Below are positions 1 through 64,000 of a stretch of 64,000 nucleotides of DNA, one piece after another. The first letter of the stretch is position 1. Every line of letters begins with the position of its first letter. The DNA comes from Actinomycetota bacterium (GTDB lineage Bacteria > Actinomycetota > Actinomycetes > S36-B12 > GCA-2699445). A program made the position numbers and the translations under genes. Where the stretch lies: positions 1 to 64,000 of the forward strand of contig JAGQTY010000002.1 of assembly GCA_020438795.1 (NCBI GenBank), written 5' to 3'. The notes below the pieces were generated by a model. That model made no database searches and was not told the DNA's origin. It was given only the letters and a program-made list of their open reading frames with translations.

Positions 1-769
1 CGAGCACAGCATCGGCCAATTGTGCAGCGCTGCCCACCCGGTTCAGCTCCGCTCCGGCCGGGGGCGGCAAGGTCACATTGGCAGAGACAACCTCGACACG
101 CGCGCCACGGGCCACCGCGGCAGCAGCCAGCGCATAGCCCATCCGGCCACTCGATCGATTGCCGAGGTACCGCACCGGATCGATCTCCTCGCGCGTGCCA
201 CCCGCGCTGATCAGCACACGGAGCCCGGCCAGATCGGTCCCGCGCCCAGCAGCGGCCGCGAGTGCCAGCGAATACAGGGACTCGACCTCCGGCAGCCGAC
301 CGGGCCCGGTGTCGGTGCCTGTGAGCCGTCCGGAGTCCGGGTCCACCACGATGTGACCGCGACCCCGCAGCGTTGCCACGTTCGCCTGTGTGGCAGCGTT
401 CTCCCACATCTCGGTGTGCATCGCCGGAGCCAGGACGATCGGGCAGGTGGCAGTGAGCAGGGTGGCGGTCAGCAGATCGTCAGCAAGTCCGGCGGCCGCG
501 CGGGCCATCAGATTGGCGGTAGCCGGAGCGACCACCACGACTTCGGCCTGCTGCCCGAGCCTCACGTGCGGCACATCGGCGACGCCCTCCCACACCGAGG
601 TGCTGACCTCGGTGCCGGACAGCGCTGCCCAGGTGGGGGCGCCGACGAAACGGAGCGCGGACTCGGTCGGCAGGACGTTCACATCGTGCCCGGCCTCCCG
701 GAAGAGGCGCACCAACCCGCAGGCCTTGTAGGCGGCGATGCCGCCACCGACGCCGACAACCACCCTCAT
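1..769 (-). CDS. coaBC: Phosphopantothenoylcysteine decarboxylase/synthetase, 3' end outside window
   Basis: Bifunctional coenzyme A enzyme: it couples cysteine to 4'-phosphopantothenate and decarboxylates the product to phosphopantetheine. The visible 256 codons cover the N-terminal flavoprotein decarboxylase (GGGIAAYKA start, VVVAPATANLMA, LAPAMHTEMWEN) and the beginning of the synthetase domain (LISAGGTREEIDPVRY, NRSSGRMGYALA). The ATG at 769 has a GGGAG ribosome-binding site five bases upstream. The reading frame is open to the left edge, so about 150 C-terminal residues should lie outside. It follows rpoZ on the same strand after 31 bp, the usual actinobacterial gmk-rpoZ-coaBC order. Confidence 0.95.
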   Translation of the reverse strand, partial: MRVVVGVGGGIAAYKACGLVRLFREAGHDVNVLPTESALRFVGAPTWAALSGTEVSTSVWEGVADVPHVRLGQQAEVVVVAPATANLMARAAAGLADDLLTATLLTATCPIVLAPAMHTEMWENAATQANVATLRGRGHIVVDPDSGRLTGTDTGPGRLPEVESLYSLALAAAAGRGTDLAGLRVLISAGGTREEIDPVRYLGNRSSGRMGYALAAAAVARGARVEVVSANVTLPPPAGAELNRVGSAAQLADAVL

Positions 770-800
770 CAGGTCTCCCGGTCCGGAGCGGCTTGCGCGA

Positions 801-1205
801 TCAGCTCTGGGGTTCGCCGGGGAACTCGACGACCTCGGCCTCGAGTTCACCCTCGACCATGGCGCTGGGGTCCACGGTGGCGGCCTCGATGGCAGCCTGC
901 TCGGCGGCTGCTGCCGCAGCGGCCTCCGCCTGGGCGCGTGCAGCGACTTCGGCAGGATCCTCGGCCTCGGCAACCAGGAGACCCGCGTGAATCTCGCGCA
1001 GCGCGATGCTCAGGGGCTTCTCGTGCGGATGAGCGTCCACCAGGGGGCCGACATACTCGAGGGCATACTCACCCACCTGGGAGTAGTAGCCAGTGATCTG
1101 CCTGGCACGACGGGCCGCGTAGATCACGAGCGAGTACTTGGAGTCGGTCGATGCCAGCAGTTCATCGATGCTGGGATGCGTGATGCCTTCGGGACGTGAC
1201 GTCAT
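801..1205 (-). CDS. rpoZ: DNA-directed RNA polymerase omega subunit
   Basis: Small subunit that helps fold and hold beta-prime in RNA polymerase. The 134-residue protein has the omega core near its N-terminus ([16 protein letters not shown], about residues 22-37) and the conserved segment [12 protein letters not shown]. From about residue 80 an Ala/Glu-rich tail with a run of alanines and an acidic end makes it longer than E. coli omega; such tails are usual in actinobacteria. It lies 178 bp downstream of gmk, so it may have its own promoter. Its ribosome-binding site AGAGGA sits in a duplicated 14-bp unit. Confidence 0.95.
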
Positions 1206-1209
1206 TTCG

Positions 1210-1235
1210 ATCCTCTGGTCTCAATCCTCTGGTCT
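1210..1235 (-). repeat. Tandem 14-bp duplication carrying the rpoZ Shine-Dalgarno
   Basis: The 12-mer AGACCAGAGGAT (minus strand) occurs at 1224-1235 and again at 1210-1221, a 14-bp period. The proximal copy supplies AGAGGA at good spacing to the rpoZ ATG at 1205; the distal copy would be a decoy or standby site. Confidence 0.8.
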
Positions 1236-1266
1236 GTTTCCCGTACGACCGGGCGGTTCGGTATGC

Positions 1267-1297
1267 ACTACTTCCGGTGCCAACTACTTCCGGTGCC
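1267..1297. repeat. Tandem 16-bp duplication in the gmk-rpoZ gap
   Basis: The 15-mer ACTACTTCCGGTGCC is present at 1267-1281 and 1283-1297. With the duplication at 1210-1235 it fills much of the 178-bp gap between gmk and rpoZ. No convincing promoter or terminator was recognised in the rest of the gap. Confidence 0.8.
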
Positions 1298-1383
1298 CCA
1301 CCTGTTCCAGGGTCCACCCTGTCCACCAGAGCGAATACCAGCCGGCGGTGCTGGACTCCTGGCGGCCGTCCGTGATTCGTGAA

Positions 1384-1929
1384 TCAGCTGTCCAACAACT
1401 GTAGCAGTTGCTCACTGGATTCCGCGATGTCGGAATTCACCAGCACATGGTCGAACTCGTCCGCGGCGGCAAGCTCATGCCTGGCGAGCCCGAGCCGCCG
1501 CTCGACGGTCGCTTCGTCATCTGTTGCCCTCGATCTGAGCCTGGCCGCGAGTTCTGCGGTGGACGGCGGCGTGATCATGATCAGCACTGCCTCAGGATGA
1601 CTGGTACGCACCTGACGGGCGCCCTGCAGATCGATCTCCAGCAGGACGGAGCGACCTTCACCGAGATGCGCGAGGACCGGCGGTCGCGATGTCCCGTAGT
1701 AGTTGCCGGCGTATTCAGCCCACTCCAGGAAATCACCCTCGGTGATGCCGGTCTCGAACTCCTCACGAGTGACGAAGTGATACTGGACCCCGTCCTGTTC
1801 GCCGGGCCGGGGCCGTCTGCTCGTCGTCGAGATCGACAGCCAGAGGTCGGGGCGTGCCTCACACGCCTTTGCGATCAACGTGCCCTTGCCGACACCCGAG
1901 GGGCCAGAGATGACGAAGAGCCGACTCAT
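1384..1929 (-). CDS. gmk: Guanylate kinase
   Basis: Phosphorylates GMP (and dGMP) to GDP with ATP. The 181-residue protein shows the P-loop GPSGVGKGT (residues 9-17), the GMP-binding segment STTSRRPRPGEQDGVQYHFV, and the downstream stretches DFLEWAEYAGNYYGT and LLEIDLQGARQV typical of bacterial Gmk. Its ATG overlaps the end of mihF by 4 bp, so it is very likely translated from the long pyrimidine transcript, which puts the first committed GTP step next to UMP synthesis. Confidence 0.97.
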   Translation of the reverse strand: MSRLFVISGPSGVGKGTLIAKACEARPDLWLSISTTSRRPRPGEQDGVQYHFVTREEFETGITEGDFLEWAEYAGNYYGTSRPPVLAHLGEGRSVLLEIDLQGARQVRTSHPEAVLIMITPPSTAELAARLRSRATDDEATVERRLGLARHELAAADEFDHVLVNSDIAESSEQLLQLLDS

Positions 1930-2321
1930 GCGCCGGGTCCCTCCTCGGGGTCCCCTGCCAGTCGTGAGGCCAGTCCCCTCAGCTGTTCGGCGCCGAGGTA
2001 CGGTGCCAGCTCCCGGGACAACCGCTCACGCTGCCTGACGCCGAGGGCCGTGACCCGGCGCAACCCTGACACGCCCGCCTTCTGCAGCGCTCTGTCAGCA
2101 CGGGCCTCCCCGATCCCGGGCACAGCCAGCAGCACCTCGCCGATCCGGAGCCTGCTCAACGCCGCGGATTCCTCGTCATCGCGCTGCAACTGTTCGAAGA
2201 ACTGCCCGAGGGTCAGCTGGGAGGAACGCAGTGCCTTCTTCGCATCCGCCCGCAACGTCCTGGCCCGCAATGCCTTGGCCCGGGCCCGCATCCGGTCGAG
2301 ATCACTGAGGTGGGGCCGCAT
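1926..2321 (-). CDS. mihF: Integration host factor, actinobacterial type
   Basis: Nucleoid-associated DNA-binding protein unrelated to E. coli IHF, essential in mycobacteria. The 131 residues contain an N-terminal basic helix (RMRARAKALRARTLRADAKKAL), a middle segment LRIGEVLLAVPGIGEARADRAL resembling the helix-two-turn-helix of mIHF, and the C-terminal LRRVTALGVRQRERL. It is more divergent and longer at both ends than typical 105-residue homologues, with an acidic tail (GDPEEGPGA). The start overlaps the pyrF stop by 1 bp and the stop overlaps gmk by 4 bp. The pyrF-mihF-gmk order is usual in actinobacteria. Confidence 0.9.
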   Translation of the reverse strand: MRPHLSDLDRMRARAKALRARTLRADAKKALRSSQLTLGQFFEQLQRDDEESAALSRLRIGEVLLAVPGIGEARADRALQKAGVSGLRRVTALGVRQRERLSRELAPYLGAEQLRGLASRLAGDPEEGPGA

Positions 2322-3064
2322 CAGTGCTGACCGACCCTGTCGTTGCCGGACAGCAGCACGGCCCGGGCCTCACGCATGCTCTCGCGAATGGCGCGTGTGG
2401 CCTGCACGGGGTCCTCGGCACGCGTGATGGGACGGCCGACAACGAGCAGATCCGCTCCCGCAAGGACCGCCTCATACGGGGTAGCCACCCGTGCCTGGTC
2501 CGCAAGGGCACCATCTGCGGGACGCACCCCAGGCGTCACGATCTCCACACGGTCACCGACGATCGGTCGCAGCCGGGCAGCTTCCTGGGCCGAACACACA
2601 ACAGCGCCCGCACCACAGGACGTCGCGACACCGGCCCAGCGGGCCGCGGTGTCCGCGGGGTTGCCCAGACCGAGCTGCTGCATGTCCATCGGACGCAACG
2701 AGGTGAGTACGGTCACGGCCGTGATCCGGCAGCGCGGCAGCGCGGAGGCCGCTGCCGCGATCATCGCCGATCCACCCGATGCATGCACCGTCAGGTATCC
2801 CGGTTCGAGGCTCTCGATGGCACGAACCGCACCACGCACCGTCGCCGGTATGTCATGGAGTTTCAGGTCCAGGAACAGGTCCGGCTCGGGGGCCGCCTCC
2901 CGCACTGCTGCGACCCCGGGCGCTCCGTAGCGGAGATAGAACTGCAGCCCGATCTTGAGGCAGTCGATGTCGTGTGCCAGCGACCTCGCCCAATCGAGTG
3001 CAGTCTCCAGCTCGTCGGTGTCCAGTGCCAGCGCCAGACGCGCAGGTCCACGATCCACAATCAT
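2321..3064 (-). CDS. pyrF: Orotidine 5'-phosphate decarboxylase
   Basis: Final step of UMP synthesis, OMP to UMP plus CO2. The catalytic DxKxxDIxxT motif is intact as DLKLHDIPAT, in the short (E. coli-like) enzyme subgroup; LALALD near the start and TPGVRP with VVGRPI near the end are the phosphate-binding segments. I chose the ATG at 3064 over one at 3076 because it overlaps the pyrD stop as ATGA and has GGGAGG four bases upstream. That gives 247 residues. The gene ends 1 bp into mihF. Confidence 0.96.
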   Translation of the reverse strand: MIVDRGPARLALALDTDELETALDWARSLAHDIDCLKIGLQFYLRYGAPGVAAVREAAPEPDLFLDLKLHDIPATVRGAVRAIESLEPGYLTVHASGGSAMIAAAASALPRCRITAVTVLTSLRPMDMQQLGLGNPADTAARWAGVATSCGAGAVVCSAQEAARLRPIVGDRVEIVTPGVRPADGALADQARVATPYEAVLAGADLLVVGRPITRAEDPVQATRAIRESMREARAVLLSGNDRVGQH

Positions 3065-4002
3065 CCGGCCTCCCATTCGGTCTCTGATCCTCCATGCGCA
3101 GCCCCGATCAGTGCGGACAGGCTGCCACCACGCTCCCCCACCAATCTATCGAGTTCGCCGGTGACCCGGTCCACGCACCGCGGATCGTTGAGCAGCCCAC
3201 TGCCCACCGATACCGCCGAGGCGCCAGCAAGCACCATACTCAGCGCTGACCCACCGTCGGTGACTCCACCACCGGCCAGGATCGGCAGGTCCGGGGCACG
3301 GGCGTGCACGTCCCACACCGCCTTGAGTGCGATGGGTCGGATGGCAGGCCCGGAGAGTCCACCGAGCCCCGAACCCAGCGCCGAGACACCGGAGTCGGTG
3401 TCCAGCGCCACCCCTCGCACTGCGTTGATCAGACTCACCGCGGCCGCACCCGCGTCCCGGCAGGCGATCGCAACACTGGGGACATCGGCCACGTCACCGG
3501 AGAGCTTGGCCAACACGGGCCAGGCAGCCGGGGTGTTGCGTCTGACCGCATGGACCACGGCCGCGGCTCCACGCGCATCCGCTGCGAAGGGCAAAACACC
3601 CTCCTCCAGGACCGGACTGGAAATGTTGATCTCCAGCGCACTGATCCCGTCACAGTGCCGCAGCGCAGCCGCCACACGGCCGAAGTCGGCCACGGTGGTT
3701 GCGCTGATGCTCACGATGATCCGGGCACCGGTACGCACCAATCGGGGCAGTTCATCGCTCACGAACCCGGCGACGCCCGGACCCGGGGTACCGATCGCGT
3801 TAAGAAGACCGGCTGGCGTCTCGACCAGTCGAGGCATCGGCCGTCCCGGGTGTGCCTCAAGAGTTACGCTGCGCGTGATCAGCGCCCCGAAGCCCGCCAG
3901 GTCGGTGTAGGGCTGCAGCTCCGGCCCGGCGCAGCCGGCGGCCGAGACCACGGCGACGTCGAGGGGCAGAGCGCCGATCACCGCCCGCAGGTCGCTGTTC
4001 AC
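3061..4002 (-). CDS. pyrD: Dihydroorotate dehydrogenase, class 1B catalytic subunit, divergent active site
   Basis: Oxidises dihydroorotate to orotate on FMN and passes electrons to PyrK. The GTG at 4002 overlaps the pyrK stop as GTGA (313 residues); an ATG at 4050 would overlap pyrK by 52 bp. The family fold is clear (NAIGTPGPG, LGGLSGPAIRPIALK, GGGVTDGGSALSMVLAGA). Compared with the Lactococcus class 1 enzymes as I remember them, ITKSVT is ITRSVT and NISCPN is NISSPV: the flavin-site lysine, the catalytic-base cysteine and an orotate-binding asparagine are all changed. The cysteine-to-serine change recalls class 2 enzymes. Because it sits in an otherwise complete pyr operon, I infer an active but divergent enzyme. 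Confidence 0.9.
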   Translation of the reverse strand: MNSDLRAVIGALPLDVAVVSAAGCAGPELQPYTDLAGFGALITRSVTLEAHPGRPMPRLVETPAGLLNAIGTPGPGVAGFVSDELPRLVRTGARIIVSISATTVADFGRVAAALRHCDGISALEINISSPVLEEGVLPFAADARGAAAVVHAVRRNTPAAWPVLAKLSGDVADVPSVAIACRDAGAAAVSLINAVRGVALDTDSGVSALGSGLGGLSGPAIRPIALKAVWDVHARAPDLPILAGGGVTDGGSALSMVLAGASAVSVGSGLLNDPRCVDRVTGELDRLVGERGGSLSALIGAAHGGSETEWEAG

Positions 4003-4783
4003 GGGCCCGCACCGACGAGGTACTCGAAATCGGTGCCGGTCTGCGCCCACAGGATGTGATGACCGTGGAAGACCGCTCCCTCACGGCAGATGCGTGCAAG
4101 CCGCGCATATCCGTCATTTCCCTGCACGGGCAGGACACAGCCCTGACACACTCCGGTACCGCAGATGGGCCCTGCATCCAGGGCGACCTGGTGTGGCAGA
4201 TCCCCGAGCAGGTCGACATACGCCGCGATCTGCTTCGCAGAGCCCGCGGAGTAGACGAGGTCCGGTTCGGGGTCCAGAGAGTCAATTACATGACCCCTGA
4301 TCTGCTCGGCCGTCGCCGGAGCGGGCTCGTGCCGCATGGTGCTGGCCGCCCTGCGCAACTCGAGGCGCCCATAGACGTGTTCACCCAGCAGCAGACACAC
4401 GACACGACAACCGGCCGCGACCAGGGCCTCGGCCAGCGGCACGAGCGCGGCACTGGCCGGGCCGGAGCCCACCAGCAACACGCTCAGAGGAGCATTCGGC
4501 ATCGAGAACGGACGACCGAGCGGAGCGATGACGTTGAGACGGTCGCCACGAGTCCGCGGCGTCAGACCCGCGTGGTGTCCCACGATCACCTCAAGGAGGT
4601 CCTCGGAGTCCACCGTGCGGTCGAGCCACATCTGCCGTCGCAGCAGCCGATCACCGCCCACCGTCACCGCGGCGAACTGACCGGGGCGACTCGGGCCGGG
4701 AGCACCCGACACTGTCAGCACCTGGAACGGGCCGGCATCGCGGACGCCCACCACCTCGGCATCCCAGCAGCGGGGGATCGCCG

Positions 4784-4787
<4 letters not shown>
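3999..4787 (-). CDS. pyrK: Dihydroorotate dehydrogenase electron-transfer subunit
   Basis: Partner of class 1B PyrD, carrying FAD and a [2Fe-2S] cluster and passing electrons to NAD+. In the 262 residues the four cluster cysteines are visible near the C-terminus (CGTGVCQGC, then CREGAVF), and an NAD-binding-like segment [16 protein letters not shown] lies mid-protein. The usual FAD-binding RxxS motif of this reductase family reads RRQMW here, without the serine, and the usual GPLGNGF reads APLGRPF. It overlaps carB by 4 bp upstream and pyrD by 4 bp downstream. Confidence 0.92.
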
Positions 4788-8098
<3,311 letters not shown>

Positions 8099-8100
8099 GG

Positions 8101-9207
8101 TTACCCCATCATCTCGGCGAAGCGGTCGAACAAGTAGGAGGCATCATGCGGGCCCGCAGCCGCCTCAGGGTGGTACTGCACACTGAAGGCCCGCTGCTCC
8201 AGCAGCCGCAGACCCTCGACCACGTCATCGTTCAGGCAGACATGACTCACCTCTGCCGGACCGTACGGCGTCGCGAACTCGCCGTGCCGGGGGGCATCCA
8301 CCGCGAAACCGTGGTTGTGAGCCGTGACTTCGACCTTGCCCGTCCGGCGGTCCTGGACCGGCTGGTTGATGCCTCGGTGACCGAACTTGAGCTTGTAGGT
8401 ACCGAGCCCGAGCGCACGGCCGAACACCTGATTGCCGAAACAGATGCCGAAGAGCGGGCGTTCGGCGTCCAGCACCGCCCTGACCTGCGCCACCGCCGCA
8501 TCGGCCGTGGCGGGGTCTCCGGGCCCATTGCTGAAGAAGTAACCGTCGGCCTGCGTCGCCAGCAGTTCGGAAGGGGTGGTGGAAGCCGGCAGCACCATCA
8601 CTCGCATCCCCCGCTGCGCCATACGGTGAGGTGTCATCGACTTGATGCCGAGATCGAGCGCCGCCACGGTGAATCGGGCCTCGCCCTGCGGCTCCACCAC
8701 GTACGGTTCCGGCGTGGTGACATCGGCAGTCAGATCCGCACCGGCCATGCCGGGGGTCTGGCGCACCTGCCGAACGAGTTCACCCGGATCCTGGTCCGCG
8801 GCGGTACCGCTGAAGATGCCCACCCGCATGGCCCCACCCTCGCGGAGGTGTCGGGTCAGCGCCCGGGTGTCGATGTCGCAGATACCGACGACACCGGAGG
8901 CAATCAGTTCCTCCTGCAGCGACCGGCGACTGCGCCAGTTGCTCGGGATCGGGGACGGATCCCGGGCGACGTAGCCGGACACCCAGATTCGCCTGGACTC
9001 CGGATCCTCGTCGTTCATCCCGGTGTTGCCGATGTGCGGCGCCGTCTGCACCACCACCTGGCGATGATACGAGGGGTCGGTGAGCGTCTCCTGATAGCCG
9101 GTCATGCCGGTGTTGAAGACGGCTTCACCGAAGGTGACGCCCGTGGCGCCGAACGGTCGGCCCTCGAATGATCGACCGTCCTCCAGGACCAGCACCGCCT
9201 CGGTCAT
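8101..9207 (-). CDS. carA: Carbamoyl-phosphate synthase small (glutaminase) subunit
   Basis: Class I glutamine amidotransferase that supplies ammonia to CarB. The 368 residues have the N-terminal CPSase small-chain domain ([16 protein letters not shown]) and the glutaminase with nucleophile cysteine in FGICFGNQ and catalytic histidine in QYHPEA. I start at the ATG at 9207 ([11 protein letters not shown]), whose A is shared with the stop of the upstream membrane-protein gene; an upstream in-frame start at 9324 would add 39 non-homologous residues. Confidence 0.97.
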
Positions 9208-9806
9208 CAGAGCACCTCCGAAGGGATCGCCATCTGCTCGCGAAGCATGGCCAGACAGGAATCGAAATCGGACTGTTCCGGCAGCCACAGGCCGGTGCTT
9301 ACCGGTCCGGGCAGGGCATCCCACGTCAGCAGGATCAGGCCATGGCCCGCATAGGACTTCTGCAGCATCCCCGGCACGACCGTCACATCAAAGATGTCGC
9401 AGACCGCGATGGTTATTGGTGGGTAGGACGCGCCGCGATCGATCCGCACCGCCGCACCGCTCCCCGGCCTGACCGGACGGGACCCCTCCGGGGGACCGAT
9501 CACCTCGCCGAACTGCAGCTCACCCCAGGCGGGCCCCCCACCCGCGATCACCCGGCGCCAGAGATCGTGAGCCTGCGCGGTCCCGGCGTACTTGCACCGC
9601 ATCGTCGCGCGGGTCTCGAAATCCACCGGGTCGCTGAGCCGGTCGTAGCCACCCTGCCGGATACCCCGACGTCGCCAGCTGCGCAGCAGGAGCAGCAGGA
9701 GTGCGGCAATCACCAGCAGCGTGAGCCCGGTGAGCAGCAACCGGCTCGGCCAGTCCGTGACGGCCGGCTGCTCGGTGTAGGTGGCGGCCTCGACGAGGGT
9801 CACCAT
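9207..9806 (-). CDS. Conserved single-pass membrane protein of the actinobacterial pyr operon
   Basis: 199 residues of unknown function. One hydrophobic helix ([19 protein letters not shown], about residues 23-41) is followed by a basic RSWRRRG stop-transfer and a soluble domain of about 150 residues. That topology predicts an outside N-terminus and a cytoplasmic domain. A gene of this size and layout lies between pyrC and carA in mycobacteria (Rv1382) and other actinobacteria. It overlaps pyrC by 7 bp and carA by 1 bp, so it is fully embedded in the operon. No enzyme motif was recognised. Confidence 0.85.
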
Positions 9807-11110
9807 TGCAGCTCACCGTCCAGCACCGTCGCAGTGCCTCGATAGAACGTAGCGACCACTTTGCCGGGCAGTTCCATGCCCTCATAGGGACAGTTCCTCG
9901 ACGGCCCCGGGAAGTCAGCCGCCCGCACGATCCACCTGGCGTCCGGGTCGACGAGTGTCAGATTGGCCGGCTCACCGATGGCGATCGGGCGCCCCTGGTC
10001 GGTCATCCGACCGATTCTGGCGGGCACGGTCGACATCCGGTCGGCGATACCGTCCCAGCCGAGTCCGTCACCGACAGTCGCGATCACCACGGAGAGCGCG
10101 GTGGGCAGGCCCAGCATGCCGAACGCGGCCACGTCCCACTCACACGTCTTGTCATCGTGAGTGTGCGGAGCATGGTCGGTGGCCACGATGTCGATGGTCC
10201 CGTCGATCAGGCCGGCGCGTAGGGCATCCACATCCGCCTGAGTACGCAGCGGGGGGTTCACCTTGTAGACCGGATCGTATGTCCGGGCGGTCTCGTCGGT
10301 GAGCATCAGGTGGTGGGGAGTCACCTCCGCGGTCACCCGGAGTCCACGCTGTTTGGCAAACCGGATCAGCTCGACACTGCCGGCTGTGGACACGTGACAG
10401 ATGTGCAGCCGGGAGCCCACATGGTCGGCGAGCAGGATGTCGCGCGCGATGATCGACTCCTCGGCGGCCGCGGGCCATCCCTCGAGACCGAGCTCCGCAG
10501 AGACCACCCCTTCGTGCATCTGCGCGTTCTCGGTGAGCCGATGATCCTGGGCATGCTGGGCGATGACTCCGTCGAACGCCTTGACGTACTCCAGCGCACG
10601 GCGCATCCGCAGCGGGTCGGCCACACATCGCCCGTCGTCGCTGAACACCCGGACCCCGGCCGCAGAGTCGGCCATGGCCCCGAGCCCGGCGAGCCGTTTG
10701 CCTTCGAGGCCGACGGTGACCGCGCCCACCGGCCTGACATCCACATATCCCGCGGCTCTGCCCTGGCGCCAGACCTGGATCGCCACACCGGCGGTGTCGG
10801 TCACGGGACTGGTGTTCGCCATGGCGTGAACAGCAGTGAAACCCCCGAGGGCCGCGGCCGCACTTCCGGTACGGATCGTCTCGGCGTCCTCCCTGCCGGG
10901 CTCGCGCAGGTGGGTGTGGAGGTCCACCAGACCAGGGAGCAGGACCAGACCCTCACCCCGCACGATCCGTGCGTGTGGGTCGCTGGCGTCACCGGGGGTC
11001 CGGATACTCTCGATGACCCCGTCACGAATCACCACATCGACAGGATCGCCGCCCAACGGCCTGGCGCCCTCGATGATGGTCACTTCGGGTTGCGTTGCCG
11101 GCTGGTTCAT
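9800..11110 (-). CDS. pyrC: Dihydroorotase
   Basis: Zinc amidohydrolase that cyclises carbamoyl aspartate to dihydroorotate. The 436-residue protein has the metal-binding [10 protein letters not shown] (residues 63-72), further histidines in AQHAQDH and CHVST, and the catalytic aspartate in ATDHAPH. The length fits the long bacterial dihydroorotase class. The start overlaps pyrB by 4 bp. Confidence 0.97.
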
Positions 11111-12057
11111 CGTGGCGTCCCTTCATCCGCAGGCCCGCCACCCAGCAGCAGGTAGAGCACGGCCATCCTGACCGTCACGCCATTGGCGACCTGTTCCACG
11201 ATCACCGACTGCGGCGAATCCGCCACCGCGTCACCGATCTCGAGACCCCGGTTCATGGGTCCCGGATGCATGACGACGACGTCGTCGGACAGACGCGCCA
11301 GTCGTTCGGAGTCGAATCCGTACCGCAGCGAGAACTCCCGCTCGGTGGGGAAGAACGCCTCGTTCATGCGTTCCCGCTGGACGCGCAGGCACATGACCAC
11401 ATCACTGCCGGGCAGCGACTCGTCGAGGTCGTAGGAAACCGTGGCCGGCCAGGTCTGCACACCCACGGGCAGCAGTGTGGGCGGGGCAACCAGCGTCACA
11501 TCCGCACCGAGGGTGTGCAGCAGCTGCACATTCGAGCGGGCCACCCGGCTGTGGAGAACGTCGCCGATGATGGTGACCTTCACCCCCTCGAGATCCCCGG
11601 TGTTGTTCCGCAGATGTTTGCGCATCGTGTAGGCGTCGAGCAACGCCTGAGTGGGGTGCTGGTGCCGGCCGTCACCGGCGTTGATCACCGACCCGTCCAC
11701 CCAGCCGGAGCTGGCCAGCTGCTGCGGCGCCCCCGAGGCACTGTGGCGGATGACGATGGCATCAGCCCCCATCGCCTGCAGAGTGAGGGCCGTATCCTTC
11801 AGCGACTCCCCCTTGGAGACACTGGAGCCCTTGGCGGCGAAGTTGATGACATCGGCGGACAGCCGCTTGGCCGCTGCCTCGAACGAGATCCGGGTCCTTG
11901 TGGAGTCCTCGAAGAACAGGTTCACCACCGTGCGACCCCGAAGGGCGGGGAGCTTCTTGACCGAGCGGTCGGTGAGCGTCTCCATCTCGGCGGCCGTGTC
12001 CAGGATCAGCACGGCCTCCTCATGGCTGAGGTCATGGGCGTTCAGCAGGTGCTTCAC
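11107..12057 (-). CDS. pyrB: Aspartate carbamoyltransferase catalytic subunit
   Basis: Joins carbamoyl phosphate and aspartate to give carbamoyl aspartate. The 316 residues carry the carbamoyl-phosphate signature FFEDSTRTR (about 48-56), the loop [27 protein letters not shown] and the C-terminal [10 protein letters not shown]. There is no pyrI regulatory chain nearby, as expected in actinobacteria. It overlaps pyrR and pyrC by 4 bp each. Confidence 0.97.
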
Positions 12058-12704
12058 AACAGGCCTCCCGTGAGCGCAGGATCAGGCTGATTGCGTACGA
12101 GGACCACCTCGTCGACCCCGTCGATCTCGGCCAGCCGGACCCGGACGCTCTCGCCGAGCTTGGTGTCCACGTTCTTGCCCACGTGATCGGCCCGGATGGG
12201 CAGTTGCCGGTGGCCGCGATCCACCATGACGGCCAGGCGCACGACGGCGGGTCTGCCGATGTCGTTGATCGCATCGAGCGCGGCGCGCACTGTCCTCCCG
12301 GAGAACAGCACGTCATCCACCAGCACGACAGTGCTCCCGTCGATCCCCTGCGCCGGGATGTCGGTGTGTCCGAGCGCGCGGGCCGGCCGTAGTTGCAGAT
12401 CGTCGCGGTACATCGTGACGTCGAGGGAACCGCTGGGTACGGGCACCCCCTCGGTCTCGGACAGCTTCGCGGCGAGGCGATGGGCCAGCAGTGTCCCGCG
12501 GGTCGGGATGCCGAGGACCACAAGATCCGTGGCGCCCTTGGCGGATTCGAGAATCTCATGCGAGATGCGGGTCAGGACCCGGTTCAGATCGGAGGAGTCG
12601 AGGATCGCGGTTTCGTCGGCTGGCTCGGTGGCTGGCTCGGTGGCTGACTCATCGGATGACTCATCAGATGACTCGGCCGCGCTGCCCCGCGCGTCCTGCG
12701 CCAT
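12054..12704 (-). CDS. pyrR: PyrR pyr-operon regulator / uracil phosphoribosyltransferase
   Basis: UMP-responsive RNA-binding regulator of pyr genes with weak uracil phosphoribosyltransferase activity. The PRPP-binding motif [13 protein letters not shown] lies at residues 126-138, and IPTRG and RDDLQLRPA are typical PyrR segments. At 216 residues it is about 35 longer than the family, because of an acidic, repetitive N-terminus ([17 protein letters not shown]). The ATG at 12704 has a perfect AAGGAGGT at 12709-12716. It is the first gene of the operon, and two PyrR-type RNA loops lie directly upstream. Confidence 0.96.
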
Positions 12705-12718
12705 GGTGACCTCCTTCT

Positions 12719-12734
12719 ACGCCTCACCGGACGT
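12719..12734 (-). promoter_or_regulatory. PyrR-binding RNA loop, proximal copy
   Basis: Minus-strand GTCCGGTGAGGC (12732-12721) matches the PyrR loop consensus UCCNGNGAGGY. It folds as a five-base-pair stem ACGUC/GGCGU with hexaloop CGGUGA, the CNGNGA hexaloop known from Bacillus pyr leaders. The hairpin ends two bases before the pyrR Shine-Dalgarno (12709-12716), a position suited to translational repression as described for Mycobacterium smegmatis. Confidence 0.8.
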
Positions 12735-12739
12735 GCTGC

Positions 12740-12753
12740 TGCCTCACTGGACA
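12740..12753 (-). promoter_or_regulatory. PyrR-binding RNA loop, distal copy
   Basis: Minus-strand GTCCAGTGAGGC (12752-12741) also matches UCCNGNGAGGY fully, with stem UGUC/GGCA and hexaloop CAGUGA. It lies exactly 20 bases from the proximal copy, so two PyrR sites stand in tandem in the same leader. Confidence 0.75.
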
Positions 12754-12940
12754 TCGTTCAAGGGTGGTCTCCCCTGGGGACTCGCAACGGCAGGGCTCGC
12801 ACGGGTCCACCAAGTACAAGGCTAGCAAGATGGGGTTTGTGGCGTTCGCTCCGGTTGAACCGTGTGGCGGACATGACTCCTGCTGGCCCGTCTGGAACGA
12901 TCCCCATGTGAGCTCCGCGCGCGAGGACGGGAGGCAGGAG

Positions 12941-15529
12941 GTGCTGTCCGAGGACAGCGCCGAGGTCCCTTCTGCCCCGACCCAGGGGTCGGGCTCGGGA
13001 GATCAGCAGCAGAGCTCCCGGGAGGAGAGCCTGAGCGAAGCGGACCCTCAGCCCGCGCCGACCGGTCAGGGGTCAGGCCCCGACAGTGCTTCGACCGGAC
13101 CGGCGCCGACCGGAACCGCCCGTCGGCGCGACCGCCGGCTGGCGACTCGGGTCCCCACGACGAGCACCGTGAACACCGACATCGGCGCCGTGGTCATCGA
13201 GGACACCGACGTCGTCAAGAAGGTGCGCCGACCGCTGGACCTGCTGCGGATGATCGTGGCGCTGCTCGGGTCCGCGGGTGTCCTGGCCATCGCTTACTAC
13301 GCAACCGCCACCACAGCCGGGATCGGAGAGGACATCGGGGAGGCTTCGGGAAAACTGCCCACCGCGGTCCAGTTCGCCCTGGCGCTGATCGCCGGGATCG
13401 GCATCATCGCGATCCCTGTCGCGACGTCGATCAATCTGCTGCTGCGCCGCCGCCCTCGCCAGCTCATCGACTCATATGTGAGCCTGCTCCTGGCGGTGGT
13501 CCTGCTGATCGTGGGCGCGGAGCTGCTGCGTGCGTTCGGCTCCGACCAACTGAGGGCAGCCGTCGGAGCCGACGGGGACACCGTGGTCTTCAGCCCCCTG
13601 CTCGGTGGCCTGCTGGCCTTCAGCACCACAGCCAGATTGATGTCACGGTCCTTCTCGGCCCTGATGACGTTCCTGGTGCTGTTCTCCCTGGTCGTGATCG
13701 AGGTCCTCGGCAACTCGACGCTGGCCAGCATCGGTGTCTCCCTGCTCGTCGGCTGGGCCATCGGGCTCGCCGTCCGCTACATCTTCGGCACCACGACGAC
13801 GCGACCGTCCGGGATGCAGGTGGCGCAGACTCTGCACAAGGCACATCTACCCGTTACCGTGCTGCGCGCCCAGGAGACCACGAGGGTCGGACGGCGCTAC
13901 TCCGCCATCCAGCGTGACGGCCCCGAACTCGAGATCCTCGTCCTCGACCGCGACCTCGAAGGGTCTGGGCTGTGGTCGGCGTTCTGGAGCACGCTGAGGC
14001 TGCGCGAGTCGAGCAACACCGCATTCAACATGCGCAGGTCCATGGATCAGCGCACCCTGATGGCCTACGCCGCCACGATCGACGACATCCCGGCCCCGCG
14101 GCTGCTGGCCGTTCGCGAGATCGGCCCCGATTCGAGCCTGCTGGCCTACGAACGGATCCTGGGCGAACGACTGTCGAGACTGACCGCCGACGATCTCGAC
14201 GACCGGGCACTGGACAGTGCCTGGTCCGCGCTACAGAAGATGCAGGCATCAGCTGTGGCCCACCGTCGCATCAGTCCCGACAACCTCTGTCTCACCGTCG
14301 ACGGCGACATCGCGCTGCTCGGATTCGGTTCCGGCAATGTCGCGGCGAGCGATCTGGTGCAACGCATGGATGTGGCGGCGATGCTCTGTTCGCTGGCGAT
14401 GGTGGTGGGACCGGACCGTGCCCTGGCCTCGGGTACCCGCTGCCTGGGGGCCGACGGCCTGCTGGCAGCGCTTCCGGTTCTGCAGCCCGTCGCCCTGCCG
14501 GTGGAGACCCGGCGGGCCCTGCGCAAGCACAAGAAGCTCCTCGTCACACTGCGGGACCAGCTGCTGGAGACCGTGCCGGACGGCGAGGTCGAGCAGATCA
14601 AGCTGGAGCGGATCAGACCCAGGACCGTCGTGATGGCGGTCCTGCTGGGCATCGCGGCATACTTCGTCGTCCCGCAGCTGCTCGAGGCGAACCTGGTGAC
14701 CGTCTTCACGACGTTGGACTGGTGGTGGGCACTGGTCGCGCTGGGGGCCTCGATCATCACCTATCCAGCAGCGGCATGGTCGATCTCCGGGTTCGTGCCG
14801 GAGAAGCTCAAGCTACTGCCGACGGCACTGGCCCAGCTGGCCGGTGACTTCGTCACCCTCATCACGCCCCCGACCCTGGGAGCCGTGGCGATCAATCTGA
14901 GATACCTGCAGAAGGTGGGTATCCACCCCGCCCTGGCCACGGCCAGCATCGGCGTGGCCCAGGTCGGCGCCTTCGGCGTCCACACCCTGCTGCTGATCGC
15001 CTTCGGCCTGGTCGCCGGCACCGGCAGTGACTTCGACTTCCACATCCCGACGTTCGTGTTCTTCATCGTGGGTGCGCTCGTGGTCGTGGCCGCGGTCGCC
15101 CTGTTGTTCCCGCAGGTCCGGCGCCGCGTGGTCGGACCCATCGGACCACTGCTGAAGCAGGTCGGTCCGAGGCTGCTCACGGTCGCCCAGACGCCCATGA
15201 AGCTCGTCGAAGGATTCGGCGGCATGCTGCTGCTCAACGCCGGCTACATCGCCTGCCTGATCGCCTGCTGCCACGCGTTCGGGGACGCTCCCGGTGCTGC
15301 CGCCATCGCCGTGGTCTACCTGACCGGTTCAGTGGTCGGGCAGGCAGCGCCCACGCCGGGCGGCCTCGGCGCGGTGGAACTGGCCATGAGCGCCGGTCTC
15401 ACCGCCGCGGGTATGGACTCGGGCCTTGCGGTGTCAGCGGTGCTCCTGTACCGCATCATCACCTTCTGGCTGCCCGTGCTGCCCGGCTGGCTGGCCCTGA
15501 ACTGGCTCACCAAGCACAAGTACGTCTGA
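12941..15529 (+). CDS. Pseudokinase fused to LPG-synthase-like membrane domain
   Basis: An 862-residue membrane protein. In order: a disordered Ser/Pro/Gly-rich N-terminus of about 90 residues; about six transmembrane helices; a soluble kinase-like domain (about residues 280-540); then about eight helices resembling the lysylphosphatidylglycerol synthase/flippase family (SVVGQAAPTPGGLGAVE is characteristic). In the kinase-like part the catalytic-loop HRD reads HRR (441-443, in HRRISPDN) and DFG reads GFG (461-463), so phosphotransfer is unlikely. I chose GTG 12941 for GGGAGG at 12929-12934; GTG 12908 and ATG 12764 are alternatives. It is divergent from pyrR. Role unproven; envelope lipid or glycan transport is an inference. 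Confidence 0.8.
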   Translation: MLSEDSAEVPSAPTQGSGSGDQQQSSREESLSEADPQPAPTGQGSGPDSASTGPAPTGTARRRDRRLATRVPTTSTVNTDIGAVVIEDTDVVKKVRRPLDLLRMIVALLGSAGVLAIAYYATATTAGIGEDIGEASGKLPTAVQFALALIAGIGIIAIPVATSINLLLRRRPRQLIDSYVSLLLAVVLLIVGAELLRAFGSDQLRAAVGADGDTVVFSPLLGGLLAFSTTARLMSRSFSALMTFLVLFSLVVIEVLGNSTLASIGVSLLVGWAIGLAVRYIFGTTTTRPSGMQVAQTLHKAHLPVTVLRAQETTRVGRRYSAIQRDGPELEILVLDRDLEGSGLWSAFWSTLRLRESSNTAFNMRRSMDQRTLMAYAATIDDIPAPRLLAVREIGPDSSLLAYERILGERLSRLTADDLDDRALDSAWSALQKMQASAVAHRRISPDNLCLTVDGDIALLGFGSGNVAASDLVQRMDVAAMLCSLAMVVGPDRALASGTRCLGADGLLAALPVLQPVALPVETRRALRKHKKLLVTLRDQLLETVPDGEVEQIKLERIRPRTVVMAVLLGIAAYFVVPQLLEANLVTVFTTLDWWWALVALGASIITYPAAAWSISGFVPEKLKLLPTALAQLAGDFVTLITPPTLGAVAINLRYLQKVGIHPALATASIGVAQVGAFGVHTLLLIAFGLVAGTGSDFDFHIPTFVFFIVGALVVVAAVALLFPQVRRRVVGPIGPLLKQVGPRLLTVAQTPMKLVEGFGGMLLLNAGYIACLIACCHAFGDAPGAAAIAVVYLTGSVVGQAAPTPGGLGAVELAMSAGLTAAGMDSGLAVSAVLLYRIITFWLPVLPGWLALNWLTKHKYV

Positions 15530-15605
15530 GGTTTCGCCCGAGCCGCCACGGGGCCCGCCCTCGCAGAGCCTCCACCAGCCGGCCCCGACAAGAACCCAGG
15601 CGCCG

Positions 15606-15634
15606 TGCAGAGCATCACCATGCAGAGCATCACC
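15606..15634. repeat. Tandem 15-bp repeat upstream of bldD
   Basis: TGCAGAGCATCACC occurs at 15606-15619 and 15621-15634. It lies in the 358-bp gap before bldD, upstream of the candidate BldD boxes. The first ~70 bp of that gap hold nothing I recognise. Confidence 0.8.
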
Positions 15635-15680
15635 GTGCGTCACGGCCCGCGCGATCGTACCTGCGGAATTGAGCCAACAA

Positions 15681-15693
15681 CTACTCAGCGTTC
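15681..15693. promoter_or_regulatory. Candidate BldD box, distal
   Basis: CTACTCAGCGTTC matches seven of nine fixed positions of the BldD operator TNACNC(A/T)GNGTNA. It lies 53 bp, about five helical turns, upstream of a better copy at 15734. Confidence 0.45.
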
Positions 15694-15733
15694 ACCAATA
15701 TGCCCCAACTTCGGCCATCCGCCTCGGGATCGA

Positions 15734-15746
15734 ATACCCTGAGTGA
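15734..15746. promoter_or_regulatory. Candidate BldD box, proximal (autoregulation)
   Basis: ATACCCTGAGTGA matches eight of nine fixed positions of TNACNC(A/T)GNGTNA; only the first T is missing. It is about 65 bp upstream of the putative bldD -35. BldD is known to bind its own promoter in Streptomyces coelicolor. Confidence 0.6.
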
Positions 15747-15811
15747 TGAACCGCTGAGAAACAAGGGTGTGCGTCGCACGGAAACTGTGATGCACATCCC
15801 TCACGGCAGTC

Positions 15812-15841
15812 TTGGACTGGCGGCCTTTGACTACGTACGGT
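15812..15841 (+). promoter_or_regulatory. Candidate bldD promoter
   Basis: TTGGAC (15812-15817) and TACGGT (15836-15841) are separated by 18 bp. Transcription would begin near 15848, past the GTG at 15846 and in agreement with translation from ATG 15888. Confidence 0.5.
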
Positions 15842-15887
15842 AGGAGTGAAAGCCTTGACCACACTTGGACACGAGGGACAGGACGCA

Positions 15888-16376
15888 ATGGCCACTGACT
15901 ATGCACGAGCCCTGGGTGGACGTCTGCGAGCGATCCGTCAGCAGCAGGGTCTGTCCCTGCAAGGGGTCGAGGAGAAGTCCGGCGGACGCTGGAAAGCAGT
16001 GGTGATCGGCTCGTACGAGCGCGGCGACCGCGCGGTGACCGTGGCGAAGCTCGCCGAGCTCGCGGAATTCTACGGTGTCCCAGTCGCGGAACTCCTGCCC
16101 GGCGGCATGGCCGGCGCGGCCCACGAGCCTCCCACCCAGATCGTCATCGACCTCGAGCAGCTGACCCGGGTGCCACCGGACAAGGCAGGCCCCCTGGCGC
16201 GTTACGCCGCGGCGATCCAGACCCAGCGCGGCGACTACAACGGCCGGATCCTCTCCATCCGCGCCGACGACCTGCGTACCCTTGCCGTGATCTACGACCA
16301 GCCTGCGGGCCTGCTCGCTGAGGAGCTCATCGCCTGGGGCGTCCTGAATCCCGAAGCGCGGGCCGCGCTCGGCTGA
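15888..16376 (+). CDS. bldD: BldD developmental transcription regulator, c-di-GMP-binding type
   Basis: Master repressor of development in Streptomyces, dimerised on DNA by tetrameric cyclic di-GMP. The 162-residue protein has an N-terminal HTH (GRLRAIRQQQGLSLQGVEEKS to about residue 70) and a C-terminal domain with the full ligand signature RGD-x8-RxxD: R114 G115 D116 and R125 to D128, the same numbering I recall for the S. coelicolor protein. I start at ATG 15888 (MATDYARALGG), which aligns with the Streptomyces N-terminus and fits the promoter; a GTG at 15846 is less likely. Two candidate BldD boxes lie upstream. It converges on pyk. Confidence 0.95.
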   Translation: MATDYARALGGRLRAIRQQQGLSLQGVEEKSGGRWKAVVIGSYERGDRAVTVAKLAELAEFYGVPVAELLPGGMAGAAHEPPTQIVIDLEQLTRVPPDKAGPLARYAAAIQTQRGDYNGRILSIRADDLRTLAVIYDQPAGLLAEELIAWGVLNPEARAALG

Positions 16377-16414
16377 GCCGGAAGTCCCAGCCGCCGGCAA
16401 CTCGTCCGGCTCAG
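16373..16414. terminator. Hairpin between convergent bldD and pyk
   Basis: CTGAGCCGGA (16373-16382) and TCCGGCTCAG (16405-16414) form a perfect 10-bp inverted repeat with a 22-base loop. Each arm contains the stop codon of one gene: bldD TGA at 16374-16376 and the pyk stop at 16411-16413. No T-tract follows, so function as a bidirectional terminator is inferred. Confidence 0.6.
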
Positions 16415-17832
16415 GTCCTCGGTTCGAAGACGGTATGCACGCGCATACCATTCGTAGTCCCCGGGATGCCCGGTGGCACTCCCGCGATGATCACAATGAC
16501 GTCGCCCGGCCGGACGCGACCATAGCTGGTCAGTGCCAGATTCACCTGTTCGACGAGTTCATCGGTGTGCGCCATCGGGCTCGTCAGATAGGTTTCCACA
16601 CCCCAGACCACCGACAACTGACTGCGCACCTCGGTCGTGGGGGTGAAGGCGAGGATCGGTATCTCGCTGCGATGACGAGCCAGCAGGCGCGCCGTCATCC
16701 CGGTCTGTGTGTACGGCACAACGAACTTCGCGCCCACGGCGCGGGCCACATCGATCGCGGAGGTAGTCATGGCACGCGCGGTGGAGCCGCGGGGCTGATC
16801 CTGCAGCGGAGGCAATGAGCCCAGCGCTTCCTCCTCGACGTGCTCGATGATGCGCGACATGGTGGCCACCACGTGCGCGGGGTGACGTCCCACGCTGGTC
16901 TCACCGCTCAGCATCAGCGCCGAGGTCCCGTCGAGGACGGCGTTGGCCACGTCCGAGACCTCCGCTCGGGTCGGCCGGTTGGAATCTGTCATCGAGTCCA
17001 GCATCTGAGTGGCGACGATCACCGGTTTGGCCGCCCTGCGGCACAGTTCGATGGCCCGTTTCTGCTTCAGCGGAACCTGCTCCAGTGGCAGTTCCACGCC
17101 CAAGTCCCCGCGAGCGACCATGATCCCGGCGAAGCGGTCGATGATGCCACCGAGGTGGCCGATCGCCTGTGGCTTCTCAACCTTCGCGAGCACCGGGACT
17201 CTGCGGCCCTCGTCGTCCATGACCGCGTGGACCTCGGCCAGGTCCGCCGGCGAACGCACGAAGGACAGTGCGACCAGATCGACCCCCGTCCGGATCGCCC
17301 AGCGCAGATCGAGTTCGTCCTTGCGTGTCATGGCCGGGACGCTGACGGCGACACCCGGCAGGTTCAGGCCCTTGTGGTCGGACAGGACACCCGGTTCTGT
17401 GACCCTGGTGTGCACATCCGGACCGTTGACATCGAGCACCTCCAGTGCGATGCGACCGTCATCGACCAGGATCTGGTCTCCGGCACTGACGTCGCCGGGC
17501 AACCCGTCGTAGGTCGTGGAGACGAGTTCCTTGGTACCGGGCACATCGCGCGTGGTGATCGTCAGCTCGTGGCCGACCTTCGCGTTCACAGGCCCGCAGG
17601 AGAACCGACCGAGCCGGATCTTGGGTCCCTGCAGATCGACCAGCACCCCGATACCCCTGCCGGTCTCGTCACCGGCCTGGCGGACCCATCGATACCGCCG
17701 CAGATGCTCCTCATACGCGCCGTGCGACAGGTTCATCCGGGCTACATCCATCCCTGCCCGCGCGAGTCCCAGCATGGCCTCGTAGGAGTCGGTGGCAGGA
17801 CCGAGGGTGCAGACGATCTTGGCACGACGCAT
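16411..17832 (-). CDS. pyk: Pyruvate kinase
   Basis: Last step of glycolysis, phosphoenolpyruvate plus ADP to pyruvate plus ATP. The 473 residues begin with RRAKIVCTLGPATDSYEAM and contain RMNLSHG, the metal/PEP site MVARGDLGVELPLEQVP, the signature region CRRAAKPVIVATQMLDSM and a C-terminal domain. Full length. It is a single gene, convergent with bldD and divergent from the peptide transporter. Confidence 0.97.
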   Translation of the reverse strand: MRRAKIVCTLGPATDSYEAMLGLARAGMDVARMNLSHGAYEEHLRRYRWVRQAGDETGRGIGVLVDLQGPKIRLGRFSCGPVNAKVGHELTITTRDVPGTKELVSTTYDGLPGDVSAGDQILVDDGRIALEVLDVNGPDVHTRVTEPGVLSDHKGLNLPGVAVSVPAMTRKDELDLRWAIRTGVDLVALSFVRSPADLAEVHAVMDDEGRRVPVLAKVEKPQAIGHLGGIIDRFAGIMVARGDLGVELPLEQVPLKQKRAIELCRRAAKPVIVATQMLDSMTDSNRPTRAEVSDVANAVLDGTSALMLSGETSVGRHPAHVVATMSRIIEHVEEEALGSLPPLQDQPRGSTARAMTTSAIDVARAVGAKFVVPYTQTGMTARLLARHRSEIPILAFTPTTEVRSQLSVVWGVETYLTSPMAHTDELVEQVNLALTSYGRVRPGDVIVIIAGVPPGIPGTTNGMRVHTVFEPRT

Positions 17833-17987
17833 GCTTCGACAGTATTGCCTGCGACCACCGGTTCGCTACGCCACCGCATGATCGCTGATGCAGGACCGAG
17901 TACGGACATTCCGAGCAGCCCCCTCACGGCAGGACTCGTGTCGCCCGGCCTGCAAGAATCAGCCCAAGTGATTGTTCGGAGGTGCCC

Positions 17988-19487
17988 GTGTCGCAATCCG
18001 ATGTCGCCGACTCGCGGCGCCGCAAGACGTTCTTGGGACACCCCCGCGGCCTTGCCACGCTGTTCTTCACCGAGATGTGGGAGCGCTTCTCCTTCTACGG
18101 CATGCGTGCCCTGCTGGTCCTCTATCTGGTCGCCGCACCGGGTGCCGAGGGCAAGCCCGGGCCGGGCCTGGGCTTCAGCACCGGGGATGCTGCCGCGGTG
18201 TACGGCACCTACCTGGCGCTGGTCTACGTCTCCCCCATCATCGGCGGCTGGATCGCAGATCGCATCATCGGCCCCCGGCGAGCGGTCCTCTACGGCGGGA
18301 TCGTCATCGCAGCCGGCCACTTCTCGATGGCCATCCCGATCGATGCCCTGTTCTGGGTCGGCCTGCTGCTGATCGCGATCGGCACCGGTCTGCTCAAGCC
18401 ATGCATCTCAACCATGGTGGGAGGGCTGTACGAGGGAGACTCCCGCAGCCAGCGGGACGCCGGATTCGCGATCTTCTACATGGGCATCAACCTCGGCGGC
18501 TTCCTGGCTCCCCTGGTGGTCTCGCTGTTCTCCAACGGGCTCGGCTGGCACTGGGGCTTCGCCTGTGCCGGCATCGGCATGGTCTTCGGCATCGTACAGT
18601 ACGTACTTGGCAGCGGGAACCTGACCGGGATCGGCGAGGAGGCGCCGAATCCGGCCGGCCGTGAGATCAGGATCCGGGCACTGGTGATCGGCGTGATCGG
18701 GCTGATCGCTCTGGCGATCGTGATCTGGATCTACTCCCAGCTCACCGGCGGCTTCTCGATCACCAAGGTTTCCGACGTCCTCGGGATCATCATCGTACTG
18801 GTCCCGGTGATCTACTTCATCCGACTGTTCCGCGCCAAGAACATCACCGATGTGGAGCGATCACGCGTAGGAGCCTTCCTGTTCCTGTTCGTGGGCGCAG
18901 TCGCCTTCTGGATGATCTTCGAGCAGGCCGGCTCGACGATGAACGTCTTCGCCGAGGACCACACCGACACCAGCGTGTTCGGCTGGAGCATGCCGGCTCC
19001 GTTCCTGCAATCGATCAACCCTGCGTTCATCATAATCTTCTCCCCGATCTTCGCCTGGCTGTGGATGCGCCTGGCGGACCGAGCGCCGAGCACTCCGGTG
19101 AAGTTCGCACTGGGCCTCTTCGGGATCGGGCTCTCGTTCTGGATCATGGTGATCCCCGGCATGAGCGCAGACAACGGCTACACGGTCACGGTCTGGTGGC
19201 TCGTGCTCGTCTACCTGATCCAGACGTGGTCCGAGCTGGTCCTGTCGCCCGTGGGACTGTCCGCCACCTCACGGCTGGCTCCCAGGGGGATGGAGAGCCA
19301 GCTGATGGCGCTGTGGTTCCTGGCCACGTCGGTCGGCAACGTGATCGGCGGTCAGGCCGCCCGCGCGCTGGTAGGTTTCGGCTTCGGACCATACTTCGCC
19401 ATCATGGGCGGCGTGGCGATCGTGGTGGCGATCGGGTTCACTGCCTGCATCCCACTGATCAAGCGGTTGATGCGCGGCCTGGACTAA
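17988..19487 (+). CDS. Proton-dependent oligopeptide (POT/PTR) transporter
   Basis: Inner-membrane di-/tripeptide:proton symporter of the major facilitator superfamily. The first helix carries the family ExxERFxxYG motif (EMWERFSFYG), and the GGWIADRIIGPRRAVLYGG loop and FYMGINLGGFLAPL are PTR-typical. About 14 hydrophobic segments, 499 residues. GTG 17988 is preferred over GTG 17982 because GGAGG (17978-17982) then has five-base spacing. Substrate (peptides) is inferred from family. Confidence 0.92.
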   Translation: MSQSDVADSRRRKTFLGHPRGLATLFFTEMWERFSFYGMRALLVLYLVAAPGAEGKPGPGLGFSTGDAAAVYGTYLALVYVSPIIGGWIADRIIGPRRAVLYGGIVIAAGHFSMAIPIDALFWVGLLLIAIGTGLLKPCISTMVGGLYEGDSRSQRDAGFAIFYMGINLGGFLAPLVVSLFSNGLGWHWGFACAGIGMVFGIVQYVLGSGNLTGIGEEAPNPAGREIRIRALVIGVIGLIALAIVIWIYSQLTGGFSITKVSDVLGIIIVLVPVIYFIRLFRAKNITDVERSRVGAFLFLFVGAVAFWMIFEQAGSTMNVFAEDHTDTSVFGWSMPAPFLQSINPAFIIIFSPIFAWLWMRLADRAPSTPVKFALGLFGIGLSFWIMVIPGMSADNGYTVTVWWLVLVYLIQTWSELVLSPVGLSATSRLAPRGMESQLMALWFLATSVGNVIGGQAARALVGFGFGPYFAIMGGVAIVVAIGFTACIPLIKRLMRGLD

Positions 19488-19502
19488 GCGCCCAGTCCAG
19501 GC
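19477..19502. terminator. Hairpin after the POT transporter
   Basis: GCCTGGACT (19477-19485) pairs perfectly with AGTCCAGGC (19494-19502) around an 8-base loop. The transporter stop codon (19485-19487) is at the top of the first arm. No T-tract; it could end transcription from the plus strand and from the facing lipoprotein gene. Confidence 0.55.
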
Positions 19503-19546
19503 ACGGCCGGGACTCTTGACCGGCCGCCGACCGCTTGGGGGCGCGC

Positions 19547-20062
19547 TCAGCTCGCCGAGGGCGAGGCGCTGGAGCCACTGAAGGTGAAGTAGGCGGTGCA
19601 ATCCACATCGGTGACGCTGGTGACGCCCAGAATGGTGCCCTCTGCGTCCTGGTTGCCCACCACGCCGTTCTCCGCCTCCGTGGGTGTGTAGGACTCTCCG
19701 GCCTTCAGCTTCCTGTCGAAACCCTGGCCACCCTTGCCGCTGGTCTCGCTCTTGGTGATCTCGCAGTCGCCCTCACCGGTCGCCTCGATCTTGCGCAGGG
19801 TGCCGTCCACGGTGAACGAGTAGAGTTTGCCACTGGTGGGTTCCTGCGTGATGGCACAGCCGGGAGGGGAGACCGCCACGAGCTTGGTGTTCGGGTCGAT
19901 CTGGGTACAGGCTGCGTCGCTGGGTGACGCAGTCGCACTGTCGCTGGCGCTGGGACTCGCTGAACTGTCGGAACTCCCAGAACTCGAGCACCCCGCCAGC
20001 ACGAGGGCAAGGGCACCAGCCATGACGCCGGAAACAGTGACTATGGTCGGCCTTGAGGTCAC
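19547..20062 (-). CDS. Small Ser-rich lipoprotein, unknown function
   Basis: 171 residues. The signal peptide ends in a lipobox LVLAGC with cysteine near residue 25, so Lgt would modify it. A low-complexity Ser/Ala/Asp linker follows (to about residue 50) and then a compact domain with four further cysteines (ACTQ, PGCAIT, GDCEIT, VDCTAYF) that could form two disulphides. No homologous family recognised. It stands alone, with gltD downstream on the same strand 112 bp away. Confidence 0.85.
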   Translation of the reverse strand: MTSRPTIVTVSGVMAGALALVLAGCSSSGSSDSSASPSASDSATASPSDAACTQIDPNTKLVAVSPPGCAITQEPTSGKLYSFTVDGTLRKIEATGEGDCEITKSETSGKGGQGFDRKLKAGESYTPTEAENGVVGNQDAEGTILGVTSVTDVDCTAYFTFSGSSASPSAS

Positions 20063-20174
20063 CTCGGACTCCTTTGCAGCTGCGAACGGTCCAAGTGTGG
20101 CGAATCTGGCCGGTCGCCACCCATCGGACTCCTGATCGGGCTAAGGCCTTTGGCCCCGCGGGCCCCTCAGCTGT

Positions 20175-21629
20175 TCAGACGGTGAGCTGGCGTTCGGAGG
20201 ATCCGATCGGCACCGGCAGGTTGCTCTGCCCGGTCAGGTAACGGTCGACCGCCGCCGCACAGGCGCGGCCCTCTGCGATCGCCCATACGATCAGGGACTG
20301 CCCGCGGCCGGCGTCCCCTGCGGCGAAGACCCCGCGCACGTTGGTGGCGTAGTTCTCGTCCCGGTTGATGTTGCCACGACCGTCCAGAGCCACGCCGAAC
20401 TGGTCGACCCACGGACCCTGTTCAACACCGGTGAATCCCATGGCCAGGAAGACGAAGTCTGCCGGAATCTCGATCTCGCTGCCCGCGACCGGCTCGAACC
20501 TGCCGTCCAGCAGCTCGACCTCCACAAGCCGGATCGCCTTCACGCGGCCGCTGCCATCGTCGACGAATGCCTGCGTGGACACCGCATACTTGCGCTGCCC
20601 ACCCTCCTCGTGGGCGCTCGAGACCCGGTAGATCATCGGGTACGTCGGCCACGGCTGCTGCGCCGGGCGTTCCTCCGGCGGGCGGGGCATGATCTCCAGC
20701 TGCGTGATCGAGGCAGCGCCCTGCCGGTGCGCCGTTCCCAGGCAGTCGGCGCCGGTGTCACCACCGCCGATGATGACCACATGACGTCCCTTGACATCGA
20801 TGGGAGAACGCTCGAGGTCACCCTCCTGCACCCGGTTGGACGGCGTCAGGTATTCCATCGCCTGATGGATGCCGTTGAGCTCCCGGCCGGGAACGGGCAG
20901 GTCCCGTCCCTGCGTGGCACCGACTGCCAGCACCACCGCGTCGTACCGGTTGCGCAGGTCGCGGCCGCGGATGTCGACCCCGACGTCCTTGTTGGGACGG
21001 AACCGGACCCCCTCGGCCTCCATCTGCCGCAGCCGGCGGTCGAGGTGGCGCTTCTCCATCTTGAACTCGGGGATGCCGTAGCGCAGCAGTCCCCCGATGC
21101 GATCGGCCCTTTCGTAGACCGCGACGGTGTGACCCGCACGGGCCAGCTGCTGTGCCGCAGCCAGGCCCGCCGGCCCGGACCCGACGACCGCGACGGTCTT
21201 GCCGGTCTGCCTCGGCGCGGCCTGCGGCTGTACCCAGCCTGAGTCCCAGGCACGGTCGATGATCGATACCTCGACCTGCTTGATGGTCACGGCCGGCTGG
21301 TTGATCCCCAGCACACAAGCCGTCTCACACGGGGCGGGGCACAACCGTCCGGTGAACTCGGGGAAGTTGTTGGTGGCGTGGAGCCTCTCACTGGCGGCAC
21401 GCCAGTCAGCCTTCCAGGTCAGGTCGTTCCACTCGGGGATGAGATTGCCGAGTGGACAGCCGTTGTGGCAGAAGGGGATGCCGCAGTCCATGCAGCGTCC
21501 GGCCTGCTCCCGGAGATCCGCCTCCGCGAAGTCCTCATAGACTTCCTTCCAGTCCTTGATCCTGACGTCCACCGGCCGCGTCTGCGGGGTCCGGCGGGTC
21601 GAATTCATGAAACCTCTCGGATCAGCCAC
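20175..21629 (-). CDS. gltD: Glutamate synthase (NADPH) small subunit
   Basis: Passes electrons from NADPH through FAD and iron-sulphur clusters to GltB. The 484 residues carry N-terminal cluster cysteines ([17 protein letters not shown], then [14 protein letters not shown]), the FAD-binding [24 protein letters not shown] and the NADPH-binding [12 protein letters not shown]. Start MADPRGFMN is typical of the family. It overlaps the gltB stop by 8 bp, so the two are co-translated. Confidence 0.97.
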
Positions 21630-24600
21630 GGCTGGCCTCCATCACTGCCTCGATCGGGTCCCGACCCTCAACCTCGGCGAGTGCCCGCGCCTGCAGCACC
21701 CGCTTGTAATCCCTCGGCATGACCTTGGTGAACCGTGCCAACGTGGTGTCCGGGTCAGCGAGCAGGCGCTGCGCCACGGCCGAGCCGGTCTCCTCGTGAT
21801 GGCGGCGGATCGCCTCCAGGAGGAACGCCGAGTCCTCCTCCTCGAGTTCCTCGATCCCCACCATCTCTGCGTTGATGCGGTCTCTGTTGGCATCGAGCAG
21901 ATACGCGATGCCACCGGACATGCCTGCGGCGAAGTTCCGCCCGGTCTCACCGAGCACCACCACCCGGCCACCGGTCATGTACTCACAACCGTGGTCACCG
22001 ACACCCTCGACCACAGCGGTCACACCGGAGTTGCGCACACAGAATCGTTCACCCACCCGACCCCGAAGGTAGACCTCACCGCCGGTGGCTCCGTAACAGA
22101 TCACGTTCCCTGCAATGATGTGGTCCTCGGCCGTGAAGGTCGCCGAGCGATCCGGTCGCACGACCAACCGGCCACCGCTGAGTCCCTTGCCGAGGTAGTC
22201 GTTCGCGTCACCCTCGAGCCGCATGGTCACCCCGGCAGGCAGGAAGGCACCGAACGATTGCCCGGCCGATCCCACGAGGGTGAGGTCGACGGTGCCATCA
22301 GGCAGTCCCTTGCCGCCGTTGTGCCTGGTGATCTCCGCACCCAGCATAGTTCCGACGGTCCGGTTGACGTTGCGGATGCTCACCTGACCGCGAACCGGTT
22401 CGCCATTCTCGATGGCTGTGCGGCACATGGAGATGAGGTCGTTGTCGAGTGCGTGCGCCAGACCGTGGTCCTGCTCGACGACCTGATGCTTGGGATGTGC
22501 CACATCCGGGACGTGCAAGATGGGGCTGAGGTCCAGGCCGTCAGCCTTCCAGTGTTCGATCGCGTCGGTGACGTCGAGGGACTCGGCGTGGCCGACGGCT
22601 TCCTCGAGCGTCCGGAAACCGAGCTGCGCGAGGTATTCGCGGACCTCTTCGGCGACGAAGTGGAAGAAGTTCACGACGTGTTCGGCCTGTCCGGTGAACC
22701 GCTCGCGCAGCACCGGGTTCTGGGTCGCGATCCCCACGGGGCAGGTGTCCAGGTGACACACGCGCATCATGATGCAGCCCATTACAACCAGCGGAGCCGA
22801 GGAGAATCCGAACTCCTCGGCGCCGAGCAGTGCGGCGATCACCACATCACGCCCGGTCTTGAGCTGACCGTCAGTCTGAACCACGACCCGGTCCCGAAGA
22901 CCGTTGAGCAGCAACGTCTGCTGGGTCTCAGCCAGGCCGAGCTCCCAGGGAGCGCCGGCGTGTTTCAGCGAGGTCAGCGGTGAGGCGCCCGTGCCACCGT
23001 CGTGGCCGCTGATGAGAATGACATCTGCGTGCGCCTTGCTGACGCCTGCGGCGACGGTTCCCACACCCACCTCTGCGACGAGCTTCACGTGGATCCGGGC
23101 CCGGTTGTTCGCGTTCTTGAGGTCGTGGATGAGCTGGGCAAGGTCCTCGATCGAGTAGATGTCGTGGTGCGGGGGCGGTGAGATCAGTCCCACGCCCGGC
23201 GTGGAGTGGCGCGTCTTGGCCACCCATGGGTAGACCTTGTGGCCCGGCAGCTGCCCGCCCTCACCGGGCTTGGCACCCTGCGCCATCTTGATCTGGATGT
23301 CATCGGCGTTGACGAGGTATTCGCTGGTCACCCCGAACCGGCCGGAGGCGACCTGCTTGATGGCCGACCGCTTGGAATCACCGTTCGGCAGCGGCTCGAA
23401 CCGTTCGGGATCCTCACCACCCTCGCCCGTGTTGGACTTGGCGCCCATCCGGTTCATGGCCACAGCCAGCGTGGAGTGCGCCTCCTCGGAGATCGAGCCA
23501 TAGGACATGGCACCGGTGCTGAAGCGCTTGACGATCTCGCTGGCGGGTTCCACCTCGGACACCGGGATCGGGGGGCGCAGGTCGTCGCGGAACCGGAAGA
23601 GCCCGCGCAGGGTCATCAGCCGGGAGCTCTGATCGTTCACCCGCTGCGAGTACTGCCGGTAGATGTCCTCGCGCTTCTCCTTGGTGGAGTGCTGCAGCCG
23701 GAAGACCGTCTCCGGATCGAACAGGTGGGGCGGCCCTTCACGACGCCACTGGTACTCACCGCCCACCTGCAGTCTCCGGTGGGCCGGCGAGATGCCGCTG
23801 GGCGGATAGGCGACCTCGTGGCGCTTGGCCACTTCCGCCGCGATCACATCGAGCCCGATGCCGCCGAGCTTGGAGGTGGTTCCGGTGAAGTACTCGTCCA
23901 CCAGTTCGGTCGACAGCCCGATCGCTTCGAAGATCTGGGCGCCGCAGTAGGAGGAGACGGTCGAGACGCCCATCTTCGACATGACCTTGAGCACACCCTT
24001 GCCCAGTGCGTGGACCAGGTTGGCGACCGCCGTGTCCGGGCTGATGTCACCGAGCATGCCACTGCGGGCCAGGTTCTCGGCGGTCTCCATGGCGAGGTAG
24101 GGATTGACTGCGGCAGCACCATAGCCGATGAGCAGCGCAACGTGGTGAACCTCACGCACATCTCCGGCCTCGACGACCAGACCCACCATGGTGCGGGTCT
24201 TCTCCCGAACCAGGTGATGGTGGACCGCGGCCGTCAGCAGCAGCGAGGGGATCGGGGCGTGGGCCCCGTCGGCCTCCCGATCGGACAGCACGATGAAACG
24301 CTTGCCCTGCCGGACCAGGACGTCCACCTCGCGGCAGATCTCCTCGAGGCGCTTGCGCATGGCCTCTCCGCCGCCCGCAACCCGATAGAGCCCCGAAACG
24401 GTGCCGCCGGCCAGCCCGGGCTGGGTCTCCTCGGCATTGATGTGGAGGATCTTGGCGAGCTCGTCGTTGGTGATCACGGGGAACGGGATACGCAGGTGAC
24501 GGCAGGAGGCCTTGGTCGGCTCCAGCAGGTTGCCCTCGGGTCCGAGCGTGGCACCGAGCGAGGTCACGATCTCCTCACGGATGGCGTCCAGCGGAGGGTT

Positions 24601-26166
24601 GGTCACCTGTGCGAACAGCTGGGAGAAGTAGTCGAACAGCAGGCGCGGTCGATCACTGATGGCTGCGATCGGAGTGTCGGTCCCCATGGACCCGATCGGC
24701 TCGGCTCCTGTCCTTGCCATCGGGCTGACGAGGATGCGCAGCTCCTCCTCCGTGAACCCGAAGGTCTGCTGACGCCGCAGCACGGACTCACCGGTGTACA
24801 CGACGTGTTCCCGTTCGGGCAGCTGCTCGAGGTGGATGACCCCCTCGTCGAGCCACTCCTGATAGGGCTGCTCCGCGGCCAGTTCCGCCTTGATCTCATC
24901 GTCCTCACGGATCCGGCCGGAGACCGTGTCGACAAGGAACATCTTGCCTGGTTGCAGCCGGCCCTTGCGGACCACGCTGGCGGGGTCGAGCTCAAGGACA
25001 CCCGCCTCGGAGCCGAGCACGACGAGTCCGTCATCGGTGACCCAGAAGCGCCCCGGCCGCAGGCCGTTGCGGTCCAGCACCGCCCCGATGACGTCGCCAT
25101 CGGTGAACGAGACGTTCGCCGGGCCGTCCCAGGGCTCCATCAGCGAGGAGTGGTACTCGTAGAAGGCGCGGCGCGCGGGGTCCATCTCGTGGTTCTTCTC
25201 CCACGCCTCCGGGATCATCATGAGCACCGCATGCGGCAGCGAGCGGCCACCGAGGTGGAGCAGCTCGAGCACCTCATCGAAGCTTGCGGAGTCACTGCCG
25301 CTCGGAGTGCAGATCGGGTAGAGCCGGGAGAGCTCCCCAGGAATCAGGTCCGAGGACAGCATCGCCTCGCGGGCCCGCATCCAGTTGCGGTTGCCCATCA
25401 CCGTGTTGATCTCGCCGTTGTGGGCCAGGTAGCGGTAGGGGTGGGCCAGCGGCCATGAGGGGAAGGTGTTCGTCGAGAAGCGCGAATGCACCAGACCCAC
25501 CTTGGACACAAACCGGGGGTCGGAAAGATCCGGGAAGAACGGCTCCAGCTGGCCGGTGGTGAGCATGCCTTTGTAGACGATGGTCCGGGAGGACAGTGAC
25601 GGGAAGTAGGTGTCTGCCTCGGTCTCGGCGCGCTTGCGCAGGCAGAAGGCCATCCGGTCGAGCTCAACACCCTCGACAGACGCGTCGCGCCCCTTGATGA
25701 ACAATTGCTTGAACGCAGGCATGACGCTGCGCGCGGTCCGTCCGACGATCTCCGGATGGATCGGCATGTCGCGCCAGCCGAGCACCTCGAGGTTCTCCTC
25801 CTCGGCGATCTGCTCGATGAGTGCCATGGCCTGATCTCGTTCGTCAGGGTCCACAGGGAGGAACGCGATACCCGCCGCGAACCGACCTGCTTCGGGAAGT
25901 TCGAAGGCGACCTCGTCACGCAGGAACCGGTCCGGCATGTTGACCAGGATCCCCGCGCCGTCGCCGGAATCCGGCTCGGCACCGGAGGCGCCACGGTGAT
26001 CGAGGTTGTGCAGCGCGGTGAGCGCCTTCTCAACGATGTCGTGGCTCGGCCTGCCAGTCAGTGTGGCGACGAAGGCCACACCGCAGTTCTCCGTCTCCGC
26101 GGCCGGGTCGTAGAGCCCTTGGGGCGCTGGCACGGCGCTGTGGCGGGGTGTGGTGTGATTCACCAT
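21622..26166 (-). CDS. gltB: Glutamate synthase (NADPH) large subunit
   Basis: Makes two glutamates from glutamine and 2-oxoglutarate. The 1514-residue protein has a class II amidotransferase domain at the N-terminus whose catalytic cysteine follows a short propeptide (ENCGVAF, near residue 28), the central domain, the FMN synthase domain with [16 protein letters not shown] and [21 protein letters not shown]-like loop, cluster cysteines ([13 protein letters not shown]) and the C-terminal beta-helix repeat domain. Full family length. The ATG at 26166 has GGAGGT upstream. The 217 bp before it hold no gene. Confidence 0.98.
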
Positions 26167-26383
26167 CCGGACCTCCGTCGCTGGGTATTCGTGGAACTGC
26201 GTCTATCGGAGACTGACCTCGGGAACAACCGTCCCGGCGAACCGGCTCCCCCTGCCGATCTCAACTGGGCCGCGCCTGCTTCGCGAGAGCGGGCACGCCT
26301 GCACCGTCGAACTCAATTCCGACTAGCAACAGCATACGGGCTCGGGTAGTCCCAGCGCCAATACCGCAGCAGGCACCAGCACC

Positions 26384-27757
26384 TCACTGCGGCTGTACCT
26401 GCGCTGCCGCCGCCTGCTCGTAGCCGTGGTCCAGCACGAATTCATCGGGTTCTGAATGGTAGGTGAACAGCTCCCCGTAGCGTCCCCAGCTGATGGCGAT
26501 GCGCATCTGGTTGCGCACTGTACGGTCCGAATGATGGCGTGCCAGCAGGTCCCTGAAGAACCCGGCCGGCAGCTTCTGCGAGTCCGAACGAGCCAGGGCC
26601 CTGACGATGATGCCCACGAGGTCCGCATGGCGCAGGGATGCTGCTGCGAACATCTCCTTGGCCGAACGGATGTCGGCGTGGGCGAAGCGCAGGCCGGGAC
26701 CGGTGAGCTCGATCCGTCCGTCGGCCGCTTCGGCCATACCCAGCAGTTCGAGAGCGTCGAGCTGGGGGAACAGGTCATCCACGTCGAGGCCGAGGTCATC
26801 GGCGAGGTGCCTGATGGTGCGGCGGCCCTCACGAGCCAGGATGTCGGCCATACCTGAGATCGCGTCGACGCCCGCGTCCGGGAGCATCTTGGGACCCTTC
26901 TTCACAGGGGCGCCAGACCCACTGGGCGGTGATCCGTCCCGGGCGCCGGGTGCGGAGAACCGCTCGGTCCGGGGTGCGGGTTCCGCGGCTGCCGGTTTGC
27001 TCGCAAGTAGGTCGTAGATCCGGTTCGTCAGTTCCTTGAACCGGCGGGAGTCCCGGTCGCGGGGTCGGGGAAGGTCCACCGCGAACATCTCCTTGATCAC
27101 ACCCGGACGCGAACCGAGCACCGCAACCCGGTCAGCCAGGATGAGCGCCTCCTCGATGTTGTGGGTCACGATCACCACCGACGAGATGTCGAACTTGCCA
27201 GCGTCGATGATCTGCACCAGTTCGTTGCGCAGGCTCTCCGCGGTGAGTACGTCGAGAGCGGAGAACGGCTCGTCCATCAGCAGCACCTTCGGTTCGGTGA
27301 CCAGTGCTCTGGCGAACCCGACCCGCTGTCGCATCCCGCCGGACAGTTCCTTTGGAAACGCGTTCTCGAACCCGTCGAGGCCGATCATCTCGATGGCGCG
27401 CATGGCCTTCTCCGCGCGCTCCTTCTCGTGCTCGCCCTGCGCCTCGAGCCCGAGCTCCACGTTCTGCTGCACGTCGAGCCAGGGCAGCAGTGCGAAGGTC
27501 TGGAAGACCATCGCCGTGTCCGGATTGGGGCCGTCGAGCCGCTTGCCCTCGATCCGGACCTCCCCCCTGGTGGGGATGAGCAGTCCTGCAATGCAGCGCA
27601 GCAGGGTGGACTTGCCGCTGCCACTCTTGCCGAGCAGGGCGACGATCTCGCCCGGGAAGATTTCTATGTTCACGTCCTGCAGGATCGGCGCCTCCGCGAA
27701 CGTCTGCCCCACGTCGTCCACGGTCACGATCGGCGAAGCGGTGGTCTCTTCAGTCAA
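26384..27757 (-). CDS. ABC transporter ATPase with C-terminal AAA-associated domain
   Basis: Nucleotide-binding subunit of a nitrate/sulfonate/bicarbonate-type importer. Walker A GKSGSGKST, Q-loop in VFQTFALLPW, signature LSGGMRQR, Walker B VLLMDEP and the H-loop in VTHN are all intact in the first ~260 residues. A Ser/Pro-rich linker leads to a C-terminal domain (about 295-445) that matches what I know as the AAA-associated C-terminal domain, probably regulatory. Its ATG overlaps the permease stop by 8 bp. Substrate unknown. Confidence 0.9.
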   Translation of the reverse strand: MTEETTASPIVTVDDVGQTFAEAPILQDVNIEIFPGEIVALLGKSGSGKSTLLRCIAGLLIPTRGEVRIEGKRLDGPNPDTAMVFQTFALLPWLDVQQNVELGLEAQGEHEKERAEKAMRAIEMIGLDGFENAFPKELSGGMRQRVGFARALVTEPKVLLMDEPFSALDVLTAESLRNELVQIIDAGKFDISSVVIVTHNIEEALILADRVAVLGSRPGVIKEMFAVDLPRPRDRDSRRFKELTNRIYDLLASKPAAAEPAPRTERFSAPGARDGSPPSGSGAPVKKGPKMLPDAGVDAISGMADILAREGRRTIRHLADDLGLDVDDLFPQLDALELLGMAEAADGRIELTGPGLRFAHADIRSAKEMFAAASLRHADLVGIIVRALARSDSQKLPAGFFRDLLARHHSDRTVRNQMRIAISWGRYGELFTYHSEPDEFVLDHGYEQAAAAQVQPQ

Positions 27758-29537
27758 TGGAGTACCTCTCCTCTGCGAGCCGGTAGAAGCGCTTCCAGAT
27801 CAGCCGGTTCATCGCGATGACGAAGATGCTCATGACGATGACGCCGAGCAGCACCTCGCGCTGATTGCCGGCAGCCGTTGCGAGGCTGATGTAGGCCCCG
27901 ATCCCCGCGGCGGTCAGCGTGGTGCTGCCGAAGCTGACGACCTCGGCCACGATCGAGGCATTCCAGGCTCCTCCGGAGGCGGTGATCCCACCGGTGACGT
28001 AGCCGGGGTAGACCGCCGGCAGCGCGAATCGTTTCCACCACAGCCAGCTGCCCACTCGCATGTCGGCCATGGCCTCACGCAGATCGCTCGGAATTCCCTG
28101 GGCCGCGGCGATGACGTTGAACAGGATGTACCACTGGGCGCCGAGCATCATCAGGAAGATACCGCCGATGTTCAGGCTGATCCCCGACCAGACCAGGAAA
28201 GAGGTGACCAAGGGGAAGAGCAGGTTTGCGGGGAAGCTCGCGAAGATCTGTACGAGCGGCTGGGCGATCCGGCTCAGCTTCGGGTTCATACCGATCTTCA
28301 CCCCGATCGGTACCCAGATGACGGTGGACAGCACCAGCACCGCGAACACCCGCAGCATCGTGAAGACCGCGAGACCGAACGGTTCCAGGAAGACACCGGG
28401 GCCCTGGCCGTCCATCACATAGTCGAGCAGGCTCCAGATCCCCCAGACCAGGATGGTCGCCACGATCAGCCAGAAGACGAAATCCCAGACCCGACGCCCG
28501 GTGCTCGTGCCGCTGCGAATGGGTCTGGCATCGCTGCCGAGGAACCGCATTCCCCTGCCGAGCCGATCCGCACCGGCGCGGCGCATGGCACCCACTCTGC
28601 GGGGCCAGCGCGCCGTATGCAGCACATTGAGCACCGACGAAGTGGGGGTCGCCTCCGGGGCGGACTGCTCGTTGCGGAACCGTTCTGCCCAGGCGACCAG
28701 CGGGCGCCAGAACAGGTAGTTGACGGCCACGATCAGGATGATCATCGCGGCGATCGCCCAGAGGATGTCTCCGACGTCCCCCTGTTTGAGTGCCTGACCC
28801 GCGTAAGAGCCGATGCCTGGCAGAGCGTAGTCATTGCCCGCGACCGAGATGGTCTCCGATGCCGTCAGGAAGAACCAGGCACCACCCATGCTCATCATGC
28901 CGTTCCACACCAGCCCTATGGCTGCGTTGGGCACCTCGATGCGCCAGAACCGCATCCAGGCAGTGAGCCGGAAGAGCCTGGACATCTCATCGAACTCCTT
29001 CGGCAGGGTCAATGAGGAGTGATACATCGAGAAGGCCAGGTTCCACGCCTGGGCGGTGAAGATGGCGAAGATGGCCGCGCACTCCAGGCCCAGCTGCGAG
29101 CCCGGGAACAGGGCCAGGAAACCGGTCACCGTGATCGACAGGAATCCCAGCACCGGGACCGACTGCAGGATGTCGAGAGTCGGTACCAGGATGCTCCCCG
29201 CCTTGGCGTTGCGGGCGGCCCAGTAACCGAAGACCAGGGCGAACACGTACGACAGCGCCAGGCCGATGAACATCCGCAGCAGCGAAGCGAGACTGTAGCC
29301 GGGAAGCAGCCACGGGTTCAGATCGATCTCGTTGTTGGGAGGTGGCAGCGGCACGTCCGAACTGGTCCCAATCCGGACGATCAGATACAGGATGAGGAAC
29401 ACGACGGCAGCAGTGAGGATGTCCGCGCCCAGTGGAAGGCTGAACCGACGCCTGGCACCGGCCGGCGAGACGAGCCTGCCGCGGGTCTCGGTACTCACGT
29501 CGCTGGCCACGGTCCTACCGTATTTTAGTCCGATCAT
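27750..29537 (-). CDS. ABC transporter permease, two fused membrane domains
   Basis: A 595-residue permease made of two tandem binding-protein-dependent transport modules, each with about six helices and a cytoplasmic coupling loop (EFDEMSRLFRLTAWMRFW in the first half, DLREAMADMRVGSWLWWKRF in the second). A linker of about 80 residues joins them. It pairs with the ATPase that overlaps it by 8 bp. No substrate-binding protein is encoded nearby. Start uncertain: ATG 29537 lacks a clear ribosome-binding site, while GTG 29510 lies six bases after a -10-like TACGGT and could be a leaderless start. Confidence 0.88.
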   Translation of the reverse strand: MIGLKYGRTVASDVSTETRGRLVSPAGARRRFSLPLGADILTAAVVFLILYLIVRIGTSSDVPLPPPNNEIDLNPWLLPGYSLASLLRMFIGLALSYVFALVFGYWAARNAKAGSILVPTLDILQSVPVLGFLSITVTGFLALFPGSQLGLECAAIFAIFTAQAWNLAFSMYHSSLTLPKEFDEMSRLFRLTAWMRFWRIEVPNAAIGLVWNGMMSMGGAWFFLTASETISVAGNDYALPGIGSYAGQALKQGDVGDILWAIAAMIILIVAVNYLFWRPLVAWAERFRNEQSAPEATPTSSVLNVLHTARWPRRVGAMRRAGADRLGRGMRFLGSDARPIRSGTSTGRRVWDFVFWLIVATILVWGIWSLLDYVMDGQGPGVFLEPFGLAVFTMLRVFAVLVLSTVIWVPIGVKIGMNPKLSRIAQPLVQIFASFPANLLFPLVTSFLVWSGISLNIGGIFLMMLGAQWYILFNVIAAAQGIPSDLREAMADMRVGSWLWWKRFALPAVYPGYVTGGITASGGAWNASIVAEVVSFGSTTLTAAGIGAYISLATAAGNQREVLLGVIVMSIFVIAMNRLIWKRFYRLAEERYSID

Positions 29538-29618
29538 GGTCTCTCAGTGAGCGATCATCACAGAGATGAACACTGTCCCAACAATGGGTGACCAACCCTC
29601 CGGCTCAAGCGGTGTGAC

Positions 29619-30032
29619 TCACATGGGGTTGAAGAACCGCGACGCCTTGCTGTTCCACAACAGGAACAGGATCAGCAGCAGAATGATCACGCTGATGATT
29701 GTCGCGCCGAGGAACTCCCCACCCCAGGCAGCCAACAGGTAGATGTCGTACAGGATGCGCAGGATGAGCACCAGTGTGATCAGGAACCGCGCGAACCTGG
29801 AGCCCCCGCCCAGCGATGAGGCGACCACGGCCACGATCAGACCGAGTAGAATCCCGACGAGTGCGGTGAGCCTGACAGTACCGGACGTTGTCTGCGCATC
29901 GAGCAGCAGTTGCTCGTTGTTCGCGTTGAAGAAGAGCAGGAGCCCACCGATGATGGTGAGGATGGCGTAGATCCAGACGAGCACCACCACAACAGTGACG
30001 GAGAACGGACGACGGACCGGCTGCGACGACAT
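29619..30032 (-). CDS. Small four-helix membrane protein, unknown function
   Basis: 137 residues from the ATG at 30032 (MSSQPVRRPFS). Four hydrophobic helices are visible: VTVVVVLVWIYAILTIIGG, LTALVGILLGLIVAVVASSL, FLITLVLILRILYDIYLLA and IISVIILLLILFLLW. No conserved catalytic motif. An in-frame start at 30197 would add an implausible Pro/Arg-rich leader. It is 176 bp downstream of lgt on the same strand and may be transcribed alone. Confidence 0.75.
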   Translation of the reverse strand: MSSQPVRRPFSVTVVVVLVWIYAILTIIGGLLLFFNANNEQLLLDAQTTSGTVRLTALVGILLGLIVAVVASSLGGGSRFARFLITLVLILRILYDIYLLAAWGGEFLGATIISVIILLLILFLLWNSKASRFFNPM

Positions 30033-30208
30033 GGCCCCATTGTCGCGGATCGGTGCCCCGGACGCCTGTTCGCGATACCGTCCGTCCGGCGTATCCTCAG
30101 GGTCTCGGGGCGAAGGCCAAGGCAGGAGGATAGGTTCCCCAGGCCTTGAGCCCGCCCGCTCGGATTGAGCAAGGACGCTCCTGAACGGCTGGACCACCCG
30201 AGCGCGGC

Positions 30209-31192
30209 TCAGCTGCCCGGCGTGCCCGACGACCGTCCTGTGGCTGGTCGGGGTTCAGGTCCCGAGCTCTTCCGGGCATTCGGTTCCCCGGGCTGTGGGC
30301 CGGACGCTGCATCGTCGCTTCCCGAATCCGTACCCGCTCCTTGGGTCGGATTGCCTTCTCCGCGCAGTACTTCCGGCGATTCCCGTCCCGGACGCAACCG
30401 CAGACTGACAAGGATATAGACCAGGGCGCCGAGGCCCACCAGGATGCTGGTCCATACGTTGAGCCGCAGCCCGAAGATGTGGTTGGCGGTGTCGATGCGC
30501 AGCATCTCCACCCACAACCGTCCTGTGCAGTACAGCAGCACGTACAGGGCGAAGACCCGCCCGTGGCCCATGTTGAAGCGCTTGTCGGCCCAGATCAGCA
30601 CCAGGAACACACCGATGCTCCACAGTGCCTCGTACAGGAACGTCGGGTGGAAGGTGGCGAACTCCTCATAGCCGAGCGGCCTGTTGACCACGTCGATCTC
30701 CAGGCCCCACGGAACCTCCGTGGGGGCGCCGAAGAGCTCCTGGTTGAAGTAGTTGCCCAGCCGACCGATCGCCTGAGCGAGGATCACCCCTGGCGCGATC
30801 GCGTCACCGACCGGAGGCAGCGGGATGCCTTTTCGCCGCACGGCGATCCAGGCACCAAGGGCACCGCCGAGCACGGCTCCCCAGATACCCAGGCCGCCGT
30901 CCCAGATGCGTAGCGCCGCGACGAAACCGGCACCGCCCTCGCCGAAGTAGATCTGGTTGTCGGAGATGACGTGGTAGAGCCGGCCCCCGACGATGCCGAA
31001 GGGAACCGCCCACAGGGCCACATCCCCGATGAAGCCCTTGTTGCCGCCCCTGGCCACCCAGCGCCGCTCACCCAGCCACACCGCCACGACGATGCCCACA
31101 ATGATGAACAACGCATAGGCACGCAGCGGGAAGGATCCCAGATACCAGACCCCCTGCTCGGGGCTCGGGATGAAGGTGAGCGGTGCGGTCAC
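30209..31192 (-). CDS. lgt: Prolipoprotein diacylglyceryl transferase
   Basis: Attaches diacylglycerol to the lipobox cysteine, the first step of lipoprotein maturation. The 327-residue protein has multiple helices and the Lgt signature region (GGRLYHVISDN and IAPGVILAQAIGRLGNYFNQE). A hydrophilic Glu/Ser/Pro-rich tail of about 55 residues follows the last helix, as in other actinobacteria. It starts two bases after the DsbA-like gene, so it shares the trp transcript. LspA for the second step is also in this window (51593). Confidence 0.96.
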   Translation of the reverse strand: MTAPLTFIPSPEQGVWYLGSFPLRAYALFIIVGIVVAVWLGERRWVARGGNKGFIGDVALWAVPFGIVGGRLYHVISDNQIYFGEGGAGFVAALRIWDGGLGIWGAVLGGALGAWIAVRRKGIPLPPVGDAIAPGVILAQAIGRLGNYFNQELFGAPTEVPWGLEIDVVNRPLGYEEFATFHPTFLYEALWSIGVFLVLIWADKRFNMGHGRVFALYVLLYCTGRLWVEMLRIDTANHIFGLRLNVWTSILVGLGALVYILVSLRLRPGRESPEVLRGEGNPTQGAGTDSGSDDAASGPQPGEPNARKSSGPEPRPATGRSSGTPGS

Positions 31193-31193
31193 G

Positions 31194-31985
31194 TCAGTTC
31201 TTGGTGTTCTGGGCGGCTTCCTTGACGGCGTTCTTGAGCGCCTCCGGATTGGCCAGGGCGTCGTTGCTTACCTTCTCGCCGTTCAGCAGGAGTGTCGGCG
31301 TACCGCCGATCTGATCATCCATGAATATTTGCGTGCTGTTCGCCGACCAGGGCATGTACGTCTTGTCGTTCACGCATGACTCGAATGCACCGATCTTGTC
31401 GTCGCCGATGCCGGCCTGGGAGCCGAAGGAGATGAGCTGCTCCTGGGTCCAGCCCTGACCCTCGGTGGCAGGCTGGTTGGCGAAGACCGTGTCGTGATAG
31501 GCGACCTTCTGCCCCGCATCGATCGCGCAGCCCCAGGCTGCTGCGGCCCGCTGGGAGTTCTGCCCCGGGAACTGGCTGTCGAGGAAGCTGGTGGAGCGCC
31601 AGATCACGCGGGCGTCGCCGGATTCGGCGATCTCCTCCACGGTGGTCCCGAAGGCGGCCTCGAACTGACCACATGCCGGGCACTGGAAGTCCTCCCAGAT
31701 CTCAAGGATCGGCTTGCCCGGCGCGGCGCCCGCGACGTCCACACCATAGGCGTACTCGTCACTGGCAGGCAGGGTGCCGGTGGGCACGGCGGCGTCAGGG
31801 TCCGCGTTCGCCTGGTCCTTGTTGCCCTGTGCCACGAAGTACGCACCCACGATGAGCCCGACGACCACCACCACAAGCACCACCCCGATGATGATGTTGA
31901 TGGTGCGCTGGCGCCGCTTGTCCGATGCCTCAGCAGCCTTGCGTGCCGCGGCAGCCTTCTCCTTGGCTGCACTGGACTTCGCCAT
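31194..31985 (-). CDS. Membrane-anchored DsbA-like thioredoxin-fold oxidoreductase
   Basis: 263 residues: a lysine/alanine-rich cytoplasmic N-terminus, one helix (NIIIGVVLVVVVVGLIVGAYF, about 30-50) and an extracellular thioredoxin-fold domain. The active site is C102-P-A-C105 (FQCPACGQF) and the cis-proline is in GGTPTLLLNG. It belongs to the actinobacterial DsbA/DSBA-like family and probably oxidises or isomerises disulphides in exported proteins. The ATG overlaps the trpA stop (TAATG), and lgt follows at once. Confidence 0.93.
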   Translation of the reverse strand: MAKSSAAKEKAAAARKAAEASDKRRQRTINIIIGVVLVVVVVGLIVGAYFVAQGNKDQANADPDAAVPTGTLPASDEYAYGVDVAGAAPGKPILEIWEDFQCPACGQFEAAFGTTVEEIAESGDARVIWRSTSFLDSQFPGQNSQRAAAAWGCAIDAGQKVAYHDTVFANQPATEGQGWTQEQLISFGSQAGIGDDKIGAFESCVNDKTYMPWSANSTQIFMDDQIGGTPTLLLNGEKVSNDALANPEALKNAVKEAAQNTKN

Positions 31986-32809
31986 TACTCGTACTCCTCT
32001 ACTTCGGCCATGCCCGCCTCACGGACTCCCTGGGCCAACTCCGTTGCGAGTGCCTGCACACCCGCCTCCGCCTCTTCCAGTGAACCGGATCGCTGGAAGA
32101 TCCTCACAAAAGCCGAGCCTACGATGACTCCATCGGCGTAGCCAGCAATCTGAGCCGCTTGTTGTCTTGTTGAGACACCCAGGCCGACGGCGATCGGCGT
32201 GTGCGCCAGCGGCCGGATGCGGGCCACCAGGTCCTGAGCCTCTCGGTCGACGGCACGACTCCCCGTCACACCCATCATGGATGCGGCATACACGAAGCCA
32301 TCAGAGGCCTCGGCCACGAGCCGCAACCGTTCCGGCGTCGAGGACGGCGCCGCTACGAAGATGCGCGCCACCCCGAACCGGTTCGTCGCCTCACGCCACG
32401 CATCGGCCTCCTCCACCACCAGATCAGGAGTGATGACGCCTGCACCACCGACCACATTCAGGGCCTTCGCGAACGCCGAGACGCCGTAGTGCTCTATCGG
32501 GTTCCAGTAGCTCATGACGGCCGCCGCCGCTCCAGCGCTGTGGGCCGCCGCTACTACCCGCAGCACATCAGAGGGGGTCGTACCTGCGCGCAGTGCCTCG
32601 TCGGCCGCCACGGCGATGGTGGGCCCGTCCATCACGGGATCGCTGTACGGCCAGCCGATCTCCATGAGGTCAACACCGCCGGCGATCATCGCCTCAACGA
32701 TCCGGATCGAGGAGTCGACGTCCGGGTAGCCCGCCGGCCAGTAGCCGATGAGCAGCGCCCGGTCCTCCTGCGCTGCCTTCTCGAAGGCCGCAGCGATCGC
32801 ATTCATCAC
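31985..32809 (-). CDS. trpA: Tryptophan synthase alpha subunit
   Basis: Cleaves indole-3-glycerol phosphate to indole and glyceraldehyde 3-phosphate. The catalytic glutamate and aspartate are visible in [17 protein letters not shown], and the (beta/alpha)8 barrel continues with [10 protein letters not shown] and [10 protein letters not shown]. 274 residues, family length. Overlaps trpB by 4 bp. Confidence 0.97.
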
Positions 32810-33990
32810 TGCTCTCCTTCGAGCAGGCCGAAGTAGGAGGCAGCGGTGTCGACATCCTTGTCCCCACGTCCGGAGACGTTCACCAGGATCACGGCGTCCG
32901 GCCCGAGTTCACGGCCCAGACGCATCGCACCGGCCAGCGCATGTGCGCTCTCCAACGCCGGCAGGATGCCCTCGCTGCGGGAGAGCGCCTTGAAGGCGGC
33001 CATGGCCTCGTCGTCGGTGACCGGCTCATACCTGGCGCGGCCGGTCTCGAAGAGGTGCGCGTGCTGCGGACCCACGCCGGGGTAGTCGAGCCCCGCGCTG
33101 ATGCTGTAGGAGGGCCGGGTCTGTCCGAACTCGTCCTGCATGATGTAGGTGCGGGCGCCGTGCAGGACACCGGGTGAGCCGCCGGAGAACCTCGCCGAGT
33201 GCTCGCCGCTTGCCACACCGTGGCCACCACCCTCGTATCCCCACAGCGCCACGTCCGGATCCTCCAGGAAACCGGAGAAGATGCCCATCGCGTTGCTGCC
33301 ACCGCCGACACAGGCGACCACCGCGTCGGGCAGCCGGCCGATGCGGGCCAGGACCTGATCGCGAGCCTCCTGGCCGATGATGGACTGGAAGTGGCGCACG
33401 ACTTCGGGGAACGGCGCCGGCCCCGTCACCGTGCCGAGCAGGTAGTGGGTGTCCTCGACATTGGTGACCCAGTCACGCAGAGCCTCGTTGATGGCGTCCT
33501 TGAGCGTCATCGTACCGACGGCCACGGGCACCACCTCGGCGCCGAGCAGTTCCATCCTCGCTACGTTGAGCGCCTGCCGCCGGGTGTCCTCCTGCCCCAT
33601 GTAGACCCGGCACTGCTGACCGAACAGCGCTGCTGCGGTGGCGGTCGCCACCCCGTGCTGACCCGCACCCGTCTCGGCGATGAGTCTGGGCTTGCCCATC
33701 CGCTGCGCGAGCAGCGCCTGCCCGATCACATTGTTGATCTTGTGACTGCCGGTGTGATTGAGATCCTCGCGCTTGAGCAGTATGGTCGCGCCACCGCACT
33801 GCTCGGAGAAGTTGTTCGCCACGGTCAGCGGACTCGGCCGCCCGACGTAGTCCTTCTGCAGTTCGGCGAGCTGTCGCCCGAAGACCGGATCGGCCTTTGC
33901 CGTGTCGAACGCCTCCTGCAGTTCGTCCAGCGCCTCCATCAGCGCCTCGGGCACGAACCGGCCCCCGAATTCCCCGAAGTGGGTGAACAT
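32806..33990 (-). CDS. trpB: Tryptophan synthase beta subunit
   Basis: PLP enzyme joining indole and serine to tryptophan. The PLP lysine is in [15 protein letters not shown], the phosphate-binding loop in [10 protein letters not shown], and LNHTGSHK and [13 protein letters not shown] are typical. 394 residues, full length. The start shares 1 bp with the trpC stop and the end overlaps trpA by 4 bp. Confidence 0.98.
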
Positions 33991-34817
33991 CAGGCGTCCC
34001 GGCCATGCGCCACGCTCGGATGGGCCCCGGTCGTCACGAGTTCATTGACCGCCGCCACAGGGTCGCCGCCCGTCACGAGGCTCTCCCCCACAAGCACGGC
34101 GTCGGCACCCGCATTGGCGTATGCGAGCAGATCGTGTGGACCGCGTACACCGGACTCGGCGATGCGGATGCAGGAGTCCGGAATGCTCGGCGCCACGCGC
34201 GCAAAGACATCCCGGTCCACTTCGAGCGTCTTCAGGTTGCGGGCGTTGATCCCGATCACCTCGGCCCCGGCGGCCAGTGCCCGCTCGACCTCCTCGACGT
34301 CGTGGACTTCGACCAATGGGGTCAGCCCGATCGATCGTGCCCGCTCGATGAGGGACACCAGGGCCTCCTGTTCGAGCGAGACGACCATGAGCAGGGCAAG
34401 ATCCGCACCATAGGCGCGCGCCTCCCACAGCTGATAGGCACTCACGATGAAGTCCTTGCGCAGGACGGGGATGTCCACAGCGGCCCGAACCGCACTGAGG
34501 TCTGCCAGGGAACCCGAGAATCGTCGTTCCTCGGTGAGCACGCTGATGATGTGGGCGCCGCCGGCTTCGTAGTCGCGGGCAAGTGCGGCAGGATCGGAGA
34601 TGGCGGCGAGATGTCCCCGGCTCGGTGAGCTCCGCTTCACCTCGGCGATGACACTCACCGAGTCCGATCGCAAGGTCGCCAGCGCGTCCTTGGCCGGAGC
34701 CACATGTGCTGCTCGCTCCTTGAGTTCGCTGAGGCTGGTGGCCGCCATCCTGACATCGAGGTCTTCGCGCACACCGGCAAGGATGTCGGCAAGTACGGTG
34801 CCCTCCAGCGATTCCAT
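33990..34817 (-). CDS. trpC: Indole-3-glycerol-phosphate synthase
   Basis: Closes the indole ring from carboxyphenylamino-deoxyribulose phosphate. The 275 residues include [21 protein letters not shown] and [16 protein letters not shown] start at ATG 34817 ([11 protein letters not shown]) with GGAGGT five bases away; the frame remains open upstream to 35180, but that would run into the histidine kinase gene. It is the monofunctional form: no trpF is fused or adjacent, so the preceding step depends on PriA. Confidence 0.97.
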
Positions 34818-34912
34818 GCCTACCTCCGGTGCCGCGCGAGACGGATCCTGTGTACTCACGTTAGCCGTCGACGACAGACCCGCCCAAACCGGGGTTCTGG
34901 CGCGGTACACCC

Positions 34913-36321
34913 TCAGGCGTGCGCTGCGACCCCGTTCTCCTGTGGGCTGCGTTCGAGCGGATTCAGGTATGGCAGCGTGACACTGAAGGCGGCACCGCCC
35001 TCGGGGGCGGTCATCACACCGGCCGAACCACCGAGCCGACGAGCGAGTTTGCCGACGAGGGCCAGGCCGACCCCCGAGCCGACCTTGCGCTGACCCGAGT
35101 ACCGCGAGTACAGCACGGCAGGCTGGAACGCCACTCCCATGTCGTCCTGCGTCAGTCCAGGACCGCCGTCGCGGACCCACAGGGTCACTGTGGTTTCCTC
35201 CGGAACGATCTCCAGCACCACCGGAGCGCCGACGGGTGTCATCCGCAACGCGTTCTCCGCGAGATTGTCGATGATCTGGCGCACGCGCACGGGATCGCTG
35301 CAGATGGACACGGGATGCTCAGGAATCCGTTGCATGAAAGTCACGCCTTCGGCGCGGCATCGACTGGCCCAGACCTCGGCCGCCTCATGACCGAGTTCGG
35401 CGATGTCGAAGTCGACGGAGTTGATCGGGAAGTCGACCGCCTCCAACCGGGCCAGGACGAGCAGGTCCGCGACGAGCCGATCGAGCCTCTCGGCCTCCGA
35501 GCGCACGATCGACGCGGTGTGGCTCACATCCTCGGGGTCACTCACCACGCCGTCGGCCAGTGCTTCGGCGTAGCCCCGCACGGCGGTCAGGGGTGTCCTG
35601 AGTTCATGCGAGATCGACAGCAGGAAGTCACGTTGCCGGCCCTCACTGGTGGCCAGGGCCGCCGAGAGGTCATTGAGTGAATCCGCGATGTCGACGACCT
35701 CGGCGGGTCCCTGTGGCTCCACACGGAGTCCCCGCTCGCCGGTCGTCAGCCGCTCGGCAGCCTCCGCGACCTTGCGCAGGGGACGGGTGAGGGTCTTGGA
35801 AGCCAGGTAGCCGATCCCGATCGCGACCAGCACACCGACCAGTAGCGCTACTGAGAGCTGCCTGATCGACTCCTCGGCCGGACGACTCGCAACGCTGGCG
35901 GGTGCGGTCAGGACCAGCCCGATCCCCGGCAGCATCCGCCGGCCCACCACCAGGTTGGGAATACCGTCACGCACAGCTTCGGTCTCCACGGGCCGCCCCG
36001 CCATGATCTCCGCCTGCAGGGCCGGATCAAGGAACGGCAGCCCCTGCTGTTCGCTGATGAGGTGACCCTGCACGTTCGGCTGACTGCGCAACAGCAGCTG
36101 GATCTGCTCGGAACGGGCCCCGGGCCTGCGCTCGGTCGAGTTGACCGCCTCAGCAGTGACGTCTGCCAGGCGCGCCAGGGAAGCGGTCGCCTGCGCCTTG
36201 GCTGCATTGTTGATCAGCGGGACCGAGACCCCGATCGTCACCATCGCCGCCATGACCGCGACGCCGACAGTGAGCAGCACAGTGCGACTCGAGAGCGTCT
36301 GCAGGATCTGCGGACCGCGGC

Positions 36322-36325
<4 letters not shown>
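34913..36325 (-). CDS. Sensor histidine kinase of a two-component system
   Basis: Membrane HK of 470 residues: helix 1 (about 15-38), an extracellular sensor of about 115 residues, helix 2 (about 157-176), a HAMP linker, the phosphoacceptor H240 ([17 protein letters not shown]), and the ATPase with N-box asparagine (DNLAENAL, about 358) and G-boxes ([26 protein letters not shown]). It overlaps the response-regulator gene by 4 bp, so they are a cognate pair. The signal is unknown. It lies between trpE and trpC. Confidence 0.95.
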
Positions 36326-37023
<698 letters not shown>

Positions 37024-37046
37024 CCCCTCTGCCGTATAGGGACGCC

Positions 37047-37259
37047 TCAGGTCTGGTGAGCGTCCTGGGGCATTCCGTAGCCCATCATGGACATCACTTT
37101 ACCCAGGATGCCGCCGACGATTAACAGTCCGACGCCACCCACCCAGAACAGCCACCAGATCTCCAGGACCACCGCGAGAGTGCCGATCAAGAACGCCACC
37201 ATCACAACGACGGACGCGGTCCAGGCGGCCGGAGTCTGTCCGTGATGCCCTCTTTGCAT
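37047..37259 (-). CDS. HGxxPAAW-type small membrane protein
   Basis: 70 residues. The N-terminus HGQTPAAWTA fits the HGxxPAAW motif of a small actinobacterial protein family usually found beside trp genes. Two helices follow (VVVMVAFLIGTLAVVLEIWWLFW and VGGVGLLIVGGIL), so it is an integral membrane protein. It sits 33 bp after trpE and 23 bp before the response regulator. Function unknown. Confidence 0.85.
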   Translation of the reverse strand: MQRGHHGQTPAAWTASVVVMVAFLIGTLAVVLEIWWLFWVGGVGLLIVGGILGKVMSMMGYGMPQDAHQT

Positions 37260-37292
37260 AGTGTCATCCCTTCGAAGAGCAAGCCTCGACCA

Positions 37293-38870
37293 TCAGGGTA
37301 TCGGGGAAGCGGGCCGCAGTGTGGCAGCCGAGGCAATCGCGTCGAGTACAGCCGCGGCCTTGTTCCGCGACTCCTGCTCCTCGAGGTCGGGCACGGAGTC
37401 AGCCACGAGCCCCGCTCCGGCCTGCACGTAGGCGCGGCCGTCCCGGATCAGTGCGGTCCGGATCGCGATCGCAGTGTCGAGATTCCCCGCGAAATCCAGG
37501 TAGCCCACCGCTCCCGCATACAGGCCACGGCGCGCCGGTTCGAGATCGTCGATGATCTCCATCGCACGCGGCTTGGGGGCCCCGGACAGAGTCCCTGCCG
37601 GGAACGTCGCGGCAAGCGCGTCGAAGGCCGTCATCCCTGCTGACAGCTCACCGGTCACCGTGGACACCAGATGCATCACGTGGCTGTAACGCTCCACGGC
37701 CATGAACTGCACGACGTCCACGGTTCCCGTGCGGCAGACCCGGCCCAGATCGTTGCGGCCCAGATCCACCAGCATCAGATGCTCCGCACGTTCCTTCACA
37801 TCGTTGAGCATCTCCTCGGCGAACCTGGAGTCCTGGGCGGCGTCAGCCGAGCGCGGGCGGGTGCCCGCGATCGGGTGCAGGACGGCCTGGCGTTCCTTCA
37901 CCGTCACGAGGGCCTCCGGCGAGGAGCCCACGACCTCGAACCCCACGGCGGTGGGCATCCCGGTCTCGTCCAGCGGCCCGGCAGGGTCGGGAAGCCTGAT
38001 CAGATACATATAGGGACTCGGGTTGGTGGCACGCAGCACCCGGTAGACATCGAGAGCATCGGCCGGGCAGTCGGCCTCGAAACGCTGGGACAGGACAATC
38101 TGGAAGGCGTCGCCGGCGTAGATGTGCTCCTTGGCCGTCTCGACGTCTGCCTGATAGCGCCCCGGGGCGGACCTGGAGCGGAATTCGGTCCCCGAGACCC
38201 GGTCGAACACACTGGGAGGCTCGGCGCCGGCAGCGCAGAGCCCCGCCTCCATGACGTCCAGCCTTGCGACCGCATCCGCGTAGTCCTCGGTCGTGGGACC
38301 AGCTGCCCCTGCCCCGACCGCGTTGGCGATCAGGAGCACCGTGGCGTCCTCATGGTCGAGCACTGCGACATCGGTGGCCAGCAGCATGGCCAACTCGGGA
38401 AAGCCGAGTTCGTCGGGGTTGCTGTCGGGGATGCGCTCCCAGCGGCGGACGGCGTCGTAGCCGATGCACCCCACCATCCCCGAGGTGAACGGGGGCAGAC
38501 CGGGCTCCGGTGGCGTGGCCAGGGCATCCACCACGTGCCGCAGCGCCTCGAGGGGGTCTGTGATCGCGTCGCCGGCCACCGGCACATCGCCGAGCCAGCA
38601 AGCCTGGCCGTTCTGCTCGGTGAGCATCGCGCCACTGCGAACCCCGACGAAGGAGAACCTGGACCAGCTGCGGCCGTTCTCGGCCGACTCGAGCAGAAAG
38701 GTACCCGGACGACCGGCCGTCAGCGCCTGGTAGAGCCCCACGGGTGTCATGGAGTCGGCCAGGAACTTCCTGACGACGGGGACCACACGCCGGGACGCGG
38801 CCCACTGCGGGAACTCGTGCTCGGCGGGGACTGTCCTTCCGTCGGCGGCGACGGCGTAACGATCATTCAT
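37293..38870 (-). CDS. trpE: Anthranilate synthase component I
   Basis: Converts chorismate to anthranilate, using ammonia from TrpG. The 525 residues contain the tryptophan feedback motif LLES near the N-terminus and the chorismate-binding core ([59 protein letters not shown]). trpG and trpD are not in the window. The ATG overlaps the hisI stop by 4 bp. No tryptophan-rich leader peptide was found upstream. Confidence 0.97.
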
Positions 38871-39196
38871 GACTGCTCCAGAAGCGATCGTCCGCTGAAA
38901 CAGGTGGGCGTGCCGGTGTGGCAGGCGGGCCCCGTCTGATCCACGAGCAGCAGGATCGTGTCACCGTCACAGTCCACGAGGACATCGCGAACCTGCTGCT
39001 CGTGGCCCGAGGTCTCACCCTTCACCCAGAGCTCTTGCCTGGAGCGGCTGTAGTAGGTCGCCCTGCCTGTCTCAAGTGTCTGCGCAAGGGCCTCCGGCGA
39101 CATCCATGCGAGCATGAGCACCGATCCGTCCGAGGCGTCCTGGGCGACTGCCGGCACCAGACCCTCGCTGTTGTACTGCACCTGCGGAACTCCCAT
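38867..39196 (-). CDS. hisI: Phosphoribosyl-AMP cyclohydrolase
   Basis: Third step of histidine synthesis; opens the adenine ring of phosphoribosyl-AMP. The 109 residues carry the family cysteines and metal site: [40 protein letters not shown] and GPACHTG with a final TCF. I start at ATG 39196 (MGVPQVQYN); a longer frame to 39271 lacks homology. It is separated from the main his cluster and co-translated with trpE. Confidence 0.95.
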
Positions 39197-39266
39197 GACT
39201 CCATGATGCCGCAACCGCTGGGACAGGAGCCCTCCCGCGGCCGATCGACAGCCTGTGGGGCCTGCG

Positions 39267-39293
39267 AACACCGCCCAAGAAGGGTGGTGTTTT
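39267..39293 (+). terminator. Hairpin with short T-run before the TIGR03085 gene
   Basis: AACACC-G-CCC (39267-39276) pairs with GGG-T-GGTGTT (39282-39291), a ten-pair stem with one G-U wobble and loop AAGAA, ending in TTTT (39290-39293). It reads as a plus-strand intrinsic terminator between divergent hisI and the TIGR03085 gene, with no plus-strand gene just upstream. Confidence 0.5.
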
Positions 39294-39319
39294 GACCTCG
39301 CAGCCGGAGGTCCTAGGAT
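39292..39319 (+). promoter_or_regulatory. Promoter giving a leaderless transcript for the TIGR03085 gene
   Basis: TTGACC (39292-39297) and TAGGAT (39314-39319) are spaced 16 bp, and the GTG start at 39326 begins seven bases after the -10. Transcription would therefore start at or next to the start codon. Confidence 0.6.
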
Positions 39320-39325
39320 GGCGGG

Positions 39326-40030
39326 GTGTCAGCTATCGATCTTGCGCGCGCCGAGCGCGCCGAATTGTGTGACCTGTTGGACGAGCTGGGACCGGACCGG
39401 CCCACGATGTGCCAGGACTGGACCACCCGCGACCTCGCCGCTCACCTGGTCGTGAGGGAGAGCCGGGTTGACACCGCACTCGGCGTCCTCGGGGGACCGC
39501 TCGCCGCCTGGACGGAGCGAGTACAGAATGATGCTGCCTCACAGCCCTTCGAGAAGCTCGTTCGCCTGATCCGCACCGGCCCTCCGATCTGGTCGCACTT
39601 CCGGCTGCCGTGGGTGGACGGCCAGCTCAACACCATCGAGTTCTACGTCCACATCGAGGATGTCCGGCGGGCCAACGGCGAGACCCAGCCCCGGGATGTG
39701 GCCGGCGAACTGTCCAACTTCATGTGGGATCGCCTCAAGCTCAGCGGCCGGCTGTTCTTCAACAGTGTGAAGAATGGCGTGATCCTGGAGCGCACCGATG
39801 CCGAGTCCGGTGAACTGGAGACCCACAAGGCCAAGGGCGGCAAACCCAAGGTGATCGTGAGGGGCCCCGCCACAGAACTGATCCTCATCGCCTACGGTCG
39901 CCGCGATGCCGACGTCGACATCGATGGCGACCCCGATGCCGTGGCTGCCTTCGAGCAGGCCTCGCGCGATGTCGATGAGGAGTCGCTGGAGGAGAACCTC
40001 GAGAGCGATCAGGTCATCGAAGGCAACTGA
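39326..40030 (+). CDS. TIGR03085-like metal-binding protein (DinB/maleylpyruvate isomerase fold)
   Basis: 234 residues resembling the actinobacterial TIGR03085 family. Visible features are the N-terminal helix pair with [18 protein letters not shown], whose histidine is a likely metal ligand, and [13 protein letters not shown], which supplies more. The acidic C-terminus is [18 protein letters not shown]. Family members are predicted to bind a divalent metal and perhaps use mycothiol; no reaction can be assigned here. GTG 39326 is probably leaderless. It converges on hisF with 14 bp between stops. Confidence 0.82.
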
Positions 40031-40044
40031 GGCCGGGGTGACGC

Positions 40045-40815
40045 TCAGGCCGCCCGGCGAACCGGGTAGCCCGCCTGCGCGAGTTCCTCTTTCACATCGG
40101 CGATGCTGAACTCGCCGTAGTGGAACACAGATGCCGCCAGCACGGCATCAGCGCCCGCCCGAACGGCCGGCGCGAAGTCGGCGGGCCGCCCGGCACCGCC
40201 GCTGGCGATGATCGGCACGTCGGCGACATCCCTGACCGCCTCGATCAGTTCCACGTCGAAACCGGCCTTGGTCCCATCCGCATCCATCGAATTCAGCAGG
40301 ATCTCACCGGCCCCCAATCCGACCGCCTGCCGGACCCACGCCAAGGTGTCCAGCCCCGCGCTGCGCCGGCCTCCGTGGGTCGTGACCTCGAAGCCGGATG
40401 GCTGCTCGGCGCTGCGCCGCGTGTCGACACTGAGAACCACACACTGGGAACCGAAGGTCCGGGAAGCCTCGGTGAGCAGTTCGGGACGGCCGATGGCAGC
40501 GGTGTTCACGCCCACCTTGTCCGCACCGGCGCGCAGCAGCCGGTCGAAGTCCGCCACGGATCGAACACCACCTCCGACCGTGAGAGGGATGAACACCTGC
40601 TCCGCGGTTCGCCGAACCACTTCGTAGGTCGTCTCCCGGTCACCACTGCTGGCCGTGATGTCGAGGAAGACCAGTTCGTCGGCGCCGTCCGCCGCGTACT
40701 TCGCCGCGAGTTCCACCGGATCACCCGCGTCGCGGATGTCCACGAAATTGACACCCTTGACGACCCGGCCCGCATCCACGTCGAGGCACGGAATCACCCG
40801 GACCGCCACAGTCAC
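40045..40815 (-). CDS. hisF: Imidazole glycerol phosphate synthase cyclase subunit
   Basis: With HisH, makes imidazole glycerol phosphate and AICAR from PRFAR. The (beta/alpha)8 barrel has catalytic aspartates in [15 protein letters not shown] and in [13 protein letters not shown], plus TVGGGVRS and ASGGAG phosphate loops. 256 residues, full length. The start overlaps priA by 4 bp. Confidence 0.97.
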
Positions 40816-41576
40816 GACGAGAGACCCGGGTCCATGAAGTCGATACGCGGAGCGACGGCCGCGAGCGCCTCGGGCAGCGTGAAGGCCTGTGCGTACAGCG
40901 CCTTGCCGATGATGGCACCCTCCACTCCGAGCGGGACCAGTTCAGCGATCTCATGGAGGTCTTCCAGGCGCGCCACTCCCCCCGAAGCGATCACGGGCTG
41001 CGGGGTGGCGTTGGCGACATTGCGAAGCAGATCCAGGTTGGGGCCACTGAGGGTCCCGTCCCGGGCCACATCGGTCACGACGTAGCGCGAGCAGCCCTCA
41101 GTGTCGAGGCGGCTCAAGGTGGAGTACAGCTCGCCGCCCTCCTTGGTCCAGCCCCGGGCAGCCAGCGTTGTGCCCCGGACGTCGAGCCCGACCGCGATCT
41201 TGTCGCCGTGATCGGCGACGGCTTGCCGGGTCCACTCCGGATGTTCCAGAGCGGCGGTGCCCAGGATCACCCGGGTGCACCCGGTTGCCAGTGCCGCTGA
41301 GAGCGACTCATCATCACGGATACCGCCGGAGAGTTCGACCTCGATGTCGAGCCGGCCCACCACCTCGGCGAGCAGTTCGCGGTTGCTGCCACGCCCGAAC
41401 GCCGCGTCCAGATCGACGAGGTGGACCCACTGCGCGCCCTGCTCCTGCCAGGTCAGCGCGGCCTCGATCGGGTCGCCGTAGTCGGTCTCGCTGCCCGCCT
41501 CACCCTTCACGAGGCGGACGGCCTTGCCATCGGCGACATCAACAGCAGGGAGCAGTTCCAGGATTGCTTGACTCAC
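40812..41576 (-). CDS. priA: Phosphoribosyl isomerase A (HisA/TrpF bifunctional)
   Basis: (Beta/alpha)8-barrel isomerase. N-terminal [19 protein letters not shown] with the first catalytic aspartate, [16 protein letters not shown] and [14 protein letters not shown] are typical of actinobacterial PriA. In actinobacteria without trpF, PriA performs both ProFAR isomerisation (histidine) and PRA isomerisation (tryptophan). The trp cluster here has no trpF, which supports the dual role. 254 residues; 4-bp overlap with hisF. Confidence 0.93.
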
Positions 41577-41613
41577 AGAGCAAGCCTACTTCGACCAGAA
41601 CCGTTCGCGGGGG

Positions 41614-41967
41614 TCAGGGGCTTGTCGGCTGGGTCGTCGGTGGTGTGGGCGTCACGGTCTCGGTCTGCGTCGTGGTGACCGTCGGCGCGGTCGGCGTGGG
41701 GACCGGTGTCGAGGTCCGGTCACCCTTCTCGCCGGAGGTGAGCGACGAGATGAGCCATGCCGCCAGCAGGATCACGATCGCGATGATCAGCAGCGCGACG
41801 ATCCATGGCCAGGGGCCACTGCCCGAGCCGGAGGACTTGGATGGCTGGGATGCTCCCATCTCGGAGGCGGGGTAGGCGCGCGCCTCGGTCCACTGCTGGC
41901 CGTCCCAGAACCGCTGCCTGCCGGGACTCTCGGGGTCCGGGTACCAGCCGGGCATCGGGTTCGACAT
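41614..41967 (-). CDS. DUF2510 membrane protein inside the his cluster
   Basis: 117 residues from ATG 41967 (MSNPMPGWYPDP). The N-terminal 30 residues are a DUF2510 domain (GWYPDPESPGRQRFWDGQQWTEAR), followed by a Ser/Gly linker, one helix (WIVALLIIAIVILLAAWLI) and a Thr/Pro-rich extracellular tail. Function unknown. It separates hisH from priA, 111 bp after hisH and 37 bp before priA. Confidence 0.85.
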   Translation of the reverse strand: MSNPMPGWYPDPESPGRQRFWDGQQWTEARAYPASEMGASQPSKSSGSGSGPWPWIVALLIIAIVILLAAWLISSLTSGEKGDRTSTPVPTPTAPTVTTTQTETVTPTPPTTQPTSP

Positions 41968-42078
41968 GGGGACTCCAATCCGCACCGGTCGACTGCCGAC
42001 CCCAATCTAGTGGATTGCGGACGTGGTGCGTGCTGAGAATGGCTGGACACCGTTCGGCGCCCGCAGCCTGAACCCGTA

Positions 42079-42693
42079 TCAGAGTGTGTTCAGCCAGTTG
42101 CGCAGCAACTGGATCCCCGCCTGTCCCGACTTCTCCGGGTGGAATTGGGTTGCGGCCACAGTACCGGACTCGATGGCGGCGACGAACTCCGAACCGTACC
42201 GACAGGTGGTCACCGCCGCCCCAGGCACCGGAGCCGCGGGGACGGCGAAGGAATGCACGAAGTAGAACCTGCGATCGGCGACCCCTTCGAACAGGCGGCT
42301 GCCGTCGGCCACTCTCACCGTGTTCCAGCCCATGTGGGGCACGACCGGGTTGTCCAGCGGCCCGACCACGCCGGGGAAGATGCCCAGGCCGGGGGTGTGC
42401 TCGTCGAACTCGTCGCTGGCATCGAAGAGCACCTGCAGGCCGACACAGATGCCCAGGAGCGGGCGACCCGCGCTGACCCGTTCTGCGATGATGCGCGGCC
42501 CATCGGCCCGGCTGAGCCCGCGCATGCAGGCGGAGAAGGCCCCGACCCCTGGCACGAGCAGGCCATCGGCGGCCAGCGCCCGCTCGCGATCGGCCGTGAG
42601 CGTCGCCGAGCCGCCGGCCTCCTCGATCGCCCTTGTCGCACTGCGGACGTTCCCGAAGCCGTAGTCGAAGACAACGATGTCAGGAGGGGCCAC
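42079..42693 (-). CDS. hisH: Imidazole glycerol phosphate synthase glutaminase subunit
   Basis: Class I amidotransferase that feeds ammonia to HisF. Nucleophile cysteine in [12 protein letters not shown], catalytic histidine-glutamate in TQFHPEKSG; the start [12 protein letters not shown] is typical. 204 residues. It overlaps hisB by 14 bp. Confidence 0.97.
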
Positions 42694-43279
42694 CGAGGCT
42701 CCCCTTGGTGGAAGGGATACCGATGACGCGCTCGTCGGTGGCCACGGCGTCTCGCAGCGCCCTGGCCACCGACTTGAACTGAGCCTCGACGATGTGGTGT
42801 GCGTTGCGGCCGTTGAGGACCCGTACGTGCAGAGTGATCTGGGCCGTGGCGACCACGCTCTCCCAGATGTGCCTGGTCAGTGTCGTGTCGTAGCTGCCGA
42901 TGAGTTCGACGAGTTCTGGTTCCTCGTGGACCAGATACGGCCGGCCCGAGAGATCGACCGCGGACTGCACCAGCGCTTCGTCCAACGGCACCAGAGCGTC
43001 ACCGTAGCGCCGGATCCCCGCTTTGTCGCCCAGGGCCCTGCGCAGCGCCTCTCCCAGGGCCAGAGAGGTGTCCTCGACTGTGTGGTGTGCGTCCACCTCG
43101 AGATCTCCCCTGGTGAGCACCTCGAGGTCCAGGCTGCCGTGCTTGCCGAGCTGCGCGAGCATGTGGTCGAAGAACGGTACGCCGGTATCCACGCTGGTCC
43201 GGCCGACGCCGTCGAGGTCCAGACTGACACGGACGTCGCTCTCCTTGGTCGACCGTTCGACCACTGCTGTTCGGGTCAT
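42680..43279 (-). CDS. hisB: Imidazoleglycerol-phosphate dehydratase
   Basis: Dehydrates imidazole glycerol phosphate. Monofunctional 199-residue form with metal-binding histidines in [21 protein letters not shown] and [13 protein letters not shown]. No phosphatase domain is fused. Overlaps hisC by 4 bp. Confidence 0.97.
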
Positions 43280-44352
43280 GGTTCCAGCACCTCGCTCAGT
43301 TGTTGTATCAGATCCCGGTTCTGTTGCGGTGTCCCGACACTGATGCGCAGATTCCCCGGCGGGCCGCTCTCCCGCACCAGGTAGCCACGGTCCAGTAGCT
43401 CCGAGAACACGCGATGACTGTCGGCGAACCCGGACACGTAGACGAAATTCGCCTCCGAGGCGGCGACATTGAGCCCGAGCGATTCCAGCGCTACGGCCAG
43501 TTGTTCTCGTTCAGCACGGATCGTCGGGATCGGTCCGAGCATCGTGTCGGCGTGCTGCAGCGCCACCAGTGCGGCCGCCTGAGTTGCCGCGGACAGATGA
43601 TAGGGCAGGCGGACCAGTCGCAGGGCATCGACGATCCCGGCCGGCGCCACGGCATAGCCGAGCCGCAGCGCCGCGAGGCCGAACGCTTTACTGAGTGTCC
43701 TGGTCACGACGAGGTTGCCGTACTGGAGCACGGACTGCGTCGCCGAATGCCGCGTGGGTGACACGAACTCCCCGTAGGCCTCATCCACGACAAGGATCGC
43801 GCCCACGCCGGCGCAATCCGACACGAGCCAACTGAGTTCATCACTGCCGAGCAGCGTGCCGGTGGGGTTGTTCGGCGAGGCCACAACCACGATGCTCGGC
43901 CGTTCGCCGAACAGCGCCTGCTCGACCACACCACGGTCGAGGCTGTGGTCAGCCCTTCTGGGAACCGTGACGAACCGCGTGAAGGTCTCGCGGGCGTACT
44001 GCGGATACATCGAGTACGTCGGACTGAAACTCAACGCCACCCGGCCCGGTCCCCCGAAGGCCCCGAAGATATGCTGCATGACCTCGTTGCTGCCGTTGGC
44101 GGCCCAGATGTTGGCAGCACTGACCCCACCGACATACTCAGCCAGCGCGGCGCGCAGCTGCGTCGCCTCACGATCGGGATACCGGTTGGCATCCACGAGG
44201 GCCGACGCCACCGCACGCCCCATCTCCTCGACGATCGCGGCCGGAGGCGCGTAGGGGTTCTCGTTCACGTTCAGCGGCACGGCGCTCGCGGAGACCGGAG
44301 CGCCGTAGGGCTCCATGCCGCGCAGATCGTCGCGCAGGGGCAGTTCAGACAT
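43276..44352 (-). CDS. hisC: Histidinol-phosphate aminotransferase
   Basis: PLP aminotransferase, imidazole acetol phosphate to histidinol phosphate. PLP lysine in [17 protein letters not shown], substrate loop [18 protein letters not shown] and VDEAYGEF all visible. 358 residues from ATG 44352, which overlaps hisD by 8 bp; the frame stays open to 44442 without homology. Confidence 0.96.
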
Positions 44353-45646
44353 CACGCGCCCGCATCGCTGCAGCGTGAGCGGGCAGATCCTCGGCGGCGG
44401 CCAGGGTCTGCACGGCCGTCGAGATTCCGGCAAGAGCCGCATCGTCGTATTCGATCACCTGGATGCGGCGCAGGAATGTGACCACTCCCAGCCCGGAACT
44501 GTGCGCCGACGTGCCGCCTGTGGGCAGCACATGGTTCGACCCCGCGGCATAGTCACCCAACGAGACCGGCGACCAGGCGCCGACGAAGACCGCGCCGGCG
44601 TTGGTTATCCGTGCGGCCAGTCCCCTGCTGTCCTGCGTGTGGACCTCGAGATGTTCGGCCCCGTACCGGTTGGCCAGCTTCAGCGCCACCTCCAGATCGT
44701 CCACCAGGTAGATACCGCTCTGGTGTCCGGCAAGCGCGGCTCTGATCCGTTCGTCGTGTTTGGTCCGCGCGACCTGTTCCTCGAGTTCGGCCACCACGGC
44801 CGGTATCAGCTCCACCGATGGTGTCACCAGCACCGAGGCAGCCAGGGTGTCGTGTTCGGCCTGGGAGATCAGGTCGGCCGCCACATGGCGCGCATCAGCG
44901 GTCTCGTCGGCCAGGATCATGATCTCAGTCGGTCCGGCCTCCGCGTCGATGCCGACGCGGCCGAGCACCAGTCGCTTGGCGGCAGTCACGTACACGTTGC
45001 CGGGGCCGGTGATCAGATCCACGGGTGGCACCGTGATGCCGGGGTCGTCGAGTCCGTAGGCGAGCATCGCCACGGCCTGGGCTCCACCGACGGCGTATAC
45101 CTCGTCCACGCCGAGCAGGCGACAGGCGGCCAGCACCAGCGGACTCGGCAGACCACCGTTGTCGGGCTGCGGCGGACTCACCACGGCGATCGAAGCGACC
45201 CCGGCGATCTGCGCGGGAACGACGTTCATGATGACGCTGCTCGGATAGACCGCCCTGCCACCGGGCACGTAGAGGCCCACCCGTTCGATGGGTTCCCAGC
45301 GCTGCGTGACCACCCCTCCCGGCACCACGGTGGTCGTGGTCGGGGTGGGCAGATGGTCGGCATGCACGGCACGGACCCGCTCGATCGCCAGGCTCAGCGC
45401 GTCTCGCACCTCGGGATCGATGGCAGCCAGCGCCTCGTCGAGGTCCTGCTCGGCGACACGGAGTGCTTCGTGACTGGTCCCGTCCAGCCGCTGCGACCAG
45501 TCACGTACCGCTGCGGCTCCGCGAATTGCAACATCGGCGATAATAGGCTCGACTTGGGTCAGCACATCGGGAACAGACACGTCGGCGCGTGGGATGTCCG
45601 GCAGGGCGCTGAGGTCCTGGCCGCGCAGGTCGACGATCTGGATCAT
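44345..45646 (-). CDS. hisD: Histidinol dehydrogenase
   Basis: Zinc and NAD+ enzyme oxidising histidinol to histidine in two steps. [29 protein letters not shown] contains the signature with catalytic residues, and [20 protein letters not shown] and [18 protein letters not shown] are conserved. 433 residues. First gene of the his cluster; 23 bp separate it from the divergent ybaK-like gene, so the two promoters must overlap. Confidence 0.97.
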
Positions 45647-45669
45647 AGTGATCAGTCTACGGAGCGGAA

Positions 45670-46164
45670 ATGGCGAAAGTGAACCCGGAGATACTCACCG
45701 AGACGCCTGCCACAGCGGTGCTGGCCGATGCCGGGGTGCCGTATGCCATACACTCCTATTGCGCCGATCCCGAACAGACATCCTCCGGCGTGGCGGCAGC
45801 CACCCTGCTGGGGATCGACCCCCGCCGCATCTTCAAGACGATCATCACTGCGTGTGGCGAAGGCTACGTCGCCGGGGTGGTGCCCGTCGCCGGTTCGCTC
45901 GACACCACGGCACTGGCAGCCGCGGTGGGCCGCCAGTCAGCCGAACTGGTGGAACCCGAGGTCGCCGAGCAGATCGGCGGCGCTGCCCTGGGGTGCATCA
46001 GCCCATTCGGCCTGGCCGACGGTGTCGACATCGTGGTGGACACCGCCGCCATGACATTCCAGTCAATGCTGGTGGACGGCGGCACCCGTGGAATCGCCAT
46101 TGAGGTGTTCCCGCAGCACGTCGTGAACCTATTGCGGGCGAGGGTGGCCCCCATCTCGGTCTGA
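45670..46164 (+). CDS. YbaK-family aminoacyl-tRNA deacylase
   Basis: 164-residue single-domain editing protein; YbaK relatives hydrolyse Cys-tRNA(Pro) or related mischarged tRNAs. RIFKTI has the conserved lysine, and VVPVAGSLD and [10 protein letters not shown] (family GGCSPFG) are typical. ATG 45670 has GGAG five bases upstream. Exact tRNA substrate cannot be read from the sequence. The next gene begins 17 bp later. Confidence 0.92.
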
Positions 46165-46181
46165 CCTGGCAGAATGACCCT

Positions 46182-46838
46182 ATGCAGTCCTCACGCACCG
46201 GCCTGATCGTCGGTGGCACGGTCCTGGCAGTCACCTTCGTCGTGGGTATCGTGCTGCTGCTGCTGGCATCCGGCTCGCCTCCCGCGGGACCGCCGGACGC
46301 AGCCGGGTCAGTCTCCCCAAGCACGACCGCCGGCACACCGACCGCCGCGCCGGACCCGAACAGCGTGGAGAACTCCGACACCGACACCTCGCTGAACTTC
46401 ACGGTCGCCGACTGCGAGGGGTGTCTGATCACGGCTCGCCAGACCAGGGGCGGCGGTGAGCCGGAACAGGCCACGGCAACGGTCTCGGACGGTACCGCCC
46501 AGGTCGACCTGCCCACCCCGGGCACGATCGGACTTGTGCTGTCCGTCCGCGGTGTGCAGGGCGGCAGCGCCGATGCCACCGATCGACTGGTGGTGCTTCG
46601 GGCCGACGACATCAAGGCTGGTGAGCCCCAGACGGAGAGCCAGGTGAAGGGCGCGAGCCAGGGGTCCTACTGCTGGGCCGGCACACTGCTGGAGGTCGCC
46701 ACCGTGCGGCTCACGGTGGCCGGAGGACCTGCCAGTCCCACGATGGCGTGGGCCGACCCTGCTCTGCCGACCGTGGGCGGCCAGGTGGACCTGAAGGACG
46801 GCACGGCGTCGGTTCCCACGGATCTGCAGTGCAGCTGA
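46182..46838 (+). CDS. Membrane-anchored exported protein, unknown function
   Basis: 218 residues. An N-terminal signal-anchor (GLIVGGTVLAVTFVVGIVLLLLA, about 7-29) is followed by a Pro/Thr/Ala-rich linker and a beta-rich extracellular domain with four cysteines (DCEGC, YCWAG, LQCS). No catalytic motif or known family recognised. It follows the ybaK-like gene by 17 bp and converges on dnaE; the 65 bp between them contains no clear terminator. Confidence 0.8.
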   Translation: MQSSRTGLIVGGTVLAVTFVVGIVLLLLASGSPPAGPPDAAGSVSPSTTAGTPTAAPDPNSVENSDTDTSLNFTVADCEGCLITARQTRGGGEPEQATATVSDGTAQVDLPTPGTIGLVLSVRGVQGGSADATDRLVVLRADDIKAGEPQTESQVKGASQGSYCWAGTLLEVATVRLTVAGGPASPTMAWADPALPTVGGQVDLKDGTASVPTDLQCS

Positions 46839-46903
46839 GGCCATAGACCCACTGGGCGGCACGCAGCATCAGTACCGGTCAGGAGCGCCACACCGGCAGA
46901 GCG

Positions 46904-49900
46904 CTAGCGCGGTTCCGGAGCACCGGCGCCGAGCGCGCCGGGTCCGAGCAGTGCCTTGATCTCGGCGGTCAGCGCCGTGGAAGCCTGCACCCGCAGTCGT
47001 TCCTCGAGTCGCAGCACCGTGGTCCGGGGCCCGTTGACCAGGTGCAGTTGCACCTCACTGGGACCGGGGTGGGCGAGCAGAATATCCTTCAGCCGGTCCA
47101 CGACCGGAGGCACACACTTGCTCAACGGCATGCTGACGCGCAGCGGCCCGGTGTCGGAATCACGCAACTCCGGGAACTCGACCTCCATCGCCACCACGTT
47201 CAGGCTATCGTCGTCGCGCTTCTCCACGCGGGCCTTGAAGAGGGCGACCTTGTCCTCCACCAGGTAGGCGCCGATAGGCGCGTAGGTTCGTGGGAAGACC
47301 GCTATCTCCACCGAGGCGTCGAGGTCCTCAACCGTCACCAGCGCCCAGGGCTCGCCCTTCTGACGGGTGACCTTGCGCTGCACTGAGGCGATCAGGCCGC
47401 CGATCGTGACCACCCGGCCGACCGGGGGGGAGTCGGAGTGCAGGTCGAGCAGCGTCGCGTCCACAGCGTTGCGCAGCAGATGCTCCACCCCGTTCAGCGG
47501 ATGATCGCTGACGTAGAGCCCGAGCATCTCGCGTTCGGCGCTGAGCAGGGTCGCCTTGTCCCATTCCGCAAGTGGAATCTCCGGCACCATGTTGAGGTCG
47601 GCTTCGGGAACGTCAGCAGCCGCCCCGTCGTTGAACAGGTCGTACTGGCCGAGCTCCTCGGCCTTCTTGCGATCGACGTAGAGATCGATGATCTGTTCGT
47701 GGACAAGGGAGAGTCCTTTGCGGGTGTGTCCCAGTGAGTCGAAGGCGCCCGCCCGCACGAGCGAATCGATGACGCGCCGGTTGCACACCCCGACCTCCAC
47801 CGAATCGACGAAGTCGAGGAAATCCCGGAACGGTCCGTGCGCCCGACGAGTCGCCACGATCGATGCGACGACATTCTCGCCGACATTGCGGATCGCGCTC
47901 AGCCCGAAACGAATCTGGCCGTCGCGAGGGGTGAAGTCCGAATCGGACTCGTTCACATCCGGCGGCAGCACCTTGATGCCCATGCGACGGCATTCGTTCA
48001 GGTAGATCGCGGACTTGTCCTTGTCACCCTTCACACTGGTCAGCAGTGCCGCCATGTATTCGGCTGGGAAGTTCGCCTTGAGGTAGGCGGTCCAGTAGGC
48101 GACCAGACCATAGCCTGCGGTGTGGGCCTTGTTGAAGGCGTAGTCGGAGAATGGGACCAGCACATCCCAGAGCTTCTGGATCGCATCCTGGCTGTAGCCG
48201 TTGGTCTTCATGCCGTCGCTGAACGGCACGAACTCCTTGTCCAGGATCTCCTTCTTCTTCTTCCCCATGGCACGGCGCAGCAGGTCGGCCTGGCCCAGGC
48301 TGTACCCGGCGAGCTGTTGCGCGATCGCCATCACCTGCTCCTGGTACACGATCAACCCATGGGTGTCGCCGAGGATGCTCTCGAGCGGCTCGGCGAGATC
48401 AGGATGGATGGGCTCCACCGGCTTGCGCTTGTTCTTGCGATCCGCGTAGTCATTGTGGGCGTTTGCGCCCATCGGCCCGGGGCGGTAGAGCGCCAGGACC
48501 GCGGAGATGTCCTCGAAGTTGTCAGGCACCATCGAGCGCAGGAGCGCACGCATCGGTCCGCCGTCGAGCTGGAAGACGCCAAGGGTGTCGCCGCGGGCCA
48601 GCAGCTCATAGGACTTCCGGTCATCCAGTGGCAGGGTCTCGAGGATGAGGTCCTCGCCGGTGTTGGACTTGATGGAGCGCAGACAGTCGTCGATAACCGT
48701 CAGGTTACGCAGGCCGAGGAAATCCATCTTCAGCAGACCGAGCGTCTCACAGGCCCCCATGTCGAACTGGGTGATGATCGCGCCGTCGTCACGCTGCCAC
48801 ACCGGGATCACATCCTGCAACGGCTGGCTGGACAGGATGACGCCCGCGGCGTGCACACCGACCTGGCGTTTCAGCCCCTCAAGCCCCCGGGCGGTGTCCA
48901 CGACCTCCTTGACCGTCGAGTCCGATTCGTAGAGTTCCCGGAACTCACCGGCCTCGGAATAGCGGGCGTGCTCCGGGTCGAAGATCCCCGACAGCGGGAT
49001 GTCCTTGCCCATCACCGCCGGCGGCATCGCCTTGGTGATGCGATCGCTCAGCGCGAAGGGCTGTCCCATCACGCGCGCGGCGTCCTTGATGGCGGCCTTC
49101 GCCTTGATCGTGCCGTAGGTGACGATCTGCGCCACGTGATCGGAGCCATACTTCTCCGTGGCGTACTTGATCATCTCGCCGCGGCGACGTTCATCGAAGT
49201 CCATGTCGATGTCGGGCATCGACACCCGTTCAGGGTTGAGGAACCGTTCGAAGAGCAGGCCATGTGCGATGGGGTCGAGTTCCGTGATGCCAAGGGCCCA
49301 TGCGATCAGCGCACCGGCAGCGGATCCACGACCGGGACCGACCCGGATGCCATTCTCCTTGGCGTAGCGGACAAGGTCAGCAGTCACCAGGAAGTAGCCC
49401 GGGTAGCCCATCTGCCCGATCACGTCGAGTTCGTATTCCGCCTGCTTGAGGTGACCCTCGGGGACAGGTTCCGGCGCGAAGCGCTGCGTCAGCCCTGCCC
49501 GTACCTCCTTGGCGAGCCAGGACTGCTCGGTCTCCCCGCCGGGAACCTCGTAGCGGGGCATCAGGTCGGCACCCTCGTTGAAGGAGACGTTGCACCGCTC
49601 TGCGATCAGCAGCGTGTTGTCACAGGCGTCCGGGTGGCTGCTGAACAGTTGCCGCATCTGTGCGGCGGTCTTGATGTAGAAGTCCTCGGAGCTGAACCGG
49701 AACCGGTTCTGGTCACTGATCAGGCTCTTGGTGCCCACGCACAGGAATGCGTCATGCATCTTGTGGTCACCGGGCTTCACGTAGTGGGTGTCGTTGGTGG
49801 CCAGCAGAGGCAGGTTCAGGGTCTTCGCGATCCGAAGCAGATCATCACGGAATCGCCTCTCGATGGGGATGTCATGATCCATCAGCTCGCAGAAGAAGTT

Positions 49901-50470
49901 GTCCTTGCCGAGTATCTCCTGGAAGTCCGCTGCGGCTGCCAGCGCCCGGTCGTAGTTCCCCGCCTGCAACCAGCGGTTGACCTCCCCGGACGGGCAGCCA
50001 GTGGTGGCGATGATGCCCTCACCGTGACGTTCGAGCAGTTCCCGGTCCAGTCTCGGGGCCCGGTAGTAGCCCTCGATGCTGGCGAGGCTGGAGATCTTGA
50101 ACAGATTGTGCAGGCCGGTGTTGTTCTCCGCCCATAGCGTCATGTGGTTGTAGGCGACACTGCCCTTGCCCTCGCGGATCGCCTCAGCGTCGTCGTCATA
50201 GCCGGCGCCGAAGTCGAACGGGGAGCGCTCGGCGCGCCCCTGCGGCGCGTAATAGCCCTCCATCCCGATGATGGGCCGGATTCCCGCCGCAACTGCCTTG
50301 CTGTGGAACTCGAAGGCGCCGTACAGATTGCCGTGGTCGGTCATCGCGATGGTGTGCTGACCGAGCCGGGACACCTCGTCGAACAGATCACCGAGCCGGG
50401 CGGCACCGTCGAGCATCGAGTACTCGGTGTGCACGTGGAGGTGAACGAAGGAGTCGTCGGTGACGCCCAT
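46904..50470 (-). CDS. dnaE: DNA polymerase III alpha subunit
   Basis: Replicative polymerase. The 1188-residue protein starts with the PHP domain (VHLHVHTEYSMLDGAAR), then the palm with catalytic aspartates in PDIDMDFDERRRGEM, fingers with GPGRGSAAGALIAWALGITELDP, the helix-hairpin-helix/tau-binding region (AYWTAYLKANFPAEYM) and OB fold near the C-terminus. This is the main DnaE1 type. ATG 50470 has AGGGG four bases upstream; the frame is open to 50515. rluD lies 194 bp upstream. Confidence 0.97.
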   Translation of the reverse strand: MGVTDDSFVHLHVHTEYSMLDGAARLGDLFDEVSRLGQHTIAMTDHGNLYGAFEFHSKAVAAGIRPIIGMEGYYAPQGRAERSPFDFGAGYDDDAEAIREGKGSVAYNHMTLWAENNTGLHNLFKISSLASIEGYYRAPRLDRELLERHGEGIIATTGCPSGEVNRWLQAGNYDRALAAAADFQEILGKDNFFCELMDHDIPIERRFRDDLLRIAKTLNLPLLATNDTHYVKPGDHKMHDAFLCVGTKSLISDQNRFRFSSEDFYIKTAAQMRQLFSSHPDACDNTLLIAERCNVSFNEGADLMPRYEVPGGETEQSWLAKEVRAGLTQRFAPEPVPEGHLKQAEYELDVIGQMGYPGYFLVTADLVRYAKENGIRVGPGRGSAAGALIAWALGITELDPIAHGLLFERFLNPERVSMPDIDMDFDERRRGEMIKYATEKYGSDHVAQIVTYGTIKAKAAIKDAARVMGQPFALSDRITKAMPPAVMGKDIPLSGIFDPEHARYSEAGEFRELYESDSTVKEVVDTARGLEGLKRQVGVHAAGVILSSQPLQDVIPVWQRDDGAIITQFDMGACETLGLLKMDFLGLRNLTVIDDCLRSIKSNTGEDLILETLPLDDRKSYELLARGDTLGVFQLDGGPMRALLRSMVPDNFEDISAVLALYRPGPMGANAHNDYADRKNKRKPVEPIHPDLAEPLESILGDTHGLIVYQEQVMAIAQQLAGYSLGQADLLRRAMGKKKKEILDKEFVPFSDGMKTNGYSQDAIQKLWDVLVPFSDYAFNKAHTAGYGLVAYWTAYLKANFPAEYMAALLTSVKGDKDKSAIYLNECRRMGIKVLPPDVNESDSDFTPRDGQIRFGLSAIRNVGENVVASIVATRRAHGPFRDFLDFVDSVEVGVCNRRVIDSLVRAGAFDSLGHTRKGLSLVHEQIIDLYVDRKKAEELGQYDLFNDGAAADVPEADLNMVPEIPLAEWDKATLLSAEREMLGLYVSDHPLNGVEHLLRNAVDATLLDLHSDSPPVGRVVTIGGLIASVQRKVTRQKGEPWALVTVEDLDASVEIAVFPRTYAPIGAYLVEDKVALFKARVEKRDDDSLNVVAMEVEFPELRDSDTGPLRVSMPLSKCVPPVVDRLKDILLAHPGPSEVQLHLVNGPRTTVLRLEERLRVQASTALTAEIKALLGPGALGAGAPEPR

Positions 50471-50484
50471 CTCACCCCTCACAC

Positions 50485-50513
50485 TCGGGAACGATCCACT
50501 GTCGGGAACGATC
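50485..50513 (-). repeat. Direct 12-bp repeat just upstream of dnaE
   Basis: GATCGTTCCCGA (minus strand) occurs at 50502-50513 and 50485-50496, a 17-bp period, 15 bp before the dnaE ATG. It could be an operator; no known consensus fits. The rest of the 194-bp gap to rluD shows nothing recognisable. Confidence 0.7.
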
Positions 50514-50664
50514 ATCGATCAATGGCCACGGCCCACGGAGCACACCCCACGTCCACGGGCGAACGGCAACGCCCGCAAGCCGCCACTGTTCGACCATAAC
50601 CCGCTGCACCGACTCCGCCTCACAACAACACCGCCGGGTCCCGAGCATCTCGGCTGGCGTCCGA

Positions 50665-51591
50665 TCAGGAGCCTGCGCGCAACTCCTGCAGCGCGTGCGC
50701 GAGGTCGGCCGGATACTCCGAGCGGAACGTCATCGGCTCGCCGAGCGCGGGATGCTCGATGCCGAGCTGCACAGCGTGCAACCACTGCCGCCGCAGCTCC
50801 AGGCGAGCAGCAAGGCTCGGGTCAGCGCCGTAGGTGGTGTCTCCCATGCACGGATGCCGGATCGCGGCCATGTGGACCCGGATCTGATGGGTCCGCCCGG
50901 TCTCGAGCCGGACCTCCACGAGGCTTCCGTAGTGGAAGGCCTCCAGGACGTCGTAGTGTGTGATGGCGTGTTTGCCATGGGCGACCACCGCGAACCGGTA
51001 GTCGTGGTGCGGGTCCCTCCCGACCGGGGCATCGATCGTGCCGGTACTGGGATCAGGGTGCCCCTGGACGAGCGCGTGGTACAGCTTGGTGACTGTTCGG
51101 TCGCGGAACTGCCGTTTGAGTGAGCTGTAGGCCAGCGAGGTCTTGGCGACCACCATCAGTCCACTGGTGCCGACGTCGAGCCGGTGCACGATGCCCAGGC
51201 GCTCGTCCGGGCCACTGGCAGCCAGCACCACGCCCTGATTCCTCAGTGAACCCGTCACGGTGGGGCCCTGCCAGCCGGGCGACGGGTGTGCGGCCACACC
51301 GGCAGGCTTGTCGATCACGATGATCTCGGGGTCCTCATGTACGACCGGCAGCCGGACCGAAGACGCGGACTCCTCCTGCCTCACCCCGGCCTGTGGTTCC
51401 GGCAGTGTCACGTCGATCAGCACGCCCTCGCGCAACCGGTCGGACTTGGCACAACTGATGCCGTCAAGCAGTACACAGCCCTCCTCGATGAGGGCGCTGG
51501 CCCGCACCCGCGAGACCCCCAGCAGGCGGGACAGGCCGGCATCGGCACGCATCCCCACCAATCCCTCGGGGACAATCAGTTGTCGGCCCAC
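50665..51591 (-). CDS. rluD: RluA-family 23S rRNA pseudouridine synthase (RluD-like)
   Basis: Isomerises specific uridines in 23S rRNA. An N-terminal S4 RNA-binding domain (SRLLGVSRVRASALIEEGCVLLDG) precedes the catalytic domain, whose aspartate is in IVHRLDVGTSGLMVVAK; ETGRTHQIRVHMA is conserved. GTG 51591 follows the lspA stop by one base and has GGAG seven bases upstream, so I prefer it to ATG 51627, which overlaps lspA by 35 bp with GAGG touching the ATG. 308 residues. Confidence 0.93.
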   Translation of the reverse strand: MGRQLIVPEGLVGMRADAGLSRLLGVSRVRASALIEEGCVLLDGISCAKSDRLREGVLIDVTLPEPQAGVRQEESASSVRLPVVHEDPEIIVIDKPAGVAAHPSPGWQGPTVTGSLRNQGVVLAASGPDERLGIVHRLDVGTSGLMVVAKTSLAYSSLKRQFRDRTVTKLYHALVQGHPDPSTGTIDAPVGRDPHHDYRFAVVAHGKHAITHYDVLEAFHYGSLVEVRLETGRTHQIRVHMAAIRHPCMGDTTYGADPSLAARLELRRQWLHAVQLGIEHPALGEPMTFRSEYPADLAHALQELRAGS

Positions 51592-51592
51592 C

Positions 51593-52183
51593 TCAGGGCT
51601 CCGGGGTGGTCGCGGTCGCTGGTTCATCCTCGTGTGAGTCCGCCGGGCGTTTCCCGGTCGGCTCCACGCCCAGCAGGCTCAGCACCACAATCAGGATCGC
51701 CGCACCGACCACCGACATGTCGGCGACATTGAAGACCGGCCAGTTCGGGAGCTCGAGGAAGTCGACGACATGCCCGAAGCCCCCACCCGGTGGCTGGGTG
51801 AACCGGTCGATGAGGTTGCCGAGCGCACCACCGAGGAGCATCCCCAGCGCGAGCATCCACCAACCGGACACGATGCGACGCGCGAAATACAGGACCAGGC
51901 CCGACACGAGAAGAGCTGCGATCGAGAACAGCCACGTGTACTGGGTCCCGATGGAGAAGGCGGCTCCCGGATTGCGGACGAAGGTGAGCTGCAGTATCTC
52001 CCCGACGACCTGCACCTTCGGCTCACCCTCGAGGGACTGTATCGCCAGGTACTTCGTGACCTGGTCGATCACGATCACGATCACGCCGACCGAGAGGATC
52101 CACCACAGCCCATTGGCACGCCCGCCCAGACCACTGGTGTGGGCGTGCGCGTCGTCAGCTACGGGATCAGCGGGTTCGGACAT
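51593..52183 (-). CDS. lspA: Lipoprotein signal peptidase
   Basis: Aspartyl protease of the inner membrane that removes the signal peptide of diacylglyceryl-lipoproteins. Catalytic aspartates are in GNLIDRF and FNVADMSVV; VRNPGAAFS is conserved, and four helices are visible. 196 residues with hydrophilic extensions at both ends. Same order as other actinobacteria (DksA-like, lspA, rluD). Confidence 0.96.
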   Translation of the reverse strand: MSEPADPVADDAHAHTSGLGGRANGLWWILSVGVIVIVIDQVTKYLAIQSLEGEPKVQVVGEILQLTFVRNPGAAFSIGTQYTWLFSIAALLVSGLVLYFARRIVSGWWMLALGMLLGGALGNLIDRFTQPPGGGFGHVVDFLELPNWPVFNVADMSVVGAAILIVVLSLLGVEPTGKRPADSHEDEPATATTPEP

Positions 52184-52278
52184 CGCCTCAGGATACCTCG
52201 CCAGACCTGCCGGGCACCGCCCGTGCCGACCTGCGAAGAGGACGATACACGGCTGAGCTCAGGACAGCCTCTCGAGCG

Positions 52279-52698
52279 TCAACGCCGCTCTTCACGCTGC
52301 TTGCAGGCCAGGCACAGCTGCGCCTGGGGGAAGGCCTGCAGACGAAGCTTGCCGATCGGCTCCTCGCATGACTTGCAGAGCCCGAAACTTCCGGAGTCGA
52401 GCCGCTGGATCGCCGCCTCGACCTGATCACGCATCTGTCGCAGACTGTTGGCAAGCGCGATCTCGTGGTCGCGCTCGAAGCTCTTGGAGCCCGAATCCGC
52501 GTCATCGTCACCGGCCTCGACGACGGCCTCGCTCAGGAGATCCTGCAGCTCGGCCTCCATGTCGGCCAATTCCTCGTTGAGACGGGTGAGTTCATCGTTC
52601 AGCTCTTCACGGACGTCCTCGATCTCTGCCACGGTCCACGGGTCATCGCCCGCACGCACCGGCAGCTGGGTCAGTCGCTCCAAAGTCACCTGGTTCAT
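52279..52698 (-). CDS. TraR/DksA-family zinc-finger protein
   Basis: 139 residues from ATG 52698: a coiled-coil (about 25-70, DVREELNDELTRLNEELADMEAE in part) and a C4 zinc finger (CKSCEEPIG then CLAC) typical of DksA/TraR regulators that bind RNA polymerase near the secondary channel. The start is uncertain: GTG 52710 overlaps GGAGG, and the frame is open in-frame to 53235, so a longer Pro/Ala-rich N-terminus as in Streptomyces homologues is possible. It lies 95 bp upstream of lspA. Confidence 0.85.
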   Translation of the reverse strand: MNQVTLERLTQLPVRAGDDPWTVAEIEDVREELNDELTRLNEELADMEAELQDLLSEAVVEAGDDDADSGSKSFERDHEIALANSLRQMRDQVEAAIQRLDSGSFGLCKSCEEPIGKLRLQAFPQAQLCLACKQREERR

Positions 52699-53408
52699 CT
52701 CAACACTCACCTCCTCGGCGGTTGCTCCCACCGGCTGTGGCACTGCCGGTGCCGCCAGCCTTCCCTCGTCTGAATTGGAGTAAACAGGATCATGACGAGC
52801 AGTATTCCGTCGGTTGACCCTAACGGAGTACGATTCGGTAACGACCTGCTTGCCTGTCCTCCCAGCCGGACGCGATGTGACGGCTGAGCCCGTTTCGGGC
52901 GCTGGCGCCGGTTCGTCGGTGTCCTGCAGGGCGGTCGTCGATCTCGCCGCGGGAGCGGGACCCCGGACTTCCGCATCGCCGCGCCGGTCAGCGCTGTCAG
53001 TTCCCACCGGTGCGGTCCGTACCGGCGGATGGACGTGGTGGCGGCGCAGCGCGAAGCGGAGGTTCCGCAGGTGGTGGGCTCTGCCCAGGAAGCCGAGCGC
53101 CGGCATGACTCCGAGGACGCCGAGCAGCACACGTGGACCCACCATTGCCTCCCTGATCGCAGGCACAATCGTAGGCGCTCGGCGCTTCATGGGCGATCCC
53201 GACCCGCACAAGCCGCGCAAGGTGATGAGGATCACCGAGTGACCGGTCCACTGCAGCCCGTCCTCGGGGACCCCGGTGCCACCGCCGGTTCCAGTATCAT
53301 TTCAGGCAGAGGGTGACGATCATCGATCGACTGCTACTGCCTGTAGCAGCCTGCCCACGACACAGTTGCTAGACGTGCCTGACGGCACGAACCATCGGAG
53401 TTTGCCGC
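52699..53408. other. 710-bp region between the DksA-like gene and ileS
   Basis: No gene is assigned with confidence. The minus-strand frame of the DksA-like gene stays open to 53235; an internal ATG at 53145 has GGAGG two bases upstream, so that frame may be coding. Its middle part (about 52760-52860) is AT-richer with poorer third-position GC, as expected of a promoter. A competing plus-strand frame spans 52814-53242. The last 100 bp hold the ileS leader hairpins. Confidence 0.5.
53331..53389 (+). promoter_or_regulatory. Structured ileS leader with two hairpins
   Basis: CTGCTAC (53331-53337) pairs with GTAGCAG (53343-53349) around TGCCT, and CGTGCC (53374-53379) pairs with GGCACG (53384-53389) around TGAC. 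The second ends six bases before the Shine-Dalgarno CGGAG (53396-53400). A -10-like TATCAT at 53295 would place both in the 5' leader. The T-box core sequence is absent. Confidence 0.5.
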
Positions 53409-56400
53409 ATGTACCGAGATGTTCCGGCGCGATTGGATGACGCCTCCGCCATGGAGGAAGGGATCCTGACGTTCTGGGAGGACAACGACATCTTCGCCAA
53501 GACCCTCGAGGCGACCGCCGACGGCCCGATGTGGTCCTTCTACGAGGGTCCACCGACGGCGAACGGAACTCCCGGCACCCATCACGTGGAAGCCCGGGTG
53601 TTCAAGGATGTGTTCCCACGGCACCGGACCATGAAGGGATTCAGCGTTCCGCGCCGGGCGGGATGGGACTGCCACGGCCTCCCCGTCGAACTCGCGGTCG
53701 AGAAGGAACTGGGGTTCAGCGGCAAGAAGGACATCGAGGAGTTCGGGATCGCCGAGTTCAATCGTGTCTGCCGCGAATCGGTCCTTCGCCATGTCGACCA
53801 GTTCGAGACCATGACGCGGCGCATGGGCTACTGGGTCGACATGTCGGACGCCTACTGGACCATGGACCCTGACTACGTGCAGTCGGTCTGGTGGTCGCTG
53901 AAGACCATCTTCGAGCAGGGCCTGCTGGTCCAGGACCACCGGGTATCGCCCTACTGCCCGCGGTGTGGCACAGGGCTCTCCGACCATGAGCTCGCGCAGG
54001 GCTACGAGGACATCGTCGACGAGTCGGTGTTCGTCAGGATGCCGGTGACCGACGAGCAGTGGGTCCAGCGTCACCCGGGGCTGACGCTGCTGGTGTGGAC
54101 CACGACGCCGTGGACGCTGGTCTCCAACACCGCCGTGGCCGTGAACCCGCAGGCGCAGTACGTGATCGCAAGATCCCGTGGGGAGACCCTCGTGGTCGCC
54201 GCTGACCTCGCCGACGCTGTGCTCGGTGAGAGCTACGAGGAGCTGGAACGACTGGCGGGCGCCGATCTGGTCGGCCTGCACTACGATCGCCCGTTCGACC
54301 TGGTGGAGATCCCGGATTCCCACTTCGTGATTCCCGGGGAGTACGTCACCACGGACGACGGTTCGGGCCTGGTCCACATCGCTCCGGCATTCGGCGCCGA
54401 TGACCTCGCCGTCTCGAAGGCCTACGACCTTCCAGTGGTGAATCCGGTCCGCCCGGACGGGCATTTCCTCGACGAGGTCCCCCTCGTCGGTGGTCAGTTC
54501 TTCAAGTCCGCTGATGCGCCGCTCGTGGGTGACCTCGAGGCACGCGGTCTTCTGTTCGCCCACGTCCCCTTCGAGCATGCCTACCCGCACTGCTGGCGCT
54601 GCCACACCCCTTTGATCTACTACGCGCAGCCCTCCTGGTACATCCGCACGACGGCGCGCAAGGCCGAGATGCTGGAGCAGAACGAGGAGACGAACTGGTT
54701 CCCTGCGACGATCAAGTGGGGACGTTACGGCGACTGGCTGAACAACAACATCGACTGGGCGCTGTCCAGGAACAGGTACTGGGGCACCCCCCTGCCGATC
54801 TGGAAGTGCGATGCGGACCACCTCACAGCGGTGGGAAGCCTCGCCGAACTCGGCATGCTTGCCGGAACCGACCTCGACGAACTCGATCCGCACCGACCCT
54901 TCGTCGACGATGTCGTGATCACCTGCCCGCAGTGCGGCGACGAAGCACGACGGGTTCCGGAAGTCATCGACTGCTGGTACGACTCGGGCGCTATGCCGTT
55001 CGCGCAGTTCGGGTACCCGCATCGCAACGCCGATGAGTTCGCTGATCGCTACCCGGCCGACTTCATCTGCGAGGCCATCGATCAGACACGCGGCTGGTTC
55101 TACACACTGATGGCGATCGGCACCCTGACCTTCGACCAGAACGCGTACCGCAACGTGCTCTGCCTCGGTCACATCCTCGACGAGGACGGCCGAAAGATGA
55201 GCAAGCACCTCGGCAACGTCCTCGACCCGATCCAGCTCATGGATGAGCACGGCGCGGACTCGGTCCGCTGGTTCATGCTCGCCTCGGGATCGCCGTGGCA
55301 GGCACGGCGCGTCGGTCATCACGCGATCGCGGAGGTCTGGCGGCGAACATTGCTGACCTACTGGTCATGTGTCTCCTTCCAGGCCCTGTACGCCAAGGCC
55401 TCCGGCTGGGATGCCGCCGCCCAGGACTACATTGCTGTGGAACAGCGATCCATGATGGATCAGTGGGCGCTGTCGGCAGCGAACAGCATGCTGCGGGACG
55501 TCGATGCCGCGCTGGAGCGTTTTGACACGCAGCGAGCAGGGGCAGCCCTCGAGGCGTTCATCGAGGACCTCTCCAACTGGTACATCCGGCGCTCGCGGCG
55601 CCGGTTCTGGGACGGCGATCCGGCCGCGCTGCTCACGCTGCACGAGTGCCTGAGACTTCTGACGGGAGCGATGGCTCCGTTCACCCCTTTCATCACCGAG
55701 CGTGTGTGGCAGGATCTGTTCCGGCCCGTCGGCGCGGTCGAGTCGGTGCATCTGAGCGCCTGGCCGCAGCCCGACGAAGCCCTGATCGACGACGAACTCG
55801 ACAGGCGGATGCGCACGGTGCGGCGTCTGGTGGAACTTGGTCGGACCGCCCGGGCCGAGAGTGGTCTGGGTGTGCGTCAGCCACTGGGCGCGGCACTGAT
55901 CTCGGCTCCCGGGTGGGACGACCTGCCCGATGAGCTCCGTGGCCAGATCACGGCGGAACTGAACGTCAATGAGCTGAAACCGCTGTCTGAGGCGACCGAC
56001 CTCGTGGATGTCTCGGTGAAGCCCAATTTCCGGTCGCTGGGCCGGCGGTTCGGCAAGTCCACGCCGACGGTGGCGAAGGCAGTGGCAGCCGCAGATCCGC
56101 AGGCTCTGGCGGACGGGCTGCGCGCCGGCGAGGACTTCTCACTGCCTGTGCCAGAACTCGGGGATGTCACTCTGACCTCAGACGACGTCGTGGTGACCGA
56201 GACTCCGCGCGAGGGCTGGGCCGTGGCAGCCGCGGACGGACACACGTTGGCGCTCGATCTGCACCTGACCGATGAACTGCGGCGGGCCGGTCTGGCGCGC
56301 AACTTCATCCGACTGGTGCAGGAGGCCCGCAAGGACGCCGGCTTCGATGTCAGCGACAGGATCACGCTGCGCTGGCGTGCCACCGACGAGCAGACCCACC

Positions 56401-56534
56401 GGGCCCTGAGCGAGCATGCACAGCTCATCGCTGCGGAGGTACTGGCCTCCCGGACCGAACCCGACGTAGATCTGGAACAACCCGTGGCTCCTGAGGGATA
56501 CGGTTTTGAGTTCGAGGTGCTCCGGGGCGCCTGA
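53409..56534 (+). CDS. ileS: Isoleucyl-tRNA synthetase
   Basis: Class I synthetase charging tRNA(Ile). The 1041-residue protein has the HIGH-type motif in PPTANGTPGTHHVEA, an editing CP1 domain (VWTTTPWTLVSNTAVAV), the KMSKS loop as GRKMSKHLGNVLDP and a C-terminal anticodon-binding region. Length and HIGH variant fit the longer, eukaryote-like type common in actinobacteria. It lies on the plus strand within a minus-strand division/housekeeping block, between the DksA-like gene and yggT. Confidence 0.98.
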   Translation: MYRDVPARLDDASAMEEGILTFWEDNDIFAKTLEATADGPMWSFYEGPPTANGTPGTHHVEARVFKDVFPRHRTMKGFSVPRRAGWDCHGLPVELAVEKELGFSGKKDIEEFGIAEFNRVCRESVLRHVDQFETMTRRMGYWVDMSDAYWTMDPDYVQSVWWSLKTIFEQGLLVQDHRVSPYCPRCGTGLSDHELAQGYEDIVDESVFVRMPVTDEQWVQRHPGLTLLVWTTTPWTLVSNTAVAVNPQAQYVIARSRGETLVVAADLADAVLGESYEELERLAGADLVGLHYDRPFDLVEIPDSHFVIPGEYVTTDDGSGLVHIAPAFGADDLAVSKAYDLPVVNPVRPDGHFLDEVPLVGGQFFKSADAPLVGDLEARGLLFAHVPFEHAYPHCWRCHTPLIYYAQPSWYIRTTARKAEMLEQNEETNWFPATIKWGRYGDWLNNNIDWALSRNRYWGTPLPIWKCDADHLTAVGSLAELGMLAGTDLDELDPHRPFVDDVVITCPQCGDEARRVPEVIDCWYDSGAMPFAQFGYPHRNADEFADRYPADFICEAIDQTRGWFYTLMAIGTLTFDQNAYRNVLCLGHILDEDGRKMSKHLGNVLDPIQLMDEHGADSVRWFMLASGSPWQARRVGHHAIAEVWRRTLLTYWSCVSFQALYAKASGWDAAAQDYIAVEQRSMMDQWALSAANSMLRDVDAALERFDTQRAGAALEAFIEDLSNWYIRRSRRRFWDGDPAALLTLHECLRLLTGAMAPFTPFITERVWQDLFRPVGAVESVHLSAWPQPDEALIDDELDRRMRTVRRLVELGRTARAESGLGVRQPLGAALISAPGWDDLPDELRGQITAELNVNELKPLSEATDLVDVSVKPNFRSLGRRFGKSTPTVAKAVAAADPQALADGLRAGEDFSLPVPELGDVTLTSDDVVVTETPREGWAVAAADGHTLALDLHLTDELRRAGLARNFIRLVQEARKDAGFDVSDRITLRWRATDEQTHRALSEHAQLIAAEVLASRTEPDVDLEQPVAPEGYGFEFEVLRGA

Positions 56535-56550
56535 CTCGCATCCCCGGACC

Positions 56551-56576
56551 TCGCCCCGCCGGCTCGACCGGGGCGA
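56551..56576. terminator. Hairpin between convergent ileS and yggT
   Basis: TCGCCCCG (56551-56558) pairs perfectly with CGGGGCGA (56569-56576) around a 10-base GC-rich loop, in the 45-bp gap between the stops. No T-tract. A bidirectional terminator is likely from position. Confidence 0.55.
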
Positions 56577-56579
56577 ACC

Positions 56580-56870
56580 TCAGACCGGAATCCGCTGCAG
56601 CACGCCGAGCAGGATCGTGATCCCGATGATCAGCACCAGGAAGGACAGATCGAGGGCAACCTGTCCTATCTTCAGGGGCGGGATGAAGCGGCGCAGGAAG
56701 TTGATCGGCGGGTCGGTGACCGTGTACACGGATTCGGCCACCAGCAGCACCGGGCCGGTCGGCTCCCAATTCCTTGAGAAGACCTGCACCCAATCGAAGA
56801 CCAGTCGGCCGATGAGCACGAACATGTATAGCGTCAGTACCGTGATGACGATCTGAAGGAGGATGGCCAC
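56580..56870 (-). CDS. YggT-family membrane protein
   Basis: 96 residues with two hydrophobic segments (ILLQIVITVLTLYMFVLIGRLVFDW and ALDLSFLVLIIGITILLGVL) flanking the conserved loop VTDPPINFLRRFIPP. YggT proteins lie beside sepF and are linked to division or osmotic response, without a defined reaction. 5 bp after sepF, so co-transcribed. Confidence 0.93.
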   Translation of the reverse strand: MAILLQIVITVLTLYMFVLIGRLVFDWVQVFSRNWEPTGPVLLVAESVYTVTDPPINFLRRFIPPLKIGQVALDLSFLVLIIGITILLGVLQRIPV

Positions 56871-56875
56871 GGGAA

Positions 56876-57451
56876 TCAGCTCTGGTTGAAGAACCCATCC
56901 CGAGCCTGGCGTACGGCCGGTGCATCGCGGACATCAACATTGGCCGGCGAGAGCAGGAAGACCTTCTTCGTGATCCGTTCCATGCTGCCGTGGATGGCGA
57001 ACACCAGCCCGGCGGCGAAGTCCACGATCCGCTTGGCGTCGTTGTCGTCCATCTCGGTCAGGTTCATGATCACCGGTGCACCGGCGCGGAACTCCTCACC
57101 GATCCGCCGGGCGTCGTTGTACGAGCGCGGGTGGATGGTGTGAATGGTGGTGTTCGGGTCCACGCCCACACCAGCGCTGTGGCGTGCCTCAGGGGCCGCG
57201 AGATCGACGACGTTCTGCTCCGCGGCGACACGCACCGGTCCCGACGGCTGAGCCTGGTAGGAGGAGGCGCCCGCGCTGTACGAGTGCTGGGGCACAGCCT
57301 CGACCGGAGACCCCGTGGCTCCTCCCCGGTGCCCCACGGCCGAATGGCTCAGGGGCTGGCCCGTGGTGCCGTCAGCCATTCCGGCATCCATCATGTCCTC
57401 GTCATCGACGAGACCGAGGTAGACACCCAGTCGTTTCATTGCGGTAGCCAT
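56876..57451 (-). CDS. sepF: Cell division protein SepF
   Basis: FtsZ-binding membrane anchor of the Z-ring in actinobacteria and Firmicutes. The 191 residues have the N-terminal amphipathic membrane helix (MKRLGVYLGLVDDED), a Gly/Ser-rich linker, and the C-terminal domain (HPRSYNDARRIGEEFRAGAPVIMNLTEMDDNDAKRIVDFAAGL in part) that dimerises and binds the FtsZ tail. GAGGAG precedes ATG 57451; a second ATG four codons in is possible. Actinobacteria lack FtsA, so SepF is expected to be essential. Confidence 0.96.
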   Translation of the reverse strand: MATAMKRLGVYLGLVDDEDMMDAGMADGTTGQPLSHSAVGHRGGATGSPVEAVPQHSYSAGASSYQAQPSGPVRVAAEQNVVDLAAPEARHSAGVGVDPNTTIHTIHPRSYNDARRIGEEFRAGAPVIMNLTEMDDNDAKRIVDFAAGLVFAIHGSMERITKKVFLLSPANVDVRDAPAVRQARDGFFNQS

Positions 57452-57514
57452 TGCGCTGCTCCTCGTCCATTCCTATGAGGTGCTCCGGGTGCAAGCATGC
57501 ACCATGAGCTGAAT

Positions 57515-58240
57515 TTACCTGACATCAGTTCGCTCCCCGAGAACCGCACTGCCGACGCGCACGTGTGTCGCGCCATAGCTGATGGCTGTCTCGAAGTCGT
57601 GACTCATCCCGGCCGACAGTGCCGTCGCCGCCGGGAATTCCCGGGTGACCGCATCGTGCATCTCGGCCAGCCGTTCGAATGCGGGGGCGGGCGGCTCATC
57701 GAGCGGCGCCACAGCCATCAGGCCGAGCAGTGTGAGATTCTCAGCCCGTTCCACAGCCTCGCACACCTCGATGATCCGATCGGCAGTGGCCCCTCCCCTG
57801 GGGCCGATGACGCCCGCATCGCCCTGATCCAGTGATACCTGCACGAAGCATCCGAGCTCTCGTTGTGCCGCAACGGCGCCTCTCTGCAGCGCGCCTGCGA
57901 GCTCGGTCCGGTCCACGGAATGCACGTAGTCGGCATAGCGGGCCACCGAGTTGGCCTTGTTCCGCTGCAGCTGGCCGATGAAGTGCCAGTGCGGCGGCGT
58001 CAGGCCGGGTCCCGGCTGCGCGAGTTCCACCGCTTTGCGCCGGGCCTCCTGGTCGCGGTTCTCCCCGACGTCGTGCACGCCGAGGCCGAGGAGATCCCGG
58101 ATGTCAGAGACGGGGAAGGTCTTGGTGACCACTACCGTGGTCACATCGTGCGGATCGCGCCCTGCGCGTTCACATGCAGTGCGCACCCGGGCGTGTACGT
58201 CCCGCAGCCCGGATGCGATCTGATCGCGGCGGCTAGCCAT
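57515..58240 (-). CDS. YggS-family PLP homeostasis protein
   Basis: 241-residue PLP-binding barrel involved in vitamin B6 and amino-acid homeostasis. PLP lysine in TTVVVTKTFPVSD, then VHDVGENRDQEARRKA, WHFIGQLQRNKAN and LSAGMSHDFETAISYGATHVRVGSAV. ATG 58240 overlaps pgeF by 8 bp; the frame continues upstream without homology. Usual position between sepF and pgeF. Confidence 0.95.
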   Translation of the reverse strand: MASRRDQIASGLRDVHARVRTACERAGRDPHDVTTVVVTKTFPVSDIRDLLGLGVHDVGENRDQEARRKAVELAQPGPGLTPPHWHFIGQLQRNKANSVARYADYVHSVDRTELAGALQRGAVAAQRELGCFVQVSLDQGDAGVIGPRGGATADRIIEVCEAVERAENLTLLGLMAVAPLDEPPAPAFERLAEMHDAVTREFPAATALSAGMSHDFETAISYGATHVRVGSAVLGERTDVR

Positions 58241-58985
58241 GGCCGACCTGTAGCGCGACCAGCACGCCCTGGCGGCCGGTGGTGTGATCCCTGCGGTACG
58301 AGAACAGCTCGGTGGGAGCTTCGTAGGTGCAGGCCGGATCGACCCTGATATCACTGACGCCCTCCCCCCTGAGTTGTTCGCTGATACCCGCCCGGATGTC
58401 CACGGCGGGCGTGCCCGTCCGTGTGACTGCGGCCGCGGCCGGTGCCGCGGCGGTGACCTGCGCCAACACCGCGTCGGAGACCTCGTAGCAGCGGGCGCAG
58501 ATCGCCGCCCCGAGTGAGGCGGTGATCCGGCTGGTGTGCGCACCGGCGGCCACCATCGCGGCCACTGCTGCCCGGGCGGTCCCTGCGGCAACGCCCCGCC
58601 AGCCGGAGTGGACCGCTGCGACGACACCTGCGACCGGGTCGGCCATTGCCATCGGCACGCAGTCGGCCGCCAGCGCCAGGAGCGCCACGTCGGGGCGGTC
58701 CGTCACCAGGATGTCGACATCCGCAACCACCCCGCCACCGGTGACGAAAGCCGACTCCGCCCCGTGGGCCGCCCTCATCACGGCCACCTGGCCGGCTGCG
58801 AGCCCGAGCCAGGAGGCTGCTGAACCCCGATTGGCCGACACTGCCTGCGGATCGTCACCGACATGGTCGGCGAGGTTGAGCGAGGCGTAATCGCCTGTGC
58901 TCACGCCTCCCCGACGATCGGTGAACAACCAGCGGGCTCTGCGACCGGCAACCGGCTCCAGCAGTCCGACCCCCCGAGCCCTCAC
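58233..58985 (-). CDS. pgeF: Peptidoglycan editing factor PgeF (YfiH/YlmD, laccase-like domain)
   Basis: Purine-nucleoside/peptidoglycan quality-control enzyme formerly called polyphenol oxidase. The zinc/active-site histidines and cysteine appear in [21 protein letters not shown] and VHSGWRG. 250 residues, full length. Overlaps the ftsZ stop by 4 bp. Confidence 0.94.
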
Positions 58986-60145
58986 TTCAGGAAGTCGGGG
59001 ATGTCCAGATCGGAGTCGTTGTCGAAGACGATCTTACGGGGCTCGACCGGTGTCCCCCCACCGACGACCGGCTGTCCGGCAGCGCTGGCCGGCTGCCCCA
59101 CGACAGGGCCTCCGGTCGGCACCTGGCTGCGGCTCTCGGCCGACACGACGCGGGTGTCGGGCAGAGCGATGACCTGCTCGTCGGTCCGCGCCTTGGGCAG
59201 GCCGCCGTCGAAACCGGCCGCAATGACCGTCACCCGCACCTCGTCACCGAGGGTGTCGTCGATGACCGTGCCGAAGATGATGTTCGCGTCGGGGTGAGCA
59301 GCCTCGGAGACGAGCCTCGCCGACTCGTTGATCTCGAACAGGCCGAGGTCTGAGCCACCCGCGATGGACATGAGGACACCATGGGCACCCTCGATGCTGG
59401 CCTCGAGCAGCGGACTCGAGATCGCTGCCTCGGCAGCCGAGATGGCGCGGTCCTCGCCACGTGAGGAGCCGATGCCCATGAGTGCCGATCCTGCGCCCTC
59501 CATGACGGACTTGACGTCCGCGAAGTCGAGGTTGATCAGGCCTGGCGTGGTGATGAGATCGGTGATGCCCGACACGCCCTGCAACAGGACGTGGTCGGCC
59601 TGCCGGAAGGCATCCATCATGCTGATCTTGCGATCGGTCAGGGAGAGCAGCCGGTCGTTCGGGATCACGATGAGCGTGTCGACCTCACCGCGCAACGCCT
59701 CGATTCCGGCTTCTGCCTGCCGACTGCGCCGAGCGCCTTCGAAGTTGAACGGCCTGGTCACCACGCCGATGGTCAGGGCGCCGAGATTGCGCGCGATCCG
59801 CGCGACGACCGGAGCGCCACCGGTGCCCGTGCCACCGCCCTCGCCCGCCGTGACGAAGACCATGTCCGCGCCCTTGAGGACCTCCTCGATCTCGTCGGCA
59901 TGATCCTCAGCAGCCTCTCTGCCGACGTCGGGGTTGGCGCCGGCGCCGAGCCCACGTGTCAGATCCCGTCCGACGTCGAGCTTGACGTCAGCGTCGCTCA
60001 TCAGCAGCGCCTGGGCGTCGGTATTGATGGCGATGAACTCAACGCCCTTCAGCCCGACCTCGATCATGCGATTGACGGCATTCACTCCGCCACCGCCGAT
60101 TCCGACGACTTTGATGACTGCCAAATAGTTCTGTGGTGCGGCCAC
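58982..60145 (-). CDS. ftsZ: Cell division GTPase FtsZ
   Basis: Tubulin-like GTPase forming the Z-ring. The 387 residues contain the N-terminal [14 protein letters not shown], the tubulin signature [11 protein letters not shown], the T7 loop [11 protein letters not shown] and a conserved C-terminal peptide ending DIPDFLK that SepF binds. GTG 60145 ([12 protein letters not shown]) has GGAGGG upstream. ftsQ, normally directly upstream, is 3.2 kb away here. Confidence 0.98.
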
Positions 60146-60445
60146 GCCAACCCTCCAAATGTCCTGGGGCCCTCTTGTACAACTTCACGGCATCGGCCCG
60201 GCCGGCGCGTCTTACCCCGTGCGCCGGGAACCTTCGAGTACCCTGAACCTATACTTGAGGCTTATTGTTTCCCCTGCCTCGTGTCAGGAACAGTCTGAAC
60301 ACTATTCTGCGGCGCCGTGCGCGTGCAAGCAGCCACCTGACTTTCGCGCTGCCAGCCTGCGAATTCACATCAACCTGAAGTCAAGGTTTCAGGTCACTCA
60401 GGCTCGGGCCACCCATGCTCGTGCGTCTCCATCGGCCTGGTCCGA
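60146..60445 (-). promoter_or_regulatory. 300-bp ftsZ upstream region
   Basis: No gene. An AT-rich patch near 60245-60290 offers -10-like TATAGG and a CTGACA-N17-TAAGCC pair on the minus strand, so ftsZ probably has its own promoter here. ACCTGAA (60373-60379) and TTCAGGT (60388-60394) form an inverted repeat downstream of apbE; no T-tract. Confidence 0.5.
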
Positions 60446-61471
60446 TCAGCCCTGCGGCGCCATGTGCAGGTGCTGATCCACGCCACCGTCCCAGCGCCGC
60501 TCAAGGATCGCACCGTTGCGGCGAACGACGAGTTGCGCGGCGTCGGCAGCCTCTCCGAGCAGTGCCGCCTTTGCCATGACCTCTGCCAACCAGCCAGCCT
60601 CAGCGATGGCGGTCGCCGCGGCGATTCGGGCGTGTGCTGGCCTGCCTGTACGTGGGTTCAGCAGATGGTGGCGGTCCGCACCCGCCACGCGCCAGCGGCG
60701 GCGCGTCACGCTGGAGGTGGCCAGCCCGCCTGAGGCGAGATTCACGCTGAGCACCTGGTCGCCCACCTCACTCTCGTCGGCGATACCGATCTGCCACATT
60801 CCCCTGCTCGGATGGCCCATGGTTCGCAGGTCACCACCGAGGTTCACCAGCGCTGCAGCAGCTCCGGCCCCCATGAGGCTGCGCGCCACCCGGTCGGCAG
60901 CCAGGCCCTTGCCGAGCCCACCAGAGTCGAGCCGGTAGCCGCGCGGAAGTTGCGCCAGTCCGGTGCGACGGTTCAGGTAGGTTCTGCCCTCGCGCCGCGC
61001 CGCGGCCAACACAGATAGCCTGCCCCGGCTCGAGCCCGCGCGACTGACCTCACCGGCGCCGGCCGAGGCCCCAGCTTCCTCGAGATCCGCGAAATCCCTG
61101 GAGTATCCCTGTGCGACGATCTCCCGCTCGAGGAAGGGATCGAAGAGGCCGTGCGTCAGCCCCTGCCCCCAGGCGGATCTGGCAAGCAGGTCCGCCGTCT
61201 CCTGTGAGACGACCAGCGCTCCCCTACGGTTGAGCCGTGAGAGCTCACTGTCTTCAAGGAACCGGGACCACAGCAGCTCCAGCCGTTCGATCTCGGTCTG
61301 GGCGAGGTCCAGCAGGCGTCTGGAGCCACCTTCGACGATCACGTGGCATTCCGTGCCCATGGCACGGAATGTCCGTTCCCAGCCAGGGCGGATGGTTCGC
61401 TGTCCGGCTGCTGCCACAGAACTCCTCGCTCCCAGGGCGCACGTGGGCCACACATCCCGCTTTCCGGCCAT
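60446..61471 (-). CDS. apbE: FAD:protein FMN transferase (ApbE family)
   Basis: Transfers FMN onto a threonine of target flavoproteins or acts as a flavin-trafficking protein. The 341-residue protein shows FRAMGTECHVIV, RLDSGGLGKGLAADRV (magnesium site), NLGGDLRTMG and HHLLNPRTGRPA. No signal peptide is evident, so it looks cytoplasmic. The true start may be internal. No FMN-binding-domain target gene lies nearby. It intervenes between ftsZ and ftsQ. Confidence 0.92.
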   Translation of the reverse strand: MAGKRDVWPTCALGARSSVAAAGQRTIRPGWERTFRAMGTECHVIVEGGSRRLLDLAQTEIERLELLWSRFLEDSELSRLNRRGALVVSQETADLLARSAWGQGLTHGLFDPFLEREIVAQGYSRDFADLEEAGASAGAGEVSRAGSSRGRLSVLAAARREGRTYLNRRTGLAQLPRGYRLDSGGLGKGLAADRVARSLMGAGAAAALVNLGGDLRTMGHPSRGMWQIGIADESEVGDQVLSVNLASGGLATSSVTRRRWRVAGADRHHLLNPRTGRPAHARIAAATAIAEAGWLAEVMAKAALLGEAADAAQLVVRRNGAILERRWDGGVDQHLHMAPQG

Positions 61472-61510
61472 CTTCGCACGATGGCGCAGGAAGGACCTTC
61501 GCCCGGCACT

Positions 61511-61975
61511 TCAGGCCGAGCCAGCGTCCATACCGCTCAGGACATTCTCGGCGATATCGGCGAGCGTCCTGAGCTGGTCGTCGGTGAGCCGGTCGATGAA
61601 CAGCTCCCGAACCAGGCGCACGTGTCCGGGGGCCGCGGATTCGATCTCATCCCGACCGGTATCGGTGAGGACGACGAATGCGCCCCGCCGGTCGTCGGGG
61701 CAATGCTGCTTCGTGACGAGCTGGCGCCGGACCATCCGGGTGATCTGATGGGAGACCCGGCTCTTCTCCCAGCCGAGCAACGACCCGAGCTCATGCAGGC
61801 GCAGTCGCCCCTGGGCCTGATCGGTGAGGGCGACCAGCACAACATACTCCGGATAGGACAGCCCCGACTCGACCGAGAGCTGCTTGGCCATCTCGCGTTC
61901 GAGGCTCATCTGCATCAATTGCAGGCCTCGCCAGGCTCGGGCTTCTTCGGGCGTCAGCCAGGCGGTCTCCTCCAT
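61511..61975 (-). CDS. MarR-family transcription regulator
   Basis: 154 residues from ATG 61975 (MEETAWLTPEEARAWRGL); the frame is open to 62026, but that start lies inside the operator. The winged helix is visible in LRLHELGSLLGWEKSRVSHQITRMVRRQLV and the wing GRDEIES. Divergent from yceI with a 37-bp palindromic operator between, so it probably controls both genes. Ligand unknown. Confidence 0.94.
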   Translation of the reverse strand: MEETAWLTPEEARAWRGLQLMQMSLEREMAKQLSVESGLSYPEYVVLVALTDQAQGRLRLHELGSLLGWEKSRVSHQITRMVRRQLVTKQHCPDDRRGAFVVLTDTGRDEIESAAPGHVRLVRELFIDRLTDDQLRTLADIAENVLSGMDAGSA

Positions 61976-62013
61976 GACTCCAGCGTATGGGAAATCTGCC
62001 GGTGGCGGGAATA

Positions 62014-62050
62014 GTTGATGCGTCATCTAAGTTTAGGGTGACGTATCAAC
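62014..62050. promoter_or_regulatory. Palindromic operator between marR and yceI
   Basis: GTTGATGCGTCA (62014-62025) and TGACGTATCAAC (62039-62050) form a 12-bp inverted repeat with one mismatch around 13 bp. Placed between divergent genes, it is the likely MarR site. A further half-like GGATCAAC follows at 62064. Confidence 0.75.
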
Positions 62051-62066
62051 CAAATTGGGATACGGA
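62038..62066 (+). promoter_or_regulatory. Candidate yceI promoter overlapping the operator
   Basis: GTGACG (62038-62043) and TACGGA (62061-62066) are spaced 17 bp. The -35 lies in the right arm of the palindrome, so MarR binding would block it. GAGGAG at 62073-62078 is the yceI ribosome-binding site. Confidence 0.45.
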
Positions 62067-62087
62067 TCAACCTGAGGAGTTCCCGCA

Positions 62088-62648
62088 ATGCACACAGCAA
62101 CCCCATCCGTTGTCACTGGCACCTACGCCATCGACCCGGCACACAGCCGCATCGGATTCGTCGCACGTCACGCCATGGTGTCCAAGGTCCGCGGCTCCTT
62201 CAACGAGTTCGAAGGCACAGGTGTCTTCGATATCGATCGCCCGCAGAACTCTTCAGTCACGCTCTCGATCGCCGCAGGTAGCGTTGACACGCGCAACAGT
62301 GATCGAGACGCCCACCTGCGGTCAGCAGACTTCTTCGATGCCGAGCAGTACCCGCAGCTCACGTTCCGATCGACCTCGGTCGAGAGCCGTGGCCAGGACG
62401 ACTACCGGGTCACCGGAGATCTGAGCATCAAGGGTGTCACCCGGCCGGTCACCGTGGACTTCGAATACACCGGGACTGCCGTCGACCCGTACGGCAACCG
62501 TCGCATCGGGTTCGAGGCTTCGGCGCGTGTGAACCGCAAGGACTGGGGACTGACCTGGAACGCCGCGCTGGAGGCCGGTGGCGTCCTGGTGGGTGAGCAG
62601 GTCAAACTCGAGTTCGAGGTCTCCGCCATCCGGCTGACTGAGGACTGA
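62088..62648 (+). CDS. YceI-family polyisoprenoid-binding-like protein
   Basis: 186-residue lipocalin-like beta-barrel. GTYAIDPAHSRIGFVARHAMVSKVRGSFNEF and RSADFFDAEQYPQLTFRS are the YceI hallmarks, with WNAALEAGGVLVG near the end. No signal peptide, so cytoplasmic, unlike E. coli YceI. Family members bind amphiphiles such as polyprenols; the ligand is unknown. Under a divergent MarR operator. Confidence 0.95.
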   Translation: MHTATPSVVTGTYAIDPAHSRIGFVARHAMVSKVRGSFNEFEGTGVFDIDRPQNSSVTLSIAAGSVDTRNSDRDAHLRSADFFDAEQYPQLTFRSTSVESRGQDDYRVTGDLSIKGVTRPVTVDFEYTGTAVDPYGNRRIGFEASARVNRKDWGLTWNAALEAGGVLVGEQVKLEFEVSAIRLTED

Positions 62649-62670
62649 GCCTCCCCTTACCCGTCTTTCC

Positions 62671-62709
62671 TCACCGACCGGCGGCCATTCACAAGCCGTC
62701 GGTCGGTGA
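62671..62709. terminator. Strong hairpin between convergent yceI and lipoprotein genes
   Basis: TCACCGACCG-G-CGGC (62671-62685) pairs with GCCG-T-CGGTCGGTGA (62695-62709): 15 pairs with one G-U wobble and a nine-base loop. The 68-bp gap between the stops is largely this element. Probable bidirectional terminator. Confidence 0.75.
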
Positions 62710-62716
62710 CTGGGAC

Positions 62717-63280
62717 TCAGCTGCCGCCGCTGTTGGAGTCGTTACTCTCGTCCTCACAGTGCTCGACTGCCGACTTGTCCGTACCGAGGCAGACCTCGAA
62801 GTACGTGGTCTTCCCGGACTCGCCCCCGGCCTGCACCTCGAAGTAACTTCCCGACTTCTCCGCGGTCATGCCGTAGTCGGAACCGCCGTAGCCGCCCCAG
62901 CCGCCACCACTGCCACCGCTCTGGGTGACCTTGTACCCGTCCTTCTTGACCTCGCTCTCATAGGTGGAGACGACCGACTTCGGGGTCTCACTGCCGTTGG
63001 AGTAGCGTGCATACGTCGTGCCACCGCTGAGCGTCTTCTCGTGCAACTTCTTCGAGCCGGACGGGGGCTTCGGGAGCGAGCTCGAGTCCGATGAACTCGT
63101 TTTGGACGCCGTCGCGCTCGGGCTTGTCGTTGCCGGGCTCGGCGTCGACGCGGTCGGGCTGGCTTCAGTGGCCGTGGGCGTCGAAGAACTGCTCGAATCC
63201 GAGGACGAGGAACAACCCGCCACTGCCAGCGCCAGCCCTGCCGTGCCCACCGCTGCTACGAGCACTCGTTTGTCTGCCAT
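62717..63280 (-). CDS. Ser-rich lipoprotein, unknown function
   Basis: 187 residues. Lipobox AVAGC with cysteine near residue 23, then about 50 residues of Ser/Thr/Pro low complexity, then a domain with a Gly/Tyr-rich patch (GGSGGGWGGYGGSDYG) and two cysteines (VCLG, EHCED). Same architecture as the lipoprotein at 19547 but no clear homology. Downstream of ftsQ on the same strand by 47 bp. Confidence 0.85.
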   Translation of the reverse strand: MADKRVLVAAVGTAGLALAVAGCSSSSDSSSSSTPTATEASPTASTPSPATTSPSATASKTSSSDSSSLPKPPSGSKKLHEKTLSGGTTYARYSNGSETPKSVVSTYESEVKKDGYKVTQSGGSGGGWGGYGGSDYGMTAEKSGSYFEVQAGGESGKTTYFEVCLGTDKSAVEHCEDESNDSNSGGS

Positions 63281-63327
63281 GGAGTCTCCTGATCGTGAAG
63301 GAACAGGGGGCAGCCTACTATGCGGCG

Positions 63328-64000
63328 CTACTCGATACCCGTGCTGTCACCCTGCTGCTCCACCCGATTGCGCTTGGGCAGTGTCAGGTCGCCGATAAGG
63401 GCCGGGCGCTCCGGGACCGAGAGGTTGTAGGCATCTGCTTTGGTACGCAGCAACGCCCGTAGATTGTTGTACTTCGCCTCCAGGTCAGCGGTGGAGCCGA
63501 GCTGGACCAGGCCACCATTCCTGATGAGCAGTACCACCTGACCCTCGTTCACCCCCACACCGGCGATCCGGCCGATCAGATCCTCGGGTGCCGCTCGCAG
63601 CGCATCCAGCATCGGGGCCTGCTCGGCATCGCTGCCGAGCTCCGGCAGGCGCTTCATCGGTTCGGCAGCTGTACGGATCACCTCGCCGGTCTCATCAACG
63701 ATCGCGTACTGGTCTCCCTGCTTGAACTGCGCGAAAGGAAAACGCTCATCGACCGCGATCAGGATGGTCCAGGGCCGGGACAGCTGGACATCGGCAGCGA
63801 CCACACCGGGAAGCTCCCTGACGCTGGCCTCCATCGCCCCCGGATCATGCGCGCTGATCGCTTCTCCGAGCCGGACATCCACCCGCGCCCGGATCTCCTG
63901 CTCCGTCTCCTCACTGGCGCCCACGACGGTCAGCTCTCGCACCGGGACCGGCGAGTACCATGACAACAGCCACGCCGCTGCCACGACCAGCAGCACGCAG
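63328..64000 (-). CDS. ftsQ: Cell division protein FtsQ, 5' end outside window
   Basis: Bitopic divisome protein. The visible part is the membrane helix (LLVVAAAWLLSWYS), the POTRA domain (VRELTVVGASEETEQEIRARVDVRLG, VVAADVQLSRPWTILIAVDERFPFAQF) and the FtsQ/DivIB domain (QYAIVDETGEVI to about DLEAKYNNLRALL). The frame is open to the right edge; the cytoplasmic N-terminus is missing. ftsZ is 3.2 kb downstream instead of adjacent. Confidence 0.93.
   Translation of the reverse strand, partial: CVLLVVAAAWLLSWYSPVPVRELTVVGASEETEQEIRARVDVRLGEAISAHDPGAMEASVRELPGVVAADVQLSRPWTILIAVDERFPFAQFKQGDQYAIVDETGEVIRTAAEPMKRLPELGSDAEQAPMLDALRAAPEDLIGRIAGVGVNEGQVVLLIRNGGLVQLGSTADLEAKYNNLRALLRTKADAYNLSVPERPALIGDLTLPKRNRVEQQGDSTGIE

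Follow-up and report, generated by a model that had tools for sequence, protein, structure and literature searches.

A predicted PyrR element with two apical loops on one Shine-Dalgarno-sequestering stem in the pyr leader of an Actinomycetota bacterium

PyrR is a textbook RNA-binding repressor, and how its symmetric dimer reads an asymmetric hairpin is, to our knowledge, still an open question. The pyrR-led pyr operon of Mycobacterium smegmatis, which has no attenuator, is reportedly repressed by PyrR at the level of translation (work ascribed to Fields and Switzer, J Bacteriol 189:6236, 2007, and cited in PMC6455119), with a PyrR loop over its first ribosome-binding site. The Rfam family RF00515 describes such RNA elements with one apical loop (a CNGNGA hexaloop), a UC/GG upper stem, a UAA-containing bulge and a CCUU/AAGG lower stem. 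The pyr attenuators of Bacillus subtilis rely on PyrR and UMP at several sites in one operon (PMC7430163). Among other regulators, tandem glycine riboswitches place a doubled sensor domain on one mRNA (PMC3766115).

We analysed a window of 64,000 nt from an Actinomycetota bacterium (GCA_020438795.1, contig JAGQTY010000002.1, positions 1 to 64,000, forward strand), whose pyr leader resembles each of these systems in part. It has the hexaloop, upper stem and lower stem of RF00515, but carries two loops on the shared stem, and GAACG in place of the UAA-containing bulge. As in M. smegmatis, the operon begins with pyrR, a PyrR-type loop lies over its first ribosome-binding site, and no attenuator was found in the leader. 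PyrR, UMP and the RNA core would be common to the window and B. subtilis, where three sites stand in three separate leaders with terminators, whereas here two loops stand on one stem in which the Shine-Dalgarno sequence is hidden. The tandem glycine riboswitches are similar in their doubled sensor and possibly steeper response, but they sense their ligand by RNA and have no such shared lower stem, whereas the sensor of the window is a protein-binding loop. We found no description of tandem or twin PyrR loops in the literature on PyrR leaders and tandem sites, of which our search covered a part of the older papers, so that a prior mention is possible; the twin-loop element is apparently unreported.

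The pyr operon and its leader

The operon has the order pyrR-pyrB-pyrC-orf-carA-carB; all genes share one strand, and neighbours overlap or almost touch. The window's genome has a pyrR, as the first gene of this operon. The genes and the parts of the leader are the following:

4784-8098, minus strand: carB (PF02786, PF25596 and others)
8101-9207, minus strand: carA (PF00988, PF00117; start inferred from the ORF listing)
9207-9806, minus strand: operon ORF of 199 residues between pyrC and carA, without Pfam or NCBIfam match
9800-11110, minus strand: pyrC, dihydroorotase-like amidohydrolase (PF12890, PF01979)
11107-12057, minus strand: pyrB, aspartate carbamoyltransferase (NF002032, 407 bits, cut-off 263)
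12054-12704, minus strand: pyrR (NF003547, 272 bits, cut-off 230; 193 bits to the PyrR structure 5iao)
12708-12716, minus strand: Shine-Dalgarno sequence AAGGAGGUC, which doubles as the 3' arm of the lower stem (predicted probability of being unpaired near 0, except for the bulged A)
12719-12734, minus strand: proximal PyrR hairpin ACGUC[CGGUGA]GGCGU (from folding; helix 2 of the twin covariation)
12740-12753, minus strand: distal PyrR hairpin UGUC[CAGUGA]GGCA (from folding; helix 1 of the twin covariation)
12755-12759, minus strand: junction GAACG, in place of the UAA bulge of single-loop elements (from comparison with these)
12760-12769, minus strand: 5' arm GACC-AC-CCUU of the Shine-Dalgarno-sequestering stem, paired with AAGG-A-GGUC in the minimum free energy fold

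A divergent ORF (12764-15529, plus strand) has an LPG_synthase_TM domain and is MprF-like. Its mechanical GTG start is antisense to the pyr leader, and the true start is probably further in.

The leader reads, on the minus strand, GACCACCCTTGAACG-ATG[TCCAGTGAGG]CAGCAGCACG[TCCGGTGAGG]CGTAG-AAGGAGGTC-ACC-ATG. The initial annotation had placed here two PyrR loops exactly 20 nt apart. Both the coordinates and the description of the loops were borne out by the sequence, in which the 20 nt run from start to start. The distal core UCCAGUGAGG (TCCAGTGAGG, 12751-12742, minus strand) and the proximal core UCCGGUGAGG (TCCGGTGAGG, 12731-12722, minus strand) each fit the consensus UCCNGNGAGGY, as claimed, and when folded alone each gives the expected hexaloop hairpin (-2.0 kcal/mol for the distal and -4.5 kcal/mol for the proximal one). 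In both, the CNGNGA hexaloop is closed by C-G and U-G, a feature of RF00515, and two bases indeed separate the end of the proximal hairpin (12719) from AAGGAGGT (12716-12709). The distal one is weak, with four pairs, including U-G, followed by an A.G mismatch. The two 20-nt units are identical at only 12 of 20 positions (12 of 14 in the loop part), which makes an exact assembly duplicate unlikely. Their second stem pair, U-A in the distal hairpin and C-G in the proximal one, is a compensated difference. Searches of the window's own genome found no other close pair of cores and, using the single-loop model, no second PyrR leader (next matches at E of about 3 or worse).

The loops had been correctly read as PyrR-type and as lying over the ribosome-binding site, but the lower stem had been overlooked: instead of standing as separate sites, they form the two apical hairpins of a common anti-Shine-Dalgarno stem, CCUU/AAGG. 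This lower stem of RF00515 is present in the window and common to both loops; its AAGG is the Shine-Dalgarno sequence of pyrR, and the element overlaps the first ribosome-binding site of the operon. For the naked RNA, the predicted optimum (-22.3 kcal/mol) has one repeat paired with the other in its upper part, and the twin-hairpin form is predicted at -16.4 kcal/mol. Hence, PyrR binding would have to select the twin-hairpin form. The same Shine-Dalgarno stem is closed, and its bases are predicted to be paired, in both folds. Folding alone therefore predicts the off state, and without PyrR, ribosomes would have to compete against the stem. We found no intrinsic terminator in the leader (12650-13000), which favours translational control over attenuation. 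A search by consensus found no promoter for the operon.

Single-loop relatives

We fetched thirty pyrR loci from the window's genome, family and order. Of the 29 loci from the family and order, 28 have a single-loop element before pyrR; the 29th (L030) was read on the wrong strand and is uninformative. The six family members that were inspected, all from four other genera, have one loop each. So do the sampled genomes of genus g31 in family f9 (L173, L175 and L176), which we take to be Mycobacterium, whereas the window has two. The expectation that both loops are kept upstream of pyrR in the nearest relatives was thus contradicted within the family and order, where all informative relatives have one. 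The supposition that one site per leader is the usual case was upheld, both in these relatives and in the samples of whole phyla described below.

The consensus of the single-loop elements is GACAUCCUUUAAC-CCG[UCCNGUGAGG]CGG-GAAGGAGGUC, or in a longer form GACAUCCUUUAAC-NCCG[UCCNGUGAGG]CGG-NGAAGGAGGUC. In these relatives GACAUCCUU pairs with AAGGAGGUC, so that the Shine-Dalgarno sequence itself forms one strand of the lower stem. Stem and hairpin covary: 94.2% of the cells are paired, and changes on both sides number 8, against 1.9 in shuffled alignments (0 of 500 shuffles). These double changes include the outer Shine-Dalgarno pairs.

Twin-loop elements in other lineages

We searched 84,980 species genomes for pairs of cores with AAGG after them, requiring neither the stems nor CCTT, and obtained 51 stretches. 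Two Streptomyces stretches (L068, L082) and one of Acidimicrobiaceae (L073) have missing or broken outer stems, lack CCTT, and have no pyr gene in sight; they look like chance matches. The others, taken together with the window, make 50 twin elements: 10 in Tsukamurella, 35 in Chloroflexota, three in Armatimonadota, one in Deinococcales, and the window itself. The loops are spaced by 19-23 nt in all true cases. CCTT was found 9-16 nt before the first loop in 45 of the 50, against 1.2% expected by chance; it is slightly closer in the three Armatimonadota and L106, and missing in L072. Alignment with MAFFT failed to bring the CCUU arms of the lineages together, and the evidence for the lower stem of the twins is therefore positional rather than a covariation count. 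The element precedes pyrR in Tsukamurella and Armatimonadota, lies upstream of pyrR in Deinococcales, and is followed by carA or carB in Chloroflexota. PyrR scored above the curated cut-off in 12 of the 14 twin genomes tested, the other two being MAGs. A looser tandem pattern matched in 31 of 395 genomes of the class; among the loci inspected, only the window and one Tsukamurella genome had it before pyrR, and the others were repeats or coding sequence.

Both hairpins of the twins covary. Among 16 distinct elements from five lineages, 94.8% of the cells are paired, against 79.1% when shuffled, and 25 cells change on both sides, against 8.2 (0 of 500 shuffles); controls with slid structures gave 26-49% of paired cells. 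Relatedness inflates these counts, but the pair types differ between phyla: the second pair of hairpin 1 is U-A in the window and Armatimonadota, C-G in Tsukamurella and Deinococcales, and G-C in Chloroflexota. For the examples from Armatimonadota and Deinococcales, folding predicts the twin hairpins themselves as the optimum. The architecture is thus observed in sequence, gene context, covariation and recurrence.

The bulge differs between the two kinds of element. CCUU is directly followed by UAA in 76 of 78 single-loop elements, and in 75 of 77 distinct ones (from Actinomycetota, Chloroflexota, Deinococcota and Armatimonadota), against one of 40 distinct twin elements. UAA is kept in three of 12 distinct Tsukamurella twins and in one of four Deinococcota twins. 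The GAACG of the window differs from UAA and is purine-rich, as are the bulges of several other twins. Judging from these sequences, the exact bulge appears to be relaxed when a second loop is present, which need not mean that its function is lost. The Fisher value for this contrast takes no account of relatedness and is not to be taken as a probability.

A covariance model of the twin element was then run on genome samples of each phylum. It matched in 149 of 246 Actinomycetota genomes, among which the window gave the only full-length, high-scoring match (57 nt, 61.8 bits); the next best (37 nt, 38.8 bits) corresponds to one loop. All 16 Tsukamurella species have a full-length twin. There were matches in 51 of 121 Chloroflexota (a handful full length, most single), in 36 of 81 Armatimonadota (three full length, L230-L232), and in 74 of 81 Deinococcota, where three loci beside L087 read as twins on inspection (L211-L213). 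The latter have deviant cores, e.g., GCGGUC[CAGUGA]GACCGC, with U-A for the usual U-G of the loop stem; they were missed by the exact-pattern scan, and our twin counts are therefore lower bounds. One loop is the rule; in each phylum twins form a sparse and dispersed minority, and at least one genus has them fixed. Conservation, which fails among the nearest relatives, thus holds farther out, where the twin is kept throughout Tsukamurella and recurs in three other phyla. The simplest reading is that twins had separate origins.

The Rfam model of the PyrR element misses nearly all twin elements. RF00515 had no match in the window, either at the gathering threshold or at E up to 10, and of nine loci scanned with it L079 alone gave a score, which at 34.4 bits falls short of the gathering score of 54.

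Some of these loci have features of their own. In L079 (4542-4656, Armatimonadota), the Rfam alignment places a hairpin, CGUGCCCUUGUCC...GGACAAGGGCACG, and a U-run after the twin element before pyrR; this looks like an intrinsic terminator, and the twin there may work by attenuation. Three Chloroflexota loci (L080, L089, L110) have a short ORF of 34 codons, similar in sequence among them (SIGGG.RRAPR.GA.A.P), which starts 7 nt past the twin's AAGG and shares part of its span with the carA frame; it is possibly a leader peptide or a translation artefact. In L115 (about 1405-1490; Chloroflexota, G412 contig C33 11191-11239), pyrR has a single-loop element with the deviant core CACGGUGAGG and with CCUUUAA and the lower stem intact, in a genome that also has twin carA/carB leaders.

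Proposed mechanism and role of the second loop

The window leader probably carries one composite PyrR element, with two loops on one stem, that locks the ribosome-binding site and represses translation. Translational control, which the initial annotation had considered likely, fits the position of the element over the ribosome-binding site and a leader in which no terminator was found. We infer PyrR binding, its dependence on UMP, repression and the role of the second loop from PyrR biology, and binding, stem closure and the block of translation follow the published case of M. smegmatis. The lower stem, GACC-AC-CCUU/AAGG-A-GGUC, would bury the Shine-Dalgarno sequence of pyrR and bear the two apical hairpins. 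When UMP/UTP is plentiful, PyrR would sit on these hairpins and hold the structure closed, so that ribosomes could not load on pyrR, and pyrR-pyrBC-carAB would be repressed by coupling or polarity. Without PyrR-UMP, ribosomes would find the stem open often enough to allow expression. The second loop may have arisen when the apical part of an ancestral single-loop element was duplicated locally, and would give a tighter or steeper switch.

The spacing of 19-23 nt, the one shared stem and the relaxed bulge lead us to favour joint binding of both loops by one PyrR dimer. Our tentative reading is that twins are a distinct mode of PyrR recognition that evolved several times, in which one two-fold symmetric dimer clamps both loops and the second loop takes the role of the UAA bulge. 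If this is true, the switch would be tighter or steeper and the bulge sequence free to drift. Each loop also has a complete core and its own stem, as would befit two independent PyrR sites that act additively, for redundancy or a stronger block and with no special geometry. Such additive binding is possible though somewhat unlikely: two complete single-loop elements cannot coexist on a lower stem common to both, the spacing is conserved in all true cases, and the relaxation in twins of a bulge that singles keep points to a joint unit. That the proximal loop alone works, the distal one being a recent or decaying duplicate, would agree with the weaker distal stem and with family members that have no distal loop. 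We consider it improbable, since the distal core is intact despite the divergence of the flanks to 12/20 identity, the distal stem pair is preserved through the exchange of C-G for U-A, the twin is fixed in Tsukamurella, and both hairpins covary.

PyrR is also known to act on a terminator, in attenuation of the Bacillus kind (PMC7430163), and the terminator-like hairpin after the Armatimonadota twin leader (L079) is a parallel. For the window such control is very unlikely, because no terminator-like site was found in the leader and the 3' arm of the element is the Shine-Dalgarno sequence itself, directly before the start codon. One core alone carries little weight, given that TCCNGNGAGG occurs 268 times in the 3.58 Mb, GC-rich assembly of the window. 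Yet, the chance of a second core within 25 nt is about 0.002, and for two cores within the 60 nt that precede pyrR the expectation is about 2.5e-6; together with the comparative data, which refute it, this leaves a chance resemblance of two 10-mers with hardly any probability.

The twins, occurring as they do in lineages from four phyla, and their relaxed bulge provide a natural experiment on how a symmetric dimer reads an asymmetric hairpin, and the twin element supplies binding and structural studies with a defined RNA. A set of pyr regulatory sites escapes the Rfam model, namely those of carA/carB in Chloroflexota and of pyrR in Tsukamurella, Armatimonadota and Deinococcota.
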